From contig NZ_JANZKW010000003.1 in the NCBI RefSeq assembly GCF_027257935.1, positions 248,001-312,000 of the forward strand: a stretch of DNA of 64,000 bases. The letters are read 5' to 3'. The stretch is from Chitinimonas sp. BJYL2 (GTDB lineage Bacteria > Pseudomonadota > Gammaproteobacteria > Burkholderiales > Chitinimonadaceae). This document shows, one piece after another, positions 1 to 64,000 of the stretch. The stretch's first letter is position 1; the number at the start of each line of letters is the position of its first letter. The notes under the pieces were generated by a model. It was not told the DNA's origin. It saw only the letters and a list, made by a program, of their open reading frames with translations, and did no database searches. The position numbers and the translations under genes are program-made.

Positions 1-215
1 ATGAAAGCGGCAAACAGGAAGGCCATGCGGTTGTAGCGCATGTCCGGTCGTCGTCGCGTCAGGACGACCAGGGCGGCAGGTATGCTGAAATAGGCCAGCC
101 CGATCAGTGCATTGGCCGTGACGTAAGTCCACAGCAGCGGTGGTGACCAGGCAAAACAGTAGCCATGGGGAATGAAACCCTGGCTGATGAAGAACTGCGA
201 GAGCGAGTCCAGCAT
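1..215 (-). CDS. N-terminus of a membrane-anchored sensor (histidine kinase or GGDEF type), partial
   Basis: The gene enters from the left edge and only its first 71 codons are present. The ATG at 215 is preceded by a GGAGGAAGG ribosome site. The peptide begins MLDSLSQFFISQGFIPHGYC and continues through hydrophobic segments ending in basic loops (LTRRRPD). The FIPHGYC...W...YVTANALIGLAYFSIP pattern is the N-terminal membrane module seen in many PAS-containing sensor kinases and diguanylate cyclases. The output domain lies outside the window, so kinase versus cyclase cannot be decided. Confidence 0.7.
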   Translation of the reverse strand, partial: MLDSLSQFFISQGFIPHGYCFAWSPPLLWTYVTANALIGLAYFSIPAALVVLTRRRPDMRYNRMAFLFAAF

Positions 216-335
216 GCCTTCCTCCGGATTGCATAGCGTGCGCCATTGCATGACGCTTTATCATTATTCCCTAATGCATAGAATGAACCGGCTTTGCGTC
301 GTGCGCAAGTCGGTTTGCCGCCCCAATCGTTGCCC

Positions 336-944
336 TCAGGCCGCCGGCCTGTGCCCGATCAATGCGGCATGGATTTCGTCAGCCTGCCAGTCCCGCCGGG
401 TCAGCGCCGTCAGCACATGGTCGCGCCACGCGCCGTCGATCAGCAGGTAGTCAGGCGCGTAGCCCTCACGCACGAATCCCAGCTTGGCCAGTACACGGGC
501 ACTGCGTTCGTTGTCGGGTAGATGGTTGGCGCTGATGCGGTGGAGATGGTGATGCGTCCACACCCAGTCCAGCGCGACACCCAAGGCTTCGGTCATGAGT
601 CCGCCTCCCCAGTAGCGCTGATCCAGCGAGTAGCCGAGCAGGGCGCTGTAAGCCGGGTAGCCCACGATGGCGGTGAAATTGATGACGCCAATCACCACAT
701 CCAAATCAATGGGGTAGAGGAACAGGCAGACGCTGCGGCCTTCTTCAAACTGACGCCGATTGGCCAGCACACGTGCCTGCCAGTAGGCCTCGGTATAGAA
801 AGACTCGGGACGACGCGGTTCCAGTGGCGCAAGGACGGCGCGGTTGCTGCGGTAGTAAGCGGCGATGGCCGTCGCATCGGCAAGGCCCCCGAGGCGGATG
901 ACAAGCCGGTCGGTGCGCAGGTGTGGGGCAGGGTGGCCGGTCAT
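336..944 (-). CDS. GNAT acetyltransferase, RimJ/RimL type
   Basis: A 202-residue protein of the family that acetylates N-terminal amino groups of proteins such as ribosomal protein S5. It opens with the typical LRTDRLVIR strand. The acetyl-CoA region includes GVINFTAI, YSLDQRYWGGGLMTEAL and the closing NERSARVLAKLGFVREG motif characteristic of RimJ. The reading frame extends upstream to a TTG at 971, but a hairpin terminator of the neighbouring cytochrome operon lies at 972-996, so I place the start at the ATG at 944. The substrate cannot be read from the sequence. Confidence 0.85.
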   Translation of the reverse strand: MTGHPAPHLRTDRLVIRLGGLADATAIAAYYRSNRAVLAPLEPRRPESFYTEAYWQARVLANRRQFEEGRSVCLFLYPIDLDVVIGVINFTAIVGYPAYSALLGYSLDQRYWGGGLMTEALGVALDWVWTHHHLHRISANHLPDNERSARVLAKLGFVREGYAPDYLLIDGAWRDHVLTALTRRDWQADEIHAALIGHRPAA

Positions 945-971
945 GGGCGGTATCCGGTAAGCAGAATGCAA

Positions 972-996
972 AACGGGCCGGCAAGGCCGACCCGTT
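972..996 (-). terminator. Rho-independent terminator of the cytochrome c pair
   Basis: AACGGG and CCCGTT arms enclose an inner CGG/CCG pair. On the minus strand the stem is followed by TTTTGC. It lies 24 bases beyond the stop of the cytochrome gene at 1020 and just before the acetyltransferase start. Confidence 0.6.
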
Positions 997-1019
997 CAGT
1001 ATCGCAACAAAAAACGCGT

Positions 1020-1343
1020 TCAGCGCTTCATGTTGAGCTTGCTGGGTTGCGAGGCAAACCAGGCAGCCAGATTCTCGATATCGGCCTTGGACAGCGGCTG
1101 GGCCATGCCGGCCATGATGGCATTCTTGCGCTCGCCGGTCTTGTAGGCATTGAGCGAGTGGCGCAGGAAGTCAGCATGCTGACCGGCCAGAATCGGGTAT
1201 TGCGGGTTGGTGCTGTTGCCATCCACATTGTGGCAGCTGGCACACAGTTGTTCGGACTTGGCCTTGCCGGCAGCCAGATCGGCAGCCTGGGCGGAAGCGC
1301 CTGCGAGGATCAGCGCGGCGAAAGCGATGCGAAATGCGTTCAT
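1020..1343 (-). CDS. Small class I cytochrome c (c553/c4-half type)
   Basis: A 107-residue exported monohaem cytochrome. It has a signal peptide ending ASAQA, a CASCH haem-binding motif near residue 34 and a downstream IMAGMA segment that can supply the methionine ligand. An AAGGAG ribosome site lies nine bases before the ATG. It follows the cytochrome gene at 1356-1685 with a 12-base gap, so the two are one operon. Each protein resembles one half of a dihaem cytochrome c4. The likely role is electron transfer in the periplasm toward a terminal oxidase such as the cbb3 oxidase encoded at 36-39 kb; the partner is inferred. Confidence 0.88.
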   Translation of the reverse strand: MNAFRIAFAALILAGASAQAADLAAGKAKSEQLCASCHNVDGNSTNPQYPILAGQHADFLRHSLNAYKTGERKNAIMAGMAQPLSKADIENLAAWFASQPSKLNMKR

Positions 1344-1355
1344 TCGTCGTGCTCC

Positions 1356-1685
1356 TTATTGCTTGCCAGCGTAGTAGGCGGCCAGATCGGCGATGTCCTG
1401 TTCGGACAATTGCGCGGCGATGGCGGTCATGGTCGGGTGCTTGCGCGAACCCGTCTTGTAGCCTTGCAGCGCAGCGGCGATGTAGTCGGCATGCTGGCCA
1501 CCGATCTTGGGTACGTTGTACACCGTCGGGTAGGCGGTCTTGTAGCCGGGAATACCGTGGCAGCCCAGGCACATCGAATTCTTCTTGGCACCTGCTTGTG
1601 CGTTGCCGGTGGCCGCTTGGGCAACACCGCCCAGGCCCAGCGCAAGCGCCAGACACAGCGCGGATGCAATTTGTTTGTTGTTCAT
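1356..1685 (-). CDS. Small class I cytochrome c
   Basis: A 109-residue periplasmic monohaem cytochrome with a signal peptide (LALGLGGVAQA) and a CLGCH haem motif. It shares the GGQHADYI...LQGYKTGSRKHPTM...LSEQDIADLAAYY pattern with the downstream cytochrome, suggesting tandem duplication of a c4-like half. The frame is open further upstream to 1742, but the ATG at 1685 has a GGGAG ribosome site and begins a proper signal peptide. It is the first gene of the pair and is transcribed away from the MerR-type regulator at 1847; that adjacency alone does not show control. Confidence 0.88.
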   Translation of the reverse strand: MNNKQIASALCLALALGLGGVAQAATGNAQAGAKKNSMCLGCHGIPGYKTAYPTVYNVPKIGGQHADYIAAALQGYKTGSRKHPTMTAIAAQLSEQDIADLAAYYAGKQ

Positions 1686-1846
1686 TGTCAACTCCCAGTT
1701 TCCCTGTATCCGGCGGGTCTCGGCCGCTGGAATCGGCTGCATTGTAGCGGGGGTGTGGGCTTGCTGCCAGTCCGGCAGTCAAACCTCATCAGGCTTGGCT
1801 AATTTGCTTTATGATGATTCGTATTCACAGTCCAACCCTCTTCACC

Positions 1847-2764
1847 ATGCAAACCGATCTGCCTCTGGGCCTGAACATCAGTGCGGTAGAACGCGAAACC
1901 GGGCTGACCAAGGAGTTGCTGCGCATCTGGGAGCGTCGCTACGGCTTTCCCCAGCCCGCCCGTGATGCCCAGGGCGACCGTGTCTACACGCCTGAGCAGG
2001 TAGACAAGCTGCGCCTGCTGCGCCGCTTGCTGGACCGGGGCATGCGCCCCAGCAAGATCGTGGGCAGCGAGACGGCAGAGCTGATGGCGCTGCTGGAGCG
2101 CATGGCCCAGACCCAGGAACCCAAGACGCCGAATACGGATGTCGATCCGCTGATCGATTGTCTGTCCCGTCGTGATCTCGGTGAGCTTCAGCGCTATCTG
2201 CAAGGTGAGCTGGTCGTGCGCGGCTTGCGCGATTTCGTCAGCGAGTTCATGCCCCGTGCCAATGTACGCGTGGGTGAGGCCTGGTTTGCGGGCGAAATCG
2301 GCGTGTGGCAGGAGCACTGCTACGTGGAACAGGTGTCGCAGACCGTGCGCATGGCCATGTTCACGTTGAGCCAGCCGCTGAATCCACCCAAGGTGCTACT
2401 GACCACGCCTGCCGGTGAACAGCACGGGCTGGGCTTGCTGATGGTGGAGGCCATGCTGCGCATGCAGGGCTGCCAGACCTGGTCGCTGGGGCTGTCATTG
2501 CCGCTGGACGATATTGTCGCGGCTTGTTGTGAGCTGGGTTGCGATGTGCTGGCGATGTCCTTGTCGTCAACCTATCCGCAGCGTGAGGCGTCCGACTTGC
2601 TGGCACAGCTGCGCCAGCGCTTGCCGGCAGGGGTATCGATCTGGCTGGGCGGGGCGGGTTCGCACAACTTCAAACGCTTGCCCGAAGGCATCGACCATCT
2701 CGGCCAGCTGGCCGATGTGATTCCTGCGGTGGGTGCCTGGCGCAAGGCACGCAAGCTCGATTAG
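1847..2764 (+). CDS. MerR-family regulator with cobalamin-binding domain (CarH/LitR-like)
   Basis: A 305-residue transcription factor counted from the ATG at 1847; an ATG at 1811 is also in frame. The N-terminal MerR helix-turn-helix spans roughly residues 9-75 (ISAVERETGLTKELLRIWERR, then YGFPQP). A helical bundle follows, containing W146 and, nine residues later, E156-H157. This is the W-x9-EH signature of AdoCbl-dependent CarH photoreceptors. The B12 domain carries ExHxxG at 191-196 with H193 as the predicted lower cobalt ligand. The residue after W146 is Phe, whereas Thermus CarH has a His there. No carotenoid or photolyase genes are adjacent. A PduO-type adenosyltransferase that could make the cofactor is at 23905. 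Confidence 0.85.
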   Translation: MQTDLPLGLNISAVERETGLTKELLRIWERRYGFPQPARDAQGDRVYTPEQVDKLRLLRRLLDRGMRPSKIVGSETAELMALLERMAQTQEPKTPNTDVDPLIDCLSRRDLGELQRYLQGELVVRGLRDFVSEFMPRANVRVGEAWFAGEIGVWQEHCYVEQVSQTVRMAMFTLSQPLNPPKVLLTTPAGEQHGLGLLMVEAMLRMQGCQTWSLGLSLPLDDIVAACCELGCDVLAMSLSSTYPQREASDLLAQLRQRLPAGVSIWLGGAGSHNFKRLPEGIDHLGQLADVIPAVGAWRKARKLD

Positions 2765-2773
2765 GTCATCCGC

Positions 2774-3544
2774 TTATTCGGGTTCATGGGCGTCCTGCCG
2801 GTCGGGCAGGGCAACAGCGACCGGTCGCCTCACTTGCTTGTGCTGTTTCCAGGCGGGGGACAACAGGCGCATGCCGCGTACCCGCTTGATGCCTTCCAGG
2901 CAATACACGCCACCGGCAATCGGCAGCCAGCGAGCACTGGCGGTTTCCACCAGTCTGAGGCGCTCCCGCCAGTGGCTATGTTCAAAGGGCAGGGCATGGC
3001 AATCGAGCTTGCTCTGGCCGGCCTCGAAACCCAGCAGGGCCATCCAGTCCCGGATACGGTTCGGACTCAGGAAGTTGCCGCGCCAAGGATAGCCTTGCCG
3101 GCGCTTGGCCAGGCGGCATGCGCCCCAGACGCTCCAAGGATTGAAACCCGATAGCAGCAGCCGGCCCTCGGGCACGAGTACGCGTTCTGCCTCGCGGAGT
3201 ACAGCATGCGGATCGGCGTGAAAATCCAGCGTGTGCGGTAGCAGCAGCAGATCGATGCTCGCAGCCGGAAAGGGCAACGCAGCCGGGTCGCACTGCAGGG
3301 CGCAGCTAGCCGAGGCGCCGACCTTGAGGCGGGTGGGCATGCGGTTGCTGGCCAGCAGATCGTGTCCGCATAGTTCGATCTGCACTGCGTAGTAGCCAAA
3401 TACATCGGCCACGGCTTGATCAAAAAAAGCGTGTTCGCGCGCGATCAGGTACTCGCCCAGCGGACTGTTCAACCAGCCCGCGAAGCCCTTGGCGGCCATA
3501 CCGGGATCGACCGGGTTGCCGGCATCTTGATTCGGAGTCTGCAT
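2774..3544 (-). CDS. Class I SAM-dependent methyltransferase
   Basis: About 256 residues. The DPAALPFPAASIDLLLLPHTLDF segment is the methyltransferase motif region after the SAM-binding strand, and LREAERVLVPEGRLLLSGFNP is the typical strand-4/5 region of Methyltransf_11 proteins. Relatives lie beside gloB or rnhA in many betaproteobacteria; the substrate is unknown. The start is uncertain: ATG at 3544 would put its first codon one base from the start of gloB on the other strand, and an in-frame ATG at 3496 also precedes the conserved GWLNSPLGEYL segment. Confidence 0.85.
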   Translation of the reverse strand: MQTPNQDAGNPVDPGMAAKGFAGWLNSPLGEYLIAREHAFFDQAVADVFGYYAVQIELCGHDLLASNRMPTRLKVGASASCALQCDPAALPFPAASIDLLLLPHTLDFHADPHAVLREAERVLVPEGRLLLSGFNPWSVWGACRLAKRRQGYPWRGNFLSPNRIRDWMALLGFEAGQSKLDCHALPFEHSHWRERLRLVETASARWLPIAGGVYCLEGIKRVRGMRLLSPAWKQHKQVRRPVAVALPDRQDAHEPE

Positions 3545-3545
3545 A

Positions 3546-4310
3546 GTGACCATCCTGCCTGTTCCGATACTCGACGACAACTACGTCTGGCTGATGCACG
3601 ACGGCATCCATGCGCTCGTGGTGGACCCCGGTGATGCCGCCCCGGTGAAGTCCGTCCTCGCGGCGCACGGCTTGACGCTCACGGCGATCCTGATCACCCA
3701 TCATCACCGTGATCATATTGGTGGCGTGGCGGATCTGCAGGCGATCTGGTCGTGTCCGGTGTATGGCCCGCCCGGTATCGACGGGGTGTCGGTGCCGCGG
3801 GGCGACGGGGATCGGGTTGAGCTGGCTGCGCCGGCCTGCTGCTTTGAAGTCCTGGCGGTACCAGGCCACACCCTGGATCACCTTGCCTATTACGATGCCT
3901 CCCTGGCGATCCTGTTCTGTGGTGACACGTTGTTCGCCTGTGGCTGTGGTCGTCTGTTCGAGGGTACCCCGCAGCAGATGCAGACCTCGCTTGCCCGGCT
4001 GGCGGCCCTGCCGGCGCAGACGCAGGTGTACTGTACCCATGAATACACGCTGTCGAACCAGCGCTTTGCACTGGCCGTCGAACCGGATAATGCGACCTTG
4101 CAGGCCCGCCATCAGCGCGACTTGGGCCGCCGTCAGCGGGGGGAGGCCACTTTGCCCACCACGCTGGCCGAGGAGCTGGCCTGTAATCCCTTCCTCCGCT
4201 GGGCGGCGCCGGTGGTCAAAACACAAGCTGCGCGGCAGGGGGCGGAAGATGACAGCCCCGTGGCGGTTTTTGCGGCGATCAGGCGCTGGAAAGACCAGTT
4301 CAAGGCGTGA
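3546..4310 (+). CDS. gloB: Hydroxyacylglutathione hydrolase (glyoxalase II)
   Basis: A 254-residue metallo-beta-lactamase-fold enzyme that hydrolyses S-lactoylglutathione to D-lactate and glutathione, completing methylglyoxal detoxification in the cytoplasm. The binuclear metal motif THHHRDH is at residues 51-57. Other ligands lie in PGHTLDHLAY, FCGDTLF and YCTHEYTLSN. Length and the opening IPILDDNYVW match the GloB family. The start is a GTG at 3546. The gene is divergent from the methyltransferase, with start codons almost touching. Confidence 0.95.
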   Translation: MTILPVPILDDNYVWLMHDGIHALVVDPGDAAPVKSVLAAHGLTLTAILITHHHRDHIGGVADLQAIWSCPVYGPPGIDGVSVPRGDGDRVELAAPACCFEVLAVPGHTLDHLAYYDASLAILFCGDTLFACGCGRLFEGTPQQMQTSLARLAALPAQTQVYCTHEYTLSNQRFALAVEPDNATLQARHQRDLGRRQRGEATLPTTLAEELACNPFLRWAAPVVKTQAARQGAEDDSPVAVFAAIRRWKDQFKA

Positions 4311-4495
4311 GCCGATAATCGGTACATCGCACCGTGTGATGGGAGTCTGGCCCGCGCATTGCACGGTTTGATGATTGTTTCCTAAGGGATTTCCGGTTGA
4401 CGCTGGGGGTGCGTGACCCTACCATCCGCCCCATTCCCCGGACTGGCCGGCTCGCCCCTGTGTTGGCGACCCGCCACCTCACCCCTGTGTAGCCC

Positions 4496-6106
4496 ATGCA
4501 AAATCTGTCTTTCCGTCTTGCCCTGTCTTGCGGGCTCTTTGCATTGCTGACGCTGTCGCGCGCCCATGCGGACACGATCGCCGCCTTGAGCGAGCCGCTG
4601 CCGGCGGCGCCTGAAACCACGGTGCCTGCCGAGCAATCCATGCTGGCCGTTCCCACCCAGACCGACAGCCTTGACGCGGCGGTGATCGATACGCCTGCCG
4701 AATCGGCCGATCTGTGGGTGCGGGTGCGCAAGGGTTTCCGCATGGAAGAGGTCGATTCGGCTGCCGTGCGTGCGCAAGAACGCTTTTATGCCAGCAATCC
4801 GCTGTATATGCAGCGCGTGGTGGAGCGCAGCCGCCGTTATCTGTACTTCATTGTCAACGAAGTCGAAAAGCGCGGCATGCCGACCGAAATCGCCCTGCTG
4901 CCGATTGTGGAAAGCGCCTTCGTGCCGCGTGCGCAATCGCATGCCGCCGCCTCGGGCCTTTGGCAGTTCATCCCATCCACCGGCCAGCGCTATGGCCTGG
5001 AGCGGACCTGGTGGTACGACGGCCGTCAGGATGTGATGGCCGCCACCTATGCCGCGCTCGATTACCTGCAGGATCTGTACAACCTGTTCGGTGACTGGCA
5101 ACTGGCGCTGGCGGCCTACAACTGGGGCGAGGGCGGCGTGGGTCGCGCTTTGGCCAAGACCCGCAAACGCGGTCTGGAAGACGATTTCGACACCATAAAG
5201 AAGCCGCGCGAAACCGAAGCCTATGTGCCCAAGTTGCTCGCGGTGCGCAATATCATCGCCAACCCGGCAGCGTTCGGCCTCTCGATTCCCGTGGTGCCTG
5301 ATCGACCCTACTTCCAGCCGGTCAGCACGGGACGGCATATGGACCTGGACGTGGTGGCCGAGCTTGCCGGCATTACGGTAGAGGAAGTGCTGCATCTGAA
5401 CCCCGGGCTGATTCGTCCGGTATTTGCCCACAAGGGCGATCGCAAGCTGTTGTTGCCGGTGGACAAGGTGGATACCTTCCAGCAGAACCTGCAACAGTAC
5501 GACAAGCCGCTGCTGTCTTGGCAGCCCTATGTCACCAAGCGAGGCGAGGCGCTGGATGTGCTGGCGCGCAAGTACGATATCGCCCTCAGCGAGCTGCGCA
5601 GCGTGAACAAGCTGGGTAATGCGACCCGTGCCAGCGGCCAGACGATACTGGTGCCGATACGTGACGGTGAGGATCAGGCCCCACGGCAGGATCTGGCCAG
5701 CCTGATCGCTTCGGCCAGCAAGGTGATCGGTAACGACGACGGCGGGGCGCAAGCGACGCCGGCCCGCTACAAGGTGCGCCGTGGCGATACCCTGTTCTCC
5801 ATTGCACGCCGTTTCGGCACCTCTGCCGAGGCCATCAAGCGTGCCAACAAGCTCAAGACCAACCGCGTGCCAGTCGGGCGGATGCTGGTGCTGCAGCAGG
5901 GTGAGCCTGCGGCCGGTCCGTCGCGGATGGCGAAGGCATCGTCGGCCAGCAAGCCGGTGCAGTATGTGATTCGCCGCGGCGATACCCTGGATGCCATTGC
6001 CCGCAAGCATGACGTTACCGTTGCGCAACTGCAGAAGTGGAACAAGCTGGGACGCAAGACCGCACTGCGGGCGGGCAGTAAGCTCGCCATCCGCCGCGAA
6101 AGCTGA
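4496..6106 (+). CDS. mltD: Membrane-bound lytic murein transglycosylase D with LysM repeats
   Basis: A 536-residue exported enzyme that cleaves peptidoglycan glycan strands to 1,6-anhydro-muropeptides. A signal peptide ends SRAHA; no convincing lipobox is seen, unlike E. coli MltD. The SLT domain has catalytic E139 in LLPIVESAF, followed by SGLWQFIPSTG and AYNWGEGGV. Three LysM-type segments lie in the C-terminal half (about residues 340-385, 422-466 and 490-535, the last two beginning YKVRRGDTL and YVIRRGDTL). The 185 bases between gloB and this gene can hold a promoter. A strong terminator follows at 6123. Confidence 0.95.
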   Translation: MQNLSFRLALSCGLFALLTLSRAHADTIAALSEPLPAAPETTVPAEQSMLAVPTQTDSLDAAVIDTPAESADLWVRVRKGFRMEEVDSAAVRAQERFYASNPLYMQRVVERSRRYLYFIVNEVEKRGMPTEIALLPIVESAFVPRAQSHAAASGLWQFIPSTGQRYGLERTWWYDGRQDVMAATYAALDYLQDLYNLFGDWQLALAAYNWGEGGVGRALAKTRKRGLEDDFDTIKKPRETEAYVPKLLAVRNIIANPAAFGLSIPVVPDRPYFQPVSTGRHMDLDVVAELAGITVEEVLHLNPGLIRPVFAHKGDRKLLLPVDKVDTFQQNLQQYDKPLLSWQPYVTKRGEALDVLARKYDIALSELRSVNKLGNATRASGQTILVPIRDGEDQAPRQDLASLIASASKVIGNDDGGAQATPARYKVRRGDTLFSIARRFGTSAEAIKRANKLKTNRVPVGRMLVLQQGEPAAGPSRMAKASSASKPVQYVIRRGDTLDAIARKHDVTVAQLQKWNKLGRKTALRAGSKLAIRRES

Positions 6107-6122
6107 GTCCTGATGATGATGA

Positions 6123-6163
6123 CCAAGAAAAAACCCCGCCGGATCAGCGGGGTTTTTTCTTGG
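6123..6163. terminator. Bidirectional terminator between mltD and msrC
   Basis: A 17-base perfect inverted repeat (6123-6139 with 6147-6163) has a GCGGGG core flanked by six As on one side and six Ts on the other. It can stop transcripts from mltD and from the convergent methionine sulfoxide reductase gene. Confidence 0.92.
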
Positions 6164-6174
6164 TGCCTGGATGT

Positions 6175-6654
6175 TCAGCAGTCGGTGCTGGCAATGAACC
6201 GGGCGAGCAGCTTTTCCAGCCCGATGCGATCCTGTTCGCTGAAGCGGTCCGGTTCGGGGCTATCGATATCGAAAACGCCGATCAAGCGGCCATCCACGAT
6301 GACGGGCAGGACAATCTCCGATCGCGAGGCGGCATCGCAGGCAATATGGCCGGGAAACGCATGGACATCGGCCACGACCACGGTTTCGCGGCGCACGGCG
6401 GTGGTACCACACACGCCCCGGCCGAAGGGAATCCGCACGCACGCGACCTTGCCTTGGAAGGGGCCGAGTACCAGCTCCTCACCATGGGCCAGATAAAATC
6501 CCGCCCAGTTCAGATCGGCCAGTGTCTGGGCCACAAAGGCAGAAAACTGGGCGGCATTGGCAATGAAGTTGCGCTCGCCCTCGAACAGGCCGGCAAGCTG
6601 ACGATCAAGTTCGTCGTAATCAGGTTGGCGTGACGCCGCCGTGGTATGAAACAT
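6175..6654 (-). CDS. msrC: Free methionine-(R)-sulfoxide reductase (fRMsr), GAF fold
   Basis: A 159-residue GAF-domain enzyme that reduces free methionine-R-sulfoxide using thioredoxin. The three redox cysteines are C72 (KVACVRIPFGRG), C82 (GVCGT) and C106 (HIACDAAS); their 10- and 24-residue spacing is the same as in the E. coli enzyme. The LPVIVDGRLIGVFDIDSP strand is the family signature. The frame is open far upstream, but homology begins at the ATG at 6654. It converges on mltD through a shared terminator. Confidence 0.93.
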   Translation of the reverse strand: MFHTTAASRQPDYDELDRQLAGLFEGERNFIANAAQFSAFVAQTLADLNWAGFYLAHGEELVLGPFQGKVACVRIPFGRGVCGTTAVRRETVVVADVHAFPGHIACDAASRSEIVLPVIVDGRLIGVFDIDSPEPDRFSEQDRIGLEKLLARFIASTDC

Positions 6655-6697
6655 GGGTGATTCCGTCCGATATTCTGGACGCGGATCATAACACCCG

Positions 6698-7306
6698 GTG
6701 GAACCCCCGACGGCTTGTACGGTCGCAGCTTTCGATCTCCACTTCTCAGGATGCGCCTTGCCGCATACACCTCGGGCCGGCTGGTTGGCCGGCGTATTTT
6801 CCCTGTTGTTGCACGGGCTGCTCCTGCTGGTCTGGCCGGATATCCGCGCCCATCCGCAGCGCGCTGCCGACCCGGCGCCCCCCGTCCCGCTGACCCGGCT
6901 GGTCGTGCGTATTGTCGCGGCCGCCCCGCCATCACTGGCTTCAGCCAGCCCCGGGTCGCAAGCGGTAACCCCCAGGCGGGTACGTGTGCTGGCGGTACCG
7001 CTGACGGCACCGGCGAGCATGCCGACCCCTGCGCCGTCCGAATCCGCCGAGGTGCTGGCCCCCGGTCTGGATACGGAGTCCCTGAGAGCACAGGCGCGCC
7101 AGTTGGCCCGTCAGCCATCCGGGGTTGCTAGCCAGGATTTACCGCCGGGTCTGCGTCGCACACCCGGCGAGATGGAGACCCCGCTGGCGCGTGCTATCGA
7201 CAAAAGCGCCCGTCCGGATTGCCGCACGGCCCATGCTGGCATGGGCCTGCTGGCCGCGCTGCCACTGATCTACGACACCGTGCGTGATAAGGGCTGCAAA
7301 TGGTAA
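6698..7306 (+). CDS. Hypothetical single-span membrane protein, proline/alanine-rich
   Basis: A 202-residue protein starting at GTG 6698. One transmembrane helix (about residues 28-46, WLAGVFSLLLHGLLLLVW) is followed by a long Pro/Ala-rich linker and a compact C-terminal block (RPDCRTAHAGMGLLAALPL...DKGCKW) with two cysteines. The layout resembles the membrane-plus-spacer part of TonB-like proteins, but the C-terminal block is not a TonB domain; I recall similar tails in uncharacterised betaproteobacterial proteins. Function unknown. It is divergent from msrC. Confidence 0.65.
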   Translation: MEPPTACTVAAFDLHFSGCALPHTPRAGWLAGVFSLLLHGLLLLVWPDIRAHPQRAADPAPPVPLTRLVVRIVAAAPPSLASASPGSQAVTPRRVRVLAVPLTAPASMPTPAPSESAEVLAPGLDTESLRAQARQLARQPSGVASQDLPPGLRRTPGEMETPLARAIDKSARPDCRTAHAGMGLLAALPLIYDTVRDKGCKW

Positions 7307-7336
7307 GTAGCCTTCACCGCTGATCCCCAAAACAAA

Positions 7337-7361
7337 ACAGCCCCATCGATGATGGGGCTGT
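7337..7361 (-). terminator. Terminator of ssb
   Basis: ACAGCCCCATC/GATGGGGCTGT is a perfect 11-base inverted repeat. On the minus strand it is followed by TTTGTTTTGGGG, fitting termination of ssb. The hypothetical gene at 6698 ends just before it and may also use the stem. Confidence 0.85.
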
Positions 7362-7395
7362 CTGGGGCGCTCGCTAGGTGCTCATACCGCCAGGC

Positions 7396-7899
7396 TCAGA
7401 ACGGAATATCGTCTTCGAAGTCATCAAAGCTCTGCGGCTTTTGCGGTGCGGGACGGCCACCGCCTTGATTGCCACCACCACCGGCATTGTTGCGCGCGGG
7501 TGCGGGCGCGGCATTCTCGTAGGCCGGCGACTGGTCGAATTCGGCACCGCCACCGCCAGCACCGGCACGACCGCCCAGCATCTTCATTTCGTTGGCGATG
7601 ATTTCGGTGGTGTAGCGATCTGCACCTGTGGCCTTGTCTTGCCATTTGCGCGTCTGCAGGCGGCCTTCCACATACACGGCACTACCCTTCTTGAGGTATT
7701 GGCCTGCGATCTCGGCGAGACGGCCGAACATGGAGATGTTGTGCCACTCGGTTTTTTCCTGCATCTGGCCTTGCTTGTCTTTCCACTTGTCGGTGGTGGC
7801 AATGCTGAAGTTGGCCACGGCTTCGCCGCTGGGCAGGTAGCGGATTTCCGGATCACGGCCCAGGTTGCCGATCAGCAGGACTTTGTTGAGCGATGCCAT
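7396..7899 (-). CDS. ssb: Single-stranded DNA-binding protein
   Basis: A 167-residue SSB that coats single-stranded DNA and recruits replication and repair proteins. The OB fold begins [20 protein letters not shown], typical of the family. A Gly/Pro-rich linker follows, then the acidic tip [10 protein letters not shown] that binds partner proteins. An ATG with GGAGAAAC upstream starts the gene. It lies downstream of the MFS gene on the same strand, with uvrA further upstream. A 7-base inverted repeat (GGCGTAG/CTACGCC, 7928-7956) lies in its leader region; its meaning is unknown. Confidence 0.97.
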
Positions 7900-8142
7900 G
7901 CAAGTTTCTCCGTCTTAGGTAGGGATGGCGTAGCGGATAAAGGGTAGTACTACGCCAGATCAGTATTTCAGTGATTGTCCGGCTGGGTGGTTGCGGCCAC
8001 CTATCGGTTCAGGCCAGCAGTGTAACCAAGTGCGGCCCTTCGTGTGGGTGTCGCCGTCATGCGGTGATGCAAACCGGCGATGCCGCGCGGCTGGCGTGCC
8101 TGGGTGTGATCAGCATGGCAGTCCCGTTGCGGCACCGCATCG

Positions 8143-9531
8143 TTAGCCTTGATCAGCCGCCGGCGGCGCTGCGGGTGCGGGATGCAGCAAGGCCAGCGCG
8201 CCGGCCTCATCCCAGCCTTCGCGCAACACTTTGAGATAGGCCACGCCTTCTTCCGCAATCACGACGGCTTCTTTCACACCGGCCAGCTGCGAGAGCTCGC
8301 GAGCCAGCGCAGGCCCACCTTGCGGCGGCAGGGTGTCGATGTGGTACATCATGGTGCGAACCGGCAGGGGCGGTTTCAGCCCGAAGGTCAGCAGCAGCCA
8401 CACGGCCACCAGGGCGGCGCTGAACAGGTGAACCGGCAAGGCGCCGCCCTGATGGTAAAGCCAGGCACCTACGGCTGAGCCGACGGCAAAGCCCAGCGCC
8501 TGAGTGGTGTTGTACACCCCCATGGCCGTGCCCTTGGCATCCACCGGGGCGAGTTTACTGATCAGGCTGGGCTGGGTGGCTTCAAGGATGTTGAAGGCAA
8601 TGAAGTACACGGTGAGCCAGGCGGCGATGCTGAACAGGGTATCGAGCTTGATGGCCATGCCCAGCTGCGCCAGCAGCATCAATGCAATTGCAGCCAGAAA
8701 GACCTGTTTGAGCCGGTTGCGGGTCTCGCCGATGATCACGGCAGGCACCATGAGCACGAAGCCGATAGCCATGACCGGCAGATAGACCTGCCAGTGCTGG
8801 TTGGCCTGCAATCCAGCGGTCTGGACCAAGGCTAGCGGCAGGGTCACGAACAAGGCCATCTGCGCGGCATGCAGGGCAAACACGCCATAGTTCAGGCGCA
8901 GCAGCTGTGGATCACGGAGCACGCTGCCCAACCGCTTGGGATTGGCCTCGGCATCGGAGTGGAAGCGGCTTTGCGAGGGATCGGGAATGATCAGCCACAC
9001 GCCGGCCATGGCGGCGGCGGCGAGCAGGGCGGTAATCAGGAAGATGCCCGACAAACCTACCGAGGCGGCCAGCAAGGGGGCGGCAACCAGCGAGATGGCG
9101 AAGGACATGCCGATGGAGCCACCAACGATGGCCATCGCCTTGGTGCGGTTCTCCTCTCGCGTCAGGTCGGCGAGCAGGGCTGTGATGGCGGCCGAGATCG
9201 CGCCAGCCCCTTGCAGAGCCCGGCCAATCGCCACGCCCATCAGGGTGTCGGCAAAGGCGGCGACCAGGCTGCCTACGATCAGCAATAACAGGCCGGCATA
9301 GATGACCGGCTTGCGGCCGACATGGTCAGACAGCATGCCCAGCGGCAACTGTAGCAGGGCTTGGGTCAGGCCGTAGATGCCCATGGCAATGCCAACCAGC
9401 GTGTGGTTGTCACCACCCGGCATCTGCGCGGCATACAGCGCAAACACCGGCAGGACAAGGAACATGCCCAGCATGCGCAGGGCATAAAGACCGGCGAGTC
9501 CAAGTGAGGCGCGTGTTTCCAGTGGGGACAT
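8143..9531 (-). CDS. MFS transporter with a C-terminal cytosolic extension
   Basis: A 462-residue inner-membrane transporter with 12 predicted helices. The loop 2-3 signature LPLGMLSDHVGRKPVIYAGL marks a DHA1-like drug/solute exporter. After the last helix (about residue 390) there is an extra domain of about 70 residues (MMYHIDTLPPQGGPALAREL... to the end) that reads like a small beta-alpha-beta ferredoxin-like fold without CxxC. This architecture occurs next to ssb/uvrA in Neisseriales as I recall. Substrate unknown. Confidence 0.87.
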   Translation of the reverse strand: MSPLETRASLGLAGLYALRMLGMFLVLPVFALYAAQMPGGDNHTLVGIAMGIYGLTQALLQLPLGMLSDHVGRKPVIYAGLLLLIVGSLVAAFADTLMGVAIGRALQGAGAISAAITALLADLTREENRTKAMAIVGGSIGMSFAISLVAAPLLAASVGLSGIFLITALLAAAAMAGVWLIIPDPSQSRFHSDAEANPKRLGSVLRDPQLLRLNYGVFALHAAQMALFVTLPLALVQTAGLQANQHWQVYLPVMAIGFVLMVPAVIIGETRNRLKQVFLAAIALMLLAQLGMAIKLDTLFSIAAWLTVYFIAFNILEATQPSLISKLAPVDAKGTAMGVYNTTQALGFAVGSAVGAWLYHQGGALPVHLFSAALVAVWLLLTFGLKPPLPVRTMMYHIDTLPPQGGPALARELSQLAGVKEAVVIAEEGVAYLKVLREGWDEAGALALLHPAPAAPPAADQG

Positions 9532-9645
9532 TCGGTCTGGGCGGGTAAGGCGAAAGGGCGGATTCTAGCAAATCCGGACGCAATGCCCGTGCTCGCCTGG
9601 CCGGGGCCGCTTGCGGACCCCGGTAAATCACCTTTATTGCGCCGC

Positions 9646-12600
9646 TTACAGCACTGACGGATCACGGCCCCGCTGGTGCCGGCTCATGACCAGTTTGTAC
9701 AGCAGGGGAATGGCAAAAAGGGTCAACAAGGTCGAGAAACCCAGACCCCATACGATGGCCGACGCCACCGGCCCCCAGAGCAGGGATTGCCCCCCCAGTC
9801 CGACGGCCAGCGAGAACAAGCCGGCAATCGTGGTGGTGCTGGTGATCAGGATGGGCACCACGCGCCGCCGTGCCGCATAGACGGTGGCGTGAAGCACGCT
9901 CATGCCTGCCAGACGACGCTCGTTGGCGGCATCGATCAGCACGATGGCCGAGTTCACGGCGATCCCTGCCAGCGCGATCACCCCGTAGAGCGTGTACAGA
10001 CTCACCGGGTTGCCGGAGATGAACAGCCCGAAGATCACGCCGGAAAAGGCCAGCGGGACCGTTACCAGGATCAGCAGCGGTTGCCAGTAGCTGCGGAACT
10101 GGGCTGCCAGAATCAGATAGATCAGGCCGATGCCAAGCGCGAACAGCATTTTCATGGCGCCCAGACTTTCTTCGATGTCGTCCAGCTCGCCCGAGAAATC
10201 CAGGCTGACATTCGGGAAGTCCGCCTGCATCCCTGCCCAGGCGGCCTTGAGCTGATCATTGGCCGCGACGGTATCGGTGATCTCCTTGTCCAGATCGCCC
10301 TCCAGCGTAATGGCGCGGCGTAGCTGGTGATGGCGGATAAAGCCCTTGGAGAGTTTGGTTTCGGTATCCACCAGCGTCGCCAGCGGCACCATACCGCCCT
10401 GCGGCAAGGGCAGGCGATAGCTGAGCACATCCTCGATCTTGCTGAGTTCGGCAGGGCGGGCGCGCACGACCACATCCACCTTTTCGCCATCATCGCGGGT
10501 GCTGCTGAGTATCTCGCCCTCGCCAAACAGGCGCAGCGCACGGGCGACATAAGCCGGACTAAGGCCAGCTTGCTCGATGGCCGCGCGGTTCAGTGTGAGC
10601 CGTAGCTCCGAGCGACCCGCCACATCGTCGTCGGTGACATTCTTGGTGCCTGGAATCCGCTTCACAGCCGCCAGCATGCGGTCGGTAGCGGCGCGCAGTT
10701 CGGCATAGTCGTCACCGCGAATCTTCACGCTGATCGCTTTGGCCGTGGGTGGCCCGCCCGACAGCTCCAGAAAGCTGTAGCGCGCCTCCGCGTTAAGATT
10801 CTCGATATCGGCCCGCATGGCCGCGATCACCTCCGGGGTGGTTCGCATATCACCTTGGCGCGCCTGCAGGCTCACGATGACCTGACCGTACTGGTCGCCA
10901 TACAGCGGCTCGGTCTCCGTGAACTTGATCCCTGCCGTGGTACTCACCGAACGCATCTCCCCTTCTTTAAGGTGCTGACGCGCCACTGCCGCCGCCCGCT
11001 CACCGGCCGAGAGGGTCGCTTCCAGCGTGCTGCCCGGTGGCAGATCCACGTTGATGTAGTAGATCCGTAATGGGTCAAAGGCGAAGAACTGCTGCTTGAC
11101 GAGGCCGGTGGCGACCAGCACTGCGGCCAGCAGTACCGAGCCGAAGGTGATCCCGGCAGACAGTTTGGGCCAGCGCATGACCTTAAGCAGCCATTGGGCA
11201 TACCGGAGCCGCAGCGCGTGGGTAAAGCGCTCGCGCCAGATCTGGGTGCGCGATTTCTTCTCGTGCAGATTGATCTTCATGGCCAGCACATGCACCGGGA
11301 TCATCCAGTAGGCCTCGATCAGCGAGACCAGCAGGGCCACCGTGACCACAAACGGCACCCAGAACATGAACTTGCCAAGGATGCCGGGCAACAGCATCAG
11401 GGGCAGAAAGGCCGCGCAGGTGGTCAGTACGGAGCTGGCCACCGGCCAAGCCACCTCCCTGACCCCTTCGAAGACGGCGGTTTGCGGCGCCTCACCGCGT
11501 TGCAGCCGGTAATAGATGGATTCGACGATCACGACGGCGTCGTCTACCAGCATGCCCAGCGCGATCACTACACCCAGCAGGATGGTGAGGTTCAGGGTCG
11601 ACCCCATGGCCGCCACAATCGCAAAAGTGCCCGCCAAGGCAAAGGGAATGCCCAAGCCTACCAGCACCGAAATACGGGTGCCGAGGAAGACCCAGCAGAC
11701 GGCCATGACCAGTATCCACCCGTACAAGGCGTTCGATTCCATGATGCCAATGGCTTCGCGGGTGGGAATCGTCTGATCGTCCAGCAGCACAAGCTGGGCG
11801 CCTTGGGAGGCCAGCAGGCCGTTCTGGGTGGCAATGAAATCATTGATCCGCTCGACGAGATCGAGCGTATTGGTCTTGGCCTGCTTGGTGACCGACAGCA
11901 TCAGCGCTGGTTGGCCGTTATACGAGACCAGCTGACCAACGCGCTCGGTGCCGCGTGACACATCGGCAAGATCGCCTACGCGCAAGGTCTGCTGGCCGAG
12001 CTGTACGGGAATATCCGCCACGTCGACAGGCACCGTGGATTTACCCTCCATGCGCAGCAGCCACTCCCGATCCATGACGCGCACGCGCCCCGCCAAGGTA
12101 TTGCGATACCAGGCCGCCACGGCATCGGAGACCTGCTGTGGGGCCATGCCGCGCGCTGCAAGCGCCGCGGGATCGAATTCCACCTGCAGCTGCGGATCGG
12201 CAAAGCCCGCGGTGATGATCTTGTCCACGCCCTTGATACGTTCGATATCGCCCTTGATACGCACGCCCAGCTTGCGCAGTTGCTCGCCCCCGGCCGGCCC
12301 ATACAAGGCCACAATGGCAGTGGGGAAGCCGTTCGAGGTGGTGATTTCATAAATGCCCGGGTCGTTCGCATCCTGCGGTAGTTCGGTGCTGGCCTTGTTC
12401 TGGATTTCGCGGCGCAGGTCGGCCAGGCGCTTGTCGAACTCCCGCTCGCTCAGCTCATTGAAGCGGATCAGCAGGCTGGAGACATTCTCGCGGCTATTCG
12501 ACTGGACGAACTTCACGTCCTTGATCTGCTTGATGGCGTCTTCCAGCGGCGAGGTCACCTCGCGCTCGATATCCTCCGCGGAGGCGCCGGGCAGGGTGGT

Positions 12601-12744
12601 GATCACGCTCACCCAGTTGAAGTTGATTTCCGGGTCCTGTGCCCGCGGCATGTTCAGGTAGGCCATCAACCCCAGCAGCAACACCACGGCAAACGTGATG
12701 TTGGCGAGCGGGTGGTTATCAATCAGCTTGCGGGCCAGACTCAT
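9646..12744 (-). CDS. RND-family efflux transporter permease (HAE-1 type)
   Basis: A 1032-residue proton-driven inner-membrane pump of the AcrB superfamily. It starts with one helix (ANITFAVVLLLGLMAYLNMPRAQDPEI) and a large periplasmic loop. The helix-4 proton relay GMLVDDAVVIVESI has the expected Asp-Asp pair. A second loop-helix half repeats the layout. Its start overlaps the stop of the adaptor gene by four bases (ATGA), so the two are translationally coupled. No outer-membrane channel or local repressor gene is adjacent. The absence of the metal-site signature argues for small-molecule rather than metal export. Confidence 0.93.
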   Translation of the reverse strand: MSLARKLIDNHPLANITFAVVLLLGLMAYLNMPRAQDPEINFNWVSVITTLPGASAEDIEREVTSPLEDAIKQIKDVKFVQSNSRENVSSLLIRFNELSEREFDKRLADLRREIQNKASTELPQDANDPGIYEITTSNGFPTAIVALYGPAGGEQLRKLGVRIKGDIERIKGVDKIITAGFADPQLQVEFDPAALAARGMAPQQVSDAVAAWYRNTLAGRVRVMDREWLLRMEGKSTVPVDVADIPVQLGQQTLRVGDLADVSRGTERVGQLVSYNGQPALMLSVTKQAKTNTLDLVERINDFIATQNGLLASQGAQLVLLDDQTIPTREAIGIMESNALYGWILVMAVCWVFLGTRISVLVGLGIPFALAGTFAIVAAMGSTLNLTILLGVVIALGMLVDDAVVIVESIYYRLQRGEAPQTAVFEGVREVAWPVASSVLTTCAAFLPLMLLPGILGKFMFWVPFVVTVALLVSLIEAYWMIPVHVLAMKINLHEKKSRTQIWRERFTHALRLRYAQWLLKVMRWPKLSAGITFGSVLLAAVLVATGLVKQQFFAFDPLRIYYINVDLPPGSTLEATLSAGERAAAVARQHLKEGEMRSVSTTAGIKFTETEPLYGDQYGQVIVSLQARQGDMRTTPEVIAAMRADIENLNAEARYSFLELSGGPPTAKAISVKIRGDDYAELRAATDRMLAAVKRIPGTKNVTDDDVAGRSELRLTLNRAAIEQAGLSPAYVARALRLFGEGEILSSTRDDGEKVDVVVRARPAELSKIEDVLSYRLPLPQGGMVPLATLVDTETKLSKGFIRHHQLRRAITLEGDLDKEITDTVAANDQLKAAWAGMQADFPNVSLDFSGELDDIEESLGAMKMLFALGIGLIYLILAAQFRSYWQPLLILVTVPLAFSGVIFGLFISGNPVSLYTLYGVIALAGIAVNSAIVLIDAANERRLAGMSVLHATVYAARRRVVPILITSTTTIAGLFSLAVGLGGQSLLWGPVASAIVWGLGFSTLLTLFAIPLLYKLVMSRHQRGRDPSVL

Positions 12745-13739
12745 GGTTGTTTTCCGGTACGTGCCGCCTCCACGCCCAAGCCATGGCGACCTTGATCGAT
12801 GATCACGGTGCTCAGCGGCCAGTCCAGTTCAACCGGCCGTCCGGCCAGGGCGCCTGGCACAGGCTTGAAGACGGGCTTGCCGCCCTCCAGTACGAAGATG
12901 CCCAGTTGCTTGCCCCGCTGTTGCAGATAGGCCGCCGGGAGTGTGGGGCGGCTGCTGTGCCAGCGCAGGCTGCCTGCCTGGCCCGCAGGCAAGGCACTTG
13001 CCGCCTCGAAAATGGCGTCGCTGGTCTGGGCCGTCGCGTCCAGCACCGGTGACACGCGCAGCAGTTTGACCGGGACGCGGCCGTTGCTGCTCACAAACGC
13101 CAGCTTGCCGGCACCGGCCACGCTGCCGCGCTCCGCAGCGGCAAGCCGCGCGCGAATCTGTCGATGGCTCGCTGCGCTGAACTCGAGCATGGCCTGCCCT
13201 GGCGCTACGGTATCGCCCACCGAGACCAGTCGTTCGCGTACCACGCCATCAAAGGGGGCGGGCAAGATGGTGTTGTCGAGAGCCAGCTTGGCACTGGCGA
13301 CGCCTTGCTCGGCCATGCGCAACTCGGCATCCAGCACCGCACGTTCGGTTTCCCGCTGCCGCAAGGCATCCGCACTGATGAAAGCCTGTTGATTCAGGGC
13401 GCGTGCCTGATCGAGCTGAAGCTGGCTGAGTCTGACCCGGCTCTGCAGGAGCGCTAGCTGGGCCTGCGCCCGTTTGAACTCGATCTGATACTGGCGCGCA
13501 TCCAGGCGGGCCAGCACGGCACCTCGTTTGAACGATGCTCCAATCTCGGCGGGCAGGCTTTCCAGCCGTCCCCCCACCTCGGCAGCAAGGCGGGCTTGCC
13601 GATCACTGACCACGGTGGCCAGCACTTGCTGTTCGGGGTAAATCGCCAGTTCCGACAAGGGCCGACTGGTGTAGGCCGGCTTGGCCGCGATAGCCGAGGC
13701 GGCCACCAGGGCCAGCAATAGGTAAGCAAGCAGTTTCAT
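12741..13739 (-). CDS. RND efflux periplasmic adaptor (membrane fusion protein)
   Basis: A 332-residue adaptor joining the RND pump to an outer-membrane channel. A signal peptide (LLAYLLLALVAASAIAA) starts at the ATG at 13739, preferred over an upstream in-frame start at 13751. A lipoyl-like half (VGGRLESLPAEIGASFKRG), a helical hairpin (about residues 80-150) and the returning half (ILPAPFDGVVRERLVSVGD) follow in order. It is the first gene of a two-gene operon with the RND permease and is divergent from uvrA. Confidence 0.9.
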   Translation of the reverse strand: MKLLAYLLLALVAASAIAAKPAYTSRPLSELAIYPEQQVLATVVSDRQARLAAEVGGRLESLPAEIGASFKRGAVLARLDARQYQIEFKRAQAQLALLQSRVRLSQLQLDQARALNQQAFISADALRQRETERAVLDAELRMAEQGVASAKLALDNTILPAPFDGVVRERLVSVGDTVAPGQAMLEFSAASHRQIRARLAAAERGSVAGAGKLAFVSSNGRVPVKLLRVSPVLDATAQTSDAIFEAASALPAGQAGSLRWHSSRPTLPAAYLQQRGKQLGIFVLEGGKPVFKPVPGALAGRPVELDWPLSTVIIDQGRHGLGVEAARTGKQP

Positions 13740-13924
13740 GATGGCGCGCAATGATGGGTAGGGTTGTGGCGCATTCTACGCAGGGCGCGGCCCAGTTGGG
13801 CTGCGCCAATGTCTGGGCGGGAGTCATTGGCATCTTCCTCGTGGCTGGACACACGGACAACTGCGTCTGGCGGGTGAAGTCCGGTAAACTGGCGGGTCGC
13901 CCTTTTGTTGTCTGAGCCCGGTCC

Positions 13925-16765
<2,841 letters not shown>

Positions 16766-16782
16766 TCGCATCGCGTTCCGCA

Positions 16783-16814
16783 CAACAATGCCCGCCTTCA
16801 TGCGGGCATTGTTG
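16783..16814 (+). terminator. Hairpin terminator after uvrA
   Basis: CAACAATGCCCGC/GCGGGCATTGTTG forms a 13-base perfect stem with a 6-base loop, 18 bases after the uvrA stop. The tail is only moderately T-rich. Confidence 0.75.
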
Positions 16815-17192
16815 TTGAAGGACCACGAAGGCGCTTACCCGGTGCCTTTGGGCTTGGCTCATTTGTGCGGCCAGTTTTGGCAATTGTTGACATATAAGCC
16901 GCTGCTGTTTGGATGCCACTGTCATGCTTGCTAGACTGCTGCCGCGAAACCCTGCACGGCAAACGGACAAGAACAGATCAGGCCGGCGGGGAGGCGATGG
17001 CAGCATTGACAGGGAGGAATGCGCGGGGCTGACTGGGCGGGCAACAAAGCCGGCCAGATCATCAGCACGCGGACTCGCGACAGACGGGCAGACGATGTTG
17101 CTGCCGGCACCTATCCTGCATTGTTGATCCATGTGCTCGCATCGCTACCGTCCGGTAGGGGTGAGTGTCTGGTTGCTATACAGGGAGATGCA
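16815..17192 (+). promoter_or_regulatory. Gene-free leader region of the envelope operon
   Basis: About 378 bases without a convincing gene. A TTGACA hexamer lies at 16887-16892 and a TAGACT hexamer at 16932-16937, but they are not correctly spaced with each other, so any promoter assignment here is tentative. The region ends with the AGGGAG ribosome site for the lipoprotein gene at 17193. The long leader could hold regulation for the downstream operon; I see no recognised riboswitch. Confidence 0.35.
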
Positions 17193-18689
17193 ATGAACGT
17201 TTCAGTACGCGGTAGCTTCGGATTGCTGCTGCTTGTCCTCATGACCGGTTGCGCGTCGATGCAAAGCCACGATAGCCGCAGCCAGGATATTGCCAAAGCT
17301 CGCAAGACCGGGGGCATCCCGGCGGCCTTGCAACAGCTGGATGCCTCAAGCAGCGACAAGGAAGAGCTGCTCTACAACCTGGAGCGCGGCGAACTGTTGC
17401 GCTTGAACCAGCAGATCCCCGAAAGCACCGCGGCCCTGCTCAAGGCCGATGCCAAGGTCAGCGAGTGGGAAGAAAAAGCCAAGACCAGCCCGGACAAGCT
17501 GCTGGGTATGGCCGGCGCGGCGCTGATCAGCGAGCGTCTCAAGGCGTATGAAGGCCACGATTACGAGAAAGTCTGGCTGAGCACGCGTCTGGCCATGAAC
17601 CGGATTGCCGCCAACGACCTCGATAACGCCCGTGTCGATATCAAACGCACCCACGAGCGCGAAGCCGTGATTGCCGAGCTGCGCGCCAAGGAAGCCGTCA
17701 AGGCCGAGCAGGATGCCAAAGAGAAGGGCGCCCAGACGCAGAACACCGAGCTCAATGGCTACCCGGTCGAGACGCTGAACGACCCTGAAGTGCTCAAGCT
17801 CAAGAACGGTTACCAGAATGCGCTGAGCCACTATCTAGCCGGCTTCACCTATGAAGTGCTGGGCGAATCGGGCCTGGCTGCACCAGGTTACCGCAAGGCG
17901 ATTGAACTGCGCCCGGACACGGCGGTCCTTGAGGAGGGCCTGCGCGGGCTGGATGCACGCAGCAGCTTCATGCTCAAGCGCAAGCAACGTCAGACGGATG
18001 TGCTGTTCATGATCGAGGCGGGTACGGCACCTGCGCGGGTATCCAAGCAGTTCACGCTGCCGATTTTCTGGCAGGGCTATCGCACCGTGAGCATTTCCTA
18101 CCCGGTCATCCAGCCGTCGGTGGAGCCATTCCTGGGTAGCGTCAGCCTCGGTGGTCAGAGCTTCAAGCTCGAACCCGTGGTGGACCTGAACGTGATGGCG
18201 CGGCGCCAGCTCAAGGAAGAAATGCCCGGCATGATCCTGCGCAACGTGACACGCGCGGTCACCAAATACGCGGTGCAAAAAGAAGTGGAAAAGCGCACCG
18301 GCCTGATCGGTGGCCTGATTGCCACCGTGGTCTCGGTCGCCACCGAGCAGGCGGATGATCGCATGTGGCGCCAGCTGCCCGGCCGCGTGTATCTGGCCCG
18401 TGGTCTGGTCACGCCCGGTGAGTACCCGCTGCTGATCGATGGCCGCGAAACCCACCGGATCAAGATTGATGGCCAGTACGCCGTGGTGCCGCTGCGTCTC
18501 TATGAAGACATGGTCGTGCCAGGCCCGATCAGCACCTTTGGCGCGCTGCCGCAGTTCGAGATCGCTGCACCGGCCAAGCCCGAAGCCAAGCCGGCGGCTA
18601 CCAGCAAGAAGACCAAGGCCGCCAAGCCTGCCAAACCGGCCAAGAAAGACAGCAAGCAAGACGGCAAGCCTGCGCCCAGCGCAAGTTGA
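17193..18689 (+). CDS. COG3014-like outer-membrane lipoprotein of unknown function
   Basis: A 498-residue lipoprotein. The start is the ATG at 17193, with AGGGAG upstream and a lipoprotein signal (LLLLVLMTGC, lipobox cysteine about residue 20). The first half is helical and TPR-like (LLYNLERGELLRLNQQIPES, then YLAGFTYEVLGESGLAAPGYRKAIEL). The second half is beta-rich. The last 40 residues form an Ala/Lys/Pro tail. I recognise the pattern as the COG3014 family, which neighbours LpoB and YcfL homologues in several gammaproteobacteria, as here. A role in envelope or peptidoglycan synthesis is inferred from those neighbours only. Confidence 0.75.
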   Translation: MNVSVRGSFGLLLLVLMTGCASMQSHDSRSQDIAKARKTGGIPAALQQLDASSSDKEELLYNLERGELLRLNQQIPESTAALLKADAKVSEWEEKAKTSPDKLLGMAGAALISERLKAYEGHDYEKVWLSTRLAMNRIAANDLDNARVDIKRTHEREAVIAELRAKEAVKAEQDAKEKGAQTQNTELNGYPVETLNDPEVLKLKNGYQNALSHYLAGFTYEVLGESGLAAPGYRKAIELRPDTAVLEEGLRGLDARSSFMLKRKQRQTDVLFMIEAGTAPARVSKQFTLPIFWQGYRTVSISYPVIQPSVEPFLGSVSLGGQSFKLEPVVDLNVMARRQLKEEMPGMILRNVTRAVTKYAVQKEVEKRTGLIGGLIATVVSVATEQADDRMWRQLPGRVYLARGLVTPGEYPLLIDGRETHRIKIDGQYAVVPLRLYEDMVVPGPISTFGALPQFEIAAPAKPEAKPAATSKKTKAAKPAKPAKKDSKQDGKPAPSAS

Positions 18690-18728
18690 TGCCGGTACCG
18701 ATCGATCTGTTTTGACGAGGAAAATCCG

Positions 18729-19106
18729 ATGAAAAAGCTGCTTACCGTAACCCTGCTGGCTGCCGGCCTGTGCCTGCCCGCCCATGCGGGCGATGACGAC
18801 AAGACCTCTCCGGCGATTGCCGCCAAGCTGATGCTGCGTGGCGATGCCGGCAGCATCAAGGTGGCCGAGATGCGTATCTCCCGCAAGAACGATGTGCTGG
18901 TGGTGCAGGCGGACCTGCAGAACAAGAGCAAGTTCGATACACGTATGTACTACCGCTTCCGCTGGCTCGATGCCAATGGCAGCCAGGTAGGCGACGATAC
19001 GGCCTGGAACCAGCTCAATGTGATGGGCAAGCAGCAGACCACCATCAAGGGCGTGGCGGCGCACTCGTCGGTGACGGACTTCCGCATCGAAATGAATATG
19101 GAGTGA
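18729..19106 (+). CDS. YcfL-like periplasmic protein (DUF1425)
   Basis: A 125-residue exported protein with a GAGGA ribosome site and a signal peptide ending LPAHA. The body (DVLVVQADLQNKSKFDTRMY, YRFRWLDANG, then TIKGVAAHSSVTDFRIEM) is the immunoglobulin-like YcfL/DUF1425 pattern. E. coli YcfL is a lipoprotein encoded next to lpoB; this one lacks a lipobox and looks soluble. It is the second gene of the envelope operon, 39 bases after the COG3014-like gene. Confidence 0.8.
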   Translation: MKKLLTVTLLAAGLCLPAHAGDDDKTSPAIAAKLMLRGDAGSIKVAEMRISRKNDVLVVQADLQNKSKFDTRMYYRFRWLDANGSQVGDDTAWNQLNVMGKQQTTIKGVAAHSSVTDFRIEMNME

Positions 19107-19159
19107 TACGGCGCACGGACTGCCGTATCAGCAAGAACCTGCACTTAAGGATGAAACCC

Positions 19160-19771
19160 ATGATTACCAAGAAACATCTCGCCCTCGCCATCGGCATCAT
19201 CGTGGCCGCTGCCCCGATCACCGCTTGTACCACCCGCGTCTCCTCGCCGGTAGTCCGCTTCGATCGCGAAGTGAACTACGGCGATGCCAAGGCCGTGGAA
19301 CTGGTCACCAATGAATTCGGCTCGACCGATCTGCAGATGATCGCCGAGAAGATGGTGGGCAGCCTGCTCGAAACCGGCATTTTCCAGGGCCGCCCCACGG
19401 TGACGATCTCGACCGTGAAGAACAAGACCAGCGAGTACATCGACACGACCAACGTGATGAACTCGATCCAGACCCAGCTGGTGAAGTCGGGCAAGGTGCG
19501 TTTCACCCGTTCGATCCAGGAAATGCAGGCGGGCGTGGACGAGCTGCAACGCCAGAACCAGAGCGGCCTGTACAAGCAGAACAGCACCGCCAAAGTTGGC
19601 CAGATGACCGCCGCCAAGTACCAGCTCGAAGGCGAGCTGACCAGCATCGTCAAGCAGAACAACAACACCAAGGACGTGTTCTACAAGTTCACGCTGAAGA
19701 TGTTCGACGTAGCCGAGGGCACGATCGAATGGCAGGACGAGAAGGAAATCCGCAAGACTTCCAAACGTTAA
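19160..19771 (+). CDS. lpoB: LpoB-like penicillin-binding protein activator lipoprotein
   Basis: A 203-residue lipoprotein. The ATG at 19160 has TAAGG nine bases upstream, better placed than for the in-frame ATG at 19151. A lipobox (AAPITAC) is followed by the LpoB pattern: NEFGSTDLQMIAEKMVGSLL, RPTVTISTVKNKTSEYIDTT, and TAAKYQLEGELTSIVKQ. In E. coli LpoB reaches from the outer membrane to activate the glycosyltransferase of PBP1b. Here it lacks the long disordered linker of the E. coli protein. The YcfL neighbour supports the assignment. Confidence 0.87.
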   Translation: MITKKHLALAIGIIVAAAPITACTTRVSSPVVRFDREVNYGDAKAVELVTNEFGSTDLQMIAEKMVGSLLETGIFQGRPTVTISTVKNKTSEYIDTTNVMNSIQTQLVKSGKVRFTRSIQEMQAGVDELQRQNQSGLYKQNSTAKVGQMTAAKYQLEGELTSIVKQNNNTKDVFYKFTLKMFDVAEGTIEWQDEKEIRKTSKR

Positions 19772-19780
19772 GGAGCGGAC

Positions 19781-20638
19781 ATGACAACCACTTCCCGCAT
19801 TTTCCTGTCGCTGCTGGCGATTGCCGGTCTTAGCGTATCGGCCTTTGCCAATAAGGGCCCGAAGATCGCCGTGACCGATCTGGCTTACACCGAGGCCGTG
19901 TCGGAGTACTTTGCCGTCGCCAAGATCAAGAGCCAGAGCGCGCTGACTGCCAATGCCGGCGGTTTTGCCGCCAGCAGCTCGGGCGAGGCCCAGTATGTGG
20001 CCGGCACGTACAGCTATCTGGAACAGCGCGAGCTGTATGGCTTTACCAATGATCTGAAGGGCGCGCTGCTCAAGGGCACGGGCTTTCAGCTGATCCAGAG
20101 CCGTGCGTTCGATTCGGGCCAGCCGCAGCCGACCAAGGCCGAGCAGGTGTACCAGCAGATGCAGACCGGCAAGATCAGCAAGCCGGTCAAGCAGCCGCAG
20201 GTGCGTGACATTGTGGATCGCATCCGCAAGGGCGAGTTCAAGGGGGCTGATTACGTGCTGTTCGGCACGATGACCAGCATCCAGTTCCGCGACGAACTCT
20301 CGCCGCTGCAAGGTACGACCAGCGCGTCCTACACCTACAGCCTGGATCTGGTAGCCGACTTTTCGCTGATCAACACCAAGACGCTGGCGATTACCGCCGC
20401 GTTCTCGGCACAAGGCGCCGGCGCCGAGACCAAGCTGCTGTCGAACCGTGGCGATGTGGTGCGTCCGAACCGCGGCAAGGTCATACGCGAGACTTCGCTG
20501 TCGCTTGCGTCGAGCGCTTACGACCAGTTGGTGGATCAGCTGGGTCTGGTGAACGACAACCCGCTGGTCAAGCCGGAGTCATCTACACCCAAGCCTGCCA
20601 AGCCGGCCGCGAGCGAAGAGGTCATCATCCTCAAATGA
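19781..20638 (+). CDS. CsgG-like exported protein of the envelope operon
   Basis: A 285-residue protein starting nine bases after lpoB with a TAAGGAGC ribosome site. The signal peptide ends VSAFA without a lipobox. The pattern KIAVTDLAYTEAVSEYF, LKGALLKGTGFQLIQSRAFD, GADYVLFGTMTSIQ and VADFSLINTKTLAITAAFSA resembles the CsgG/LpoB/TolB-N fold family (nucleotide-free periplasmic domain, fold inferred). The C-terminus is Pro/Lys-rich. Whether it binds LpoB or another operon member is unknown. Confidence in the family is moderate. Confidence 0.65.
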   Translation: MTTTSRIFLSLLAIAGLSVSAFANKGPKIAVTDLAYTEAVSEYFAVAKIKSQSALTANAGGFAASSSGEAQYVAGTYSYLEQRELYGFTNDLKGALLKGTGFQLIQSRAFDSGQPQPTKAEQVYQQMQTGKISKPVKQPQVRDIVDRIRKGEFKGADYVLFGTMTSIQFRDELSPLQGTTSASYTYSLDLVADFSLINTKTLAITAAFSAQGAGAETKLLSNRGDVVRPNRGKVIRETSLSLASSAYDQLVDQLGLVNDNPLVKPESSTPKPAKPAASEEVIILK

Positions 20639-21531
20639 AGCATGGCATCCAGCTAGCCATCTGGCTGCTGTTGGCTGCTGCACAGGGCTGCGCAAACGCG
20701 CAGCCCTTTTCCTTGGTGCGGATCGATACGGTCAACGGCGAGATGGCACTCCTGCAACGCGGTGCCACGGTTGCGCCGCTGCGTTACCGCGCCATCGTGC
20801 TACCGGGTTCGGGCTGCGCCGGCCTGGCACCGATTGCCGAACGCTACTTCGCCGGTCTGCTGCATGGCGAAGTCTGGGTGCTGCATAAGCCGGGTGTGGA
20901 TGCCGCACAGTGGCCTGCCCCCGATCCCTGTTCGCCCGACTTCATCGCCAGTGATGCGCCACTCAACAATCTGGCGGCCTATGAATCCGCCATTCGCCAG
21001 CAAGTGCCCGCAGCCTCCGACTTACCCTTGGTACTGATCGGCATCTCCGAAGGTGCCGAACTCGTACCCGCGCTGAGCCAGCGTCTGGGCGGTGCGGCGC
21101 TGTGGGTGATGCTGGGCAATGCCGCGCAGGACCCGGCAGAGGTCGGCGAGCGGCAGGCCGTACGTTTGGGCCAGACGGCGGCATGGCAACGCTTGCGGAC
21201 GGCGGCCGCGAGCCAGCGTCCTGACAGCCAGATCATCGAAGGCAGAACGCTGGCCTATTGGCGGCAACTTTTTGCCATGCGGCTGACCGACACGGTGCAA
21301 GCCAGCACGATCCCGCTGCTGCTGGCCTATGGCGAACAGGACGCATTGATACCCGCCGATGTCTACGCCAACACCCGCGCACGCTTGCCCCAGCGCCCTA
21401 CACCCAGCTGCGTACTCGCGCAGCCCGATGCCGACCACGGCCTGCAAACCCCGGTGAGCGATGGCGTGCAGCAGGTGTGGGCAAGGGTGGAGCAGCACTT
21501 CCGTGGCGGCTGGGCATGCCCCGCACCTTAG
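20635..21531 (+). CDS. Exported alpha/beta-hydrolase of unknown substrate
   Basis: A 298-residue protein whose ATG overlaps the previous stop by four bases (ATGA). A signal peptide (LAIWLLLAAAQGCANA) leads into an alpha/beta-hydrolase core: IVLPGSGC, nucleophile elbow GISEGAE, acid strand LLAYGEQDALIP and the late histidine in DADHGL. Several cysteines could form disulfides. Translational coupling ties it to the envelope operon, so it may act on an envelope ester or amide; that is inference. Confidence 0.75.
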   Translation: MKHGIQLAIWLLLAAAQGCANAQPFSLVRIDTVNGEMALLQRGATVAPLRYRAIVLPGSGCAGLAPIAERYFAGLLHGEVWVLHKPGVDAAQWPAPDPCSPDFIASDAPLNNLAAYESAIRQQVPAASDLPLVLIGISEGAELVPALSQRLGGAALWVMLGNAAQDPAEVGERQAVRLGQTAAWQRLRTAAASQRPDSQIIEGRTLAYWRQLFAMRLTDTVQASTIPLLLAYGEQDALIPADVYANTRARLPQRPTPSCVLAQPDADHGLQTPVSDGVQQVWARVEQHFRGGWACPAP

Positions 21532-21563
21532 GGTGCAATGCGCTACGCTTATTGCACCCTACG
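21529..21563. repeat. Dispersed palindromic repeat, copy A
   Basis: TAGGGTGCAAT and ATTGCACCCTA arms flank the core GCGCTACGCTT. It overlaps the stop codon of the hydrolase gene. Related copies are at 27757, 27817, 41128 and 48595. Confidence 0.8.
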
Positions 21564-21705
21564 AGGGGCGCTGAATGGTGAACTGATGTAACGGCTTGCT
21601 GCGCGCCCGATACCTCACCGACAATACCGAGCTAGACCACCCGTGCTTCATCCGCCTGCTTGGCCATGTCCACAAGACGCGCCACGCGCCACAAGGATTC
21701 CGATC

Positions 21706-23511
21706 ATGAATGCCCCCACGCAAAACCCTGTCGTCGCCCGAATTGCCAGCCTGCGCACCGCCATGCGGGCGCAAGGCCTGAGCGCCTATGTGGTGCCATC
21801 GAGCGATCCGCATCTGTCGGAGTACCTGCCTTCGCGTTGGCAGGGCCGGCGCTGGCTCAGTGGTTTTCATGGTTCGGTCGGCACGCTGATCGTAACCGCC
21901 GACTTTGCCGGTTTGTGGGTGGATAGCCGTTACTGGACGCAGGCAGAAGCCGAGTTGGCGGGTTCAGGCATCGCCCTGATGAAGATCGCCGTGGCCAGCA
22001 GCCCTGCGCATATCGATTGGCTGGCTGCCAATCTGCCTTCGGGCGCGGTGGTGGGTGCCGATGGTGCGGTGCTGGGTCTCGCTGGTGCGCGTGCACTGGA
22101 ATCGGCCCTGGTGGCACGCGGTATTTTGCTGCGTACCGATATCGACCTGCTGGAGGCCGTCTGGGAAGGCCGTCCCGGCCTGCCTGCCGCGGCCATTTAC
22201 GAACACCTGCCGCCTTACGCCACGATCAGCCGCGCCGACAAGCTGGCAGCGGTGCGCGGCGAGATGCAGAAGCTCGGTGCTGACACGCACTTCATTTCCA
22301 CGCTCGACGACATTGCTTGGCTGTTCAATCTGCGCGGTGCGGATGTGAACTACAACCCGATCTTTGTCGGCCATGCCTTGCTGGCGCAGAACATCGCCAC
22401 CCTGTTCGTGGCCGAAGGCAAGGTTGATGCCGCACTGGCGCAACGACTGGCGGACGATGGCGTGACCTTCGCCCCCTACGCCCAGGCAGCGACGGCCTTG
22501 GCCGCCCTGCCGGCCAGTACCCGTTTACTGATCGACCCGCGCCGCATCACGCTGGGCCTGCGCCAAGCGGTGCCGGCTGGCGTGACGGTGATCGAGGCGA
22601 TCAACCCCAGCACCTTTGCCAAGTCGATCAAAACCGCCGACGAAGCCCAGCATGTGCGCGAGGCGATGGCGCAGGATGGCGCGGCGCTGTGCGACTTTTT
22701 CAGCTGGCTCGAAGGCGCACTCGGCAAGGAAACGGTGACCGAAGTCACCATCGATGAGCAGATCACCGCCGCACGTGCCCGCCGCCCCGGCTTTGTCAGC
22801 CCCAGTTTTGCGACGATTGCCGGCTTTAACGGCAACGGCGCTATGCCGCATTACCGCGCTACCGAACACAGCCACGCCGTGATTGAAGGTGATGGCCTGC
22901 TGCTGATCGATTCGGGCGGCCAGTATCTGGGCGGTACCACCGATATCACGCGCGTTGTGGCCATCGGCCAGGTCAGCCCCGACCAGCAGCGTGATTTCAC
23001 CCTGGTGCTCAAGGGCATGATCAACCTGAGCCGTGCGCGTTTCCCGCGTGGCACCAAGAGCCCGCTGCTCGATGCCCTGGCCCGTGCGCCGATCTGGGCG
23101 GCCAATGTGGATTACGGCCATGGCACAGGCCACGGCGTGGGTTACTTCCTCAACGTGCACGAAGGCCCGCAGTCGATCTCGCCACACAGCCCGCCCGATG
23201 CACACACGGCCATGGAGCCGGGCATGATCACCTCGAACGAGCCGGGCATTTATCGCCCCGGTCGTTGGGGTGTGCGGATCGAGAATCTGGTGCTCAATGT
23301 CTCGGTTGGCGCGGGTGAATTCGGTGAATTCCTCGGCTTCGAGACGCTGACCCTGTGCCCGATCGATACCCGCTGCATCGACCGTGCACTGCTGGACAGC
23401 GCGGAAATCCACTGGCTCAACGATTACCATGCCACCGTGCGTGCGCGCCTGCTGCCGCTGGTGGAAGGCGCTGCGCGCGACTGGCTGATCAAATCCACCG
23501 AACCCATCTGA
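21706..23511 (+). CDS. Aminopeptidase P family protein (M24B, long XPNPEP1-like form)
   Basis: A 601-residue metallopeptidase that removes N-terminal residues before proline. The ATG at 21706 has AAGGA upstream; the open frame extends to 21643 without support. Two creatinase-like N-terminal domains (about residues 10-300; SDPHLSEYLPSRWQGR is diagnostic) precede the pita-bread catalytic domain. Metal ligands are visible in LLIDSGGQYLGGTTDITR, GHGTGHGVGYFLNVHEGP, ITSNEPGIY and RIENLVL. The length matches the 600-residue eukaryote-like subgroup, not the 440-residue PepP. It heads a co-directional run of genes. Confidence 0.93.
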   Translation: MNAPTQNPVVARIASLRTAMRAQGLSAYVVPSSDPHLSEYLPSRWQGRRWLSGFHGSVGTLIVTADFAGLWVDSRYWTQAEAELAGSGIALMKIAVASSPAHIDWLAANLPSGAVVGADGAVLGLAGARALESALVARGILLRTDIDLLEAVWEGRPGLPAAAIYEHLPPYATISRADKLAAVRGEMQKLGADTHFISTLDDIAWLFNLRGADVNYNPIFVGHALLAQNIATLFVAEGKVDAALAQRLADDGVTFAPYAQAATALAALPASTRLLIDPRRITLGLRQAVPAGVTVIEAINPSTFAKSIKTADEAQHVREAMAQDGAALCDFFSWLEGALGKETVTEVTIDEQITAARARRPGFVSPSFATIAGFNGNGAMPHYRATEHSHAVIEGDGLLLIDSGGQYLGGTTDITRVVAIGQVSPDQQRDFTLVLKGMINLSRARFPRGTKSPLLDALARAPIWAANVDYGHGTGHGVGYFLNVHEGPQSISPHSPPDAHTAMEPGMITSNEPGIYRPGRWGVRIENLVLNVSVGAGEFGEFLGFETLTLCPIDTRCIDRALLDSAEIHWLNDYHATVRARLLPLVEGAARDWLIKSTEPI

Positions 23512-23524
23512 ACCCGGAAACCGC

Positions 23525-23905
23525 ATGCAAAACCCGTTCGCCAACATACGCTGGGGCCGATGGTTCTTCGGCTCGCTGCTGTTCATTGCGCTGCTGATCG
23601 CGGCCTATATCTGGTTCGTGCTCAGCTGGAGCTATTCCGAAGGCGAACGCGCTGGCTATGTGCAGAAACTCGCGCACAAGGGTTGGGTCTGCAAGACCTG
23701 GGAGGGCGAGCTGGCCATGATCAACATCCCCGGCACGTTGACCGAGAAGTTCGTGTTCACCGTGCATGACGACAAGGTGGCCGAGGCCATCAATGCCTCT
23801 TTGGGCAAGAAGGTCACCTTGTACTACAAGCAGCACGTTGGCGTGCCCACTAGCTGTTTTGGCGACACCATGTATTACGTGGATCGCGTTCGGGTGATCG
23901 AATAA
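23525..23905 (+). CDS. Hypothetical membrane-anchored protein
   Basis: A 126-residue protein with one N-terminal helix (WFFGSLLFIALLIAAYIWFVL) and a periplasmic beta-rich domain (GWVCKTWEGELAMINIPG...FTVHDD...VTLYYKQHVGVPTSCFGDTMYYV) with two cysteines. Similar short proteins occur in beta- and gammaproteobacteria, sometimes misnamed as 6-phosphogluconate dehydrogenase. Function unknown. It lies 13 bases after the aminopeptidase gene, and its TAA overlaps the next ATG (TAATG). Confidence 0.8.
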   Translation: MQNPFANIRWGRWFFGSLLFIALLIAAYIWFVLSWSYSEGERAGYVQKLAHKGWVCKTWEGELAMINIPGTLTEKFVFTVHDDKVAEAINASLGKKVTLYYKQHVGVPTSCFGDTMYYVDRVRVIE

Positions 23906-24459
23906 TGGCAAATCGCTTGAGCAAGATTGTGACCCGTACTGGTGACGATGGCACCACTGGCCTCGGCGATGGCAGCCGCGTGTCCAAGGCCAGCCATCGC
24001 ATCCATGTGATGGGTGAAATCGACGAACTTAACAGCCAGATTGGCGTCGCGCTGGCCGAACCCCTGCCGGACCTGATACGCCAGAGCCTGATCCGCGTGC
24101 AGCACGACCTGTTCGATCTGGGCGGCGAGGTTTGCATTCCCGGCCGCGTGGCCTTGGCCGAGGTGCACCTGGCCAGGTTGGAGGCCGATGTGGTGAGCTT
24201 CAATGCCGATCTCTCACCCCTCAAGGAATTCATCCTGCCCGGTGGTAGCCGGGCTTCCGCAGCCCTGCATGTGGCACGCACGGTGTGCCGGCGTGCTGAG
24301 CGCTCGCTCGTGGCGCTGGCCGTCAACGAGTCCGTTGCGCCACTGGCTCCACAGTACCTGAATCGTCTCTCCGATCTGCTGTTCGTGCTGGCCCGCAGCG
24401 CCAATAAGGCCGTCGGCCAGTCCGATGTGTGCTGGCAGCCCGGCCTGAACGCCGCATGA
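23905..24459 (+). CDS. Cob(I)yrinic acid a,c-diamide adenosyltransferase (PduO type)
   Basis: A 184-residue trimeric ATP:corrinoid adenosyltransferase that makes adenosylcobalamin. The N-terminal ATP motif TRTGDDGTTGLGDGSR, the HVMGEIDELNSQIG helix and the late RTVCRRAERSLVAL active-site helix are all present. It overlaps the preceding gene by one base and the next by four. AdoCbl is the cofactor that a CarH-like regulator (1847) would need; no other cobalamin gene is in the window. Confidence 0.93.
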   Translation: MANRLSKIVTRTGDDGTTGLGDGSRVSKASHRIHVMGEIDELNSQIGVALAEPLPDLIRQSLIRVQHDLFDLGGEVCIPGRVALAEVHLARLEADVVSFNADLSPLKEFILPGGSRASAALHVARTVCRRAERSLVALAVNESVAPLAPQYLNRLSDLLFVLARSANKAVGQSDVCWQPGLNAA

Positions 24460-24950
24460 TCATCCGCTTCGCTACCGAGGCAGATGCCCCGGTGCTGGCT
24501 GCGCTGGCGCAAGCCGTATGGGTGGATAGCTACGCCCGAGAAGGCATGCGTGCCGTATTGGCGGACTATGTGCGGGACGCCTTTACTGCCGAACGCTACC
24601 TGCGCGAACTGGCCGATCCTGCCCGGCAGATATGGGTTGCCGAGCGTGATGGCCATCTGCTTGGCTACGCCAGCCTGAACATGGAAACCAGCCCCATCCG
24701 GCCCGAACTGAACCGACGGCTCGAAACGCTCTATGTGCTGCGCCGCCTGCAAGGGCAGGGCGTGGGGCGCGCGCTGATGCAGGCCGTGGCGGTGGCGTCG
24801 CCGCAAGGCTGGCTGAGCACATGGCACCGAAATGAGGAAGCGCTCGCGTTCTACGCGCGCATCGGTTGCCAGCGCATCGGCGAGACGGCGTTCGAACTCG
24901 AAGGCGAATCGCACCTCAATCATGTGCTGGCTTGGGGTATCCCGGCATGA
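24456..24950 (+). CDS. GNAT N-acetyltransferase
   Basis: A 164-residue protein starting at the ATG that overlaps the adenosyltransferase stop (ATGA). The GNAT core is clear: IRFATEADAPVLAALAQAVW at the start, the acetyl-CoA loop LRRLQGQGVGRALMQAVA and the final NEEALAFYARIGCQRIGETAF. The substrate is unknown. It is one of three unrelated GNATs in this gene run. Confidence 0.87.
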   Translation: MIIRFATEADAPVLAALAQAVWVDSYAREGMRAVLADYVRDAFTAERYLRELADPARQIWVAERDGHLLGYASLNMETSPIRPELNRRLETLYVLRRLQGQGVGRALMQAVAVASPQGWLSTWHRNEEALAFYARIGCQRIGETAFELEGESHLNHVLAWGIPA

Positions 24951-25573
24951 GCATGCTGATTGATCTGCTGTTCGATATGGACTGGCTGTTCCTGGTCGGC
25001 ACCGCTGCGTTCTCGATATCGGGCTATCTGGTCGGCGTGAAAAAGCGCTTCGATCTGCTGGGCGTGCTGATCGTGGCCATCCTCACCGCCATTGGCGGCG
25101 GCGTGATCCGCGATGTGCTGATCGACCGTGTGCCCGTGGTATTCCGCGATGCCTCGCCCGTCAGCACCATCATCGCCACCCTGGGTGTGGCCTGGCTGTT
25201 GAGCCTGCACAAAGATTGGAACGCCGCCATGCACCGCGTATTCGTGCTGGCTGATTCGATCGGGCTGATTGCCTTCAGCCTGGCCGGCGCGCAGGTCGGC
25301 ATCGACTTTGGTCTCAATCTGTTCGGTGTGCTCTGCGTGGGCTTCATCACCGCGGTAGGTGGCGGCGTGCTGCGCGATGTGCTGGTCAATGATGTGCCGT
25401 TCATTCTCGACCGCGATTTCTACGGCACGGTCGCCATCCTGATGGCTGGTCTGCTGTATGCCGCACACGCACTGGGTTATAGCGGCACTGCCACCTTGTG
25501 GACGCTGTTTGCCGTGGGTCTGGTCATCCGCTTGCTGGCTCATGCGAGGGACTTCCGGCTGCCGACCGTCTAG
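24947..25573 (+). CDS. TRIC-family (UPF0126) trimeric intracellular cation channel homologue
   Basis: A 208-residue inner-membrane protein with seven predicted helices formed by two repeats, each containing the family motif GGGVIRDVLID and GGGVLRDVLVN. ATG overlaps the GNAT stop by four bases. Prokaryotic TRIC proteins form trimeric monovalent-cation channels; older names are YadS/YicG. No regulator or partner is visible. Confidence 0.92.
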   Translation: MSMLIDLLFDMDWLFLVGTAAFSISGYLVGVKKRFDLLGVLIVAILTAIGGGVIRDVLIDRVPVVFRDASPVSTIIATLGVAWLLSLHKDWNAAMHRVFVLADSIGLIAFSLAGAQVGIDFGLNLFGVLCVGFITAVGGGVLRDVLVNDVPFILDRDFYGTVAILMAGLLYAAHALGYSGTATLWTLFAVGLVIRLLAHARDFRLPTV

Positions 25574-25639
25574 GGAGTTTCCCTTATCGATCGTCTGCCG
25601 GACAGGCCGATATGCCAATGGCTTGGTAGAATAGTCAGG

Positions 25640-26242
25640 ATGTTGACCCTCCCCACCGATTTCGACGCCCTGCGCGACTGGCTTGCGCATCGGCTCGATA
25701 CTGCCCGGCAACCTGCCGGTGGTGACATCCATACCGAAGACGACACCACGCCCGCTGCCGTGCTGGTGCCCATTGTCATGCGGCCGGATGCCCCCACTAT
25801 CTTGTTGACCAAGCGTCATGCCGGCCTGGCCAAGCATGCCGGGCAGATCAGTTTCCCCGGTGGTCGTACCGAAATCGATGAAACCCCCGAGCAGGCCGCG
25901 CTGCGCGAAACCGAAGAAGAAGTCGGCATCGCCCCCACGCTGGTCCGGACCGTGGGGCGGCTATCGCACTACACCACGATTACCCGTTACAAGGTGACGC
26001 CGGTGGTGGCGCTGGTCCAGCCCGATTTCGTGCTGGCCCTGCAGGCCGATGAGGTGGAAGAGGTCTTCGAAGTACCGCTCAGCTTTGTGCTGAACCCTGC
26101 CAGCTATATTGAAAAGAGCCTGAACCTGCCCGAGCGCAGGATGGTGACTTATGCACTGGATTGGCAGGGCAAGATCATTTGGGGCGCCACAGCAGGCATG
26201 CTGATGATGCTCCGCCGAACTTTGGAGGAAACCCATTCATGA
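25640..26242 (+). CDS. CoA pyrophosphatase (Nudix, NudL type)
   Basis: A 200-residue Nudix hydrolase. The upstream family signature LLTKRHAGLAKHAGQISFPG leads directly into the Nudix box (GGRTEIDETPEQAALRETEE, then EVGI), with the REx2EE metal-binding residues intact. Relatives cleave CoA and its derivatives to phosphopantetheine and 3',5'-ADP. It starts 66 bases after the TRIC gene and its stop overlaps the next ATG. Confidence 0.92.
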   Translation: MLTLPTDFDALRDWLAHRLDTARQPAGGDIHTEDDTTPAAVLVPIVMRPDAPTILLTKRHAGLAKHAGQISFPGGRTEIDETPEQAALRETEEEVGIAPTLVRTVGRLSHYTTITRYKVTPVVALVQPDFVLALQADEVEEVFEVPLSFVLNPASYIEKSLNLPERRMVTYALDWQGKIIWGATAGMLMMLRRTLEETHS

Positions 26243-26808
26243 GCGCTGCCAACGCCGTTCTCACCACCGCGCGCCTGACCCTTGAACCGCTGAAGGCCAG
26301 CCACGCCGATGCGCTGTTCGCCGGCCTCAGCAATGCCTCGCTGTACCAGTACATCCCGCAAGAGCCGCCCGCCAGCGTCGAAGCCCTGCGCGAACGCTAC
26401 AAACGCCTCGAAAGCCGCAGCTCGCCAAGCGGCGATGAATGGTGGCTCAACTGGGCTGTACGCCTGACCGACGGTGCCTACATCGGCCGCGTTGAAGCCA
26501 CGGTCGATGAAGACAACAAGGCCATCGTTGCCTGGTTCGTCTTTGCCGAGCACCAGCGCAAGGGTTACGCCAAAGAGGCCGTGACCAAGCTGCTCGAACA
26601 CCTCGAAGGCCCGTTCATGGCGCTGGAATACGAAGTGTTTGTCGATACGCGCAATGCCGCATCGATTGGGCTGGTTGAGTCGCTCGGTTTCAAGCGTGCC
26701 GCCACCATCCCCAATGCCCAGAAGTTCAAGGGCAGCACGAGCGACGAATACCGCTACAGCCTGATTCCCCCCAGCGTGGCCAAGGCCGCCAAGGGCAAGA
26801 AGAAGTGA
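26239..26808 (+). CDS. GNAT acetyltransferase, RimJ-like
   Basis: A 189-residue protein whose ATG overlaps the Nudix stop (ATGA), with GGAGGAA upstream. [41 protein letters not shown] and [20 protein letters not shown] are the RimJ/RimL family elements. A Lys-rich tail (KAAKGKKK) ends the protein and could bind RNA or ribosomes; that is inferred. It overlaps rnhA by four bases (GTGA). Confidence 0.87.
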
Positions 26809-27248
26809 GCGATAGCGACGTCGTCGTCGCCTACACCGATGGCGCCTGCAAAGGCAACCCCGGCCCCGGTGGCTGGGGTGCCTTGCTGGTCTACAAAGGC
26901 CAGGAGAAGGAGCTGTTCGGCGGCGAGCCCGATACCACCAATAACCGCATGGAACTCATGGCCGTGATCATGGCGCTCGAAACGCTCAAGCGTCCGTGCG
27001 CGGTCAAGGTCTGGCTCGATTCGCAGTACGTGAAGAACGGCATTGAAAGCTGGATACACGGCTGGAAGCGCAACGGCTGGAAAACCGCCGACAAGAAGCC
27101 GGTCAAGAATGCTGAACTCTGGCAGCGTCTGGATGCCGCCCGTGGCCGCCATCAGGTTGAATGGGCTTGGGTCAAAGGCCACGCGGGTCACGCTGGCAAC
27201 GAACGCGCCGACGCGCTCGCCAACCGTGGCGTGGACAGCATCCGATGA
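26805..27248 (+). CDS. rnhA: Ribonuclease HI
   Basis: A 147-residue enzyme that cuts the RNA strand of RNA-DNA hybrids. [18 protein letters not shown] carries the first catalytic Asp, NNRMELMAV the Glu, WLDSQYV the next Asp, and [13 protein letters not shown] the last His and Asp. It uses a GTG start overlapping the GNAT stop. dnaQ is 2.3 kb downstream; in many relatives the two are closer, with the present MFS and small genes intervening. Confidence 0.97.
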
Positions 27249-27760
27249 GTGCGCCAGCCATCACCCTGCACCCGTACAACGGCAACGACCGCCCGCTGCT
27301 GCGCGGCATGGAGCTCCTGTACTCGCATGATTTCAGCGAAATCACCACGCTGAGCTTCAAGGAATCGGGCTACTTCCTCACCGAGGCACAGTTCGACGAA
27401 TACTTCATCAACGTGTTTGCCACGCTGATCATCCGCGTCGATGGCAAACCCGCCGGCTTTGCCATCATCGATAACAAAAGCCAGCTCGACGGCGCCAGCG
27501 ATGTGCACGACGTGCTGCAGTTCTTCATCCTGCGCGGGATGCGCAAACGCGGCATCGGCAAGCTTGCCGCGCGTGCCGTGTTCGACCGCTACCCCGGCAA
27601 ATGGGAAGTCCGCCAGATCGATGAAAACGCCGCCGCCCAGGTCTTCTGGCGCCGTGCGATCAGCGAGTACACGGGCGGTAACTTTGCCGAGCGGCGATGG
27701 GAGGATGAAGATGGCGGCGGCGTGGTGCAGACCTTCCATACCCCCAGTCACACCGCGTAG
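27245..27760 (+). CDS. GNAT-like acetyltransferase
   Basis: A 171-residue protein with an ATG overlapping the rnhA stop. [56 protein letters not shown] and the [18 protein letters not shown] end match the predicted-acetyltransferase group (COG5628 type). The substrate is unknown. It ends in the palindromic repeats at 27757-27849. Confidence 0.83.
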
Positions 27761-27795
27761 GGTGCAATAAGGCCGACGGCCGCATTGCACCTTGC
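27757..27795. repeat. Dispersed palindromic repeat, copy B (GGCC-core subtype)
   Basis: TAGGGTGCAAT ... ATTGCACCTTGC with the core AAGGCCGACGGCCGC. It overlaps the stop of the acetyltransferase gene and is 21 bases from copy C, forming a close pair. Confidence 0.8.
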
Positions 27796-27816
27796 CCGCA
27801 CAGGCCCGGGATGTGT

Positions 27817-27849
27817 GGTGCAATGCGCTGCGCTTATTGGCAACCTACG
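27817..27849. repeat. Dispersed palindromic repeat, copy C
   Basis: GGTGCAATGCGCTGCGCTTATTGGCAACC is the same subtype as copy A, with a slightly decayed right arm. It lies in the untranslated region before the MFS gene. Confidence 0.75.
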
Positions 27850-27893
27850 CCTGCATTGCTTCCATCAGCACCTGCCATCAACCGAGGAACATC

Positions 27894-29162
27894 GTGCTCA
27901 AGCAGTTCTTCAGCCGCAACCGCCAAGCCAGCCTGACCTTCATCCTGGTGACGGTGTTTCTGGATGTCCTGGGTATCGGCCTGATCATTCCGGTGCTACC
28001 GATTCTGGTCGGCCAGTTCACCAGCAGCCCGGACGAGCAGGCGCACTGGTTCGGCATCCTGTCGGCCGTGTATGGCGTCATGCAGTTCCTGTGCATGCCC
28101 TTGCTGGGTGCCCTGTCGGATCGTTTTGGTCGGCGACCCGTGCTGTTGTTGTCGATTTTCGGCTTGGCGTTCAGCCTGCTGGTGCATGCGATGGCGACCT
28201 CGCTGATGGCATTGTTGTTGATCCGCCTGATCAGCGGCAGCACCGCCGCCAGCTTCTCGGTGGCCAATGCCTATGTGGCCGACATCACAGAACCCGACAA
28301 ACGCGGCAAAGCCTTCGGCATGCTGGGCGCGGCGTTCGGACTGGGCTTCATCTTCGGCCCCATGCTGGGCGGCTTGCTGGGCGGACAGGATGTGCGGCTG
28401 CCGTTCTTTGTGGCGGCAGGCTTGGCCATGCTCAATTGGCTATATGGTTACTTCGTACTGCCGGAATCCTTGCCCAAGGAGCGTCGTGCGCCGTTCTCGC
28501 TCAAGCGCGCCAACCCGCTTTCGGCCCTGCTGCACCTGAGCCGCCTGCAAGGCATAGGCGGCCTGGTGGCGGTATTTGCGCTGACTTTGCTCGGCCAGTT
28601 CATCCTGCAGACGACCTGGGTGCTCTACACCACCTTCCGTTTTGGCTGGACGCCAACCGACAACGGCATTGCGCTGTTTGTGGTGGGTCTGGTCGGTGCG
28701 GTAGTGCAGGGTGGTTTGCAGGGGCGCTTGCTCAAGCATTTTGGCGAGCAGAAGCTGGCCTTGCTGGGCATCGGCTCCGCCGCGCTGGCGTATGTGGCCT
28801 ACGGCAGCATAACCATCGGCTGGCTGATGTATGTAGTGATCTTCGCCAATCTGTTCTCGTTTGCCGCCGGCCCGGCCATGCAGGCGATCGTATCCAAGGC
28901 GGTCGATCCGCGTGAGCAGGGGCTGACCCAGGGTTCGCTCAATGCCATCCAGGGCTTGGCCATCATTTTCGGCCCGTTGATCGGCACCGCCATTCTGGCC
29001 CGTGTCAGCCACCTGCCGGCGGGTGACTGGCGCATGGGCGCCACCTTCTATACCTGTGCGGCCCTGCAGGGGCTGGCACTGTTGATTGCCTGGTGGCACT
29101 TCCGCCGCCACCCCGTACCCAAGACCCTAGCTACCCAAGTCAGCCCGGAGAGCCCGACATGA
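27894..29162 (+). CDS. TetA-like MFS drug exporter
   Basis: A 422-residue, 12-helix antiporter of the DHA1 family. The GTG at 27894 has GAGGA upstream; the longer frame from 27792 would run through the palindromic repeat and is rejected. FLDVLGIGLIIPVLP in helix 1 and GALSDRFGRRPVLLL in loop 2-3 are typical of TetA-class tetracycline/H+ antiporters, but intrinsic homologues often carry other drugs. Its stop overlaps the next ATG. Confidence 0.9.
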   Translation: MLKQFFSRNRQASLTFILVTVFLDVLGIGLIIPVLPILVGQFTSSPDEQAHWFGILSAVYGVMQFLCMPLLGALSDRFGRRPVLLLSIFGLAFSLLVHAMATSLMALLLIRLISGSTAASFSVANAYVADITEPDKRGKAFGMLGAAFGLGFIFGPMLGGLLGGQDVRLPFFVAAGLAMLNWLYGYFVLPESLPKERRAPFSLKRANPLSALLHLSRLQGIGGLVAVFALTLLGQFILQTTWVLYTTFRFGWTPTDNGIALFVVGLVGAVVQGGLQGRLLKHFGEQKLALLGIGSAALAYVAYGSITIGWLMYVVIFANLFSFAAGPAMQAIVSKAVDPREQGLTQGSLNAIQGLAIIFGPLIGTAILARVSHLPAGDWRMGATFYTCAALQGLALLIAWWHFRRHPVPKTLATQVSPESPT

Positions 29163-29509
29163 CCACCCTGTGCATCCAGATCCAGCCCGATCGCACCAGC
29201 GATTACGACGAAGCCGAGCTCATGGCGGTGTGCGATAGCCTCAAGGTGCACAAGCCGCTGATTACCAGCTTTGCGATGGAGACCGGTGATGATGAAGGCC
29301 CCTGGGTCAACCTGATGTTCGAAACCGATCACGCCGCCAAGGTCTGGCCGATCCTGCAGGCGGCTTTCTATCCCGCTAATGCTTTTGGCGACCGCATGCG
29401 CGCCAGCTCCATGGCCATGTGCACGGGTGAAGAGGGCTGGGAAGACTATCTGCTGCTTTATCATTACGATCCGAACCCCGAGCTGGACAGTCTGGACGAC
29501 GCAGCCTGA
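29159..29509 (+). CDS. Hypothetical acidic cytosolic protein
   Basis: A 116-residue protein starting at the ATG overlapping the MFS stop. No signal peptide or membrane segment is seen. It is acidic and ends NPELDSLDDAA. ETGDDEGPWVNLMFETDHAAKVWPIL looks like an alpha/beta single domain. I do not recognise the family. Coupling to the MFS gene and position ahead of dnaQ give no clear functional clue. Confidence 0.75.
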   Translation: MTTLCIQIQPDRTSDYDEAELMAVCDSLKVHKPLITSFAMETGDDEGPWVNLMFETDHAAKVWPILQAAFYPANAFGDRMRASSMAMCTGEEGWEDYLLLYHYDPNPELDSLDDAA

Positions 29510-29529
29510 GCCCATCACCGAGTCCTGCC

Positions 29530-30261
29530 ATGCGCCAAATCATTCTGGATACCGAAACCACCGGCCTGCGCGTCGAGGATGGCAACCGCATCCTCGAAAT
29601 CGCCGCGGTCGAGATGGTGAACCGCAAGCTCTCGCCGCCCGACGCGCACCTGCACCGCTACATCAACCCCGAGCGTGATTCGGAAGAGGGCGCGCTCAAT
29701 GTGCACGGGCTGACCACCGATTTCCTGGCCGACAAACCCAAGTTCGCCGATATCGTCGATGAGTTCCTCGATTTCGTGCGCGGCAGCGAGCTGATCATCC
29801 ACAATGCGCCGTTCGACGTGGCCTTCCTCAATATGGAACTGGGCAAGCTCGGGCGCGGCAAGATCACCGATTACGTCACCGGCATCATCGATACGCTCAA
29901 GGATGCCAAGGAGCTGTTCCCCGGCAAGCGCAACAGCCTGGATGCACTGTGTGACCGCTTCGAAATCGACCGTAGCGGCCGTACCCTGCACGGCGCGCTG
30001 ATCGACTGCGAACTGCTCGCCGAGGTCTACCTGACCATGACGCGCGGGCAGGACAGCCTGCTGATCGATTTTGCCTCCGCAGCCGAGCAGGATGCCGCGC
30101 ATACCCACGCCGCCGCGCGCCGCGCGCGTGGCCCGCTGAAAATCCTCGCCCCCAGCGAGGCCGAACTGGCCGAGCATGCTGCGTATCTGGACGGGCTGGA
30201 TAAAGCCGTCAAGGGCACCAGCCTCTGGCGCACCTTGGAACCCAAGGAAGTGGCCGCATGA
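29530..30261 (+). CDS. dnaQ: DNA polymerase III epsilon subunit (3'-5' proofreading exonuclease)
   Basis: A 243-residue DEDDh exonuclease. ILDTETTGL is Exo I, IIHNAPFDVAFLNMEL Exo II, and LHGALIDCELLAEVYLTM Exo III with the catalytic His and Asp. The C-terminal part (about 180-243) includes the region that binds the alpha subunit. It lies 20 bases after the hypothetical gene and overlaps ispD by four bases. Confidence 0.97.
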   Translation: MRQIILDTETTGLRVEDGNRILEIAAVEMVNRKLSPPDAHLHRYINPERDSEEGALNVHGLTTDFLADKPKFADIVDEFLDFVRGSELIIHNAPFDVAFLNMELGKLGRGKITDYVTGIIDTLKDAKELFPGKRNSLDALCDRFEIDRSGRTLHGALIDCELLAEVYLTMTRGQDSLLIDFASAAEQDAAHTHAAARRARGPLKILAPSEAELAEHAAYLDGLDKAVKGTSLWRTLEPKEVAA

Positions 30262-30965
30262 GCCGCTTCATTGCACTGCTGCCCGCTGCCGGTGCCGGCA
30301 GCCGAATGGGCTCCACCACCCCCAAGCAATACCTGCCCTTGCTGGGTCAGCCCTTGCTGATGCACACACTGGCCGCGCTGGCGGCAGTGCCAGAGATCGA
30401 CCGTCTGGTACTGGTGCTGTCGCCGCAGGATGAGTGGTTCGATGCCTACACGCCCAACCCGGCGGTGGCAGCCAAACTCACGGTAGTCCGCTGCGGTGGC
30501 GCTAGCCGTGCCGAAAGCGTCCGCAACGGCCTCGCTGCCATCGCCGATCAAGTCAGCCGCAGCGACTGGGTACTGGTACACGACGCCGCACGCCCCTGTC
30601 TGGCCGCGCCCGATGTGAGCCGCATGATCGCCACGCTGCGCGACGACACCGTGGGCGGCATCCTCGCCTTGCCGGTGGCCGATACGCTCAAGCGTGCTGC
30701 CAGCGGTGAACGCATCGCCGCCACGGTCAACCGCGACGCCCTCTGGCGCGCACAAACCCCGCAGATGTTCCGCCACGGCTTGTTGTCGGACGCGCTCGCA
30801 CAAGCGGCCAGCGACGCGATTACCGACGAAGCCAGTGCCGTCGAACGCCTCGGTCACGCACCGCGGCTGGTGCCCGGCAACGAGCGCAATATCAAAGTGA
30901 CCTACCCCGAAGACCTCGCACTGGCTGCGCTGTTTCTTCAATCGCGTCAGGAGCTCGCCGCATGA
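30258..30965 (+). CDS. ispD: 2-C-methyl-D-erythritol 4-phosphate cytidylyltransferase
   Basis: A 235-residue enzyme of the MEP isoprenoid pathway that forms CDP-ME from CTP and MEP. The nucleotide-binding start [32 protein letters not shown] and the [20 protein letters not shown] end are diagnostic. ATG overlaps the dnaQ stop and the gene overlaps ispF, so both pathway genes are translationally coupled. Confidence 0.97.
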
Positions 30966-31450
30966 GCAATCTGCCTATCCGTATCGGCCAAGGCTGGGAC
31001 GTACACCGCCTCGTCGAAGGCCGCCCGCTGATACTCGGCGGGGTACATATCCCGCACGACAAAGGCTTGCTGGGCCATTCCGACGCCGACGCACTTCTGC
31101 ACGCGCTCACCGACGCCATCCTTGGCGCCGCCGGCCTTGGCGACATCGGCCGCCACTTTCCCGATACCGATCCCGAGTTCAAAGGCGCCGACAGCCGCGC
31201 GCTGCTGCGCGAAGCCGTGCGCCGTGTGGCGGCAGCCGGTTGGCGTGTGGGCAATGTCGATGCTTCCATCTTGGTGCAAGCCCCCAAGATGGCCCCGCAC
31301 ATCCCGGCCATGGTGGCGCATATTGCTGACGACCTCGGCATCGAGCCAAGCTGCGTCAATGTGAAGGCCAAGACCTATGAAAAGCTCGGCCCGGTGGGGC
31401 AGGGCGAGAGCATTGAGGCGCAGGCGGTGTGTTTGCTGGTCAGGGCATGA
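30962..31450 (+). CDS. ispF: 2-C-methyl-D-erythritol 2,4-cyclodiphosphate synthase
   Basis: A 162-residue zinc enzyme acting two steps after Isp[13 protein letters not shown] carries the Asp and His metal ligands, [20 protein letters not shown] the next, and [14 protein letters not shown]-like sequence ([11 protein letters not shown]) the substrate loop. The end [16 protein letters not shown] is typical. It overlaps ispD and the DMT gene by four bases each. IspE is not in the window. Confidence 0.97.
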
Positions 31451-32361
31451 TCGCAAGACCGCTTGCCTATGCGTGCCTAGCTTTGAGCATGTCGCTCGTT
31501 GGCAGCTATGTCGCCCTCTCCAAACCGCTCACGCTGATCTTCCCGGTCTTTCTGCTGGGCTGGCTGCGCTTTGGCGCGGGTGGCTTGGCGATTCTGCACT
31601 GGTTGAAAAAGCCGGTCGATGAGGCACCGATGAGTGCGCGGACCAAGGGGCTGGTGTTTCTGGAATCGTTCTTCGGCAACTTCCTCTTTACGGTGTGCAT
31701 GCTGTTCGGGGTGAGCATGACCACGGCGGTGTCGGCCGGCGTGATCATGGCAGCCATTCCGGCGGTGGTGGCCTTGATGAGCTGGTTCATCCTGCGCGAG
31801 CGCATCGGCTTGCGCATCTGGGCGGCAATTGCCTGTGCGGCGGTGGGGATAGCGCTGCTGGGGCTCGCCAAGCCCACGCATGCCGGCGCGGAGGCTGCAC
31901 ATCCACAGGCTTGGCTGGGCAACCTGCTGGTTTTTGGCGCGGTATTGTGCGAGGCGGCTTACGCCATCATCGGCAAAAAGCTGACCGGTTCACTGGGGCC
32001 GCGGCGGATTACTGCCTTGATCAACCTCTGGGGCTTTGTACTGATGACGCCACTGGGTGTGTATTACGCGCTGCAGTTCGATTTTGCTGCGGTGAGCGCG
32101 GGCATCTGGTTGCTGTTCATTTTCTATGCGCTGGCGGCCAGTGTGTGGACTGTATGGCTGTGGATGACGGGTCTCAAGGGGGTGCCTGCCAGCCAGGCCG
32201 GCGTGTTCATGGTGATGCTCCCGGTATCGACCGCGCTGGTGGGTGTGCTGGTGCTGGGCGAGCCGATCACCCGTCTGCAGTGGCTGGCATTTGCGATTTC
32301 GCTTGCCGGCGTGTTGCTGGCAACCTTGCCGGGGCGTAGCCAGCGATCTGTTTTGGCCTAG
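31447..32361 (+). CDS. DMT-superfamily (EamA) transporter
   Basis: A 304-residue inner-membrane protein with ten predicted helices from two EamA repeats. The first repeat contains [20 protein letters not shown], the second [20 protein letters not shown]. Relatives export amino acids or other metabolites. ATG overlaps the ispF stop. It is the last member of the coupled gene run. Confidence 0.88.
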
Positions 32362-32433
32362 TTGCGCCGCAATATAAAAAGCGGCCTTTGCCAGCACTCT
32401 ATACTTGCGGCCAGAGCTTCCCCGGCTGTGTCC

Positions 32434-33285
32434 ATGACTTCGCTGATTTCTGCTTCCGCGCTGATGCTGTGCATTGGCGCACCCGATCTCGTCCTGGTGG
32501 ATTGTCGCCACGATCTGACTGATACCGACGCAGGCCGTCGCGCCTATGCCGAGGGTCATTTGCCCGGTGCCCGGTTTCTGCATCTGGACGAGCATCTGTC
32601 TGGCCCGAAGACGGGCCTGAATGGGCGGCATCCCTTGCCGGACCCGCTGACTCTGGCGGCCACGCTGGGCAAGACGGGCATTCGTCGCCAGACACAGGTG
32701 GTGGCCTATGACGCGCACGGTGGCATGTATGCTGCCCGATTATGGTGGCTGTTGCGGTGGCTGGGCCATGAGAAGGTGAGCGTGCTCGATGGCGGTGTCG
32801 CAGCATGGCTGGCTGCCGGCGGTGCGCTGGAGACCCGCGATCCCGATCCAGTCGCCGTCCACTTTGCGCCCAAGGTGCAAGCGGGCTGGACCGTGGATGC
32901 CCAGACCATACTGGCAAATCTGGCCGATCCGTCGTTTGTGGTCGTCGATGCGCGCGCACCGGGCCGCTTTGCCGGTGAAGGGGAGACACTGGACCCGGTG
33001 GCCGGGCACATACCCGGTGCGCGCAACCGTTTTTTTCAGGCTAACCTTGGGCCGGATGGCTGCTTCAAGCCTGCTGCACAATTACGTGAAGAATGGTTAC
33101 AGCTGCTGGCAGATGCCAGCCCGGCAGAGTCGGTCCAGCAATGTGGCTCGGGGGTGACGGCTTGCCATAATCTGCTGGCACTGGAGGTGGCCGGCCTGCA
33201 GGGTGCCAGGCTCTATCCCGGTTCGTGGAGCGAATGGTGCAGCGATCCAGCCCGCCCGGTCGCACGCGGTACGGATGCGGCATGA
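32434..33285 (+). CDS. Sulfurtransferase, tandem rhodanese (thiosulfate/3-mercaptopyruvate type)
   Basis: A 283-residue protein starting at the ATG at 32434. Two rhodanese domains are present: an inactive N-terminal one (LVLVDCRHDLTDTDAG ... VVAYDAHGGMYAARLWWLLR) and a catalytic C-terminal one with the active-site loop CGSGVTACHN. It transfers sulfane sulfur to thiol or cyanide acceptors. It lies just upstream of the ccoI promoter; a direct role in oxidase assembly is not shown. Confidence 0.9.
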   Translation: MTSLISASALMLCIGAPDLVLVDCRHDLTDTDAGRRAYAEGHLPGARFLHLDEHLSGPKTGLNGRHPLPDPLTLAATLGKTGIRRQTQVVAYDAHGGMYAARLWWLLRWLGHEKVSVLDGGVAAWLAAGGALETRDPDPVAVHFAPKVQAGWTVDAQTILANLADPSFVVVDARAPGRFAGEGETLDPVAGHIPGARNRFFQANLGPDGCFKPAAQLREEWLQLLADASPAESVQQCGSGVTACHNLLALEVAGLQGARLYPGSWSEWCSDPARPVARGTDAA

Positions 33286-33308
33286 TCGGACTGCCTGTAT
33301 TGCCCCAC

Positions 33309-33350
33309 TTGATGTGGATCAGCCGGTGCCGGGTCAGCCCGGGCGACAAT
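33309..33350 (+). promoter_or_regulatory. FNR-type promoter of ccoI
   Basis: TTGATgtggATCAG at 33309-33322 matches 9 of 10 fixed bases of the FNR consensus TTGAT-N4-ATCAA. Exactly 22 bases later is GACAAT (33345-33350), four of six matches to a -10 hexamer. This puts the box at -41.5 from a start near 33357, class II geometry. The fnr promoter has the same spacing and the same hexamer. Confidence 0.8.
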
Positions 33351-33357
33351 GCGCGCC

Positions 33358-35634
33358 ATGCCTGCTGCCACGCTCCTGCCTGTGATCTCCCCGAACGCCA
33401 TGACTGAAGCGGCGCCTGACCTCGCTGAACTGCCGGAACTGACGGCCTGCTCGGTGTCGGAAGATGACGGTACGGTCACCTCCCAGTTCCTGATCAGTGG
33501 CATGTACTGCGCTGCCTGCGCCGGCTTGATCGAACGCGCGGCCAACAGTGTGCCTGGTGTGCGCGAGGCCACTGTACAGGCAGCGAGTGAGCGCCTGAGC
33601 GTGCGCTGGTCGCCGGCTGCAGCCAGCACGGCGCAGCTCCAGGCGGCGATAGCACGCGCTGGCTATCGGGCTGTGCCGGATCACGCCGCACCCGCTCGTA
33701 CGCTGCGCCAGCAAGAGCGCAGACAGGCCATCTGGCGCTGGTTTGTCGCCGGCTTCCTGATGATGCAGATCATGATGCTGGCGACGCCGCGCTATGTGGC
33801 CGAACCCGGCGAAATGAGCGCCGATCTTTACCAGTTGCTGATCTGGGGCGAATGGGTGCTGTGTCTGCCTGTTGTGCTGTTCTCGGCCGGGCCTTTCTTC
33901 AAGGCGGCCTGGCGTCAGTTGCGGCAGCGCACCATCGGCATGGATGTACCGGTTACGGTCGGGATCATTGTCACCTTTATCGCCAGCACCGGTGCCGCAC
34001 TGGACCCCAGCGGACCGTTTGGCCATGAGGTGTATTTCGATTCACTGGCGATGTTTGTCGCCTTCCTGCTGGGCAGCCGCTTTCTCGAAATGCGCGCGCG
34101 TCACCGCGTGGCCGAGTCGCTCGAGCAAGCGAGCCAGCGCTTGCCCGAGCAGGTCGAGCGACGGGGGGCAGAGGGGCGCTTCGAGCGCGTGGCACCGTCG
34201 CAATTACTCGCGGGCGATACGGTACGTGTGCCGCTGGGCCAGGCCTTTCCAGCCGATGGCGTGCTGCTGGAGGGTGAAACCGCCGCCGATGAAAGCCTGC
34301 TGACCGGCGAGTCACGTGCCATTGGCAAGTTGCCCGGCAGCGAGCTGATTGCCGGCAGCCTGAACCTGCTCGCACCGGTGCTGATGACCGTGCACCGGAC
34401 CGGCGAACAGACCCGTTACCACGCCATTGTGCGGCTGATGCGCAGCGCGCTGACGCAGCGGCCGGCACTGGTGCGCATGGCCGACCGCATTGCCGGCCCG
34501 TTCCTGTGGGCGGTACTGGCACTCGCGGCGCTGGCGGCACTGGGCTGGTACTTCATCGATCCGGCCAAGGCCTTGCCGGTGGCGGTGGCAGTGCTGATCG
34601 TGACCTGCCCCTGCGCGCTGTCCCTGGCGGCGCCGACGGCCTTGCTGGCCGCTGCTGGCAATCTGGCCCGGCGCGGTGTGTTGCTGCATCGACTGGATGC
34701 ACTGGAGGCATTGGCCGGCATTGATACCGTGGTCTTTGATAAGACGGGCACGCTCACCGAAGCCGGTTTGCAGCTGCAGCAGCCGGAGCCCGCCCCGGAT
34801 ACGCCGGCGGGCCAGACCTTGCTGGCGCAGGCAGGCAGTCTGGCTGCCCATTCGCTGCATCCGGTATCGCGTGCCGTGGTGCAGGCGGCTGCTTTGCCGG
34901 CGACGCAAGACGGCTGGCGTGAGGTGCGTGAGTTCCCCGGCTTGGGGCTTGAGGCGCTCAGCGTTGATGGCAGCCGCTGGCGGCTAGGCCGGCCCGAGTG
35001 GGTGGCCAATGCCGGGACTGGCTTGGCTGCAGGTCGTGCCCGATTGGCTTTTGGCCCGGTGGGGGAGGTACGTTGGCGGGCGCAGATCAGCGAGTCCCTG
35101 CGCGCGGATGCCCCGGCCGCATTGGCGGCCTTGCAGGCGGACGGTTTGCGCACCGCGTTGCTATCGGGTGATGAACCCGCACGTGTCGGCGCGATGGCAG
35201 CTACCTTGAAGCTGGATGAGGCGATCGGCGGCGCCAGCCCCGAAGCCAAGCTGGCGCATCTGGCGGCCCTGCAAGGCGCTGGCCGGCGTGTGCTGGTGGT
35301 GGGCGATGGCATTAACGACGCGCCCATACTGGCGCAGGCGGACGTGAGCTTTGCGATGGGGCAGGGCGCGGATCTCGCTCGCAATCATGCCGATGCGGTG
35401 CTGCTGTCAGGCCGGCTGCGCGATATCGTGGTTGCGAAAGCACTGGCAGGGCGCACGCTGACCATCATCCGCCAGAACTTTGCCTGGGCCCTGCTCTACA
35501 ACCTGGCCAGCGTGCCGCTCGCGGTGGTCGGCCTCTTGCCGCCCTGGCTGGCGGGTATCGGCATGGCCCTGAGTTCGCTGGTCGTAGTGTTGAACACATT
35601 GCGTCTTGGCCGTTCACCTGCTTCAACTGAGTAA
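33358..35634 (+). CDS. ccoI: Copper-transporting P1B-type ATPase for cbb3 oxidase assembly
   Basis: An inner-membrane ATPase of about 758 residues that delivers copper for CcoN. In order: an N-terminal heavy-metal domain (SGMYCAACAGLI), eight helices with the CPC metal site (VTCPCALSL), the TGES-type actuator (LLTGESRA), phosphorylated Asp in FDKTGTLTEAG, the HP motif SLHPVSRA and the hinge GDGINDAPIL. Start is uncertain: in-frame ATGs at 33349, 33358 and 33400, none with a good ribosome site. The predicted transcript start (33357) excludes 33349. ccoS follows after eight bases. Confidence 0.93.
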   Translation: MPAATLLPVISPNAMTEAAPDLAELPELTACSVSEDDGTVTSQFLISGMYCAACAGLIERAANSVPGVREATVQAASERLSVRWSPAAASTAQLQAAIARAGYRAVPDHAAPARTLRQQERRQAIWRWFVAGFLMMQIMMLATPRYVAEPGEMSADLYQLLIWGEWVLCLPVVLFSAGPFFKAAWRQLRQRTIGMDVPVTVGIIVTFIASTGAALDPSGPFGHEVYFDSLAMFVAFLLGSRFLEMRARHRVAESLEQASQRLPEQVERRGAEGRFERVAPSQLLAGDTVRVPLGQAFPADGVLLEGETAADESLLTGESRAIGKLPGSELIAGSLNLLAPVLMTVHRTGEQTRYHAIVRLMRSALTQRPALVRMADRIAGPFLWAVLALAALAALGWYFIDPAKALPVAVAVLIVTCPCALSLAAPTALLAAAGNLARRGVLLHRLDALEALAGIDTVVFDKTGTLTEAGLQLQQPEPAPDTPAGQTLLAQAGSLAAHSLHPVSRAVVQAAALPATQDGWREVREFPGLGLEALSVDGSRWRLGRPEWVANAGTGLAAGRARLAFGPVGEVRWRAQISESLRADAPAALAALQADGLRTALLSGDEPARVGAMAATLKLDEAIGGASPEAKLAHLAALQGAGRRVLVVGDGINDAPILAQADVSFAMGQGADLARNHADAVLLSGRLRDIVVAKALAGRTLTIIRQNFAWALLYNLASVPLAVVGLLPPWLAGIGMALSSLVVVLNTLRLGRSPASTE

Positions 35635-35642
35635 CCGCCCGA

Positions 35643-35837
35643 ATGGAAAGTCTGTATCTCCTGATTCCCCTGTCGGTCTTGCTGGTCTTGCTGATCGTTG
35701 GCCTGTTCGGCTGGGCGATCCATAGCGGCCAGCTCGACAACCTGGAGCGGGAAGGCAACCGGATACTCGAAGACGAGACCGAGGGGCGCGACATATTGCC
35801 GCAGATTGATGGCGATCAAGACAGCGACAAACATTAA
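35643..35837 (+). CDS. ccoS: cbb3-type oxidase assembly protein CcoS
   Basis: A 64-residue single-span protein: helix about residues 4-27 (LYLLIPLSVLLVLLIVGLFG) followed by the family motif SGQLDNLEREGNRILED. CcoS is needed for cofactor insertion into cbb3 oxidase. It is next to ccoI as in most relatives. Its 3' codons contain the FNR box that drives ccoN. Confidence 0.95.
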   Translation: MESLYLLIPLSVLLVLLIVGLFGWAIHSGQLDNLEREGNRILEDETEGRDILPQIDGDQDSDKH

Positions 35838-35848
35838 GCCCGGATAAT
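35806..35848 (+). promoter_or_regulatory. FNR-type promoter of ccoNOQP inside ccoS
   Basis: TTGATGGCGATCAA at 35806-35819 is a perfect match to the FNR consensus. GATAAT (35843-35848, five of six to a -10) follows after 23 bases, predicting transcription from about 35855 with a 30-base leader and the AAGGAG site of ccoN. The box is encoded in the last codons of ccoS (Gln-Ile-Asp-Gly-Asp-Gln). Confidence 0.88.
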
Positions 35849-35884
35849 TGTAATTAGCGTAAGACCAATAAAAAGGAGCCTTTC

Positions 35885-37327
35885 ATGGCAAATCAGCAAC
35901 ACGCGGGGCAGCCCGTGTACGAGTACGGGGTACTGCGGGCTTTCTCGCTAGCCACCATACTCTGGGGCGTGGTCGGTATGCTGGTCGGCGTCATCATCGC
36001 CGCCCAGCTCACCTGGCCCGAACTGAACTTCGGCATCCAGTGGCTCAGTTATGGCCGTCTGCGACCGCTGCACACCAACGCGGTGATCTTTGCCTTTGGG
36101 GGCTGTGCGCTGTTTGCCACGGCCTACCATGTGGTTCAGCGTACCTGCCAGACACGGCTGTTCATGCCGGGACTGGCCTGGTTCACCTTCTGGGGCTGGC
36201 AGCTGGTGATCGTGCTGGCGGCCATCACCCTGCCGCTGGGCATTACCAGCGGCAAGGAGTACGCCGAGCTGGAGTGGCCGATCGACGTGCTGATCACTTT
36301 GGTCTGGGTATCGTTCGCGGTGGTGTTCTTCGGCACTATCGGCACCCGCAAGGTGCGCCATATCTATGTGGCCAACTGGTTCTTCGGTGCCTTCATCCTG
36401 GCCGTGGCCCTGCTGCATCTGGTCAACAGCGCGGCGTTACCGGTGAGCTTCTGGAAGAGCTACTCGGCTTACGCGGGCGTGCAGGATGCGATGGTGCAGT
36501 GGTGGTACGGCCATAACGCCGTGGGCTTCTTCCTTACTGCCGGCTTCCTCGGGATGATGTACTACTACATCCCCAAGCAGGCCGGTCGCCCGGTGTATTC
36601 GTATCGCCTGTCCATCGTCCACTTCTGGGCGCTGATCTTCACCTATATGTGGGCTGGCCCTCACCATCTGCACTACACGGCACTGCCGGACTGGGCGCAG
36701 AGCGTGGGCATGATCTTCTCGCTGGTGCTGCTGGCACCGAGCTGGGGCGGCATGATCAACGGCATCATGACCCTTTCGGGCGCCTGGCATAAGCTGCGCG
36801 ACGACCCGATCCTCAAGTTCCTGATCGTGTCGCTGTCGTTCTACGGCATGAGCACCTTCGAAGGGCCGATGATGTCGATCAAGACCGTCAACGCCTTGAG
36901 CCACTACACCGACTGGACCGTGGGCCATGTGCATTCGGGTGCCCTGGGTTGGGTGGGTCTGATCTCGATGGGCTCGATGTACTACCTGATCCCGCGTCTG
37001 TACGGTCGCACCGAGATGTTCTCCAAGCGTGCCATCGAGCTGCACTTCTGGATCGCCACGCTGGGTATCGTGCTGTACATCGCCGCGATGTGGATTGCCG
37101 GTGTGATGCAGGGCCTGATGTGGCGCGCGGTGAACCCGGACGGCACCTTGGTCTACACCTTCGTCGAAAGCGTGAAGGCAACCTTCCCCTTCTATGTGAT
37201 CCGTCTGCTCGGCGGCCTGCTGTATCTCGGCGGCATGCTGATCATGGCCTGGAACGTGGTGATGACCGTGCGCGCAGGCCGTGCCGTGGACGACGCCATT
37301 CCTGCCGCCGCACCGGCCCACGCTTGA
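35885..37327 (+). CDS. ccoN: cbb3-type cytochrome c oxidase subunit I
   Basis: The 480-residue catalytic subunit, with 12 helices carrying haem b, the haem b3-CuB site and proton channels. ARRHTN-like sequence ([18 protein letters not shown]) gives the first haem ligand, [22 protein letters not shown] the CuB His-Tyr region, and [22 protein letters not shown] the haem ligands near the C-terminus. It reduces oxygen at very low concentration. It is the first gene of ccoNOQP, driven by the FNR promoter within ccoS. Confidence 0.98.
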
Positions 37328-37348
37328 TAGACCCGACGGAGAATAGAC

Positions 37349-37969
37349 ATGGCTGACAACCATCACCCCAAAGGTCACGAGAAGATCGAGACCAGTAATT
37401 TCCTGATGATCGTGCTGGTGCTGCTGACCATTGTGGTTGGCGGCGCTGTGGAAATCGTGCCGCTGTTCTTCCAGCGCTCGACCACCCAGCCGGTTGCCGG
37501 GCTCAAACCCTATACGGCCCTGCAAGTAGCTGGCCGTGATGTGTACGTACGTGAAGGCTGCTACAACTGCCACTCGCAGATGATCCGTCCGTTCCGTGCC
37601 GAAACATTGCGCTATGGCCACTACTCGGTGGCGGGCGAGTTCGTTTACGACCGTCCGTTCCAGTGGGGTTCCAAGCGTACCGGCCCCGATCTGCATCGCG
37701 TGGGCGGCAAGTACAGCGACGAGTGGCATCGCATCCACCTGATCAACCCGCGTGATCTGGTGCCCGAGTCGAACATGCCGGCTTACCCCTGGCTGGAAAA
37801 GCAGTGGGTTGCCACCGACGAGATCATTCCCAAGATGCAGGCACTGCGCACGCTGGGTGCGCCCTACAGCGATGAGGAAATCGCCAAGGCGCCGGCCGAG
37901 CTGGCAGGCAAGACCGAGATGGACGCGGTGATTGCCTACCTGCAGGTGCTGGGCACCTCGATCAAGTAA
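37349..37969 (+). CDS. ccoO: cbb3-type oxidase monohaem subunit II
   Basis: A 206-residue membrane-anchored cytochrome c. One N-terminal helix (about 17-40, [20 protein letters not shown]) is followed by the haem motif CYNCH at 71-75 and the Met-ligand region [12 protein letters not shown]. The [18 protein letters not shown] segment is diagnostic for CcoO. It lies 21 bases after ccoN. Confidence 0.98.
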
Positions 37970-37978
37970 GGAGCCACC

Positions 37979-38155
37979 ATGGACATCAATATCTTGCGCT
38001 CCATCGTGACCGTGCTGTCGTTCGTGGCCTTCATGGCCATCGTGTTCCGCGTCTATTCGCGCCGGAACCGCGACAAGCTCGAAGAAATCGGCCGTGCCGT
38101 ACTCGATGACGACGCACCGCCACCGAATAATCCGCAATCCGGGGGCTCGCTATGA
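37979..38155 (+). CDS. ccoQ: cbb3-type oxidase subunit CcoQ/FixQ
   Basis: A 58-residue single-span protein read directly from the DNA: MDINILRSIVTVLSFVAFMA, then IVFRVYSRRNRDKLEEIGRA and an acidic Pro-rich tail. Size, helix and the RRNRDKLEE motif fit CcoQ, which stabilises the core complex. A GGAGCC ribosome site precedes the ATG and the stop overlaps the ccoP ATG by four bases. Confidence 0.93.
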   Translation: MDINILRSIVTVLSFVAFMAIVFRVYSRRNRDKLEEIGRAVLDDDAPPPNNPQSGGSL

Positions 38156-39066
38156 GCGACTTTATCTCCAGCGGCTGGGCCTTGTTTGTTGCCGCCGCCA
38201 CCATACTCGGGCTGGTGTTCTGCGTGGTGATCCTGCTGATCGCCAGCCGTCGCAAGGTCATGGCCAATGACAACACCACCGGCCACGTCTGGGACGAAGA
38301 CCTGAAGGAACTGAACAACCCGCTGCCGCGCTGGTGGATGGGCCTGTTTGTACTCACCATCGTGTTCGCCGCGCTGTACCTGTTCCTGTATCCGGGCTTG
38401 GGTACGCATGCCGGTTCGCTCAAGTGGAGTAGCCAGGGTCAGTACGAGGCCGAACAGGCCAAGGCCAAGCAGGCACTTGATACGGTGTATGCCGACTTTG
38501 CCAAGCAGCCGGTCGAAGTGCTGGCCAAAGATGCCAAAGCCATGGGCATAGGTGAGCGCCTGTTTGCCAACAACTGCGCGGGCTGCCACGGCTCGGATGC
38601 CAAAGGCTCCAAGGGCTTCCCCAATCTGACCGACACCGACTGGCTGTATGGCGGTGATCACCCCACCATCGTGAAGACGATTGTTGAGGGGCGGCAGGGG
38701 GCCATGCCCGCGCTCGCAGCCGCGGTGGGTTCGGCGGACGATGTGCGCAATCTGGCCAACTATGTGTTGAGCCTGTCGGGTGCCGTCCATGACCCCAAGG
38801 CGGCGGCCGAAGGTCAGCCCAAGTTTGCGGTCTGCGCAGCTTGCCATGGTGCCGATGGTAAGGGCATGCAGGCACTGGGTGCCCCGAACCTGACCGACAA
38901 GGTCTGGCTGCATGGCGCGGGCGAGCAGGCGATCGTGGCGATGATCACCAAGGGCAAGAACAACGTGATGCCAGCCCATGCCAGCCGCCTGAGCGCCGAG
39001 CAGATCCATGTGCTCGCCGCCTATGTGTGGAACCTGTCGCCACGCGGCGCTGCTGCCACCAATTAA
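38152..39066 (+). CDS. ccoP: cbb3-type oxidase dihaem subunit III
   Basis: A 304-residue dihaem cytochrome c that receives electrons for the oxidase. Two N-terminal helices (about 10-32 and 62-80) enclose the HVWDEDLKELNNPLPRWW segment typical of CcoP. Haem motifs are CAGCH at 142-146 and CAACH at 228-232, with later GAMPAL and NVMPAH Met ligands. The ATG overlaps the ccoQ stop. Confidence 0.98.
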   Translation: MSDFISSGWALFVAAATILGLVFCVVILLIASRRKVMANDNTTGHVWDEDLKELNNPLPRWWMGLFVLTIVFAALYLFLYPGLGTHAGSLKWSSQGQYEAEQAKAKQALDTVYADFAKQPVEVLAKDAKAMGIGERLFANNCAGCHGSDAKGSKGFPNLTDTDWLYGGDHPTIVKTIVEGRQGAMPALAAAVGSADDVRNLANYVLSLSGAVHDPKAAAEGQPKFAVCAACHGADGKGMQALGAPNLTDKVWLHGAGEQAIVAMITKGKNNVMPAHASRLSAEQIHVLAAYVWNLSPRGAAATN

Positions 39067-39090
39067 GCCTGCTCTGGAAAGTGATATCGC

Positions 39091-40551
39091 GTGAACCCGT
39101 CCGCTACCGATAAACCCGCTGCCAGCACCATGGCGGTGGATGACGCCAAGGTAGAAGTCATCTCGCTCTACAAGGCCGAGAAGAAAATCTACCCGCGCGC
39201 GGTATCGGGCTGGTTCCGCAACTGGCGCTGGGCGCTGATCTGGCTCACGCAGCTGGTGTTCTACGGCATGCCCTGGCTCAGCTGGAACGGGCGTCAGTCG
39301 GTATTGTTTGATCTGGGTTCGCGCCGGTTTTATATCTTCGAGCTGGTGCTGTACCCACAGGATTTCATCTACCTCACGGCCCTGTTACTGATCTCGGCCT
39401 ATGCCCTGTTCCTGTTCACTGCGGTGGCCGGGCGTCTGTGGTGCGGCTATGCCTGCCCGCAAACCGTCTACACCGAAATCTACATGTGGGTGGAACAGAA
39501 GTTCGAGGGCGACCGCGCCGCGCGCATGAAGCTCGATGCTGCACCCTGGTCGTTCGAGAAGCTCTGGCGCAAGGGTGGCAAGCAATTCGTCTGGATTGCC
39601 ATCGGTCTGTGGACCGGCCTGACCTTTGTGGGCTACTTCACCCCGATCAAAACCCTGCTGGCCGAGGCCATGACCTTGTCGTTCGGCCCCTGGGAATGGT
39701 TCTGGGTGCTGTTCTACGGCTTTGCCACCTATGGCAACGCCGGCTATATGCGCGAGCAGGTGTGCAAGTACATGTGTCCTTACGCGCGCTTCCAGAGCGC
39801 AATGTTCGACAAGGACACGCTGATCATCACCTACGACACCGAGCGCGGCGAGCCGCGTGGCAGCCGTTCGCGCAAGGCGGACCCCAAGGTGGCGGGCCTG
39901 GGGTCATGTATCGATTGCACCTTGTGTGTGCAGGTCTGCCCGACCGGCATCGATATCCGTAACGGCTTGCAGTACGAGTGTATCGGCTGTGCCGCGTGTA
40001 TCGATGTATGCGATGGCGTGATGGACAAGATGGGCTACGAACGTGGCCTTATCCGTTACGACACACAGCACGCCATGGCGCAAAAGCTCACGCGCAAGCA
40101 GATGTTCATGCGCATGCTGCGGCCACGTGTGATGGTGTACACCGCCATTCTGATCGTGGTAAGTGCGGCCCTGGTGTTGTCGATTGCGCTGCGCACGCCG
40201 TTCAAGGTGGATGTGGTGCGCGATCGGGCCTCGCTGGCTCGACTGGTGGACGATGGCTACATTGAAAACGTCTACCGCCTGCAGATCATGAATGCGACCG
40301 AAACGCCGCAACGTTATACCGTGCAGGTCGAGGGGCTCGATGGTCTTGCTCTGAGCGAAACGCCGCCGGTGCTCACGCTAGGTCCCGCCGAAGCGCGCTG
40401 GATTTCGCTGGCGGCCAAGTTGTCGCCCGACGCTGCGCAGGCAATGGGTGCGGGAGCCAAGCCAATACGGTTCGTGATTGAACGATTGCCCGATCAGCAG
40501 GAAGCGGCTCGTCGTCTGGTCGAGAAATCTACGTTTATTGTGCCGCGCTGA
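39091..40551 (+). CDS. ccoG: Polyferredoxin CcoG/RdxA, cbb3 maturation
   Basis: A 486-residue membrane protein starting at a GTG. Four to five helices, the cysteine-rich RLWCGYACPQTVYTEIY loop and two [4Fe-4S] clusters (CIDCTLCVQVCPTG and CIGCAACIDVCDG) mark the CcoG/FixG family, a proposed Cu(II) reductase in oxidase assembly. A C-terminal immunoglobulin-like domain (about 375-486) is present. It lies 24 bases after ccoP. Confidence 0.96.
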   Translation: MNPSATDKPAASTMAVDDAKVEVISLYKAEKKIYPRAVSGWFRNWRWALIWLTQLVFYGMPWLSWNGRQSVLFDLGSRRFYIFELVLYPQDFIYLTALLLISAYALFLFTAVAGRLWCGYACPQTVYTEIYMWVEQKFEGDRAARMKLDAAPWSFEKLWRKGGKQFVWIAIGLWTGLTFVGYFTPIKTLLAEAMTLSFGPWEWFWVLFYGFATYGNAGYMREQVCKYMCPYARFQSAMFDKDTLIITYDTERGEPRGSRSRKADPKVAGLGSCIDCTLCVQVCPTGIDIRNGLQYECIGCAACIDVCDGVMDKMGYERGLIRYDTQHAMAQKLTRKQMFMRMLRPRVMVYTAILIVVSAALVLSIALRTPFKVDVVRDRASLARLVDDGYIENVYRLQIMNATETPQRYTVQVEGLDGLALSETPPVLTLGPAEARWISLAAKLSPDAAQAMGAGAKPIRFVIERLPDQQEAARRLVEKSTFIVPR

Positions 40552-40574
40552 GTGCGGCAGAAAGCAGAAGTCTC

Positions 40575-40826
40575 ATGCAAACCCCGGTACAGCAAACGGC
40601 CAGACCCTGGTGGCGAGAATCGATGATGTGGCTGGTGGTCGGCGGACCAGCACTGGTGGTGGTGGCTAGTTTCATCACCCTGTCGCTGGCGATCCGTCAT
40701 CCCGACCCGGTGCTTGATACCTCGCGCGCCCAAAGCGCCGACGGCGATGTGCAGCCTGATCAATGGACGCCCGCCGTAAGAGCCCGCAACCATGCTGCGA
40801 CCGCCCGCGAGGGCGAGGAGAAGTAA
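40575..40826 (+). CDS. Short FixH/CcoH-like protein
   Basis: An 83-residue single-span protein: PWWRESMMWLVVGGPALVVVASFITLSLAI, broken as WWRESMMWLVVGGPALVV then the rest of the helix, followed by a short hydrophilic tail. The helix and position after ccoG match FixH/CcoH, but most FixH proteins have a periplasmic domain of about 100 residues that is missing here. The stop overlaps the next ATG by one base. Confidence 0.75.
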   Translation: MQTPVQQTARPWWRESMMWLVVGGPALVVVASFITLSLAIRHPDPVLDTSRAQSADGDVQPDQWTPAVRARNHAATAREGEEK

Positions 40827-41131
40827 TGAGCGACCGCCCCTATGACATCGACGACGTGATCGACGCACACGAACCCAAGCCGCGCACGGTGTGGCTGATG
40901 TATGTGTTGTGGCCATCGTTCGTGATGGCGGGGGTAATGGACGCGCTGGTCTTCGCGGTGGTGGACCCGAGTGACCTGACCTGGTTCGGCATGCAGCCGA
41001 TGGATCTGCCACGGCAAGCCATCTACACGATGAGCTTTTTTGTCATGTGGGCGGTCATCGCGGCGTCGTCGGCGCTGACCTTGTGGTTCGCGCAAAGCCA
41101 GACAGGCATCCGGCCCAGTCTGGGCAAGTAG
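40826..41131 (+). CDS. Hypothetical two-span membrane protein of the cco locus
   Basis: A 101-residue protein with helices at about 23-46 (VWLMYVLWPSFVMAGVMDAL) and 67-89 (YTMSFFVMWAVIAASSALTL). It is translationally coupled to the FixH-like gene (TAATG) and closes the cco gene set before a palindromic repeat. I do not recognise the family. Its place suggests oxidase assembly or copper handling, by context only. Confidence 0.72.
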   Translation: MSDRPYDIDDVIDAHEPKPRTVWLMYVLWPSFVMAGVMDALVFAVVDPSDLTWFGMQPMDLPRQAIYTMSFFVMWAVIAASSALTLWFAQSQTGIRPSLGK

Positions 41132-41163
41132 GGGGCAATAAGCGCAGCGCATTGCACCCTACG
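41128..41163. repeat. Dispersed palindromic repeat, copy D
   Basis: GTAGGGGGCAATAAGCGCAG then CGCATTGCACCCTACG. It is the reverse complement of copy A apart from a couple of bases. It overlaps the stop of the preceding gene, between two convergent genes. A second short inverted repeat AACTTCC/GGAAGTT (41166-41181) follows. Confidence 0.8.
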
Positions 41164-41198
41164 GAAACTTCCGTGGAAGTTGCCCGAGCTTGGGCGTA

Positions 41199-41999
41199 TC
41201 AGCAGCTCGAATGATTGACGAGCTGCTTGAGACCGGCCGGATTGAGGATGCGGATCTGCCGTTGCTTCACTTCCAGCAGGCCGTCGTCCTGGAACTTGGA
41301 GAAGGTGCGGCTCACGGTTTCGAGCTTGAGACCCAGATAGCTGCCGATTTCTTCGCGGGTCATCCGCAGCACGACTTCCACCGACGAGAAGCCGCGTGCC
41401 TGCAAACGCTGGGTCAGGTTCAGCAAGAAGGCCGCCAGGCGCTCTTCCGCACGCATCGAACCCAGCAACAGCATCACGCCATGATCGCGGACGATCTCGC
41501 GGCTCATGATCTTGTGGAAATGGTGCTGCAGCTCGGTGAACACGCGCGAGAGTTCCTCGAACTGGCTGTAGGGAATCACGCAAACCTGCGAGTCTTCGAG
41601 CGCCACGGCATCGCAGCTATGGCGGTCGGTGCTGATGCCATCGAGGCCCAGCAGCTCGCCTGCCATCTGGAAACCGGTAACCTGATCGCGGCCGTCTTCA
41701 GCGGAGACGCAGGTCTTGAAGAAACCGGTACGCACGGCGTAGAGCGCCTGGAAGGGATCGTCGGCACGGAACAGGGCTTCGCCGCGGGCCACCGAGCGGC
41801 GCTTGGCGACCAGGGAATCGAGCTTGTCGAGGCTGTCGCCCGACAAACCGACGGGCAAGCAGAGCTCGCGCAGATTGCAGTTAGAACAGGCAACTTTGAA
41901 CGTGGCGGAAGGAATCGGATTGGCTGCGGTCATGGCCTGTACAGGGTGGATGCGGGTCGGCGTGACGCAGTCGGTTTCGGCGGTGGGAGCTTGGAACAT
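41199..41999 (-). CDS. fnr: FNR/ANR-type oxygen-sensing transcription regulator
   Basis: A 266-residue Crp-family regulator. The [4Fe-4S] ligands are C38, C41 and C47 (ACSNCNLRELC) and C140 (SQVC); the 93-residue gap from C47 to C140 equals that of E. coli FNR (C29 to C122). A cNMP-like fold, dimer helix and the recognition helix TREEIGSYLGLKLETVSRTF (E..SR) follow. The ATG at 41999 has GAGGG upstream and lies 17 bases from the predicted FNR-dependent start, so I prefer it to the frame start at 42101 or ATG 41933. It should activate the cco genes when oxygen is low. Confidence 0.96.
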   Translation of the reverse strand: MFQAPTAETDCVTPTRIHPVQAMTAANPIPSATFKVACSNCNLRELCLPVGLSGDSLDKLDSLVAKRRSVARGEALFRADDPFQALYAVRTGFFKTCVSAEDGRDQVTGFQMAGELLGLDGISTDRHSCDAVALEDSQVCVIPYSQFEELSRVFTELQHHFHKIMSREIVRDHGVMLLLGSMRAEERLAAFLLNLTQRLQARGFSSVEVVLRMTREEIGSYLGLKLETVSRTFSKFQDDGLLEVKQRQIRILNPAGLKQLVNHSSC

Positions 42000-42022
42000 G
42001 GTGGGCCCTCGTGACTGCGCCA

Positions 42023-42064
42023 ATTGTCGCTCCCAAACTAAGCTGGCGGCTTGACCCATGTCAA
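42023..42064 (-). promoter_or_regulatory. FNR-type promoter of fnr, shared spacer with hemN
   Basis: TTGACccatGTCAA (42051-42064) is a perfect palindrome matching 8 of 10 FNR consensus bases. On the minus strand GACAAT follows after exactly 22 bases (42028-42023), as at ccoI, predicting autoregulated fnr transcription from about 42016. The same box could act on hemN: +41.5 falls at 42099, one base before its ATG, but the -10 there (CAAAGT) is weak. Confidence 0.78.
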
Positions 42065-42099
42065 TGGGGACAATCGTCGTCCATGGCAAAGTGAGCGCC

Positions 42100-43509
42100 A
42101 TGCACGCTACTCACACCCCCACCATTGACGGCATCAGCGAAGACATCCTGCGTCGCTTCGACGTCAGCGGCCCTCGCTACACCTCGTACCCTACGGCCGA
42201 CCGCTTTGTCGAAGCCTATACCGCCGACCATTACAAGCAGGCGCTGGCCCAGCGCCGCCAGAGTGGTCTGGTGGGGGGCGCGGCACCCTTGTCGGTGTAT
42301 GTACACATCCCGTTCTGCGAATCGGTCTGCTACTACTGCGCGTGCAACAAGGTGATCACCAAGCACCACGAGCGGGCCGCCGAATACTTGCAGGCGCTGC
42401 GTCACGAGATGGACCTTACCAGCGCGCACCTGGGCGGCAATGAGCCGGTTTCCCAACTGCATCTGGGGGGCGGCTCCCCCACGTTCCTCAGCGACGAGGA
42501 ACTGACGAGCCTGATGGCCGATCTGCGGGCGCATTTCCGCCTGCTGCCCAGTGCCGAGGTCTCCATCGAAGTCGACCCGCGCACGGTGGATGCGGGGCGA
42601 CTTCGCCATCTGCGCGATCTGGGTTTCAACCGTCTGAGCTTCGGGGTGCAGGACTTCGATCCCGATGTGCAGAAGGCGGTGCATCGCGTGCAGAGTGAGG
42701 AAATGGTGGAGGCGCTGATGGTGGCAGCGCGTGAACTCGGCTTTGCCTCGACCAATGTCGACCTGATTTACGGTCTGCCGCAGCAAACGCGCGCCTCGTT
42801 TGCCCGCACGGTGGCTCGCGTGGCGCAGTTGCGCCCGGACCGCATTGCCCTGTATGCCTACGCGCACCTGCCACAGCGATTCAAACCGCAGCGGCGGATC
42901 GATGCCGCCCTGCTGCCACAAGGAGCCGACAAGCTCGGCATGCTGGCCAGTGCGCTGAGCGGCTTTCTGGGTCATGGCTACAGCTATATCGGCATGGACC
43001 ACTTTGCCCTGCCCGATGACCCGCTCGCGATTGCCAAGCGTCAGGGCCGTCTGCACCGCAACTTCCAGGGTTACAGCACCCAGCCCGATTGTGATTTGAT
43101 CGGTTTGGGCGTATCGGCCATCGGCCGGGTCGGCGCGAGTTATGTCCAGCACGCCAAAACTCTGCCCGAGTACTACGACGCCCTGCGTCATGGTCAGTTG
43201 CCGGTGGCACGTGGTTTGTCCCTGAACCGGGACGATCTGGTCCGCCGCGCCATGATCATGGCCTTGATGTGTCAGGGCCGGGTGGAGTACGAATCCATCG
43301 AACTGGCACACCTGATCGAGATTCCCAGTTACTTTGCCAGCGAGCTGGAAACACTCAAGCCCATGGCAGACATGGGGTTGATCGATATTGAACCGCGGGC
43401 GATCCAGGTGACGGCGCAAGGCTGGTACTTCGTGCGGGGTATTGCCATGGTGTTTGACCGCTATCTGCAGGCAGACCGCAATCGCGAGCGCTTCTCGCGG
43501 GTGATCTAG
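42100..43509 (+). CDS. hemN: Oxygen-independent coproporphyrinogen III dehydrogenase
   Basis: A 469-residue radical-SAM enzyme that oxidatively decarboxylates coproporphyrinogen III to protoporphyrinogen IX without oxygen. The start ATG at 42100 precedes GPRYTSYPTADRF, the family signature. The cluster motif is C73-x3-C77-x2-C80 (HIPFCESVCYYCACNK). LHLGGGSPTFL and YGLPQQT are further core motifs. It is divergent from fnr over the FNR box and supplies haem for the cbb3 oxidase under low oxygen. Confidence 0.97.
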   Translation: MHATHTPTIDGISEDILRRFDVSGPRYTSYPTADRFVEAYTADHYKQALAQRRQSGLVGGAAPLSVYVHIPFCESVCYYCACNKVITKHHERAAEYLQALRHEMDLTSAHLGGNEPVSQLHLGGGSPTFLSDEELTSLMADLRAHFRLLPSAEVSIEVDPRTVDAGRLRHLRDLGFNRLSFGVQDFDPDVQKAVHRVQSEEMVEALMVAARELGFASTNVDLIYGLPQQTRASFARTVARVAQLRPDRIALYAYAHLPQRFKPQRRIDAALLPQGADKLGMLASALSGFLGHGYSYIGMDHFALPDDPLAIAKRQGRLHRNFQGYSTQPDCDLIGLGVSAIGRVGASYVQHAKTLPEYYDALRHGQLPVARGLSLNRDDLVRRAMIMALMCQGRVEYESIELAHLIEIPSYFASELETLKPMADMGLIDIEPRAIQVTAQGWYFVRGIAMVFDRYLQADRNRERFSRVI

Positions 43510-43531
43510 CAGCTGCGTTAGCATAGGCGGC

Positions 43532-44251
43532 ATGGACCTTGCACTGATCACTTCTGCCCTGCTCATGGGCATCGCCGGCTCGCCCCATTGCGTGGCGATG
43601 TGCGGTGCGAGCTGCTCGGCACTGAGCGCTGGGCCGGTGCGCCACAAGGCGCTGGTCACCTTGCAGCTGGGGCGCCTGCTCAGTTACGCCGCCGGCGGAG
43701 CGCTGGCGGCGGCCAGTGTCGGTTCGCTGGCCCGGCTTGGTGAGTCCTTTGCGCTATTGCGGCCGTTCTGGGTACTCATCCATCTGGCGGCACTGGGTCT
43801 GGGCTTCTACCTGATCTGGCAGGGGCGGCAGCCACGCTGGCTAGAAGCGGTGGGCCAAGGCTCGATGCGCATGCAGGTATTGCAGGCAGATGCGCTCGCG
43901 ACGAGTGGCGTGGCGATGGCTCGTCGCCAGATCGGCAGGGCGGGCCTTGCCGGCCTGGCCTGGGTCGCTTGGCCCTGTGGCTTGCTGCAGTCGGCCCTCG
44001 TGTTGGCAGCCGTATCGTCCGGCCCGGCACAAGGGGCGTTGATCATGGCGGCGTTTGCAACGACTTCGGCCTTGGGGCTGTGGCTGGGGCCGCTGTTACT
44101 GCTGCGTCTGCTGGGGCAGGCACGCGATCCGCAGCGCGGCATGCGCTGGTCGGTGCGGCTCGCGGGTGTCGGGCTCGCAGCGGCGTCTGTTTTTGCGCTG
44201 GGCCATGGTGTCTGGCGCCAGCTGGCCTTGCTCTGTGGCATACCGGTCTGA
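43532..44251 (+). CDS. TauE/SafE-like (UreH-domain) membrane protein
   Basis: A 239-residue protein with about six helices. The start LALITSALLMGIAGSPHCVAMCGASCSAL contains the HCxxMCG motif of the DsbD/UreH-like group that often accompanies cco genes. Members are proposed to handle metal ions or reductant in cytochrome oxidase assembly. It follows hemN by 22 bases and is likely co-transcribed. The TauE/SafE name does not imply sulfite export. Confidence 0.85.
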   Translation: MDLALITSALLMGIAGSPHCVAMCGASCSALSAGPVRHKALVTLQLGRLLSYAAGGALAAASVGSLARLGESFALLRPFWVLIHLAALGLGFYLIWQGRQPRWLEAVGQGSMRMQVLQADALATSGVAMARRQIGRAGLAGLAWVAWPCGLLQSALVLAAVSSGPAQGALIMAAFATTSALGLWLGPLLLLRLLGQARDPQRGMRWSVRLAGVGLAAASVFALGHGVWRQLALLCGIPV

Positions 44252-44347
44252 CCGGAATACCTGTGGGTGTGCCATGGCTTGGCCGGCTGTTTTGGCGAAA
44301 CCGGGCTACACTGAAATCACCGCACACACTGATTCATACTGACGCGC

Positions 44348-45967
44348 GTGCTTGCTTGCAGCCCCTCCGCTTGGTCAGCATCTCCTCCCGTACTGGCCCT
44401 GCTGGCCGGCTCGTTGGTATCCCTGTTTGTTGCACTCTGGGTGGGTACGCGCCGAGATCTGAGTGGCCGGGGCCTGTTTGTCTGTCTGCATGTGGCCATA
44501 CTCTGGTGGACGAGCGCCGCAGCGCTGGAATTGATGGTAGCCGGTACCGGCTGCAAGGTTTTCTGGGCCGCCATGGCATGGCCCGGCATCGTCGCCACAC
44601 CCACCTTGTGGGCCATTTTCCTGCTGACCTACATCCACCACGGCCAATATGCCTTGCAGCGCTGGCAGATTTGCGTGGTGACGCTTGTACCTGTGCTGGT
44701 CTGGGCGCTGGCGCTGCACAATGATGAACATGGCTGGCTCTATCGGGCTGGCACGGCCCCGATCAGTGCCGACCCCCACGCGCCGGTGCGCTACATCCAC
44801 GGCCCCCTGTTCTATGCAGTGGCGGTCTATGTGTATGTGTTCATGAGCATCAGCGTTTACACCGCCTGGCGCTCCTGGCGGGCATCGCCGGGCCTGTATC
44901 GGCGGCACTATCTGGGTTTCCTGTTGATCACCCTGCTACCTTGGATTGCCAACTCGGCCTATGTGGTCGGTGGCTGGACCTTGTTCGGGTTCGATCCTAC
45001 GCCGTTCTGCTTCTTGCTGACCGCCCTGGGTTTCACCTGGCTGATCGGCCGCCGGCGGCTCTTTGATCTGAGCCCCATCGCCCAGCATGTCTTGCTGGAG
45101 CAACTGCCGGACCCGGTCCTGGTGACCGATCTGACCGGCCGGGTGACCCAGATCAATCAGGCGGCGCGGCAGCTGGCAGGGGATGCGGACGGCCTGATCG
45201 GTGAACCCCTGTCTGCCTGGCCGCGGGTGGGTACGGAACTCGCGGCCCTGAGCAAGACGGGTGACACAGGGCACATCATCGAATTTACCGATCCGGCCGG
45301 GTGCTACGAGATCCAGCAGGTGGACTTGCAGCAGCATGGTCACACCCTGGGGCGGCTGCTGCTGCTCCGCGATGTGACGGCGCGGGTGATGAGCGAGCGC
45401 AAGCTGTCTGCCGCCCTCCTCGCCCTGGAGGCCCAACTGGAGACCACTGCCCGGCTACAGGATGAGCTGCGCGAGCAGGCTATCCGCGACCCGTTGACCG
45501 GCCTTTACAACCGCCGCTACCTCGAAACCCTGTTTCCCCGTGAACAGGCGCGCGCAAAACGCGAGGGCAATCCGCTCTCCGTGGTGATGATTGATCTGGA
45601 CCACTTCAAGCGGCTCAACGATGACTATGGCCATCTGGCGGGTGATCAGGTGCTGCGTGAGGTTGCCGCCCAGCTGCGGGCTGGGGTAAGGGAGTCCGAT
45701 CTGGCATTCCGCTTCGGTGGCGAGGAAATGCTGCTGCTCTTGCCCGGTGTGGACAAGCTGGCGGCATTCGAGCGTGCAGACAGACTGCGCACCGCCATGG
45801 CTGCCACGGTCATGGAGACCGAGTGGGGCCGGCTCTCGGTGACTTTTTCGGCCGGTGTTGCCACCGCCCCGTCGGATGGCGATGATCTCGATGCCTTGAT
45901 CGGGAAAGCCGATCATGCGCTTTACGCGGCCAAGCATGCTGGCCGCAATCAGGTACGGATGGCCTGA
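44348..45967 (+). CDS. Diguanylate cyclase with 7TM and PAS sensor domains
   Basis: A 539-residue protein starting at a GTG. Seven helices (about residues 12-235) form a 7TM histidine-kinase-type sensor, a PAS domain (about 245-345; VLVTDLTGRVTQINQAARQL) follows, then a GGDEF domain (about 380-539). The active loop is GGEEM at 457-461 (Met in the place of the usual Phe) and the inhibitory RxxD site (RESD, 448-451) is five residues upstream, so product inhibition is expected. It should make c-di-GMP at the inner membrane. Signal unknown. Confidence 0.93.
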   Translation: MLACSPSAWSASPPVLALLAGSLVSLFVALWVGTRRDLSGRGLFVCLHVAILWWTSAAALELMVAGTGCKVFWAAMAWPGIVATPTLWAIFLLTYIHHGQYALQRWQICVVTLVPVLVWALALHNDEHGWLYRAGTAPISADPHAPVRYIHGPLFYAVAVYVYVFMSISVYTAWRSWRASPGLYRRHYLGFLLITLLPWIANSAYVVGGWTLFGFDPTPFCFLLTALGFTWLIGRRRLFDLSPIAQHVLLEQLPDPVLVTDLTGRVTQINQAARQLAGDADGLIGEPLSAWPRVGTELAALSKTGDTGHIIEFTDPAGCYEIQQVDLQQHGHTLGRLLLLRDVTARVMSERKLSAALLALEAQLETTARLQDELREQAIRDPLTGLYNRRYLETLFPREQARAKREGNPLSVVMIDLDHFKRLNDDYGHLAGDQVLREVAAQLRAGVRESDLAFRFGGEEMLLLLPGVDKLAAFERADRLRTAMAATVMETEWGRLSVTFSAGVATAPSDGDDLDALIGKADHALYAAKHAGRNQVRMA

Positions 45968-46052
45968 GGGCATCACGCAGAGGGATATGGCTGTGTCGGC
46001 TTGCGCTGACTTGGTCTATACCTGTCCTGCCAACTTAACCGACCGGATAACC

Positions 46053-46343
46053 ATGGCCAAAACCCACGACCCGCTGGCAGGACTGATCGAACAGGAAATC
46101 ACCGCCTCGCAAAAAGCCGACCGCTGGGCGGGACGGCTGCTGCAGCTGACCTTGCTGCTGGTGTTTGCCGATATCGCTTTCTTCATCATCTTCATGCTTG
46201 CCAACGTCGATATCCTGCCCGACCGACTGGTAACGCCAGTGCTGCCCTACTGGACCTATCTGGGCGGTGCGACCGTGGCATCGGTACTGCTGACCCTGCT
46301 CGTCGGTATTCTCAAGATGAGCTACGAGATGTCCGAGCACTGA
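46053..46343 (+). CDS. Hypothetical two-span membrane protein
   Basis: A 96-residue protein starting at ATG 46053. An amphipathic N-terminus (DPLAGLIEQEITASQKADRW) is followed by helices about 31-52 (LLLVFADIAFFIIFML) and 68-90 (WTYLGGATVASVLLTLLVGI). No family recognised. It converges on the CDF transporter gene; the 23-base gap carries a GCCCTA/TAGGGC inverted repeat extending into that gene's end. Confidence 0.72.
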   Translation: MAKTHDPLAGLIEQEITASQKADRWAGRLLQLTLLLVFADIAFFIIFMLANVDILPDRLVTPVLPYWTYLGGATVASVLLTLLVGILKMSYEMSEH

Positions 46344-46366
46344 GCCCTAATGCCGCAAGGCCTTGG

Positions 46367-47239
46367 CTAGGGCAGCGGCTCGACATGAATGGTGACGCGG
46401 GCTTTTGACAGCACCTCGCCAATGGCCATTTCAAGCGCATCGCAGTGATCATGGCTGGTGCTGACCGGCATGGTGCCGGGCACCCGCAGGGTGAACTGGA
46501 TGTGACGCACGTTCCCGGCCTTGCGCGTCAGCAGGTCGATGTAATCCAGCGGCGGCGCGATCCGGGCGGCAAGGATGGACTCGATCTGCGCGATCTCTTC
46601 TGGCGGTAGTGCCGCATCCATCAGCCCATCGGCCGACCGGCGTAACAGATGCCAGCCGGTAAAGACGATATTGCCGGCAACCGCTAGTGCGATCAGGGGG
46701 TCGAGCCGCTCCCAGCCCGGCGGCAGCACCAGCAGCAGCCCCAGACCGGCCACCACGCCCACGGAGGTCCATACGTCGGTCATCAGGTGATGGGCGTCGG
46801 CTTCGAGTGCAATGCTGTCGTGCTTGCGGGCTGCTCGCAGCATCAGCGTGGCCACACCGCCATTGATGGCGGTGGCGACCAAGGAGAGCAGCATGCCCGG
46901 CCCCAGATGGGTCAGCGGGGTGGGTTCGATGAGTCGCTGAACCGCCTCAATGCCGATCAGCAGGGCCGCCAAAAGAATCAAGCCGCCTTCCAGCCCGCTG
47001 GAGAAGTACTCTGCTTTTTCATGCCCCCAAGGGTGGTTCCGGTCGGCGGGCCAGGCGGAGATCGTCAAGGCCCACAAGGCCACGATGGCCGCTGCCAGGT
47101 TGACGAAGGACTCCATGGCGTCGGAGTAGAAGCCGACCGAGCCGGAGATCCAGTAAGCAGCAAACTTCAACCCCAGCGTGGCACAGGCTGCGGCAATGGA
47201 AAGCAGGGCCAGCTGACGAGGCGTGGGGTCAAGCGTCAT
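46367..47239 (-). CDS. Cation diffusion facilitator family transporter
   Basis: A 290-residue divalent-cation/H+ exporter. ATG 47239 with AAGGG upstream is preferred over the long open frame to 47683. Six helices carry metal-site motifs YSDAMESFVN (helix 2) and HHLMTDVW (helix 5), followed by the cytosolic ferredoxin-like domain (IDLLTRKAGNVRHIQFTLRV, HDHCDALE). Hx..D in helix 2 is Y-SDAMES, a composition often linked to iron/zinc/manganese exporters; the metal cannot be assigned. Confidence 0.92.
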   Translation of the reverse strand: MTLDPTPRQLALLSIAAACATLGLKFAAYWISGSVGFYSDAMESFVNLAAAIVALWALTISAWPADRNHPWGHEKAEYFSSGLEGGLILLAALLIGIEAVQRLIEPTPLTHLGPGMLLSLVATAINGGVATLMLRAARKHDSIALEADAHHLMTDVWTSVGVVAGLGLLLVLPPGWERLDPLIALAVAGNIVFTGWHLLRRSADGLMDAALPPEEIAQIESILAARIAPPLDYIDLLTRKAGNVRHIQFTLRVPGTMPVSTSHDHCDALEMAIGEVLSKARVTIHVEPLP

Positions 47240-47392
47240 CGGGTATCCCTTGTTCTGTTGATGCCGCTTGTGGCGCGGCGGTCCGTTGGTCGGCAGTCCT
47301 GCCGGCGAGTGAACTCTCGTGACTACAATCAACCCAAACAGGCATCGCTGCATGGTGCAGACGGTACCGTAAGGCCACGACAGGAGGCCAGT

Positions 47393-48211
47393 GTGATCAA
47401 TCCGATAGGCAGTAATGGTACAGGCCTGGGCCTGCGTACGCTCGACAGCAACCGCGAGGCGCAGGCGCGTAGCCTGCAGCAATTGTCCAGCGGCAAGCGG
47501 ATCAACAGCGCAGCGGACGATGTGGCCGCCAGCGCCATTGTGGAGCAGTTTGCCGCCCAGATCGTGGGCAGCAATCAAGCGGCCCGCAATCTTAATGACG
47601 GCATCTCGCAGGCACAGGTTGCCGAAGGCGCGTTGAGCAGCGTAACCGACAATACCTTGCGCATCCGGGAGTTGACGGTGCAAGCAGGTAACAGCACCTT
47701 GAGTGCGCAGGACCGGCAGGCCATTCAGGAAGAGGTGAGTGCGCTGGGGCAGGCGAATGCCAGTACGCTCAGTCAGGCCAGTTTCAACGGACAGTCGCTC
47801 TTTGACGGGGGCAGCAAAACCTTCCAGGCTGGCCCCAACGCCGGAGACCAGCTATCCGTATCGTTTGCGGGTGTGTCGGCATCCGCCCTTGCTGGCAGCG
47901 CCGGCGGGCTGGATTTGTCGAACGCAGCGGCGGCCAGTGCCTCACTGGAGAAGATCGATAGCGATTTGCGTTCGGTCAGCGGTGCGCGTGCCGAACTGGG
48001 GGCGCTGACTAACCGGTTTGAAGCCGGCATCAACAGCTTGCGCAGCAATGCGGAAAACCTCTCGGCGGCGCGCAGCCGAATGGCGGATACCGATTACGCT
48101 GCCACCACAGCGCGCAATGCAGCCGAACGTATCCGTTCGGAGGCAGGGCTGGCCGTGCAGGCACAGGCGAATGCCAACTCCCGGCAGGTGCTGTCCCTGT
48201 TACGCACCTGA
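47393..48211 (+). CDS. Short flagellin
   Basis: A 272-residue flagellin starting at GTG 47393 after AGGAGG. The D0/D1 N-terminal region (LQQLSSGKRINSAADDVAAS, NDGISQAQVAEGALSSV) and C-terminal region (SRMADTDYAATTARNAAERI ... VLSLLRT) are intact, but the central D2/D3 part is reduced to about 50 residues. No chaperone, cap or other flagellar gene is nearby. It is divergent from the CDF gene and ends in a strong terminator. It may be an accessory or minor flagellin. Confidence 0.9.
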   Translation: MINPIGSNGTGLGLRTLDSNREAQARSLQQLSSGKRINSAADDVAASAIVEQFAAQIVGSNQAARNLNDGISQAQVAEGALSSVTDNTLRIRELTVQAGNSTLSAQDRQAIQEEVSALGQANASTLSQASFNGQSLFDGGSKTFQAGPNAGDQLSVSFAGVSASALAGSAGGLDLSNAAAASASLEKIDSDLRSVSGARAELGALTNRFEAGINSLRSNAENLSAARSRMADTDYAATTARNAAERIRSEAGLAVQAQANANSRQVLSLLRT

Positions 48212-48232
48212 TGCGTGTGAAGACCGGCGGTA

Positions 48233-48273
48233 CCCAACAAAAAGCCCGGCACACCGCCGGGCTTTTTGTTGGG
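48233..48273. terminator. Bidirectional terminator after the flagellin gene
   Basis: An 18-base perfect inverted repeat (48233-48250 with 48256-48273), GCCCGGC core with AAAAA and TTTTT flanks and a 5-base loop. It can serve both the flagellin gene and the convergent small membrane-protein gene. Confidence 0.93.
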
Positions 48274-48281
48274 TAGCAACA

Positions 48282-48569
48282 CTAGCGCTTGCGCTGTGCC
48301 TGCAGGCCTGCAGGATCACGGGCAAACCAGAGCCACTGGGTGTCGGTGCCTCCCTTGCGCAGTACCCACTGCCAGAGCGTCAGCGAGGCAAGCGCAGCAA
48401 GGCTGACGGCCAGCAGCCCGCCCAATACTAGGGCTGCGCTGTAAGCCCAAGCCTGCGCAGGCTGTATACCTGGCCAGAAATCCCTGCCGACCCAGCCTGC
48501 GAGTCCACTGAGGATCAGCATGCACACTGCCATCTTGATACCGTTCGATGGCTTGTCGTTCCGTTTCAT
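48282..48569 (-). CDS. Hypothetical two-span membrane protein
   Basis: A 95-residue protein with helices about 12-29 (MAVCMLILSGLAGWVG) and 42-68 (AYSAALVLGGLLAVSLAALA), a basic C-terminus and Trp-rich loops. The start ATG at 48569 has GGAGCCAATCC upstream. No family recognised. It lies downstream of terC, separated by palindromic repeat E. Confidence 0.65.
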   Translation of the reverse strand: MKRNDKPSNGIKMAVCMLILSGLAGWVGRDFWPGIQPAQAWAYSAALVLGGLLAVSLAALASLTLWQWVLRKGGTDTQWLWFARDPAGLQAQRKR

Positions 48570-48594
48570 TGGATTGGCTCCTTCACGGGCTGGG

Positions 48595-48632
48595 CAGGTG
48601 CAATGCGGCCTTGGCCTGATTGCACCCTGCGG
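48595..48632. repeat. Dispersed palindromic repeat, copy E (GGCC-core subtype)
   Basis: CAGGTGCAATGCGGCCTTGG then CCTGATTGCACCCTGCGG. The core is the reverse complement type of copy B. It lies just beyond the terC stop. Confidence 0.78.
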
Positions 48633-48635
48633 CGG

Positions 48636-49598
48636 TCAATTCGTACCGGTTTCCGGGATCGGCTCGCCTCGTGTCTTCCACAGCGAGTAGCCCACGCCCG
48701 CCGCCAGCAGGCCGAAGGTCACGCCCAGCGACACCGGCGAGGGAATCTTGATAGCGAAATTGACGAGGAAGATCTTGATGCCGATGAACACGAGCACCAC
48801 AGCCAGCGCGTACTTGAGGTAGTGGAAGCGGTGCACCATTGCGGCCAGGGCAAAATACAGCGCACGCAGACCCAGAATCGCGAAGATGTTCGAAGTGAAC
48901 ACGATGAACGGGTCGGTGGTGATCGCAAAGATCGCCGGCACGCTATCAACTGCAAATACCAGGTCGGTAATCTCGACCATGATCAGTGCCAGGAACAGCG
49001 GCGTGGCCCACCAGACCAGCTTGCTGCTGTCTTTCGGGTCAGCCTGCTTCACGAAGAAGGCGCGACCGTGCAGTTGCTCGGTGAAGCGGAAGTGACCGCG
49101 CAGCCACTTGATCAGTGGGTTGCTGGCTACATCGGTTTCGTCGTCGTGCATGAACAGCATCTTGATACCGGTGAACACCAGGAAGGCACCGAACACGTAC
49201 AGGATCCAGGCGAACTCATGGATCAGTGCCGCACCCAGGCCGATCATCACGCCGCGCATGACGATGGCACCCAGAATGCCCCAGAAAAGCACGCGGTGCT
49301 GGTACACGCGCGGCACGGCAAAGTAGGTGAAGATCAGCGAGATGACGAACACATTGTCCATCGACAGGCTCTTCTCGACGAGGAAGCCGGTCAGGTAATC
49401 CATGCCGGCCTTGGGGCCGAGTTCGAACCAGACCCATCCACCAAACAGCAGGCCGGCGCTGATATAGAACGCGGAGAGCTTGAGGCTCTCCTTTACGCTG
49501 ATTTCGTGGTCTTTCTTGTTGAGTACGCCCAAGTCCAGCACGAGTAGCACGATGACGACCGCAGCAAAGGTCGCCCACATCCAAATCGGATAAGTCAT
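48636..49598 (-). CDS. TerC/Alx-family membrane protein
   Basis: A 320-residue protein with about nine helices. LLVLDLGVLNKKDHEISVKE, LTGFLVEKSLSMDNVFVISL and VEITDLVFAVDSVPAIFAIT hold the conserved acidic residues of the TerC family, implicated in manganese export and in metal supply to exported proteins. E. coli Alx is riboswitch-controlled; I see no yybP-ykoY-like element in the short spacer to the htpX terminator. Confidence 0.93.
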   Translation of the reverse strand: MTYPIWMWATFAAVVIVLLVLDLGVLNKKDHEISVKESLKLSAFYISAGLLFGGWVWFELGPKAGMDYLTGFLVEKSLSMDNVFVISLIFTYFAVPRVYQHRVLFWGILGAIVMRGVMIGLGAALIHEFAWILYVFGAFLVFTGIKMLFMHDDETDVASNPLIKWLRGHFRFTEQLHGRAFFVKQADPKDSSKLVWWATPLFLALIMVEITDLVFAVDSVPAIFAITTDPFIVFTSNIFAILGLRALYFALAAMVHRFHYLKYALAVVLVFIGIKIFLVNFAIKIPSPVSLGVTFGLLAAGVGYSLWKTRGEPIPETGTN

Positions 49599-49616
49599 GT
49601 TATTTCCAGATCAAAA

Positions 49617-49646
49617 GCCCGGGCAGGGCGTGGACCCTGCCCGGGC
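49617..49646 (-). terminator. Terminator of htpX
   Basis: GCCCGGGCAGGG/CCCTGCCCGGGC, a 12-base perfect stem with a 6-base loop, followed on the minus strand by TTTTGATC. It separates htpX from terC. Confidence 0.9.
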
Positions 49647-49652
49647 GGGTTG

Positions 49653-50525
49653 TCAGCGAACCTGACGCAAGGCTTCGATACGCGATTCAATCGAGGGGTG
49701 GGTGGCGAACAGGCTACCCAGACCACCGGTAATGCCCGACGCCGCCATGCCCTTGGGCAGCTCACCAGCTTCACGGCCACCCAGCACCTGCAGGGCATCG
49801 ATCATCGGCGCGGTGCTGCCCAGCAGCTTGGCGGCACCCGCATCGGCGCGGTACTCACGCTGACGCGAGAAGTACATGACGATGACGCTGGCCAGAATGC
49901 CGAAGATCACCTCGAACACCATGCTGGCAATGAAGTAGCCAATGCCGGGGCCGCTGCTTTCTTCATCGTTACGACGCAGGAAGCTGTCCACCAGATAACC
50001 TGCCACGCGCGAGAGGAAGACCACGAAGGTATTCACCACGCCCTGGATCAGCGTCAGCGTCACCATATCGCCATTGGCAATGTGGGCCACTTCGTGTGCC
50101 AGTACCGCTTCGACTTCACGGCGGCGCATGCTTTGCAGCAGGCCGGTCGACACCGCCACCAGCGAGTTGGACTTGCTCGGGCCGGTGGCAAAGGCGTTCG
50201 GTGCACCTTCGTAGATGGCGACTTCCGGGTTGGGCAGGCCGGCTGCCTTGGCCAGGCGGTGCACGGTTTCCACCAGCCAGGCTTCATCGGCATTGCGCGG
50301 CTGTTCAATTACCTGCGCGCCGGTGCTCCACTTGGCCATGGTCTTGGACATCATCAGCGAAATGATCGAGCCACCAAAGCCGATCAGTGCCGAAAAGGCC
50401 AGCAACATGCCCAGGTTCAGACCATTGGCGGTCAGGAACCGGTCCACACCGAGGATGCGGGCGCTGACGGACAGCACCAGCATCACCGCGATGTTGGTCA
50501 TCAAAAACAAGACGATACGTTTCAT
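49653..50525 (-). CDS. htpX: Membrane zinc protease HtpX
   Basis: A 290-residue M48 metalloprotease that degrades misfolded inner-membrane proteins. ATG 50525 has GGAGGA upstream; the frame open to 50948 is antisense to nhaR and is not used. Two N-terminal helices, the zinc motif [11 protein letters not shown], two further helices and the third ligand in [12 protein letters not shown] are in order. It is divergent from nhaR. Confidence 0.97.
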
Positions 50526-50675
50526 GAAAGCGTCCTCCAGAAAACGGAACAGGATGCGCCCAAGATAGGGGCCCGACCGTAGAGATTCAACGAACGGTCG
50601 CAGTGTACGCGATCGATCATTCTGTAAAATCGAGTTCATTCTGATGAATAACTCGGTTTTTTCGATGGATTGAGC

Positions 50676-51596
50676 ATGCCCAAGCCTGAACTCAACTATA
50701 AGCATCTGCATTACTTCTGGATGGTGGCTAAGGAAGGTGGCGTGGCGCGGGCGGCTGATCGACTCGGCATCAGCCCACAGACGATCAGCGGCCAGCTCGG
50801 CAAGCTGGAGCGTGAACTGGGCCGCGCATTGTTCCGCCAGGAAGGGCGGCGTCTGGCACTGACCGAAGCGGGACGCGAGGCCATGCAGATTGCCGACGAG
50901 ATTTTCCTGCTGGGGGAGCGCCTGCAGGATACGCTGGCCGATCCGCAACTGGGCATGGCCGCCCGGCTCAATATCGGCCTCGCCGATTCAGTGCCCAAGC
51001 TGGTGGCCTATCAACTCTTGGCACCTTTGCTGACGGGGAATCTGCGTCTCAGTTGCCACGAAGGCGACTTCGATGAGCTGATATCGGGTTTGTCGCGGCA
51101 CAAGCTGGATGTGGTGCTGTCGGATCGCGACCTTTCGCAAGGCCAGCAGCGCCAGCTGATGGCGCGGCGGCTAGCCACCAGCCCCATCGGTATCTTTGCC
51201 AGCCGCACGCTGCTGGCGGACCGCCAGGCTGCCAGTGGCAGTGCTGCCTTGCAGGGCGCACCACTGCTGCTGCCTAGCCGCCGTAGTTCGTTACGCGCGC
51301 GGCTGGAACTGTGGCTGGAGGCGGAGGGTCTGCGGCCGCTGGTGGTGGGGGAGTTTGACGACAGCGCCTTGCTGACCACGTTCGGCAGCCACGGCGCGGG
51401 CTACTTTCCGGCGGCCACGGTGTTGCAAGGCATGCTGGCAACGCAATACGGTGTGCAGCTGCTGGTCGAGGTGCCGAGCATTCGTGAGGAGTACTACGCG
51501 ATTGCGGCACCCGCCCGTGTGGCGAACCCGCAGGTAGAAAAACTGATGGCGGGCTTGGGGGCGGGAGCTTTGCACTGGCCCACCAGCGGCGCTTGA
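50676..51596 (+). CDS. nhaR: LysR-family activator NhaR
   Basis: A 306-residue regulator; ATG 50676 is favoured over the in-frame TTG at 50670. The helix-turn-helix ([20 protein letters not shown] then [20 protein letters not shown]) and the effector domain ([19 protein letters not shown]) match NhaR, which in E. coli activates the sodium/proton antiporter nhaA. No nhaA is in the window, so the target is elsewhere or different. Confidence 0.92.
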
Positions 51597-51626
51597 CACG
51601 CGCACCGGGCGACGCACAAAAACAAA

Positions 51627-51656
51627 CAGGGGTGGCCCCCTAAAGGACCACCCCTG
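51627..51656 (-). terminator. Terminator of tRNA-Asn
   Basis: CAGGGGTGG/CCACCCCTG 9-base stem, followed on the minus strand by TTTGTTTTTGTG. It lies nine bases from the 3' end of the tRNA and before the convergent nhaR stop. Confidence 0.85.
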
Positions 51657-51664
51657 CTGATATT

Positions 51665-51740
51665 TGGCTCCCCGACCTGGGCTCGAACCAGGGACCTACG
51701 GATTAACAGTCCGGCGCTCTACCGACTGAGCTATCGGGGA
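51665..51740 (-). tRNA. tRNA-Asn (GTT)
   Basis: A 76-base tRNA read on the minus strand, beginning TCCCCGATAGCTCAG and ending with an encoded CCA. The acceptor stem TCCCCGA/TCGGGGA is perfect, the T arm is GGTTCGAGCCC-like and the anticodon GTT falls at positions 34-36 (51707-51705). The 5' end and fold fit the standard cloverleaf. Confidence 0.97.
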
Positions 51741-51883
51741 AAGGACGCGCACGATAATCGGCGCCGCGCGCCTTGTCAAAATCTTTTTTCAGGCTGGGTC
51801 GTGCTTTCCTGTCAAATCAGCAGCTTGCTGCTGCGGGTAGAATGCGCAACTCGATTGTTCGTCGTTTACCAAGCGCTAATCTC

Positions 51884-52621
51884 ATGCAGCCCATTGCCAT
51901 CATCCAGCACGTCGCCGACGACGGCCCAGCCTACTTCGCCACCTGGCTTGAACAGCAAGGCCACGCCTACCAGGTTTTCCGTATGGATCAGGGCGATGAC
52001 CTGCCGGCGCATGCCGCTGACCATGCCGGCTGGTGCGTGCTTGGCGGGCCGATGAGTGCCAACGATGCGCTGCCTTACTACCCGCTACTGTTTGCGCGGC
52101 TACGTGAAGCGGTGGACTTGCGTATTCCCTTGATTGGCCACTGCCTGGGCGGGCAGATCATCAGCCGCGTGCTGGGCGGTACCGTCAGTGCCTCTGAAAA
52201 CGTGGAGATAGGCTGGAGTGATTTGCGGGTTGAGGCGGGCGGTAACGCCTGGCTGGCCGGCGCGGCGGCTGCACGTTTTTTCCAGTGGCATGGCGAGAGC
52301 TTCTCGATCCCGCTTGGCGCGCAGCGCATCATGACCGGCGATTACTGCGCCAATCAGGCATTCGTGTATGACGATATTCACCTCGGCATGCAGTTCCATT
52401 GCGAAGTTACCGAAGACAAGGTGCGTCGTTGGCTGGTACTGGGGCATGACGAACTGATTCACAGTACCTCGCCCGCAGTGCAGCAGGCGGGTGCCCTGTT
52501 GCCGGATCTGCCGGCCAGCGTTGCGCTCAGTCAGCAGATGGCCAGCGCCCTCTACGCGCGCTGGTGGCAGGGTGTGCAGGTGCGCTCAGTTGAGCGTGGT
52601 CATGCCGCCGCTCAGGCGTAG
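51884..52621 (+). CDS. Class I glutamine amidotransferase-like protein
   Basis: A 245-residue protein starting at ATG 51884. The catalytic triad is visible: nucleophile in LIGHCLGGQIISR, and His and Glu in GMQFHCEVTEDKV. The family (GuaA-type GATase1 domain alone) hydrolyses glutamine or acts as a peptidase on related amides. The C-terminal dozen residues overlap the sequence duplicated at 56.98 kb, so its natural end may have been altered. It is divergent from tRNA-Asn. Confidence 0.88.
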   Translation: MQPIAIIQHVADDGPAYFATWLEQQGHAYQVFRMDQGDDLPAHAADHAGWCVLGGPMSANDALPYYPLLFARLREAVDLRIPLIGHCLGGQIISRVLGGTVSASENVEIGWSDLRVEAGGNAWLAGAAAARFFQWHGESFSIPLGAQRIMTGDYCANQAFVYDDIHLGMQFHCEVTEDKVRRWLVLGHDELIHSTSPAVQQAGALLPDLPASVALSQQMASALYARWWQGVQVRSVERGHAAAQA

Positions 52622-52629
52622 TTTGGTGA

Positions 52630-52770
52630 TCAGACTATTTGCGGCGAGCCGGTTTTCTGCTGCAGTACGCGCAGGTAGTCACTGAGCCACTCGTACTGGA
52701 CGGCACTGCTGCCGTGATGGCTCCGCAGCCAGTTGGCGAGCAGGCATTCCATATCCTTGGGGCCGTACAC
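52630..52770 (-). pseudogene. Broken copy of the 3' end of the PAS/LuxR-like gene at 56967
   Basis: Reading the minus strand from 52770 gives VYGPKDMECLLANWLRSHHG then SSAVQYEWLSDYLRVLQQKT, nearly the C-terminal block of the 56967-57578 protein (VYGFNDMECRLANWLLSHHG). About 4 bases are missing after the KTGS codons, so the frame breaks and stops at 52632-52630. No 5' part exists: similarity stops sharply at 52770. DNA similarity also continues leftwards to about 52600, inside the amidotransferase gene end. Confidence 0.85.
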
Positions 52771-53051
52771 AGTCTTTCTATAAGTACGTGAGTGCTTCCC
52801 TGATAAATCAGTAGCTTGTCCTTTTCTGGCGAGTGCGGGTGGTGTGCCTTAATGTGCGCTTGGTCAATGGCATAGACCGTTACCTATTCGCTCGAACAGG
52901 ATAGTTCCAGTGAATACCACCAGACTTGGCAACTCCCGTAGCTAAGCGCGTTGGCGTACGGACATCAGCTCTCCAATTCTCCAAGGTTCATGCGTTCTGA
53001 TCCCAGAACCCTGCAATTTTTTCCAGTCGCAGGATTTACTCAGAGGTCACC
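52771..53051. other. Left edge of the stress island, no gene seen
   Basis: About 280 bases between the gene fragment and the first island gene. No reading frame, RNA or clear promoter is recognised. It ends with CAGAGGTCACC before the ATG at 53052. Base composition looks less GC-rich than the flanking genes. Confidence 0.4.
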
Positions 53052-53573
53052 ATGAACAAACACAGCGAATCCAACACCCATCACGGCGCCAGCAAAACCG
53101 ATGGCATCGATCCGAAAACTGGCGAACACAAAGCCATACCCAACCCTAACCCGTATGAGCCGGCATCGGTGCCCGGGCCGAAGCAGCCGCTAACGGAACC
53201 GACCGATACCCCGCCGATTAAAGGACCGGTGAAAGATGAGTCGACCACCGACGCCGTACACCAGGAAACGGCCCGTACAACGCGCGCCGTCAAACAGGGA
53301 ACCGAACAATTCCTCGGGTATTCGCAATTGATCACCCTGGCAACCAGTGACGTGATTCAGCGGTACTTCACGACCATTGAACGCAACACACAGCGCTATT
53401 GCTACGCGATCAATGCCTATCTGGATGCATTCCGGGACGAGCTTACCCATCTTGGACATGATGACGAGGACGACCAGGATGCCGCACGTCGCTCATCGGC
53501 TATGCCTTATGCGCAACGCGCAAGGGCAGACAGCGGGCGTAGCGATACCCGCTCGCAGAACTCGCGCACCTAG
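53052..53573 (+). CDS. Hypothetical hydrophilic protein, possibly phasin-like
   Basis: A 173-residue protein. The first 80 residues are disordered (Ser/His/Pro/Thr-rich; NPNPYEPASVPGPKQP). A helical segment (about 82-135; TEQFLGYSQLITLATSDVIQ) resembles phasins, the proteins coating polyhydroxyalkanoate granules, but weakly. The tail is polar (DDEDDQDAARRSS). A downstream esterase of the PHB-depolymerase family fits that reading without proving it. Confidence 0.65.
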   Translation: MNKHSESNTHHGASKTDGIDPKTGEHKAIPNPNPYEPASVPGPKQPLTEPTDTPPIKGPVKDESTTDAVHQETARTTRAVKQGTEQFLGYSQLITLATSDVIQRYFTTIERNTQRYCYAINAYLDAFRDELTHLGHDDEDDQDAARRSSAMPYAQRARADSGRSDTRSQNSRT

Positions 53574-53845
53574 GTATTGCCGTCTTTTCCTGGCCGCTCT
53601 GATACCGATGCGGCAATAAGGTTAGGCCCTGCCATCTACTCGTCATCCAACCAGGAGGCCGGTAGTTTGCGGGGCCTTTTCATGTCCTGCCGTACCGCTA
53701 TCTCGCAGCAGGCGGGGCAGGTGGGGCCCAGGGCTGCGCAGGGTTCGTTAGCGTACCGACAGTGGCTTTAATCAGGCCGATTGTCGACGCGTCGTACCCA
53801 TCCTGACGTGCCGCATCCCGCGGCAGCAGGAATCGCTGAGAGGTC

Positions 53846-53998
53846 ATGAATATGTCTACCCAAAAGAACACCCCCACCGAAGCAGGCAAGACCGCTGCCC
53901 CGAGCACCAAGTCGGATTCAAAAACCGATTCAGCCAAACAGTCGTCCAGTAGCGCCAAGACGAGTCCCAAGCCTGCTACCAATCAACAGGCCAAGTAG
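53846..53998 (+). CDS. Small Ser/Thr/Lys/Ala-rich protein
   Basis: A 50-residue low-complexity protein (NMSTQKNTPTEAGKTAAPST followed by KSDSK...PATNQQAK), basic and presumably disordered. A GAGAGG site lies just upstream; the ATG at 53852 would be better spaced than the one at 53846. It lies between the two larger island genes in the same direction. Coding status rests on the ribosome site and clean frame only. Function unknown. Confidence 0.5.
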   Translation: MNMSTQKNTPTEAGKTAAPSTKSDSKTDSAKQSSSSAKTSPKPATNQQAK

Positions 53999-54088
53999 TG
54001 TTGTTCCCCGTTATGCCCCGGTGTAACGGGGGCCGCTCGCCCGCTTGCAAGCTGCGTCTCCGGTTGCAGGCCCACCTAGGAGGTGATC

Positions 54089-55051
54089 ATGAACAAACCC
54101 GGTGAATTAAGTGTGCCTTACACGATGACCGATACCCTGAATGCAGCACAACTGACCGCCAGCACCATGTCATGGGGGGCAATACTGGCAGGCGCTGCGG
54201 CTGCCGCGGCCTTGTCCTTGATTTTGCTGCTGCTGGGCGTGGGCCTTGGCTTGTCGTCGGTTTCTCCCTGGGTAAATCGCGGCGTAAGCGCAACGACCCT
54301 CGGGGTTTCTACCATTCTCTGGCTAGCCTTCACCCAACTGCTGGCATCGGGCGTTGGCGGCTATCTGGCGGGCCGACTGAGAAACAGCTGGGTCGATGTC
54401 CGTACCGACGAAGTCTACTTTCGTGATACGGCGCATGGCTTTCTTGCCTGGGCAATCGCTTCGCTGGTCACGGCTTCGTTGCTGACCTCTGCGGTGGGTG
54501 CCGTGGTCAGTGGTGGCGCCCAGGCAGGCGGAGCACTTGCCAAGGAGGCGACCTCCGCGGCAATGACGGCTACGTTGGGTTCGGGCACGGCCCGAGCGGA
54601 GGGCGAAGCTGCGGTGTTGCCCTATTTTGTGGATAGCTTGTTTCGCCAGGAGCGTACGCCGACCGCCGGCACGAATGCCGTCAATAGCAACGATGCGGTA
54701 TCCCTTACTCCGCTGGCACCGCTTTCCACAGCCGTTAACTATGAAATCACCCGCATCGTGATGACCGCCCTGCAGGCGGGCAGCCTAGCCCCGGAAGACC
54801 TCAGCTACTTGGGTCAGGTGGTCGCAATACACACGGGTCTGAACCAGCAAGCGGCTGAGAAACGGGTGGGCGAGACGTTCGCACGCCTGCAAGCGACTCT
54901 GGGCGCCGCAGAAACCACGGCCCGGGATGCCACTGACCGTGCACGAAAGGCTGCAGCCAACGCAGCTCTGTGGCTCTTCATCTCGCTGCTGATAGGCGCA
55001 TTTTTTGCCAGCTTGGCAGCGACGCTTGGTGGTCGTCAACGTGATCACTGA
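54089..55051 (+). CDS. Hypothetical membrane protein (PhnA-like/stress-associated type)
   Basis: A 320-residue protein with a near-perfect ribosome site TAGGAGGTGATC. Helices at about 28-55 (WGAILAGAAAAAALSLILLL), 70-92, 116-142, and a last one near 290-312 (NAALWLFISLLIGAFFASLA) enclose a long non-membrane stretch (about 150-285). SWGAILAGAAAA at the first helix is a pattern I recall from uncharacterised proteins sometimes named PhnA-like, often next to stress genes. Function unknown. Confidence 0.75.
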   Translation: MNKPGELSVPYTMTDTLNAAQLTASTMSWGAILAGAAAAAALSLILLLLGVGLGLSSVSPWVNRGVSATTLGVSTILWLAFTQLLASGVGGYLAGRLRNSWVDVRTDEVYFRDTAHGFLAWAIASLVTASLLTSAVGAVVSGGAQAGGALAKEATSAAMTATLGSGTARAEGEAAVLPYFVDSLFRQERTPTAGTNAVNSNDAVSLTPLAPLSTAVNYEITRIVMTALQAGSLAPEDLSYLGQVVAIHTGLNQQAAEKRVGETFARLQATLGAAETTARDATDRARKAAANAALWLFISLLIGAFFASLAATLGGRQRDH

Positions 55052-55084
55052 TCACCCTTCCACTCATTCGTAAAGGAGGTCGCC

Positions 55085-55159
55085 GTGCGCTCGCTACTGC
55101 TGTTTTTCCTGGGTGTTCCCATCCCCATCATCATCCTGATTGCCCTGTTCTTTCGGTGA
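55085..55159 (+). CDS. 24-residue membrane microprotein
   Basis: GTG at 55085 is preceded by AAAGGAGG at ideal spacing. It encodes VRSLLLFFLGVPIPIIILIA then LFFR and a stop: a single hydrophobic helix with a central Pro-Ile-Pro and basic ends. I believe similar peptides of this size recur next to stress genes in other proteobacteria. It lies 33 bases after the membrane protein gene and before the hemerythrin gene. Too short for usual gene callers. Confidence 0.65.
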   Translation: MRSLLLFFLGVPIPIIILIALFFR

Positions 55160-55197
55160 TCGCGGTTAATCTTTCACTCAATACAATGGAAAAAGCC

Positions 55198-55704
55198 ATG
55201 ACAACTGTCACCAGCAAACCTAGCAAGCTCGATAGCCTGCCCAAAGCACAAGACGCTACCGTGCTATTGCGGGCAGACCACACCTTGGTCAGCGGTCTTT
55301 TTGCCGACTATGAAAAAAAGCCCTCGCCCGTCAAGAAGAAGCAACTGGTTGCGCAGATCTGTGCCGAGCTCAGCGTACACGCCCAAGTTGAGGAGGAAAT
55401 CTTCTATCCCGCCGTCAAACGAGCCTTGCATGACAAGGAGCTGGTTCCCGAGGCTACGGTAGAGCACGCCACTCTCAGGGCGCTGATCGCAGAGGTAGAA
55501 GGCGTGGAGCCTGATGGTGAAATGTTCGATGCCAAGATCAAGGTGTTGGGTGAGTACGTGAAGCATCACGTCAAGGAAGAGCAGAACGAAATGTTTCCCA
55601 AGGCCAAGTCCACCAATCTGGATATGACCAAACTGGGAGCGGAAATTGCCGAGCGCAAGAAAGCCCTGTTTGCCGAACGCAGTCCGGATGACTTTCCTGT
55701 TTGA
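55198..55704 (+). CDS. Hemerythrin (HHE) domain protein
   Basis: A 168-residue cytosolic protein. Iron ligands of the four-helix bundle are visible: RADHTLVSGLF, HAQVEEEIFYP, VEHATLRALI and KHHVKEEQNEMFP. Bacterial HHE proteins bind oxygen or NO or buffer iron under stress. ATG 55198 has GGA upstream; ATG 55186 is in frame too. It belongs to the island's co-directional gene set. Confidence 0.93.
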   Translation: MTTVTSKPSKLDSLPKAQDATVLLRADHTLVSGLFADYEKKPSPVKKKQLVAQICAELSVHAQVEEEIFYPAVKRALHDKELVPEATVEHATLRALIAEVEGVEPDGEMFDAKIKVLGEYVKHHVKEEQNEMFPKAKSTNLDMTKLGAEIAERKKALFAERSPDDFPV

Positions 55705-55751
55705 ACCGGACTTTAGGCTGTATTGCCGTCAATGAGAGGGAAAGGCGCGAG

Positions 55752-56888
55752 ATGGACGAACGTTGGCTAAACAGGCTGCAGGAAGCAACCCGACTAACAG
55801 CTCAGGGCAGTGTGATGGAGGCAACGGCGCTGATACAGCGGGCCCTGCGTAAGGACCCGCCTGTGATTGCCGCAAAGGTCGCGTCGCTTGACGGGGCGGC
55901 ACCGATCGAAGGCGTTTTTCATGTGGTTGATACCGACACCGTGCTGCGAGGCGAGGTGTTGGTTGACACACCACCTTACAGACGTGCGCGCGGCACTTTC
56001 CCCGTGCATGAGGTGCCTGGCTTTATCGACGGTACTTACCGTTGTGCAGCAGGTAGTCGTAGTTACAAGCTCTATGTTCCCGGTGGCTATCAGGGTCAGT
56101 CCTTGCCTTTGATCGTGATGCTGCACGGGTGCACTCAGCAGCCTGATGACTTTGCTGCCGGTACGCAGATGAATGGGCTCGCAGAGAAGCATTCATGTTT
56201 CGTGCTCTATCCCGCTCAGTCCGGCGAGGCTAATAGCCACCGTTGCTGGAACTGGTTCAAGGAGGCAGACCAGATGAGGGACAGTGGCGAACCCGCCATT
56301 CTGGCGGGGATGACGCAAGATATCGTGCGCCAATACCAGATTGATTCGCGCCGGGTTTTTGTAGCCGGTTTGTCCGCGGGCGGTGCCATGGCCGTCATCA
56401 TGGGGACCACTTATCCCGATCTGTTTGCAGCCGTTGGCGTGCATTCCGGCCTGCCTTATGCTGCAGCGAGCGATATGACGTCCGCACTGCACGCCATGCA
56501 CCACGGTAAAAGTCACCAAGGGGCGTGCTTACAAGGCTGGAAAGGACGACCAACCATCGTGTTTCATGGCGATCAGGACAAGACGGTGCATCCTGTGAAT
56601 GGTGAAAAACTCGCCAAACAGGCCGAGTCAGCCTTGCGGGCCAAAGCCAAGGTACCCATCGATTACCCGCCCACTTCACGCCGGCAAGGCAAAGTGAGGC
56701 ATGGACACCGCTATACGGTCACGGTTTACCCTCATGCGGATGGCCGCCCGATGATCGAGCATTGGCTCATACATGGTGCCGGACACGCTTGGTCGGGCGG
56801 GAGCCGCAAAGGCAGTTTTACCGACGCACAAGGACCCGATGCCAGTGAGGAGATGCTTAGATTCTTCTTGGAGCAATCTCCGAGCTGA
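55752..56888 (+). CDS. PHB-depolymerase-family esterase (LpqC-like)
   Basis: A 378-residue alpha/beta-hydrolase starting at ATG 55752. The family start LPLIVMLHGCTQQPDDFAAG, nucleophile elbow GLSAGGAM, acid in VFHGDQDKTVHP and histidine in HGAGHAWSGG are in order. HRCWNWF is another depolymerase signature. No signal peptide is present and about 110 N-terminal residues precede the core, so it is likely intracellular. The substrate may be a polyhydroxyalkanoate oligomer or another ester. Confidence 0.9.
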   Translation: MDERWLNRLQEATRLTAQGSVMEATALIQRALRKDPPVIAAKVASLDGAAPIEGVFHVVDTDTVLRGEVLVDTPPYRRARGTFPVHEVPGFIDGTYRCAAGSRSYKLYVPGGYQGQSLPLIVMLHGCTQQPDDFAAGTQMNGLAEKHSCFVLYPAQSGEANSHRCWNWFKEADQMRDSGEPAILAGMTQDIVRQYQIDSRRVFVAGLSAGGAMAVIMGTTYPDLFAAVGVHSGLPYAAASDMTSALHAMHHGKSHQGACLQGWKGRPTIVFHGDQDKTVHPVNGEKLAKQAESALRAKAKVPIDYPPTSRRQGKVRHGHRYTVTVYPHADGRPMIEHWLIHGAGHAWSGGSRKGSFTDAQGPDASEEMLRFFLEQSPS

Positions 56889-56966
56889 TAGCCCAACCGG
56901 GATATGCGCGTCCTTTACCCAGCCTGACTGCAATGAGAGCGCCCGGTCAGGCATCCTTGTGATCCC

Positions 56967-57578
56967 TTAGTTCATGGGAGGCATGCCGCTACAGAGGCGC
57001 AGTTCGGTGATCAGGCTGTCGGCATCGAGCGAGCCTGTTTTCTGTTGCAGCACGCGCAGGCAACCAGTGAGCCATTCATATTGGATGGCGCTGCTGCCAT
57101 GGTGGCTCAGCAGCCAGTTTGCAAGCCGGCATTCCATATCGTTGAATCCGTAAACCTGCCGCCAGAGGATATCCGGGCTCGCATGGTTTTGCCCAAGTAC
57201 CAGCAGGAGGGCGTGTTGCCCGGTACAGGAGGCCTGTTCGCGCCAGGTTGGTGGCAGCGGCAGGCAGATCAGTCGGGCATGGAGTTGGCTGAGACGCAGA
57301 CTGCTTGGGTGCATGGGGCCCAGCCGGCCGCTGGCATTGGCCACTGCCACACCCAGCGCCGTGCCCAGGTCGGCAACGGCAAGCCGCTGGTCGCGCATGA
57401 CCATGCCGCTCCCGCCATGCAGCAACAGGCTGGCCGCGACATTGGTGTGCACGATCCGGCAATCCGCATCCACAATCATCAGTGCGGCGTGACCTTGTCC
57501 AGTCCAGTGGCGCTCCCGCGATCCGGACAGGGGAAGTGATACGGCGGGACTCTGGTGTATTGGCAGCTGGGTCGTCAT
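56967..57578 (-). CDS. PAS-like protein with a divergent LuxR-type C-terminus
   Basis: A 203-residue protein; ATG 57578 has GGAGGAA upstream. Residues about 30-130 look like a PAS-type sensor (HAALMIVDADCRIVHTNVAA, then LLLHGGSGMVMRDQRLAVAD). The C-terminus (VYGFNDMECRLANWLLSHHG, TGCLRVLQQKTGSLDADSLI) aligns with the LuxR-type helix-turn-helix seen after PAS domains, but the usual recognition-helix residues are replaced by YEWLTG, so DNA binding is doubtful. A broken copy of its 3' end lies at 52630-52770 across the island. Confidence 0.7.
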   Translation of the reverse strand: MTTQLPIHQSPAVSLPLSGSRERHWTGQGHAALMIVDADCRIVHTNVAASLLLHGGSGMVMRDQRLAVADLGTALGVAVANASGRLGPMHPSSLRLSQLHARLICLPLPPTWREQASCTGQHALLLVLGQNHASPDILWRQVYGFNDMECRLANWLLSHHGSSAIQYEWLTGCLRVLQQKTGSLDADSLITELRLCSGMPPMN

Positions 57579-57715
57579 GCGCAATTCCTCCTGAATGCGC
57601 ACGGTACGCCTGCTCAAGCCAGCTTGTCGTCCACCGTTTGGGTGAAAATCCGCTGTTAAAAATCCCGTCTGCGACGAACGGCGGGGGAATGCCAAGCCAA
57701 GCGCCGACTGGTGGC

Positions 57716-59110
57716 TCAGGCCGCCTGCTGCGCTGCCAGCCAGCCATAGAGCCGGCTGTTGTCGCTCCAGGCTACGTTGAAGCGGAAGTGCCGGCTGTCT
57801 TCGCCATCGGGCAGATAGAACCGGCCCGGCGCCAGCGCGATGCCTGCGGCGGCGGCGGTGCGGGTCAGTTTGGCGGGGTCCAGGCCGGCCGGGGCTTCTG
57901 CCCACAGGAACAAGCCGCCTCCGGGTTGATGGAACAGTGACCAGCCCAGTTCGCCAAGGCGTTTGCCTACCCGTTGCTGCGCCTCGCTCAACCGTTCCCG
58001 CAGCCGCTCGAGGTGAGCGCGGTGGTGGCCATCACTCAGCATGGCGAGTACACAGGCATCGAGGATTTCGGAGCCGGTGAGCCCGGCGGCCATGCGTAAC
58101 TGGGTGGCGCGCGCGCTCAGGGCCGGGCTCGCGGCCAGGTAGCCCAGACGCAAGGCAGGTGACAGGGTTTTGGAAAAACTCCCCAGATAGATCACCCGGT
58201 CCAGGCCATCCAGGCTGGCCAGTGTGGGCGATGGGCTGGCCAGCAGATCGGCAAACGGGTCGTCTTCCACCACATGGAAATCATGGCGTTCTGCCAGCTT
58301 GAGTATCTGATGTGCAGTCTGAGCCGTTGTGCTGGTGCCGGTAGGGTTGTGCAGGGCGCTGTTGGTAAAGAAGGCAACCGGACGATGACGGCTGGCCAGC
58401 TCGGCCAGCGCTGCAATGTCCGGGCCGTTGGCGGTGCGCGGCACCCCGCGGATCAGCGCCCCGTGGCTTTGCAGTGCGGCCAGCAAGGTGGAGTAGCCGG
58501 GGGCATCGACGAGCACGGTATGACCGGGTTTGACCAGCAGGCGGATTGCCAGATCCAGCCCCTGGCTGGCGCCGTGGGTCAGCACAATCTGCTCGGCAGG
58601 TGCCTCGATTCCCCTGAGCGCGAGCCGCCATTGCAGTTGCTGGCGCAACTCGGGTAGCCCTTGCGGATGTCCGTAGCGGGTCAGCTGTTCACCGGGCGCC
58701 TTGGCCAACTGCCGCAGGGCACTGCGTACGCCATCCTCGAATAGCCAGTCTGGCGGCAACCAGCCGCTTCCCGCCGGTAGATCCAGGGCTTGGTCTTCAT
58801 AGACCCGGCTGAGTAGCCAGGCATCATCCACCGGCGCGCGAGCCGGTGCGCGTGCGCCAGCGGCGTGCCGGGCCGATACAAAATAGCCGCGAGCGCGCTC
58901 GGCATGAATCCAGCCGGCAGCGACCAGCCGGTTGTAGGCTTCGGCCACCGTGAAAGGGCTGACGGCGAGCGTGCGTGCCAAGCCGCGAACCGAGGGCAGG
59001 CGCGCATTCTCGGCCAGGATGCCGCGTTCAATCTTGGCGATCAGCCCCTGTACGATCTGTTCGGTCAGCGGGGTGGGGGCGGCAGGATCCAGTGGCAGCA
59101 TGGCAGACAT
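57716..59110 (-). CDS. MocR-type regulator (GntR HTH fused to aminotransferase fold)
   Basis: A 464-residue PLP-dependent regulator. An N-terminal GntR winged helix (LPSVRGLARTLAVSPFTVAE, then AYNRLVAAGWIHAERARGYF) is joined by a linker to a fold-type I aminotransferase domain with the PLP lysine in YLGSFSKTLSPALRLGYLAA. Start ATG 59110 or 59101. A 10-base inverted repeat spans the start region. No classic MocR target such as pdxS/T or a transporter is adjacent; the regulated gene is unknown. Confidence 0.9.
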   Translation of the reverse strand: MSAMLPLDPAAPTPLTEQIVQGLIAKIERGILAENARLPSVRGLARTLAVSPFTVAEAYNRLVAAGWIHAERARGYFVSARHAAGARAPARAPVDDAWLLSRVYEDQALDLPAGSGWLPPDWLFEDGVRSALRQLAKAPGEQLTRYGHPQGLPELRQQLQWRLALRGIEAPAEQIVLTHGASQGLDLAIRLLVKPGHTVLVDAPGYSTLLAALQSHGALIRGVPRTANGPDIAALAELASRHRPVAFFTNSALHNPTGTSTTAQTAHQILKLAERHDFHVVEDDPFADLLASPSPTLASLDGLDRVIYLGSFSKTLSPALRLGYLAASPALSARATQLRMAAGLTGSEILDACVLAMLSDGHHRAHLERLRERLSEAQQRVGKRLGELGWSLFHQPGGGLFLWAEAPAGLDPAKLTRTAAAAGIALAPGRFYLPDGEDSRHFRFNVAWSDNSRLYGWLAAQQAA

Positions 59111-59130
59111 CCAATACGGTATGTCTGCCA
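59101..59130. promoter_or_regulatory. Inverted repeat over the MocR start, candidate operator
   Basis: TGGCAGACAT, 10 bases, ATGTCTGCCA: perfect 10-base arms. The left arm contains the start codons of the MocR gene. Its symmetry suits autoregulation by the dimeric regulator or an mRNA hairpin over the start. Confidence 0.5.
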
Positions 59131-59201
59131 GTGTATCGGCCTGTGGTGGTGGATGTCAGTACAGTCAGGTGTGGCGCAGAGCTTTGGTCACTGGTCGTGC
59201 A

Positions 59202-59999
59202 TCAGGTCGCGGGCCGGGTCGCGGCGCGTGCCGGCATGGCCTTGGCTTCCAGTTCGCGCACATGCGGGATGAGTTTGTTGACCGAGTCGAGGAAGGCCGC
59301 CGAGATGACTTTGCCCTCGTTGGTATTGGTCCAGCCGGCCATGCCGGCACCGCCGGAAAGACCGACGATCAGGCCGGCGGCCCCCAGATCGGTGGCTTTG
59401 GCTGAGCCTTCGGCGCTGACCAATTGTTCGGTGGTCTGGGTATCGGTCAGGGTCAGCACCACCTGCGCTTCCTTGAACTTGACCTTGTCGGCCAGGCCAG
59501 CGAACTGGCCAATGACCGGAATCCGCGCCAGGATGCCTTCCAGCTCGCCGCCGGCGTTCTGTTCCGAGAACACCAGGGTCGGCGTGAGCACGTACTGGGC
59601 TTCCAGCACATTGCCACGAGGGTTCACGGTGGTCTCCTTGCGGGTCAGGCCGCTTTCCTGCAAGTCCAGCTCCTGCTTGGTGCCTTTGAGACCCAGATTG
59701 CGGTCCACCACGCGGAAGCAGCCGCTCTGTTGCAGCATCAGCCGGACCAGCGGCACGGGCGACTCAGGCAGGCGTCCTGCGCCGGCCGTGTAGGTATAGC
59801 CGTTGGGATTCTCCATCACCCCCAGGGTGGCAATCGGTGCATCGCACTTTTCGATGGACCGCGTCTCACCCTTGCTGCCGTTCTGTCCGGCCGCTCCCGT
59901 CACCAGCCCACCGGCGTTACCGGTTTCGATGCCGCTTTGCTTGCAGCCATTGAGCGAAAGAAGGGACAGGCCCGTCAGCAATGCCAGGGTGAGTTTCAT
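59202..59999 (-). CDS. CsgG/HfaB-family lipoprotein
   Basis: A 265-residue protein with a lipoprotein signal (LSLLSLNGC). The family elements are LVRLMLQQSGCFRVVDRN, GNVLEAQYVLTPTLVFSEQN and KFKEAQVVLTLTDTQTTEQL. CsgG forms the curli export pore and HfaB anchors the Caulobacter holdfast. No curlin, csgE/F or holdfast gene is nearby, so its cargo is unknown. It sits alone between the MocR gene and the cyanophycinase-like gene. Confidence 0.83.
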   Translation of the reverse strand: MKLTLALLTGLSLLSLNGCKQSGIETGNAGGLVTGAAGQNGSKGETRSIEKCDAPIATLGVMENPNGYTYTAGAGRLPESPVPLVRLMLQQSGCFRVVDRNLGLKGTKQELDLQESGLTRKETTVNPRGNVLEAQYVLTPTLVFSEQNAGGELEGILARIPVIGQFAGLADKVKFKEAQVVLTLTDTQTTEQLVSAEGSAKATDLGAAGLIVGLSGGAGMAGWTNTNEGKVISAAFLDSVNKLIPHVRELEAKAMPARAATRPAT

Positions 60000-60119
60000 A
60001 GCGGTGTAAGCCAGATGAAAAAGTGAGCGGCCATCTTACCCCACCGGCCAGCCCTGATTGATACCGGTATGGTCGGCATTAGTTACGACAATGGCATGTG
60101 CTGCCGCGGGCATAAAAAA

Positions 60120-60143
60120 GCCCCGCACAGGGCAGTGCGGGGC
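60120..60143 (-). terminator. Terminator of the cyanophycinase-like gene
   Basis: GCCCCGCAC/GTGCGGGGC 9-base stem with a 6-base loop, followed on the minus strand by TTTTTTATG. It is 23 bases beyond the stop at 60166. Confidence 0.9.
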
Positions 60144-60165
60144 GAGGGTTGCTGCGTCGCGTGGT

Positions 60166-61884
60166 TTATTGGTTGCGCGGGATGAAATCAACCGACATCT
60201 TGAAGTAAGACGCGGCATCCGCATTGCGGCCAGCACCGCTGACGTTGTAGCACTTGGTGGCAGTGATCTTGTCGAAGTAGATCTGGTACTGCACCGGATA
60301 GGGCATGGCGGTTGTTGCGCGAGCCTTGCTCTCCCAGGTGGTGTCGTTCACGGTGGTCACACGGCTGTTGCAGAAGTCCTGCGCACGCTTGGTGTAAGCC
60401 ACGGCATACGGTGCGGTGTTATTGGGGCTGGAGAAGATATCCTTGGTCGCCGACATGGCGCTGCTGTAGTACTCCACGCCGTTGAGCAGCGTTTTGTTGC
60501 TCGCCTTGGTGAATACCTCGGTGTAGGGCGCGTAGGTATCGCCCTTGGTCAGGTAGCTGGCCAGTACATCGAGGATCTTCTTGCGGCCGGTGGTGCTGTC
60601 GGTGCTGACGATCTTGTTGCGCAGGTCGAAGAGATAGACGCCTCCCTCGCCAATGGCAGTCATCAGCGCACTGCTGGTGTCGGCATTGGTGACGACCAGC
60701 GCAGTGTTTTCGTCCACTCCATAGGCAAAGTTCTGCCCGGCATCGAGCGCTTGCCGCACGATACGGCCCTGACGGCCGCGCTGGCCGAAGTGGGTATCGA
60801 TGGCGCCATAGTTGAACAGCTTGAGACCGCCGCCGTTATCCACGGTCAGGTCAAAAGCCCGCAATCCGGTGCCCGGCGCGGCAACCGTGCCGTAGACCAG
60901 CGCGTTGTAGGAATCGCCACCGGTAATCATCGGCACATTCGCCGCTACGGCGGTCCCGGCCGAGGTGCCGGAATACACCACGCTGCCGTTATTGACGCGG
61001 GTGCGCAGAATGGCCATTTCGGCCGTATCGGTGCCGTTGGCGTTGATGAAGGCTTCCTTGTGCTTGGCCTGGTTGCCACCGACGAAGTGGATGCCGGTAA
61101 TCCGGTTCAGATCAGCCTGTACGGTGGTGGCGGGGCTCTGGCAGGCTGCCATCTGCTTGTTGAAGAGATCGGTGTAGCGACGCGCCACGTCAAAGTTGCC
61201 GTATTCGGTCTCCACCTTGGCCTGCAGGGTGCCGCAATTGCCCAAGGCTTTGCGCCAGGCGGTATCAACGGGAATCCACACCACTTCCTTGGCGCCGGCG
61301 GCCTTGTAGAACTTCTCGTTGAACTTGTACGAGAAGTAGCCATCGGCCGTGGAGGCAGTGACCACGCCGATCACCGCGTTGCCTGTGCCCACATTGCTTT
61401 CGGCCAGCTGGATGAAGCGATTGGTGTAGGCCACGTTGTGCGCATTGGTGGCGCTGTAGTTCACTTCGATGGTATTGCCGTTGGCCAGTTGCGCCACTTC
61501 AGAGTAGTTGAGCACTGCGTAGTACTGATCGTTGCTCAGGCTGTCATACACCGTCGCGCCGAGCTTGCTGTAGAGCATGTCGTCAAAGTCGGTGAAGTTG
61601 TACTGGGTGTTGCGGGTGAGACTGGCGAACTTGGTGATCTGGGCCGAGGTGAACAGATCGGTGCGGGCGCGCAGTGCGTTGTATTGCGTGTCGGTCAGCT
61701 TGAACAGATCTTCCTTGCGGGCGTTGGCCGACCAGGTCACCGTGCTCGTACAGCTGCTGCTGCCATCGCTGGCGCAGGCACTGTTGCCGCCACCGATCAG
61801 GACCAGATTCTTGCCGGCAATGACCGGCGCGCAGAGGGCAATGCTCAGGCTCGCGGCCAACAGCTTGATGTGGCTGTGTTTCAT
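60166..61884 (-). CDS. Secreted cyanophycinase-like S51 peptidase
   Basis: A 572-residue protein starting at ATG 61884 with a signal peptide ending PVIAG. S51 motifs are present: NLVLIGGGN near residue 26, VIGVVTASTADGYFSYKF, GIHFVGGNQAKH, nucleophile elbow YSGTSAG (Ser about 308) and DTHFGQRGRQGRIV. Secreted cyanophycinases (CphE) split cyanophycin, the Arg-Asp storage polymer, into dipeptides. Compared with the usual 270-420 residues it has about 110 extra residues between GGGN and the TAS strand and a longer C-terminus. Substrate by family only. Confidence 0.85.
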   Translation of the reverse strand: MKHSHIKLLAASLSIALCAPVIAGKNLVLIGGGNSACASDGSSSCTSTVTWSANARKEDLFKLTDTQYNALRARTDLFTSAQITKFASLTRNTQYNFTDFDDMLYSKLGATVYDSLSNDQYYAVLNYSEVAQLANGNTIEVNYSATNAHNVAYTNRFIQLAESNVGTGNAVIGVVTASTADGYFSYKFNEKFYKAAGAKEVVWIPVDTAWRKALGNCGTLQAKVETEYGNFDVARRYTDLFNKQMAACQSPATTVQADLNRITGIHFVGGNQAKHKEAFINANGTDTAEMAILRTRVNNGSVVYSGTSAGTAVAANVPMITGGDSYNALVYGTVAAPGTGLRAFDLTVDNGGGLKLFNYGAIDTHFGQRGRQGRIVRQALDAGQNFAYGVDENTALVVTNADTSSALMTAIGEGGVYLFDLRNKIVSTDSTTGRKKILDVLASYLTKGDTYAPYTEVFTKASNKTLLNGVEYYSSAMSATKDIFSSPNNTAPYAVAYTKRAQDFCNSRVTTVNDTTWESKARATTAMPYPVQYQIYFDKITATKCYNVSGAGRNADAASYFKMSVDFIPRNQ

Positions 61885-62163
61885 GTCTACCCCTTTGATT
61901 CTTTTGGTGATGTAGGCCGCTGGCTGCGGCATCCGCCGTCGCGTTTCACGCTCTGTGATGCATCGCGACCTTGGCGTGTTGGGCGACGAACCCATGCTAG
62001 CGATTTCGTTCGGGGCGGATCAGGGGGTGAGACATGGAAATATGTCAAAACGACGTTTTTGGCAGGAAATTGAAATTCGCTGTCGCATGCCTGTATGTCA
62101 TGGTGACGCGGGCGTTGCATGCAAAAGACAAAGAGCCGGGTAAGGCGGTTACCTATGCCTGAA

Positions 62164-62925
62164 TCAGATTAACTCGTCGCCGGCAGCATTCACATCTCGC
62201 ATCAAAAGCATCGCCAACCATCGGCGGGAGGCGGTTTCAGTGAAGCCGACGGGGCTGTCGAAATGCGCCGGATTCGCATACGTGCCAAACAGGATGTCCC
62301 AGATGGCCAAGTCACCGTAGTTTCGAGCATGGATGTCGAATTCATGGTGCAGGCCATGCATTTCGGGCCGGGGAATGATCCAGCCCAGCCAGCGCGGGGT
62401 GGAGATATTCCAGTGCTGAAAAATGCTGATGACGGCGAGTAGCGCGGTAACCATTGCAGCTACCTCGGATGCCAGTCCGAGCAGCACCGAGCCCACCGTC
62501 ACCCCAATAGCGGTCTTGATGACCACTTCGACCGGATGAACCACGAAAGCGCCTGCCACATCGATACGCCTTGCGCTGTGATGAAGCTGATGGCCGAGGC
62601 GCCAAAACAGGTTGAAACGATGTTCTGCGCGATGCCACCAATAATGCACCAGTGATGTGGTCAGCAGACCGATAGGCAAGCCCCACCATCCAATTCCGCT
62701 CAGATTCAACAGTCGCATCGAGGAAAAGCCTGTTGCGGCCAACAACGGCGGCATCAGCGAACCGACGATGGCTGTCAGTATGAAGAATCCGATTCCCAGC
62801 GCGTTCCAGTGCGGGATGGATACATAGCTACGCGCGGCGCGGGTTCTTTCCAGTAGCCACATCAGAGCAAATGCGGTGGGCACGAGCAATGTTGCAAGCG
62901 TATGCATTGCTTGGGTAACGGTCAT
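62164..62925 (-). CDS. Fatty acid hydroxylase/sterol desaturase family protein
   Basis: A 253-residue membrane di-iron protein starting at ATG 62925 (AGGAGA upstream). The histidine motifs are HYWWHRAEHR, GHQLHHSA and MHGLHHEFDIH. Members hydroxylate or desaturate lipids; bacterial substrates are mostly unknown. It lies downstream of the ArsR regulator gene on the same strand. Confidence 0.9.
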   Translation of the reverse strand: MTVTQAMHTLATLLVPTAFALMWLLERTRAARSYVSIPHWNALGIGFFILTAIVGSLMPPLLAATGFSSMRLLNLSGIGWWGLPIGLLTTSLVHYWWHRAEHRFNLFWRLGHQLHHSARRIDVAGAFVVHPVEVVIKTAIGVTVGSVLLGLASEVAAMVTALLAVISIFQHWNISTPRWLGWIIPRPEMHGLHHEFDIHARNYGDLAIWDILFGTYANPAHFDSPVGFTETASRRWLAMLLMRDVNAAGDELI

Positions 62926-62993
62926 GACTTTCTCCTGAGGGGGTATAGGTGTCTGGAATCTGGGTGCAACGGGTGCGGAAGCAGTGAATAGAG

Positions 62994-63017
62994 GTGCATT
63001 TGTGCACCCAAATGCAC
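62994..63017. promoter_or_regulatory. Inverted repeat between arsR-like gene and hydroxylase
   Basis: GTGCATTT, 8-base spacer, AAATGCAC: perfect 8-base arms, with a further GTGCAC in the spacer. It lies 69 bases before the hydroxylase ATG and could be an operator, possibly for the adjacent ArsR protein. Confidence 0.5.
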
Positions 63018-63070
63018 ATATTGAGCTAAATAAATGCCGTCGAACTGGCGACGGCATAGCCGAATCTGAA

Positions 63071-63394
63071 CTAGGGGCAGCAGCTTGGGGCAAGTTGCCG
63101 GAATAGGGCTAACAGTGATTCCAGCTGACGTACAACACCCGCGCCATCAATTTCATAAAAGGTATGGCGTCCTTCCGAGCTTGCCCGTAGCAACCCTGCC
63201 AGTTCCAGCGTGCGAAGGTGACGGGCAACGACTGAGCGATCCTGCGGCACCTGGGCTGCAACGGACCCGACATCTTGACGACCATGCAGGATGAGGACCC
63301 GCAAGATATCGATGCGCGCAGGCTCCGCTAGCGCCTTGAACAGGGCGCCATCTAGTGCAACTAGACAGGCAGCAACGGCTTCTTTATTTTCCAT
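63071..63394 (-). CDS. ArsR-family transcriptional regulator
   Basis: A 107-residue winged-helix repressor. LFKALAEPARIDILRVLILH, QVPQDRSVVARHLRTLELAG and LRASSEGRHTFYEID are the family core. The classic metal-binding CVC in helix 3 is absent; the only cysteine pair is the C-terminal SCCP, so metal or thiol sensing is uncertain. The start at 63394 follows a palindrome. It precedes the hydroxylase gene, which it probably controls. Confidence 0.9.
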   Translation of the reverse strand: MENKEAVAACLVALDGALFKALAEPARIDILRVLILHGRQDVGSVAAQVPQDRSVVARHLRTLELAGLLRASSEGRHTFYEIDGAGVVRQLESLLALFRQLAPSCCP

Positions 63395-63407
63395 GAGTGA
63401 AGCATAC

Positions 63408-63425
63408 GGGCACATTTATGCCCAT
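63408..63425. promoter_or_regulatory. Palindrome upstream of the ArsR gene
   Basis: GGGCAcatttaTGCCC-type inverted repeat just before the arsR-like ATG. Its position suits autorepression by ArsR. The half-site TGC-N-C/G differs from the 62994 repeat, though both contain GCA/TGC. Confidence 0.45.
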
Positions 63426-63493
63426 GTAAAGGATTAACCAAAACCGGATGGCTGCAACGTTTTCCAAATCGGCTGGGGAACGATGGGCTTGGT

Positions 63494-63521
63494 TCTGTAC
63501 TGATCTTGGTGTCGGTACAGA
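63494..63521. promoter_or_regulatory. Inverted repeat upstream of the aminotransferase
   Basis: TCTGTAC, 14 bases, GTACAGA: perfect 7-base arms about 130 bases before the aminotransferase ATG. A candidate operator; which regulator binds is unknown. Confidence 0.45.
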
Positions 63522-63650
63522 TATGTGGCTAGAGGCAGCCAATGTATCTGTTTATTCTCATTGATTTATAAGAGTATCGACGCATGTGCAATCCGTGCTG
63601 CGTAGCCCATGCCAGTACGGTTTTCAATACAGTAAACAGCGGAGCCTGCC

Positions 63651-64000
63651 ATGACCGATACTACGCAACTGAACCTGGATCCTTACTGGATGCCGTTCAG
63701 CCACAACCGCTATTACAAGCAGGATGCCGCTCACCGCGCGCACCGCATGCTGGCCAAGGCCGAGGGTAGTTACTACTGGACGACCGAGGGCCACAAGCTT
63801 TACGACGCGCTGTCGGGGCTGTGGTGCTGCGGTCTGGGGCATCGCCATCCCAAGCTGGTCGAGGCGGTCAAGCAGCAGCTGGATGTGCTCGATTACGGCA
63901 CAGCCTTCCAGATGGGTACGCCGCAAGTCTTCCAGCTGGCCGAGCGTATTGCCGATCAGGCACCGGCCGGGCTCGATCATGTCTTCTTCTGCAATTCGGG
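63651..64000 (+). CDS. Class III omega-amino acid:pyruvate aminotransferase, N-terminal part
   Basis: The first 116 codons only; the gene runs off the right edge. ATG 63651 has GGAG upstream. LDPYWMPFSHNRYYKQ, YYWTTEGHKLYDALSGLWCC, GLGHRHPKLVEAVKQQL and FCNSG are the start of beta-alanine/omega-amino acid:pyruvate aminotransferases, PLP enzymes that move amino groups from beta-alanine, putrescine or similar amines to pyruvate. The PLP lysine is outside the window. Confidence 0.9.
   Translation, partial: MTDTTQLNLDPYWMPFSHNRYYKQDAAHRAHRMLAKAEGSYYWTTEGHKLYDALSGLWCCGLGHRHPKLVEAVKQQLDVLDYGTAFQMGTPQVFQLAERIADQAPAGLDHVFFCNS

Follow-up and report, generated by a model that had tools for sequence, protein, structure and literature searches.

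A displaced regulator 3′ end beside a probable stress-gene cassette in the variable tRNA-Asn to mocR interval of Chitinimonas sp. BJYL2

In the 64,000-nt stretch of Chitinimonas sp. BJYL2 DNA that was analysed (hereafter, the window), a variable interval is bordered on the left by a tRNA-Asn on the minus strand (51665..51740, found with ARAGORN) and on the right by mocR, a minus-strand gene for a MocR-type GntR/aminotransferase regulator (57716..59110; PF00392 and PF00155). Between the tRNA-Asn and GAT, a plus-strand gene for a class-I glutamine amidotransferase (51884..52621; PF00117), lies a short plus-strand segment named U (51782..51846; core 51801-51827). GAT is followed by the minus-strand 3′ end of a LuxR-like gene (52586..52770), by U′, a degraded second copy of U on the plus strand (52773..52837; core 52792-52818), by a cassette of six plus-strand genes, and by an intact LuxR-like gene on the minus strand (P0001, 56967..57578; hereafter, luxR). 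This layout, U-GAT-luxR3′-U′-cassette-luxR, is an imperfect tandem duplication with the cassette, not GAT, in its second unit.

The product of luxR had no Pfam or NCBIfam match, and "PAS/LuxR-like" is a label that comes from the first-pass annotation of this DNA and from similarity judged by eye. Its predicted structure, modelled alone and of low confidence (mean pLDDT 45), comprises strands followed by four C-terminal helices. As the first-pass annotation had noticed, the 3′ end of this gene is repeated in the same orientation at the left of the cassette. The repeat extends over 52586-52770 and 56967-57155 (185 aligned bases, 77.8% identity) with a single 4-base gap, in agreement with the loss of about 4 bases proposed for the left copy, which is thereby frameshifted. 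The local alignment score was 161, compared to a maximum of 26 among 300 shuffles. In the intact gene, which encodes 203 aa, the repeat takes in the final 62 codons, from codon 142 on, and the stop, and a protein search of the whole genome (E <= 0.001) returned two matches, the intact gene and the stranded fragment, with no third copy. The GAT coding sequence and the left copy have 36 bases in common (52586-52621), read in opposite directions, and the last ~12 residues of GAT are encoded by the strand opposite the luxR-like 3′ end; the proteins of five aligned relatives stop 10-13 residues earlier. The differences between the two luxR copies, 9/62, 7/61 and 25/62 by codon position, are dominated by third positions, an excess that fits both copies having been coding during part of their divergence. 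The 22% divergence could reflect either age or the import of a diverged allele.

The cassette is probably a small cluster of stress genes. It begins with orfA (53052..53573) and orfB (53846..53998, 50 aa), both with relatives in two other genomes of the family, G003 and G006 (the numbering of genomes is ours), and both with no assigned function and no Pfam or NCBIfam match. These are followed by orfC (54089..55051, 320 aa), a membrane protein as judged by eye from its hydrophobic stretches and 75% identical to its counterpart in G006, and by orfD (55085..55159), a 24-aa hydrophobic peptide with an assumed GTG start and no Pfam match, a relative of which was present near orfC in 6 of 20 neighbourhoods. 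The last two genes encode a hemerythrin-domain protein (55198..55704; PF01814) and an esterase of the short-chain-length PHA depolymerase type (55752..56888; PF10503, and NF050058 above cutoff). A literature search for cassettes of this kind turned up no relevant paper among the matches listed. The composition check suggested in the first-pass annotation gave lower values for the cassette in each measure: GC was 0.575 over 52773-56966 vs 0.620 over the window; for GC3, the four larger cassette genes gave 0.61-0.65 and 35 other window genes 0.769 +/- 0.037; and a codon-adaptation-like index for those cassette genes was 0.47-0.57 vs 0.654 +/- 0.065 for the other window genes.

The luxR homology ends at 52770 and the U homology begins at 52773, 2 bases further on. 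From there to 52837 the DNA resembles that lying just upstream of GAT (51782-51846) and not known cassette sequence; cassette homology with G006 and G003 begins only at 52929 and 52942, respectively. Under each of three scoring schemes, U/U′ outscored every one of 3000 dinucleotide shuffles, and it also outscored all 1808 tiles of the 64-kb window; the 27-base core, with up to 3 mismatches allowed, is confined to U and U′ in 3.45 Mb. When the compared stretches were made slightly longer and 1000 plain shuffles were used, some shuffles outscored the pair in the two gap-lenient schemes (163, where the 99th percentile was 162 and the highest shuffle 193, and 21.5, where these values were 18.5 and 23.5), whereas the third scheme gave 107 vs a maximum of 104. 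A second repeat is well supported, but it is short: it was first spotted by eye, it covers 65 bases in total with 23 of 27 core positions matching, to the right of the core homology does not exceed chance (914 of 2000 shuffles do as well), and U was not among the matches listed in a word-based genome search whose 168-base query started at 52774. Upstream of GAT in five relatives U was not clearly recognisable (200 shuffles): the score in G001 (77) was above the 95th percentile (71) and below the maximum (81), and those in the four others were below the 95th percentile. A promoter and terminator scan placed a sigma-70-like site upstream of the tRNA-Asn on the minus strand (51779-51751); promoter-like sites were no commoner than in shuffles, and the scan yielded nothing decisive on U or U′ as promoters.

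The first-pass annotation had read the locus as an old island, inserted into the 3′ end of luxR. Integrative elements such as e14 in icd enter a protein gene at its 3′ end and restore it; here, a cassette with its own integrase would have entered the luxR 3′ end, restored the gene with an end carried by the element and pushed the native end aside, and its integrase would since have been lost. The geometry is that of such an element: the cassette is flanked by the intact gene and, in matching orientation, by a displaced 3′ end, and a direct repeat stands at both borders. Also in favour are the reduced GC and GC3 of the cassette genes and the patchy occurrence of orfC, which was found within the order in 43 of 399 genomes and in 66 plasmid records. 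We nevertheless consider this history improbable. The claim that no integrase remains was borne out, with no Pfam match to an integrase or transposase in the six cassette genes, three flanking genes and 14 further ORFs of at least 70 aa within the stretch, and the repeat is diverged, unlike what e14-type elements would lead one to expect. GAT-upstream-like DNA beyond the broken end is not something that an attachment site predicts, and U′, though a short match, counts against this history; cassette relatives at other loci, in G006 and G003, have no significant flanking repeats. The LuxR-like protein had no match in phage and plasmid records (E 1e-5) and no relative in a scan of a contig collection, and a near-full-length relative was present in just 2 of 59 other genomes searched. 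No GC3 step was seen at codon 142 (103/141 vs 43/62, p 0.61), where a 3′ end brought in by an element might have left one. What stands of the island is an acquired-looking cassette between a broken 3′ end (left) and an intact gene (right); insertion into a gene end is weakly supported, given U′, the failure to find an integrase and the absence of significant flanking repeats at the other loci. A broken gene end near an island does not, on its own, count as evidence of an integrase, and a further, shorter repeat where the gene is broken alters how such a locus reads.

Gene content between the tRNA-Asn and mocR differs among relatives, and the locus marks a pocket of variation within this genus of Betaproteobacteria. 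The closest MocR match was 70-78% identical in 7 of 9 family relatives and 42-46% in G007 and G008; for the nearest of the genomes compared, which belong to the genus, MocR identity was 74-78%. The tRNA-Asn is also present in the GAT/mocR stretches of G001-G006, in two copies in G001 and G002. An empty state with GAT beside the LuxR-like gene, predicted by the first-pass annotation, was not found in the nine family relatives; instead, GAT adjoins mocR with no regulator between in G001 and G003, which is an empty state of another kind. In G005 and G006 a relative of luxR adjoins mocR, and a solute-binding-protein gene lies between it and GAT, while in G002 mocR is near the tRNA-Asn and there is no close GAT match genome-wide. 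Part of the cassette has its counterpart at another locus of G006 and is missing from G005, a sister genome with 98% identity, suggesting that orfA-orfB-orfC-orfD-hemerythrin-PHA depolymerase is a modular set, parts of which are gained and lost between near-identical genomes. The first-pass annotation had also named tandem paralogue decay, in which a pair of full, neighbouring LuxR-like genes was split by entry of the cassette, with truncation of the left member. The third-position excess fits two coding genes, but the two complete tandem copies that would speak for it were not found, G005 and G006 having one each, and U′ at the break would be left without explanation; we regard this history as very unlikely.

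In-situ duplication followed by gene replacement comes nearest to the import reading that we prefer. An illegitimate recombination event joining luxR codon 142 to a point upstream of GAT would have duplicated the U-GAT-luxR3′ segment (~1 kb), and the cassette would later have replaced the second GAT up to the luxR stop. As in a partial tandem duplication, two direct repeats stand in the same order and nearly abut at a novel junction that joins the end of one unit to the start of the next (luxR3′ to 52770, U′ from 52773), all of which this history accounts for; the second unit holds the cassette where GAT would be expected. The right repeat stops at the luxR stop codon, a limit that selection on luxR would set, and changes in the first 42 codons, polarised with one distant outgroup lineage, were 1/5/1 by codon position in the left copy (no protein constraint) and 1/1/8 in the right (constraint). 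However, two events are required, no trace of a second GAT was detected in 52622-57000 (best tblastn matches with six GAT proteins E 0.047 and 0.050, on the opposite strand), and the single third-position change in the left copy against 8 in the right, with 6 unassigned, is unexpected for two copies in one genome. We see it as possible, though on the unlikely side.

The reading that we tentatively prefer is that one-sided homologous and illegitimate recombination brought in an alternative version of the interval, which would swap genes without a dedicated integrase. The native order would have been U-GAT-luxR-mocR, with GAT and luxR convergent and overlapping, and a second, diverged version, U′-cassette-luxR, would have been joined beside it in one step from a donor presumably lacking GAT. 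The recombination would have been homologous on the luxR/mocR side and illegitimate at the opposite end; a break in codon 142 of the native luxR would have stranded its last 185 bases beside GAT, where they decay, while the incoming luxR assumed the function. In its favour are the luxR and U homologies that all but meet at the break, the third-position excess, the variable gene content of the interval, and the presence of cassette genes in G006 but not G005 with no significant flanking repeat. The non-homologous junction at 52770/52773 is seen directly, and the homologous side is presumed. On the other side, U′ is short, the intact luxR has no compositional break and a GC3 close to that of GAT and mocR, giving no sign that this gene is foreign, and no U-cassette-luxR arrangement without GAT was seen among the genomes compared. 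The locus looks more like the scar of ordinary recombination slipping genes in than like the landing site of a self-inserting element, and its history is one of ordinary genome dynamics. A broader possibility, fairly improbable in our judgement, is that the interval is an integrase-free exchange pocket, in which cassettes are swapped between species via the short promoter-proximal U and the converging regulator genes, and allelic versions become stacked in tandem.

Orphan 3′ regions arising by homology-facilitated illegitimate recombination have been proposed for Vibrio T6SS effector-immunity arrays and Rhs loci (PMC5361080). In that scheme a new module comes to lie beside the end of a gene, whose former 3′ end persists downstream, and no integrase is invoked; here, a displaced old end is likewise kept beside the new module, but it is that of a regulator, the module is a probable stress-gene set and a short U/U′ repeat lies at the break.

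Trees of MocR and GAT left the genus largely unresolved. When the contig collection was scanned with an alignment of GAT proteins, 80 of 579 loci were retained; their identity was 37-45%, and they were mostly titled Betaproteobacteria or genera and orders thereof and in some cases just "Proteobacteria" or "bacterium".

The locus runs tRNA-Asn, a short intergenic segment (U, 51782-51846), a class-I glutamine amidotransferase gene (GAT, 51884-52621), the stranded 3′ end of a LuxR-like gene (52586-52770), a degraded second copy of U (U′, 52773-52837), a gene cassette, the intact LuxR-like gene (luxR, 56967-57578, minus strand, 203 aa) and a MocR-type regulator gene (mocR). The whole forms an imperfect tandem duplication, with GAT in unit 1 and the cassette in unit 2. 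The first-pass annotation had noticed a same-orientation copy of the luxR 3′ end that had lost about 4 bases; this proved correct, the stranded end being a copy of the last 62 codons plus the stop, with 77.8% identity across 185 aligned bases and a single 4-base gap. The alignment score was 161 against a maximum of 26 in 300 shuffles, and the intact gene and the stranded end were the only luxR matches at E ≤ 0.001 in the genome (3.45 Mb, 8 contigs). The stop codon of the stranded copy falls within the GAT 3′ end, and GAT runs beyond the end of its relatives: its last ~12 residues, absent from five relatives, and its stop codon are an antisense reading of the stranded luxR end. Among the matches listed, the closest named GAT relatives are for the most part Betaproteobacteria.

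The second repeat, U′, begins two bases past the broken luxR end. Its similarity to U was spotted by eye and the statistics were run afterwards. In the core (51801-51827 vs 52792-52818) 23 of 27 bases match, with a score of 34 against a maximum of 31 in 2000 shuffles; U/U′ outscored every one of 3000 dinucleotide shuffles whichever of three scoring schemes was used, as well as all 1808 tiles of the window, and blastn of 51741-52585 against 52622-57000 returned it at E 0.004. For slightly longer stretches, some of 1000 shuffles exceeded the observed scores in two gap-lenient schemes, one of these scores lying close to the 99th percentile and the other above it. Rightward of the core, U and U′ are no more alike than chance would give, 914 of 2000 shuffles scoring equally high. 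A core pattern allowing up to 3 mismatches hit two genome sites only, a result informative solely as the absence of other sites because the pattern was built from both copies, which match by construction. U was not among the matches when the genome was searched by a word-based method with the 168 bases from 52774, nor was it clearly recognisable upstream of GAT in five relatives, of which G001 alone scored above the 95th percentile of shuffles.

The first-pass annotation had proposed that an element integrated into the luxR 3′ end and that no integrase remains. Were that so, the DNA past the displaced end should belong to the element, an integrase should be found at least once, and there should be an empty site in which the gene is single and intact. 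U′ casts doubt on the first prediction; an integrase was indeed not found in searches of the cassette region, and the suggested comparison with relatives revealed no empty site with one intact luxR. We regard this mechanism as improbable. The arrangement can also arise by in-situ duplication and subsequent replacement of the second GAT by the cassette, which takes two events and is less favoured; a search of 52622-57000 for remnants of a second GAT found none. The route we favour is a single event, in which an imported version of the interval would have been joined beside the native one. The same type of recombination scar is proposed in PMC5361080 for effector loci of Vibrio and for Rhs genes; the paper describes the underlying process as rare where measured.

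The luxR copies differ at 9/62, 7/61 and 25/62 sites of codon positions 1, 2 and 3. Polarised over the first 42 codons with the relative in G006, changes by position were 1/5/1 in the stranded left copy and 1/1/8 in the intact right copy, with 6 third-position differences assignable to neither; the 56 aligned columns contain 12 residue differences, of which the left copy accounts for 6 and the right for 1, with 5 falling to neither. Such a pattern is consistent with selection acting on the right copy and not on the left; given so distant an outgroup (protein 47% identical), the assignment is weak. The third positions of these codons differ at 15 sites; the right copy has A/T and the left G/C at 11 of them, and the opposite holds at 3. 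No GC3 step was seen at codon 142 of intact luxR (103/141 vs 43/62; p 0.61), and GC3 is similar among GAT and luxR halves (0.71-0.73) and MocR quarters (0.72-0.78).

The family comparison covered ten genomes, the window's own included, and gene order was read in G001-G006 and G009; in G007 and G008, GAT matches are distant only and MocR matches 42-46% identical. Between GAT and mocR there is no gene in G001 and G003, a solute-binding-protein-like gene in G004, such a gene (NCBIfam matches below cutoffs) plus a LuxR-like gene in G005 and G006, and an ECF-sigma-like gene, an AhpD-like gene (labels by eye) and one more in G009; G002 has no close GAT match, and there tRNA-Asn and mocR are separated by a gene that by eye resembles an aminotransferase. 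Nearly full-length LuxR-like relatives (46-47% identical, query 29-199) occur in 2 of 59 other genomes, G005 and G006; partial, weak hits in G001 and G002 (28-30% identity) were set aside. Two tandem tRNA-Asn genes edge the interval in G001 (L030:4697-4974) and G002 (L062:4367-4642), whereas the window and the G003-G006 stretches have one.

The cassette comprises orfA, orfB, orfC, orfD (24 aa), a hemerythrin gene and a PHA depolymerase-type esterase gene. At other loci, G006 holds orfA-orfB-orfC-hemerythrin together (nucleotide homology from 52929 to 55690), with more distant depolymerase and orfA relatives elsewhere, and G003 holds orfA-orfB-depolymerase (homology from 52942 to 56869), with a hemerythrin relative at a third locus; in G002, one relative of the depolymerase, two of the hemerythrin and a fragment of orfC are spread over different contigs. 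The G006 block occupies 3,023 bp (L027:9072-12094) against 148 bp at the same place in its sister G005 (L208:8389-8536), where it is absent and the flanks are ~98% identical, which makes the two a natural present/absent pair for cassette function and movement. The best direct match across the G006 cassette is 17 bases (E 0.33); across that in G003 there is none. orfC matches occur in 43 of 399 genomes of the order, and a relative in 66 plasmid records. Of 20 neighbourhoods taken from these 43 genomes, 6 have a hemerythrin relative next to orfC, 6 an orfD relative near it and 5 a depolymerase relative within the stretch; neither orfA nor orfB was detected in any at E 1e-4.

At ~47400-48211 of the window, a reading frame nested in a larger ORF looks flagellin-like by eye; no other flagellar genes were recognised by eye in the window's ORF list. 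The hemerythrin protein of the cassette matches the PA2171 persister family, below the family's cutoff, and 'stress' is a reasonable label of putative function for the cassette. In G006, a second depolymerase-type gene is flanked by genes that resemble a catalase and a CRP regulator (by eye; L061:5507-11608), probably another stress cluster.
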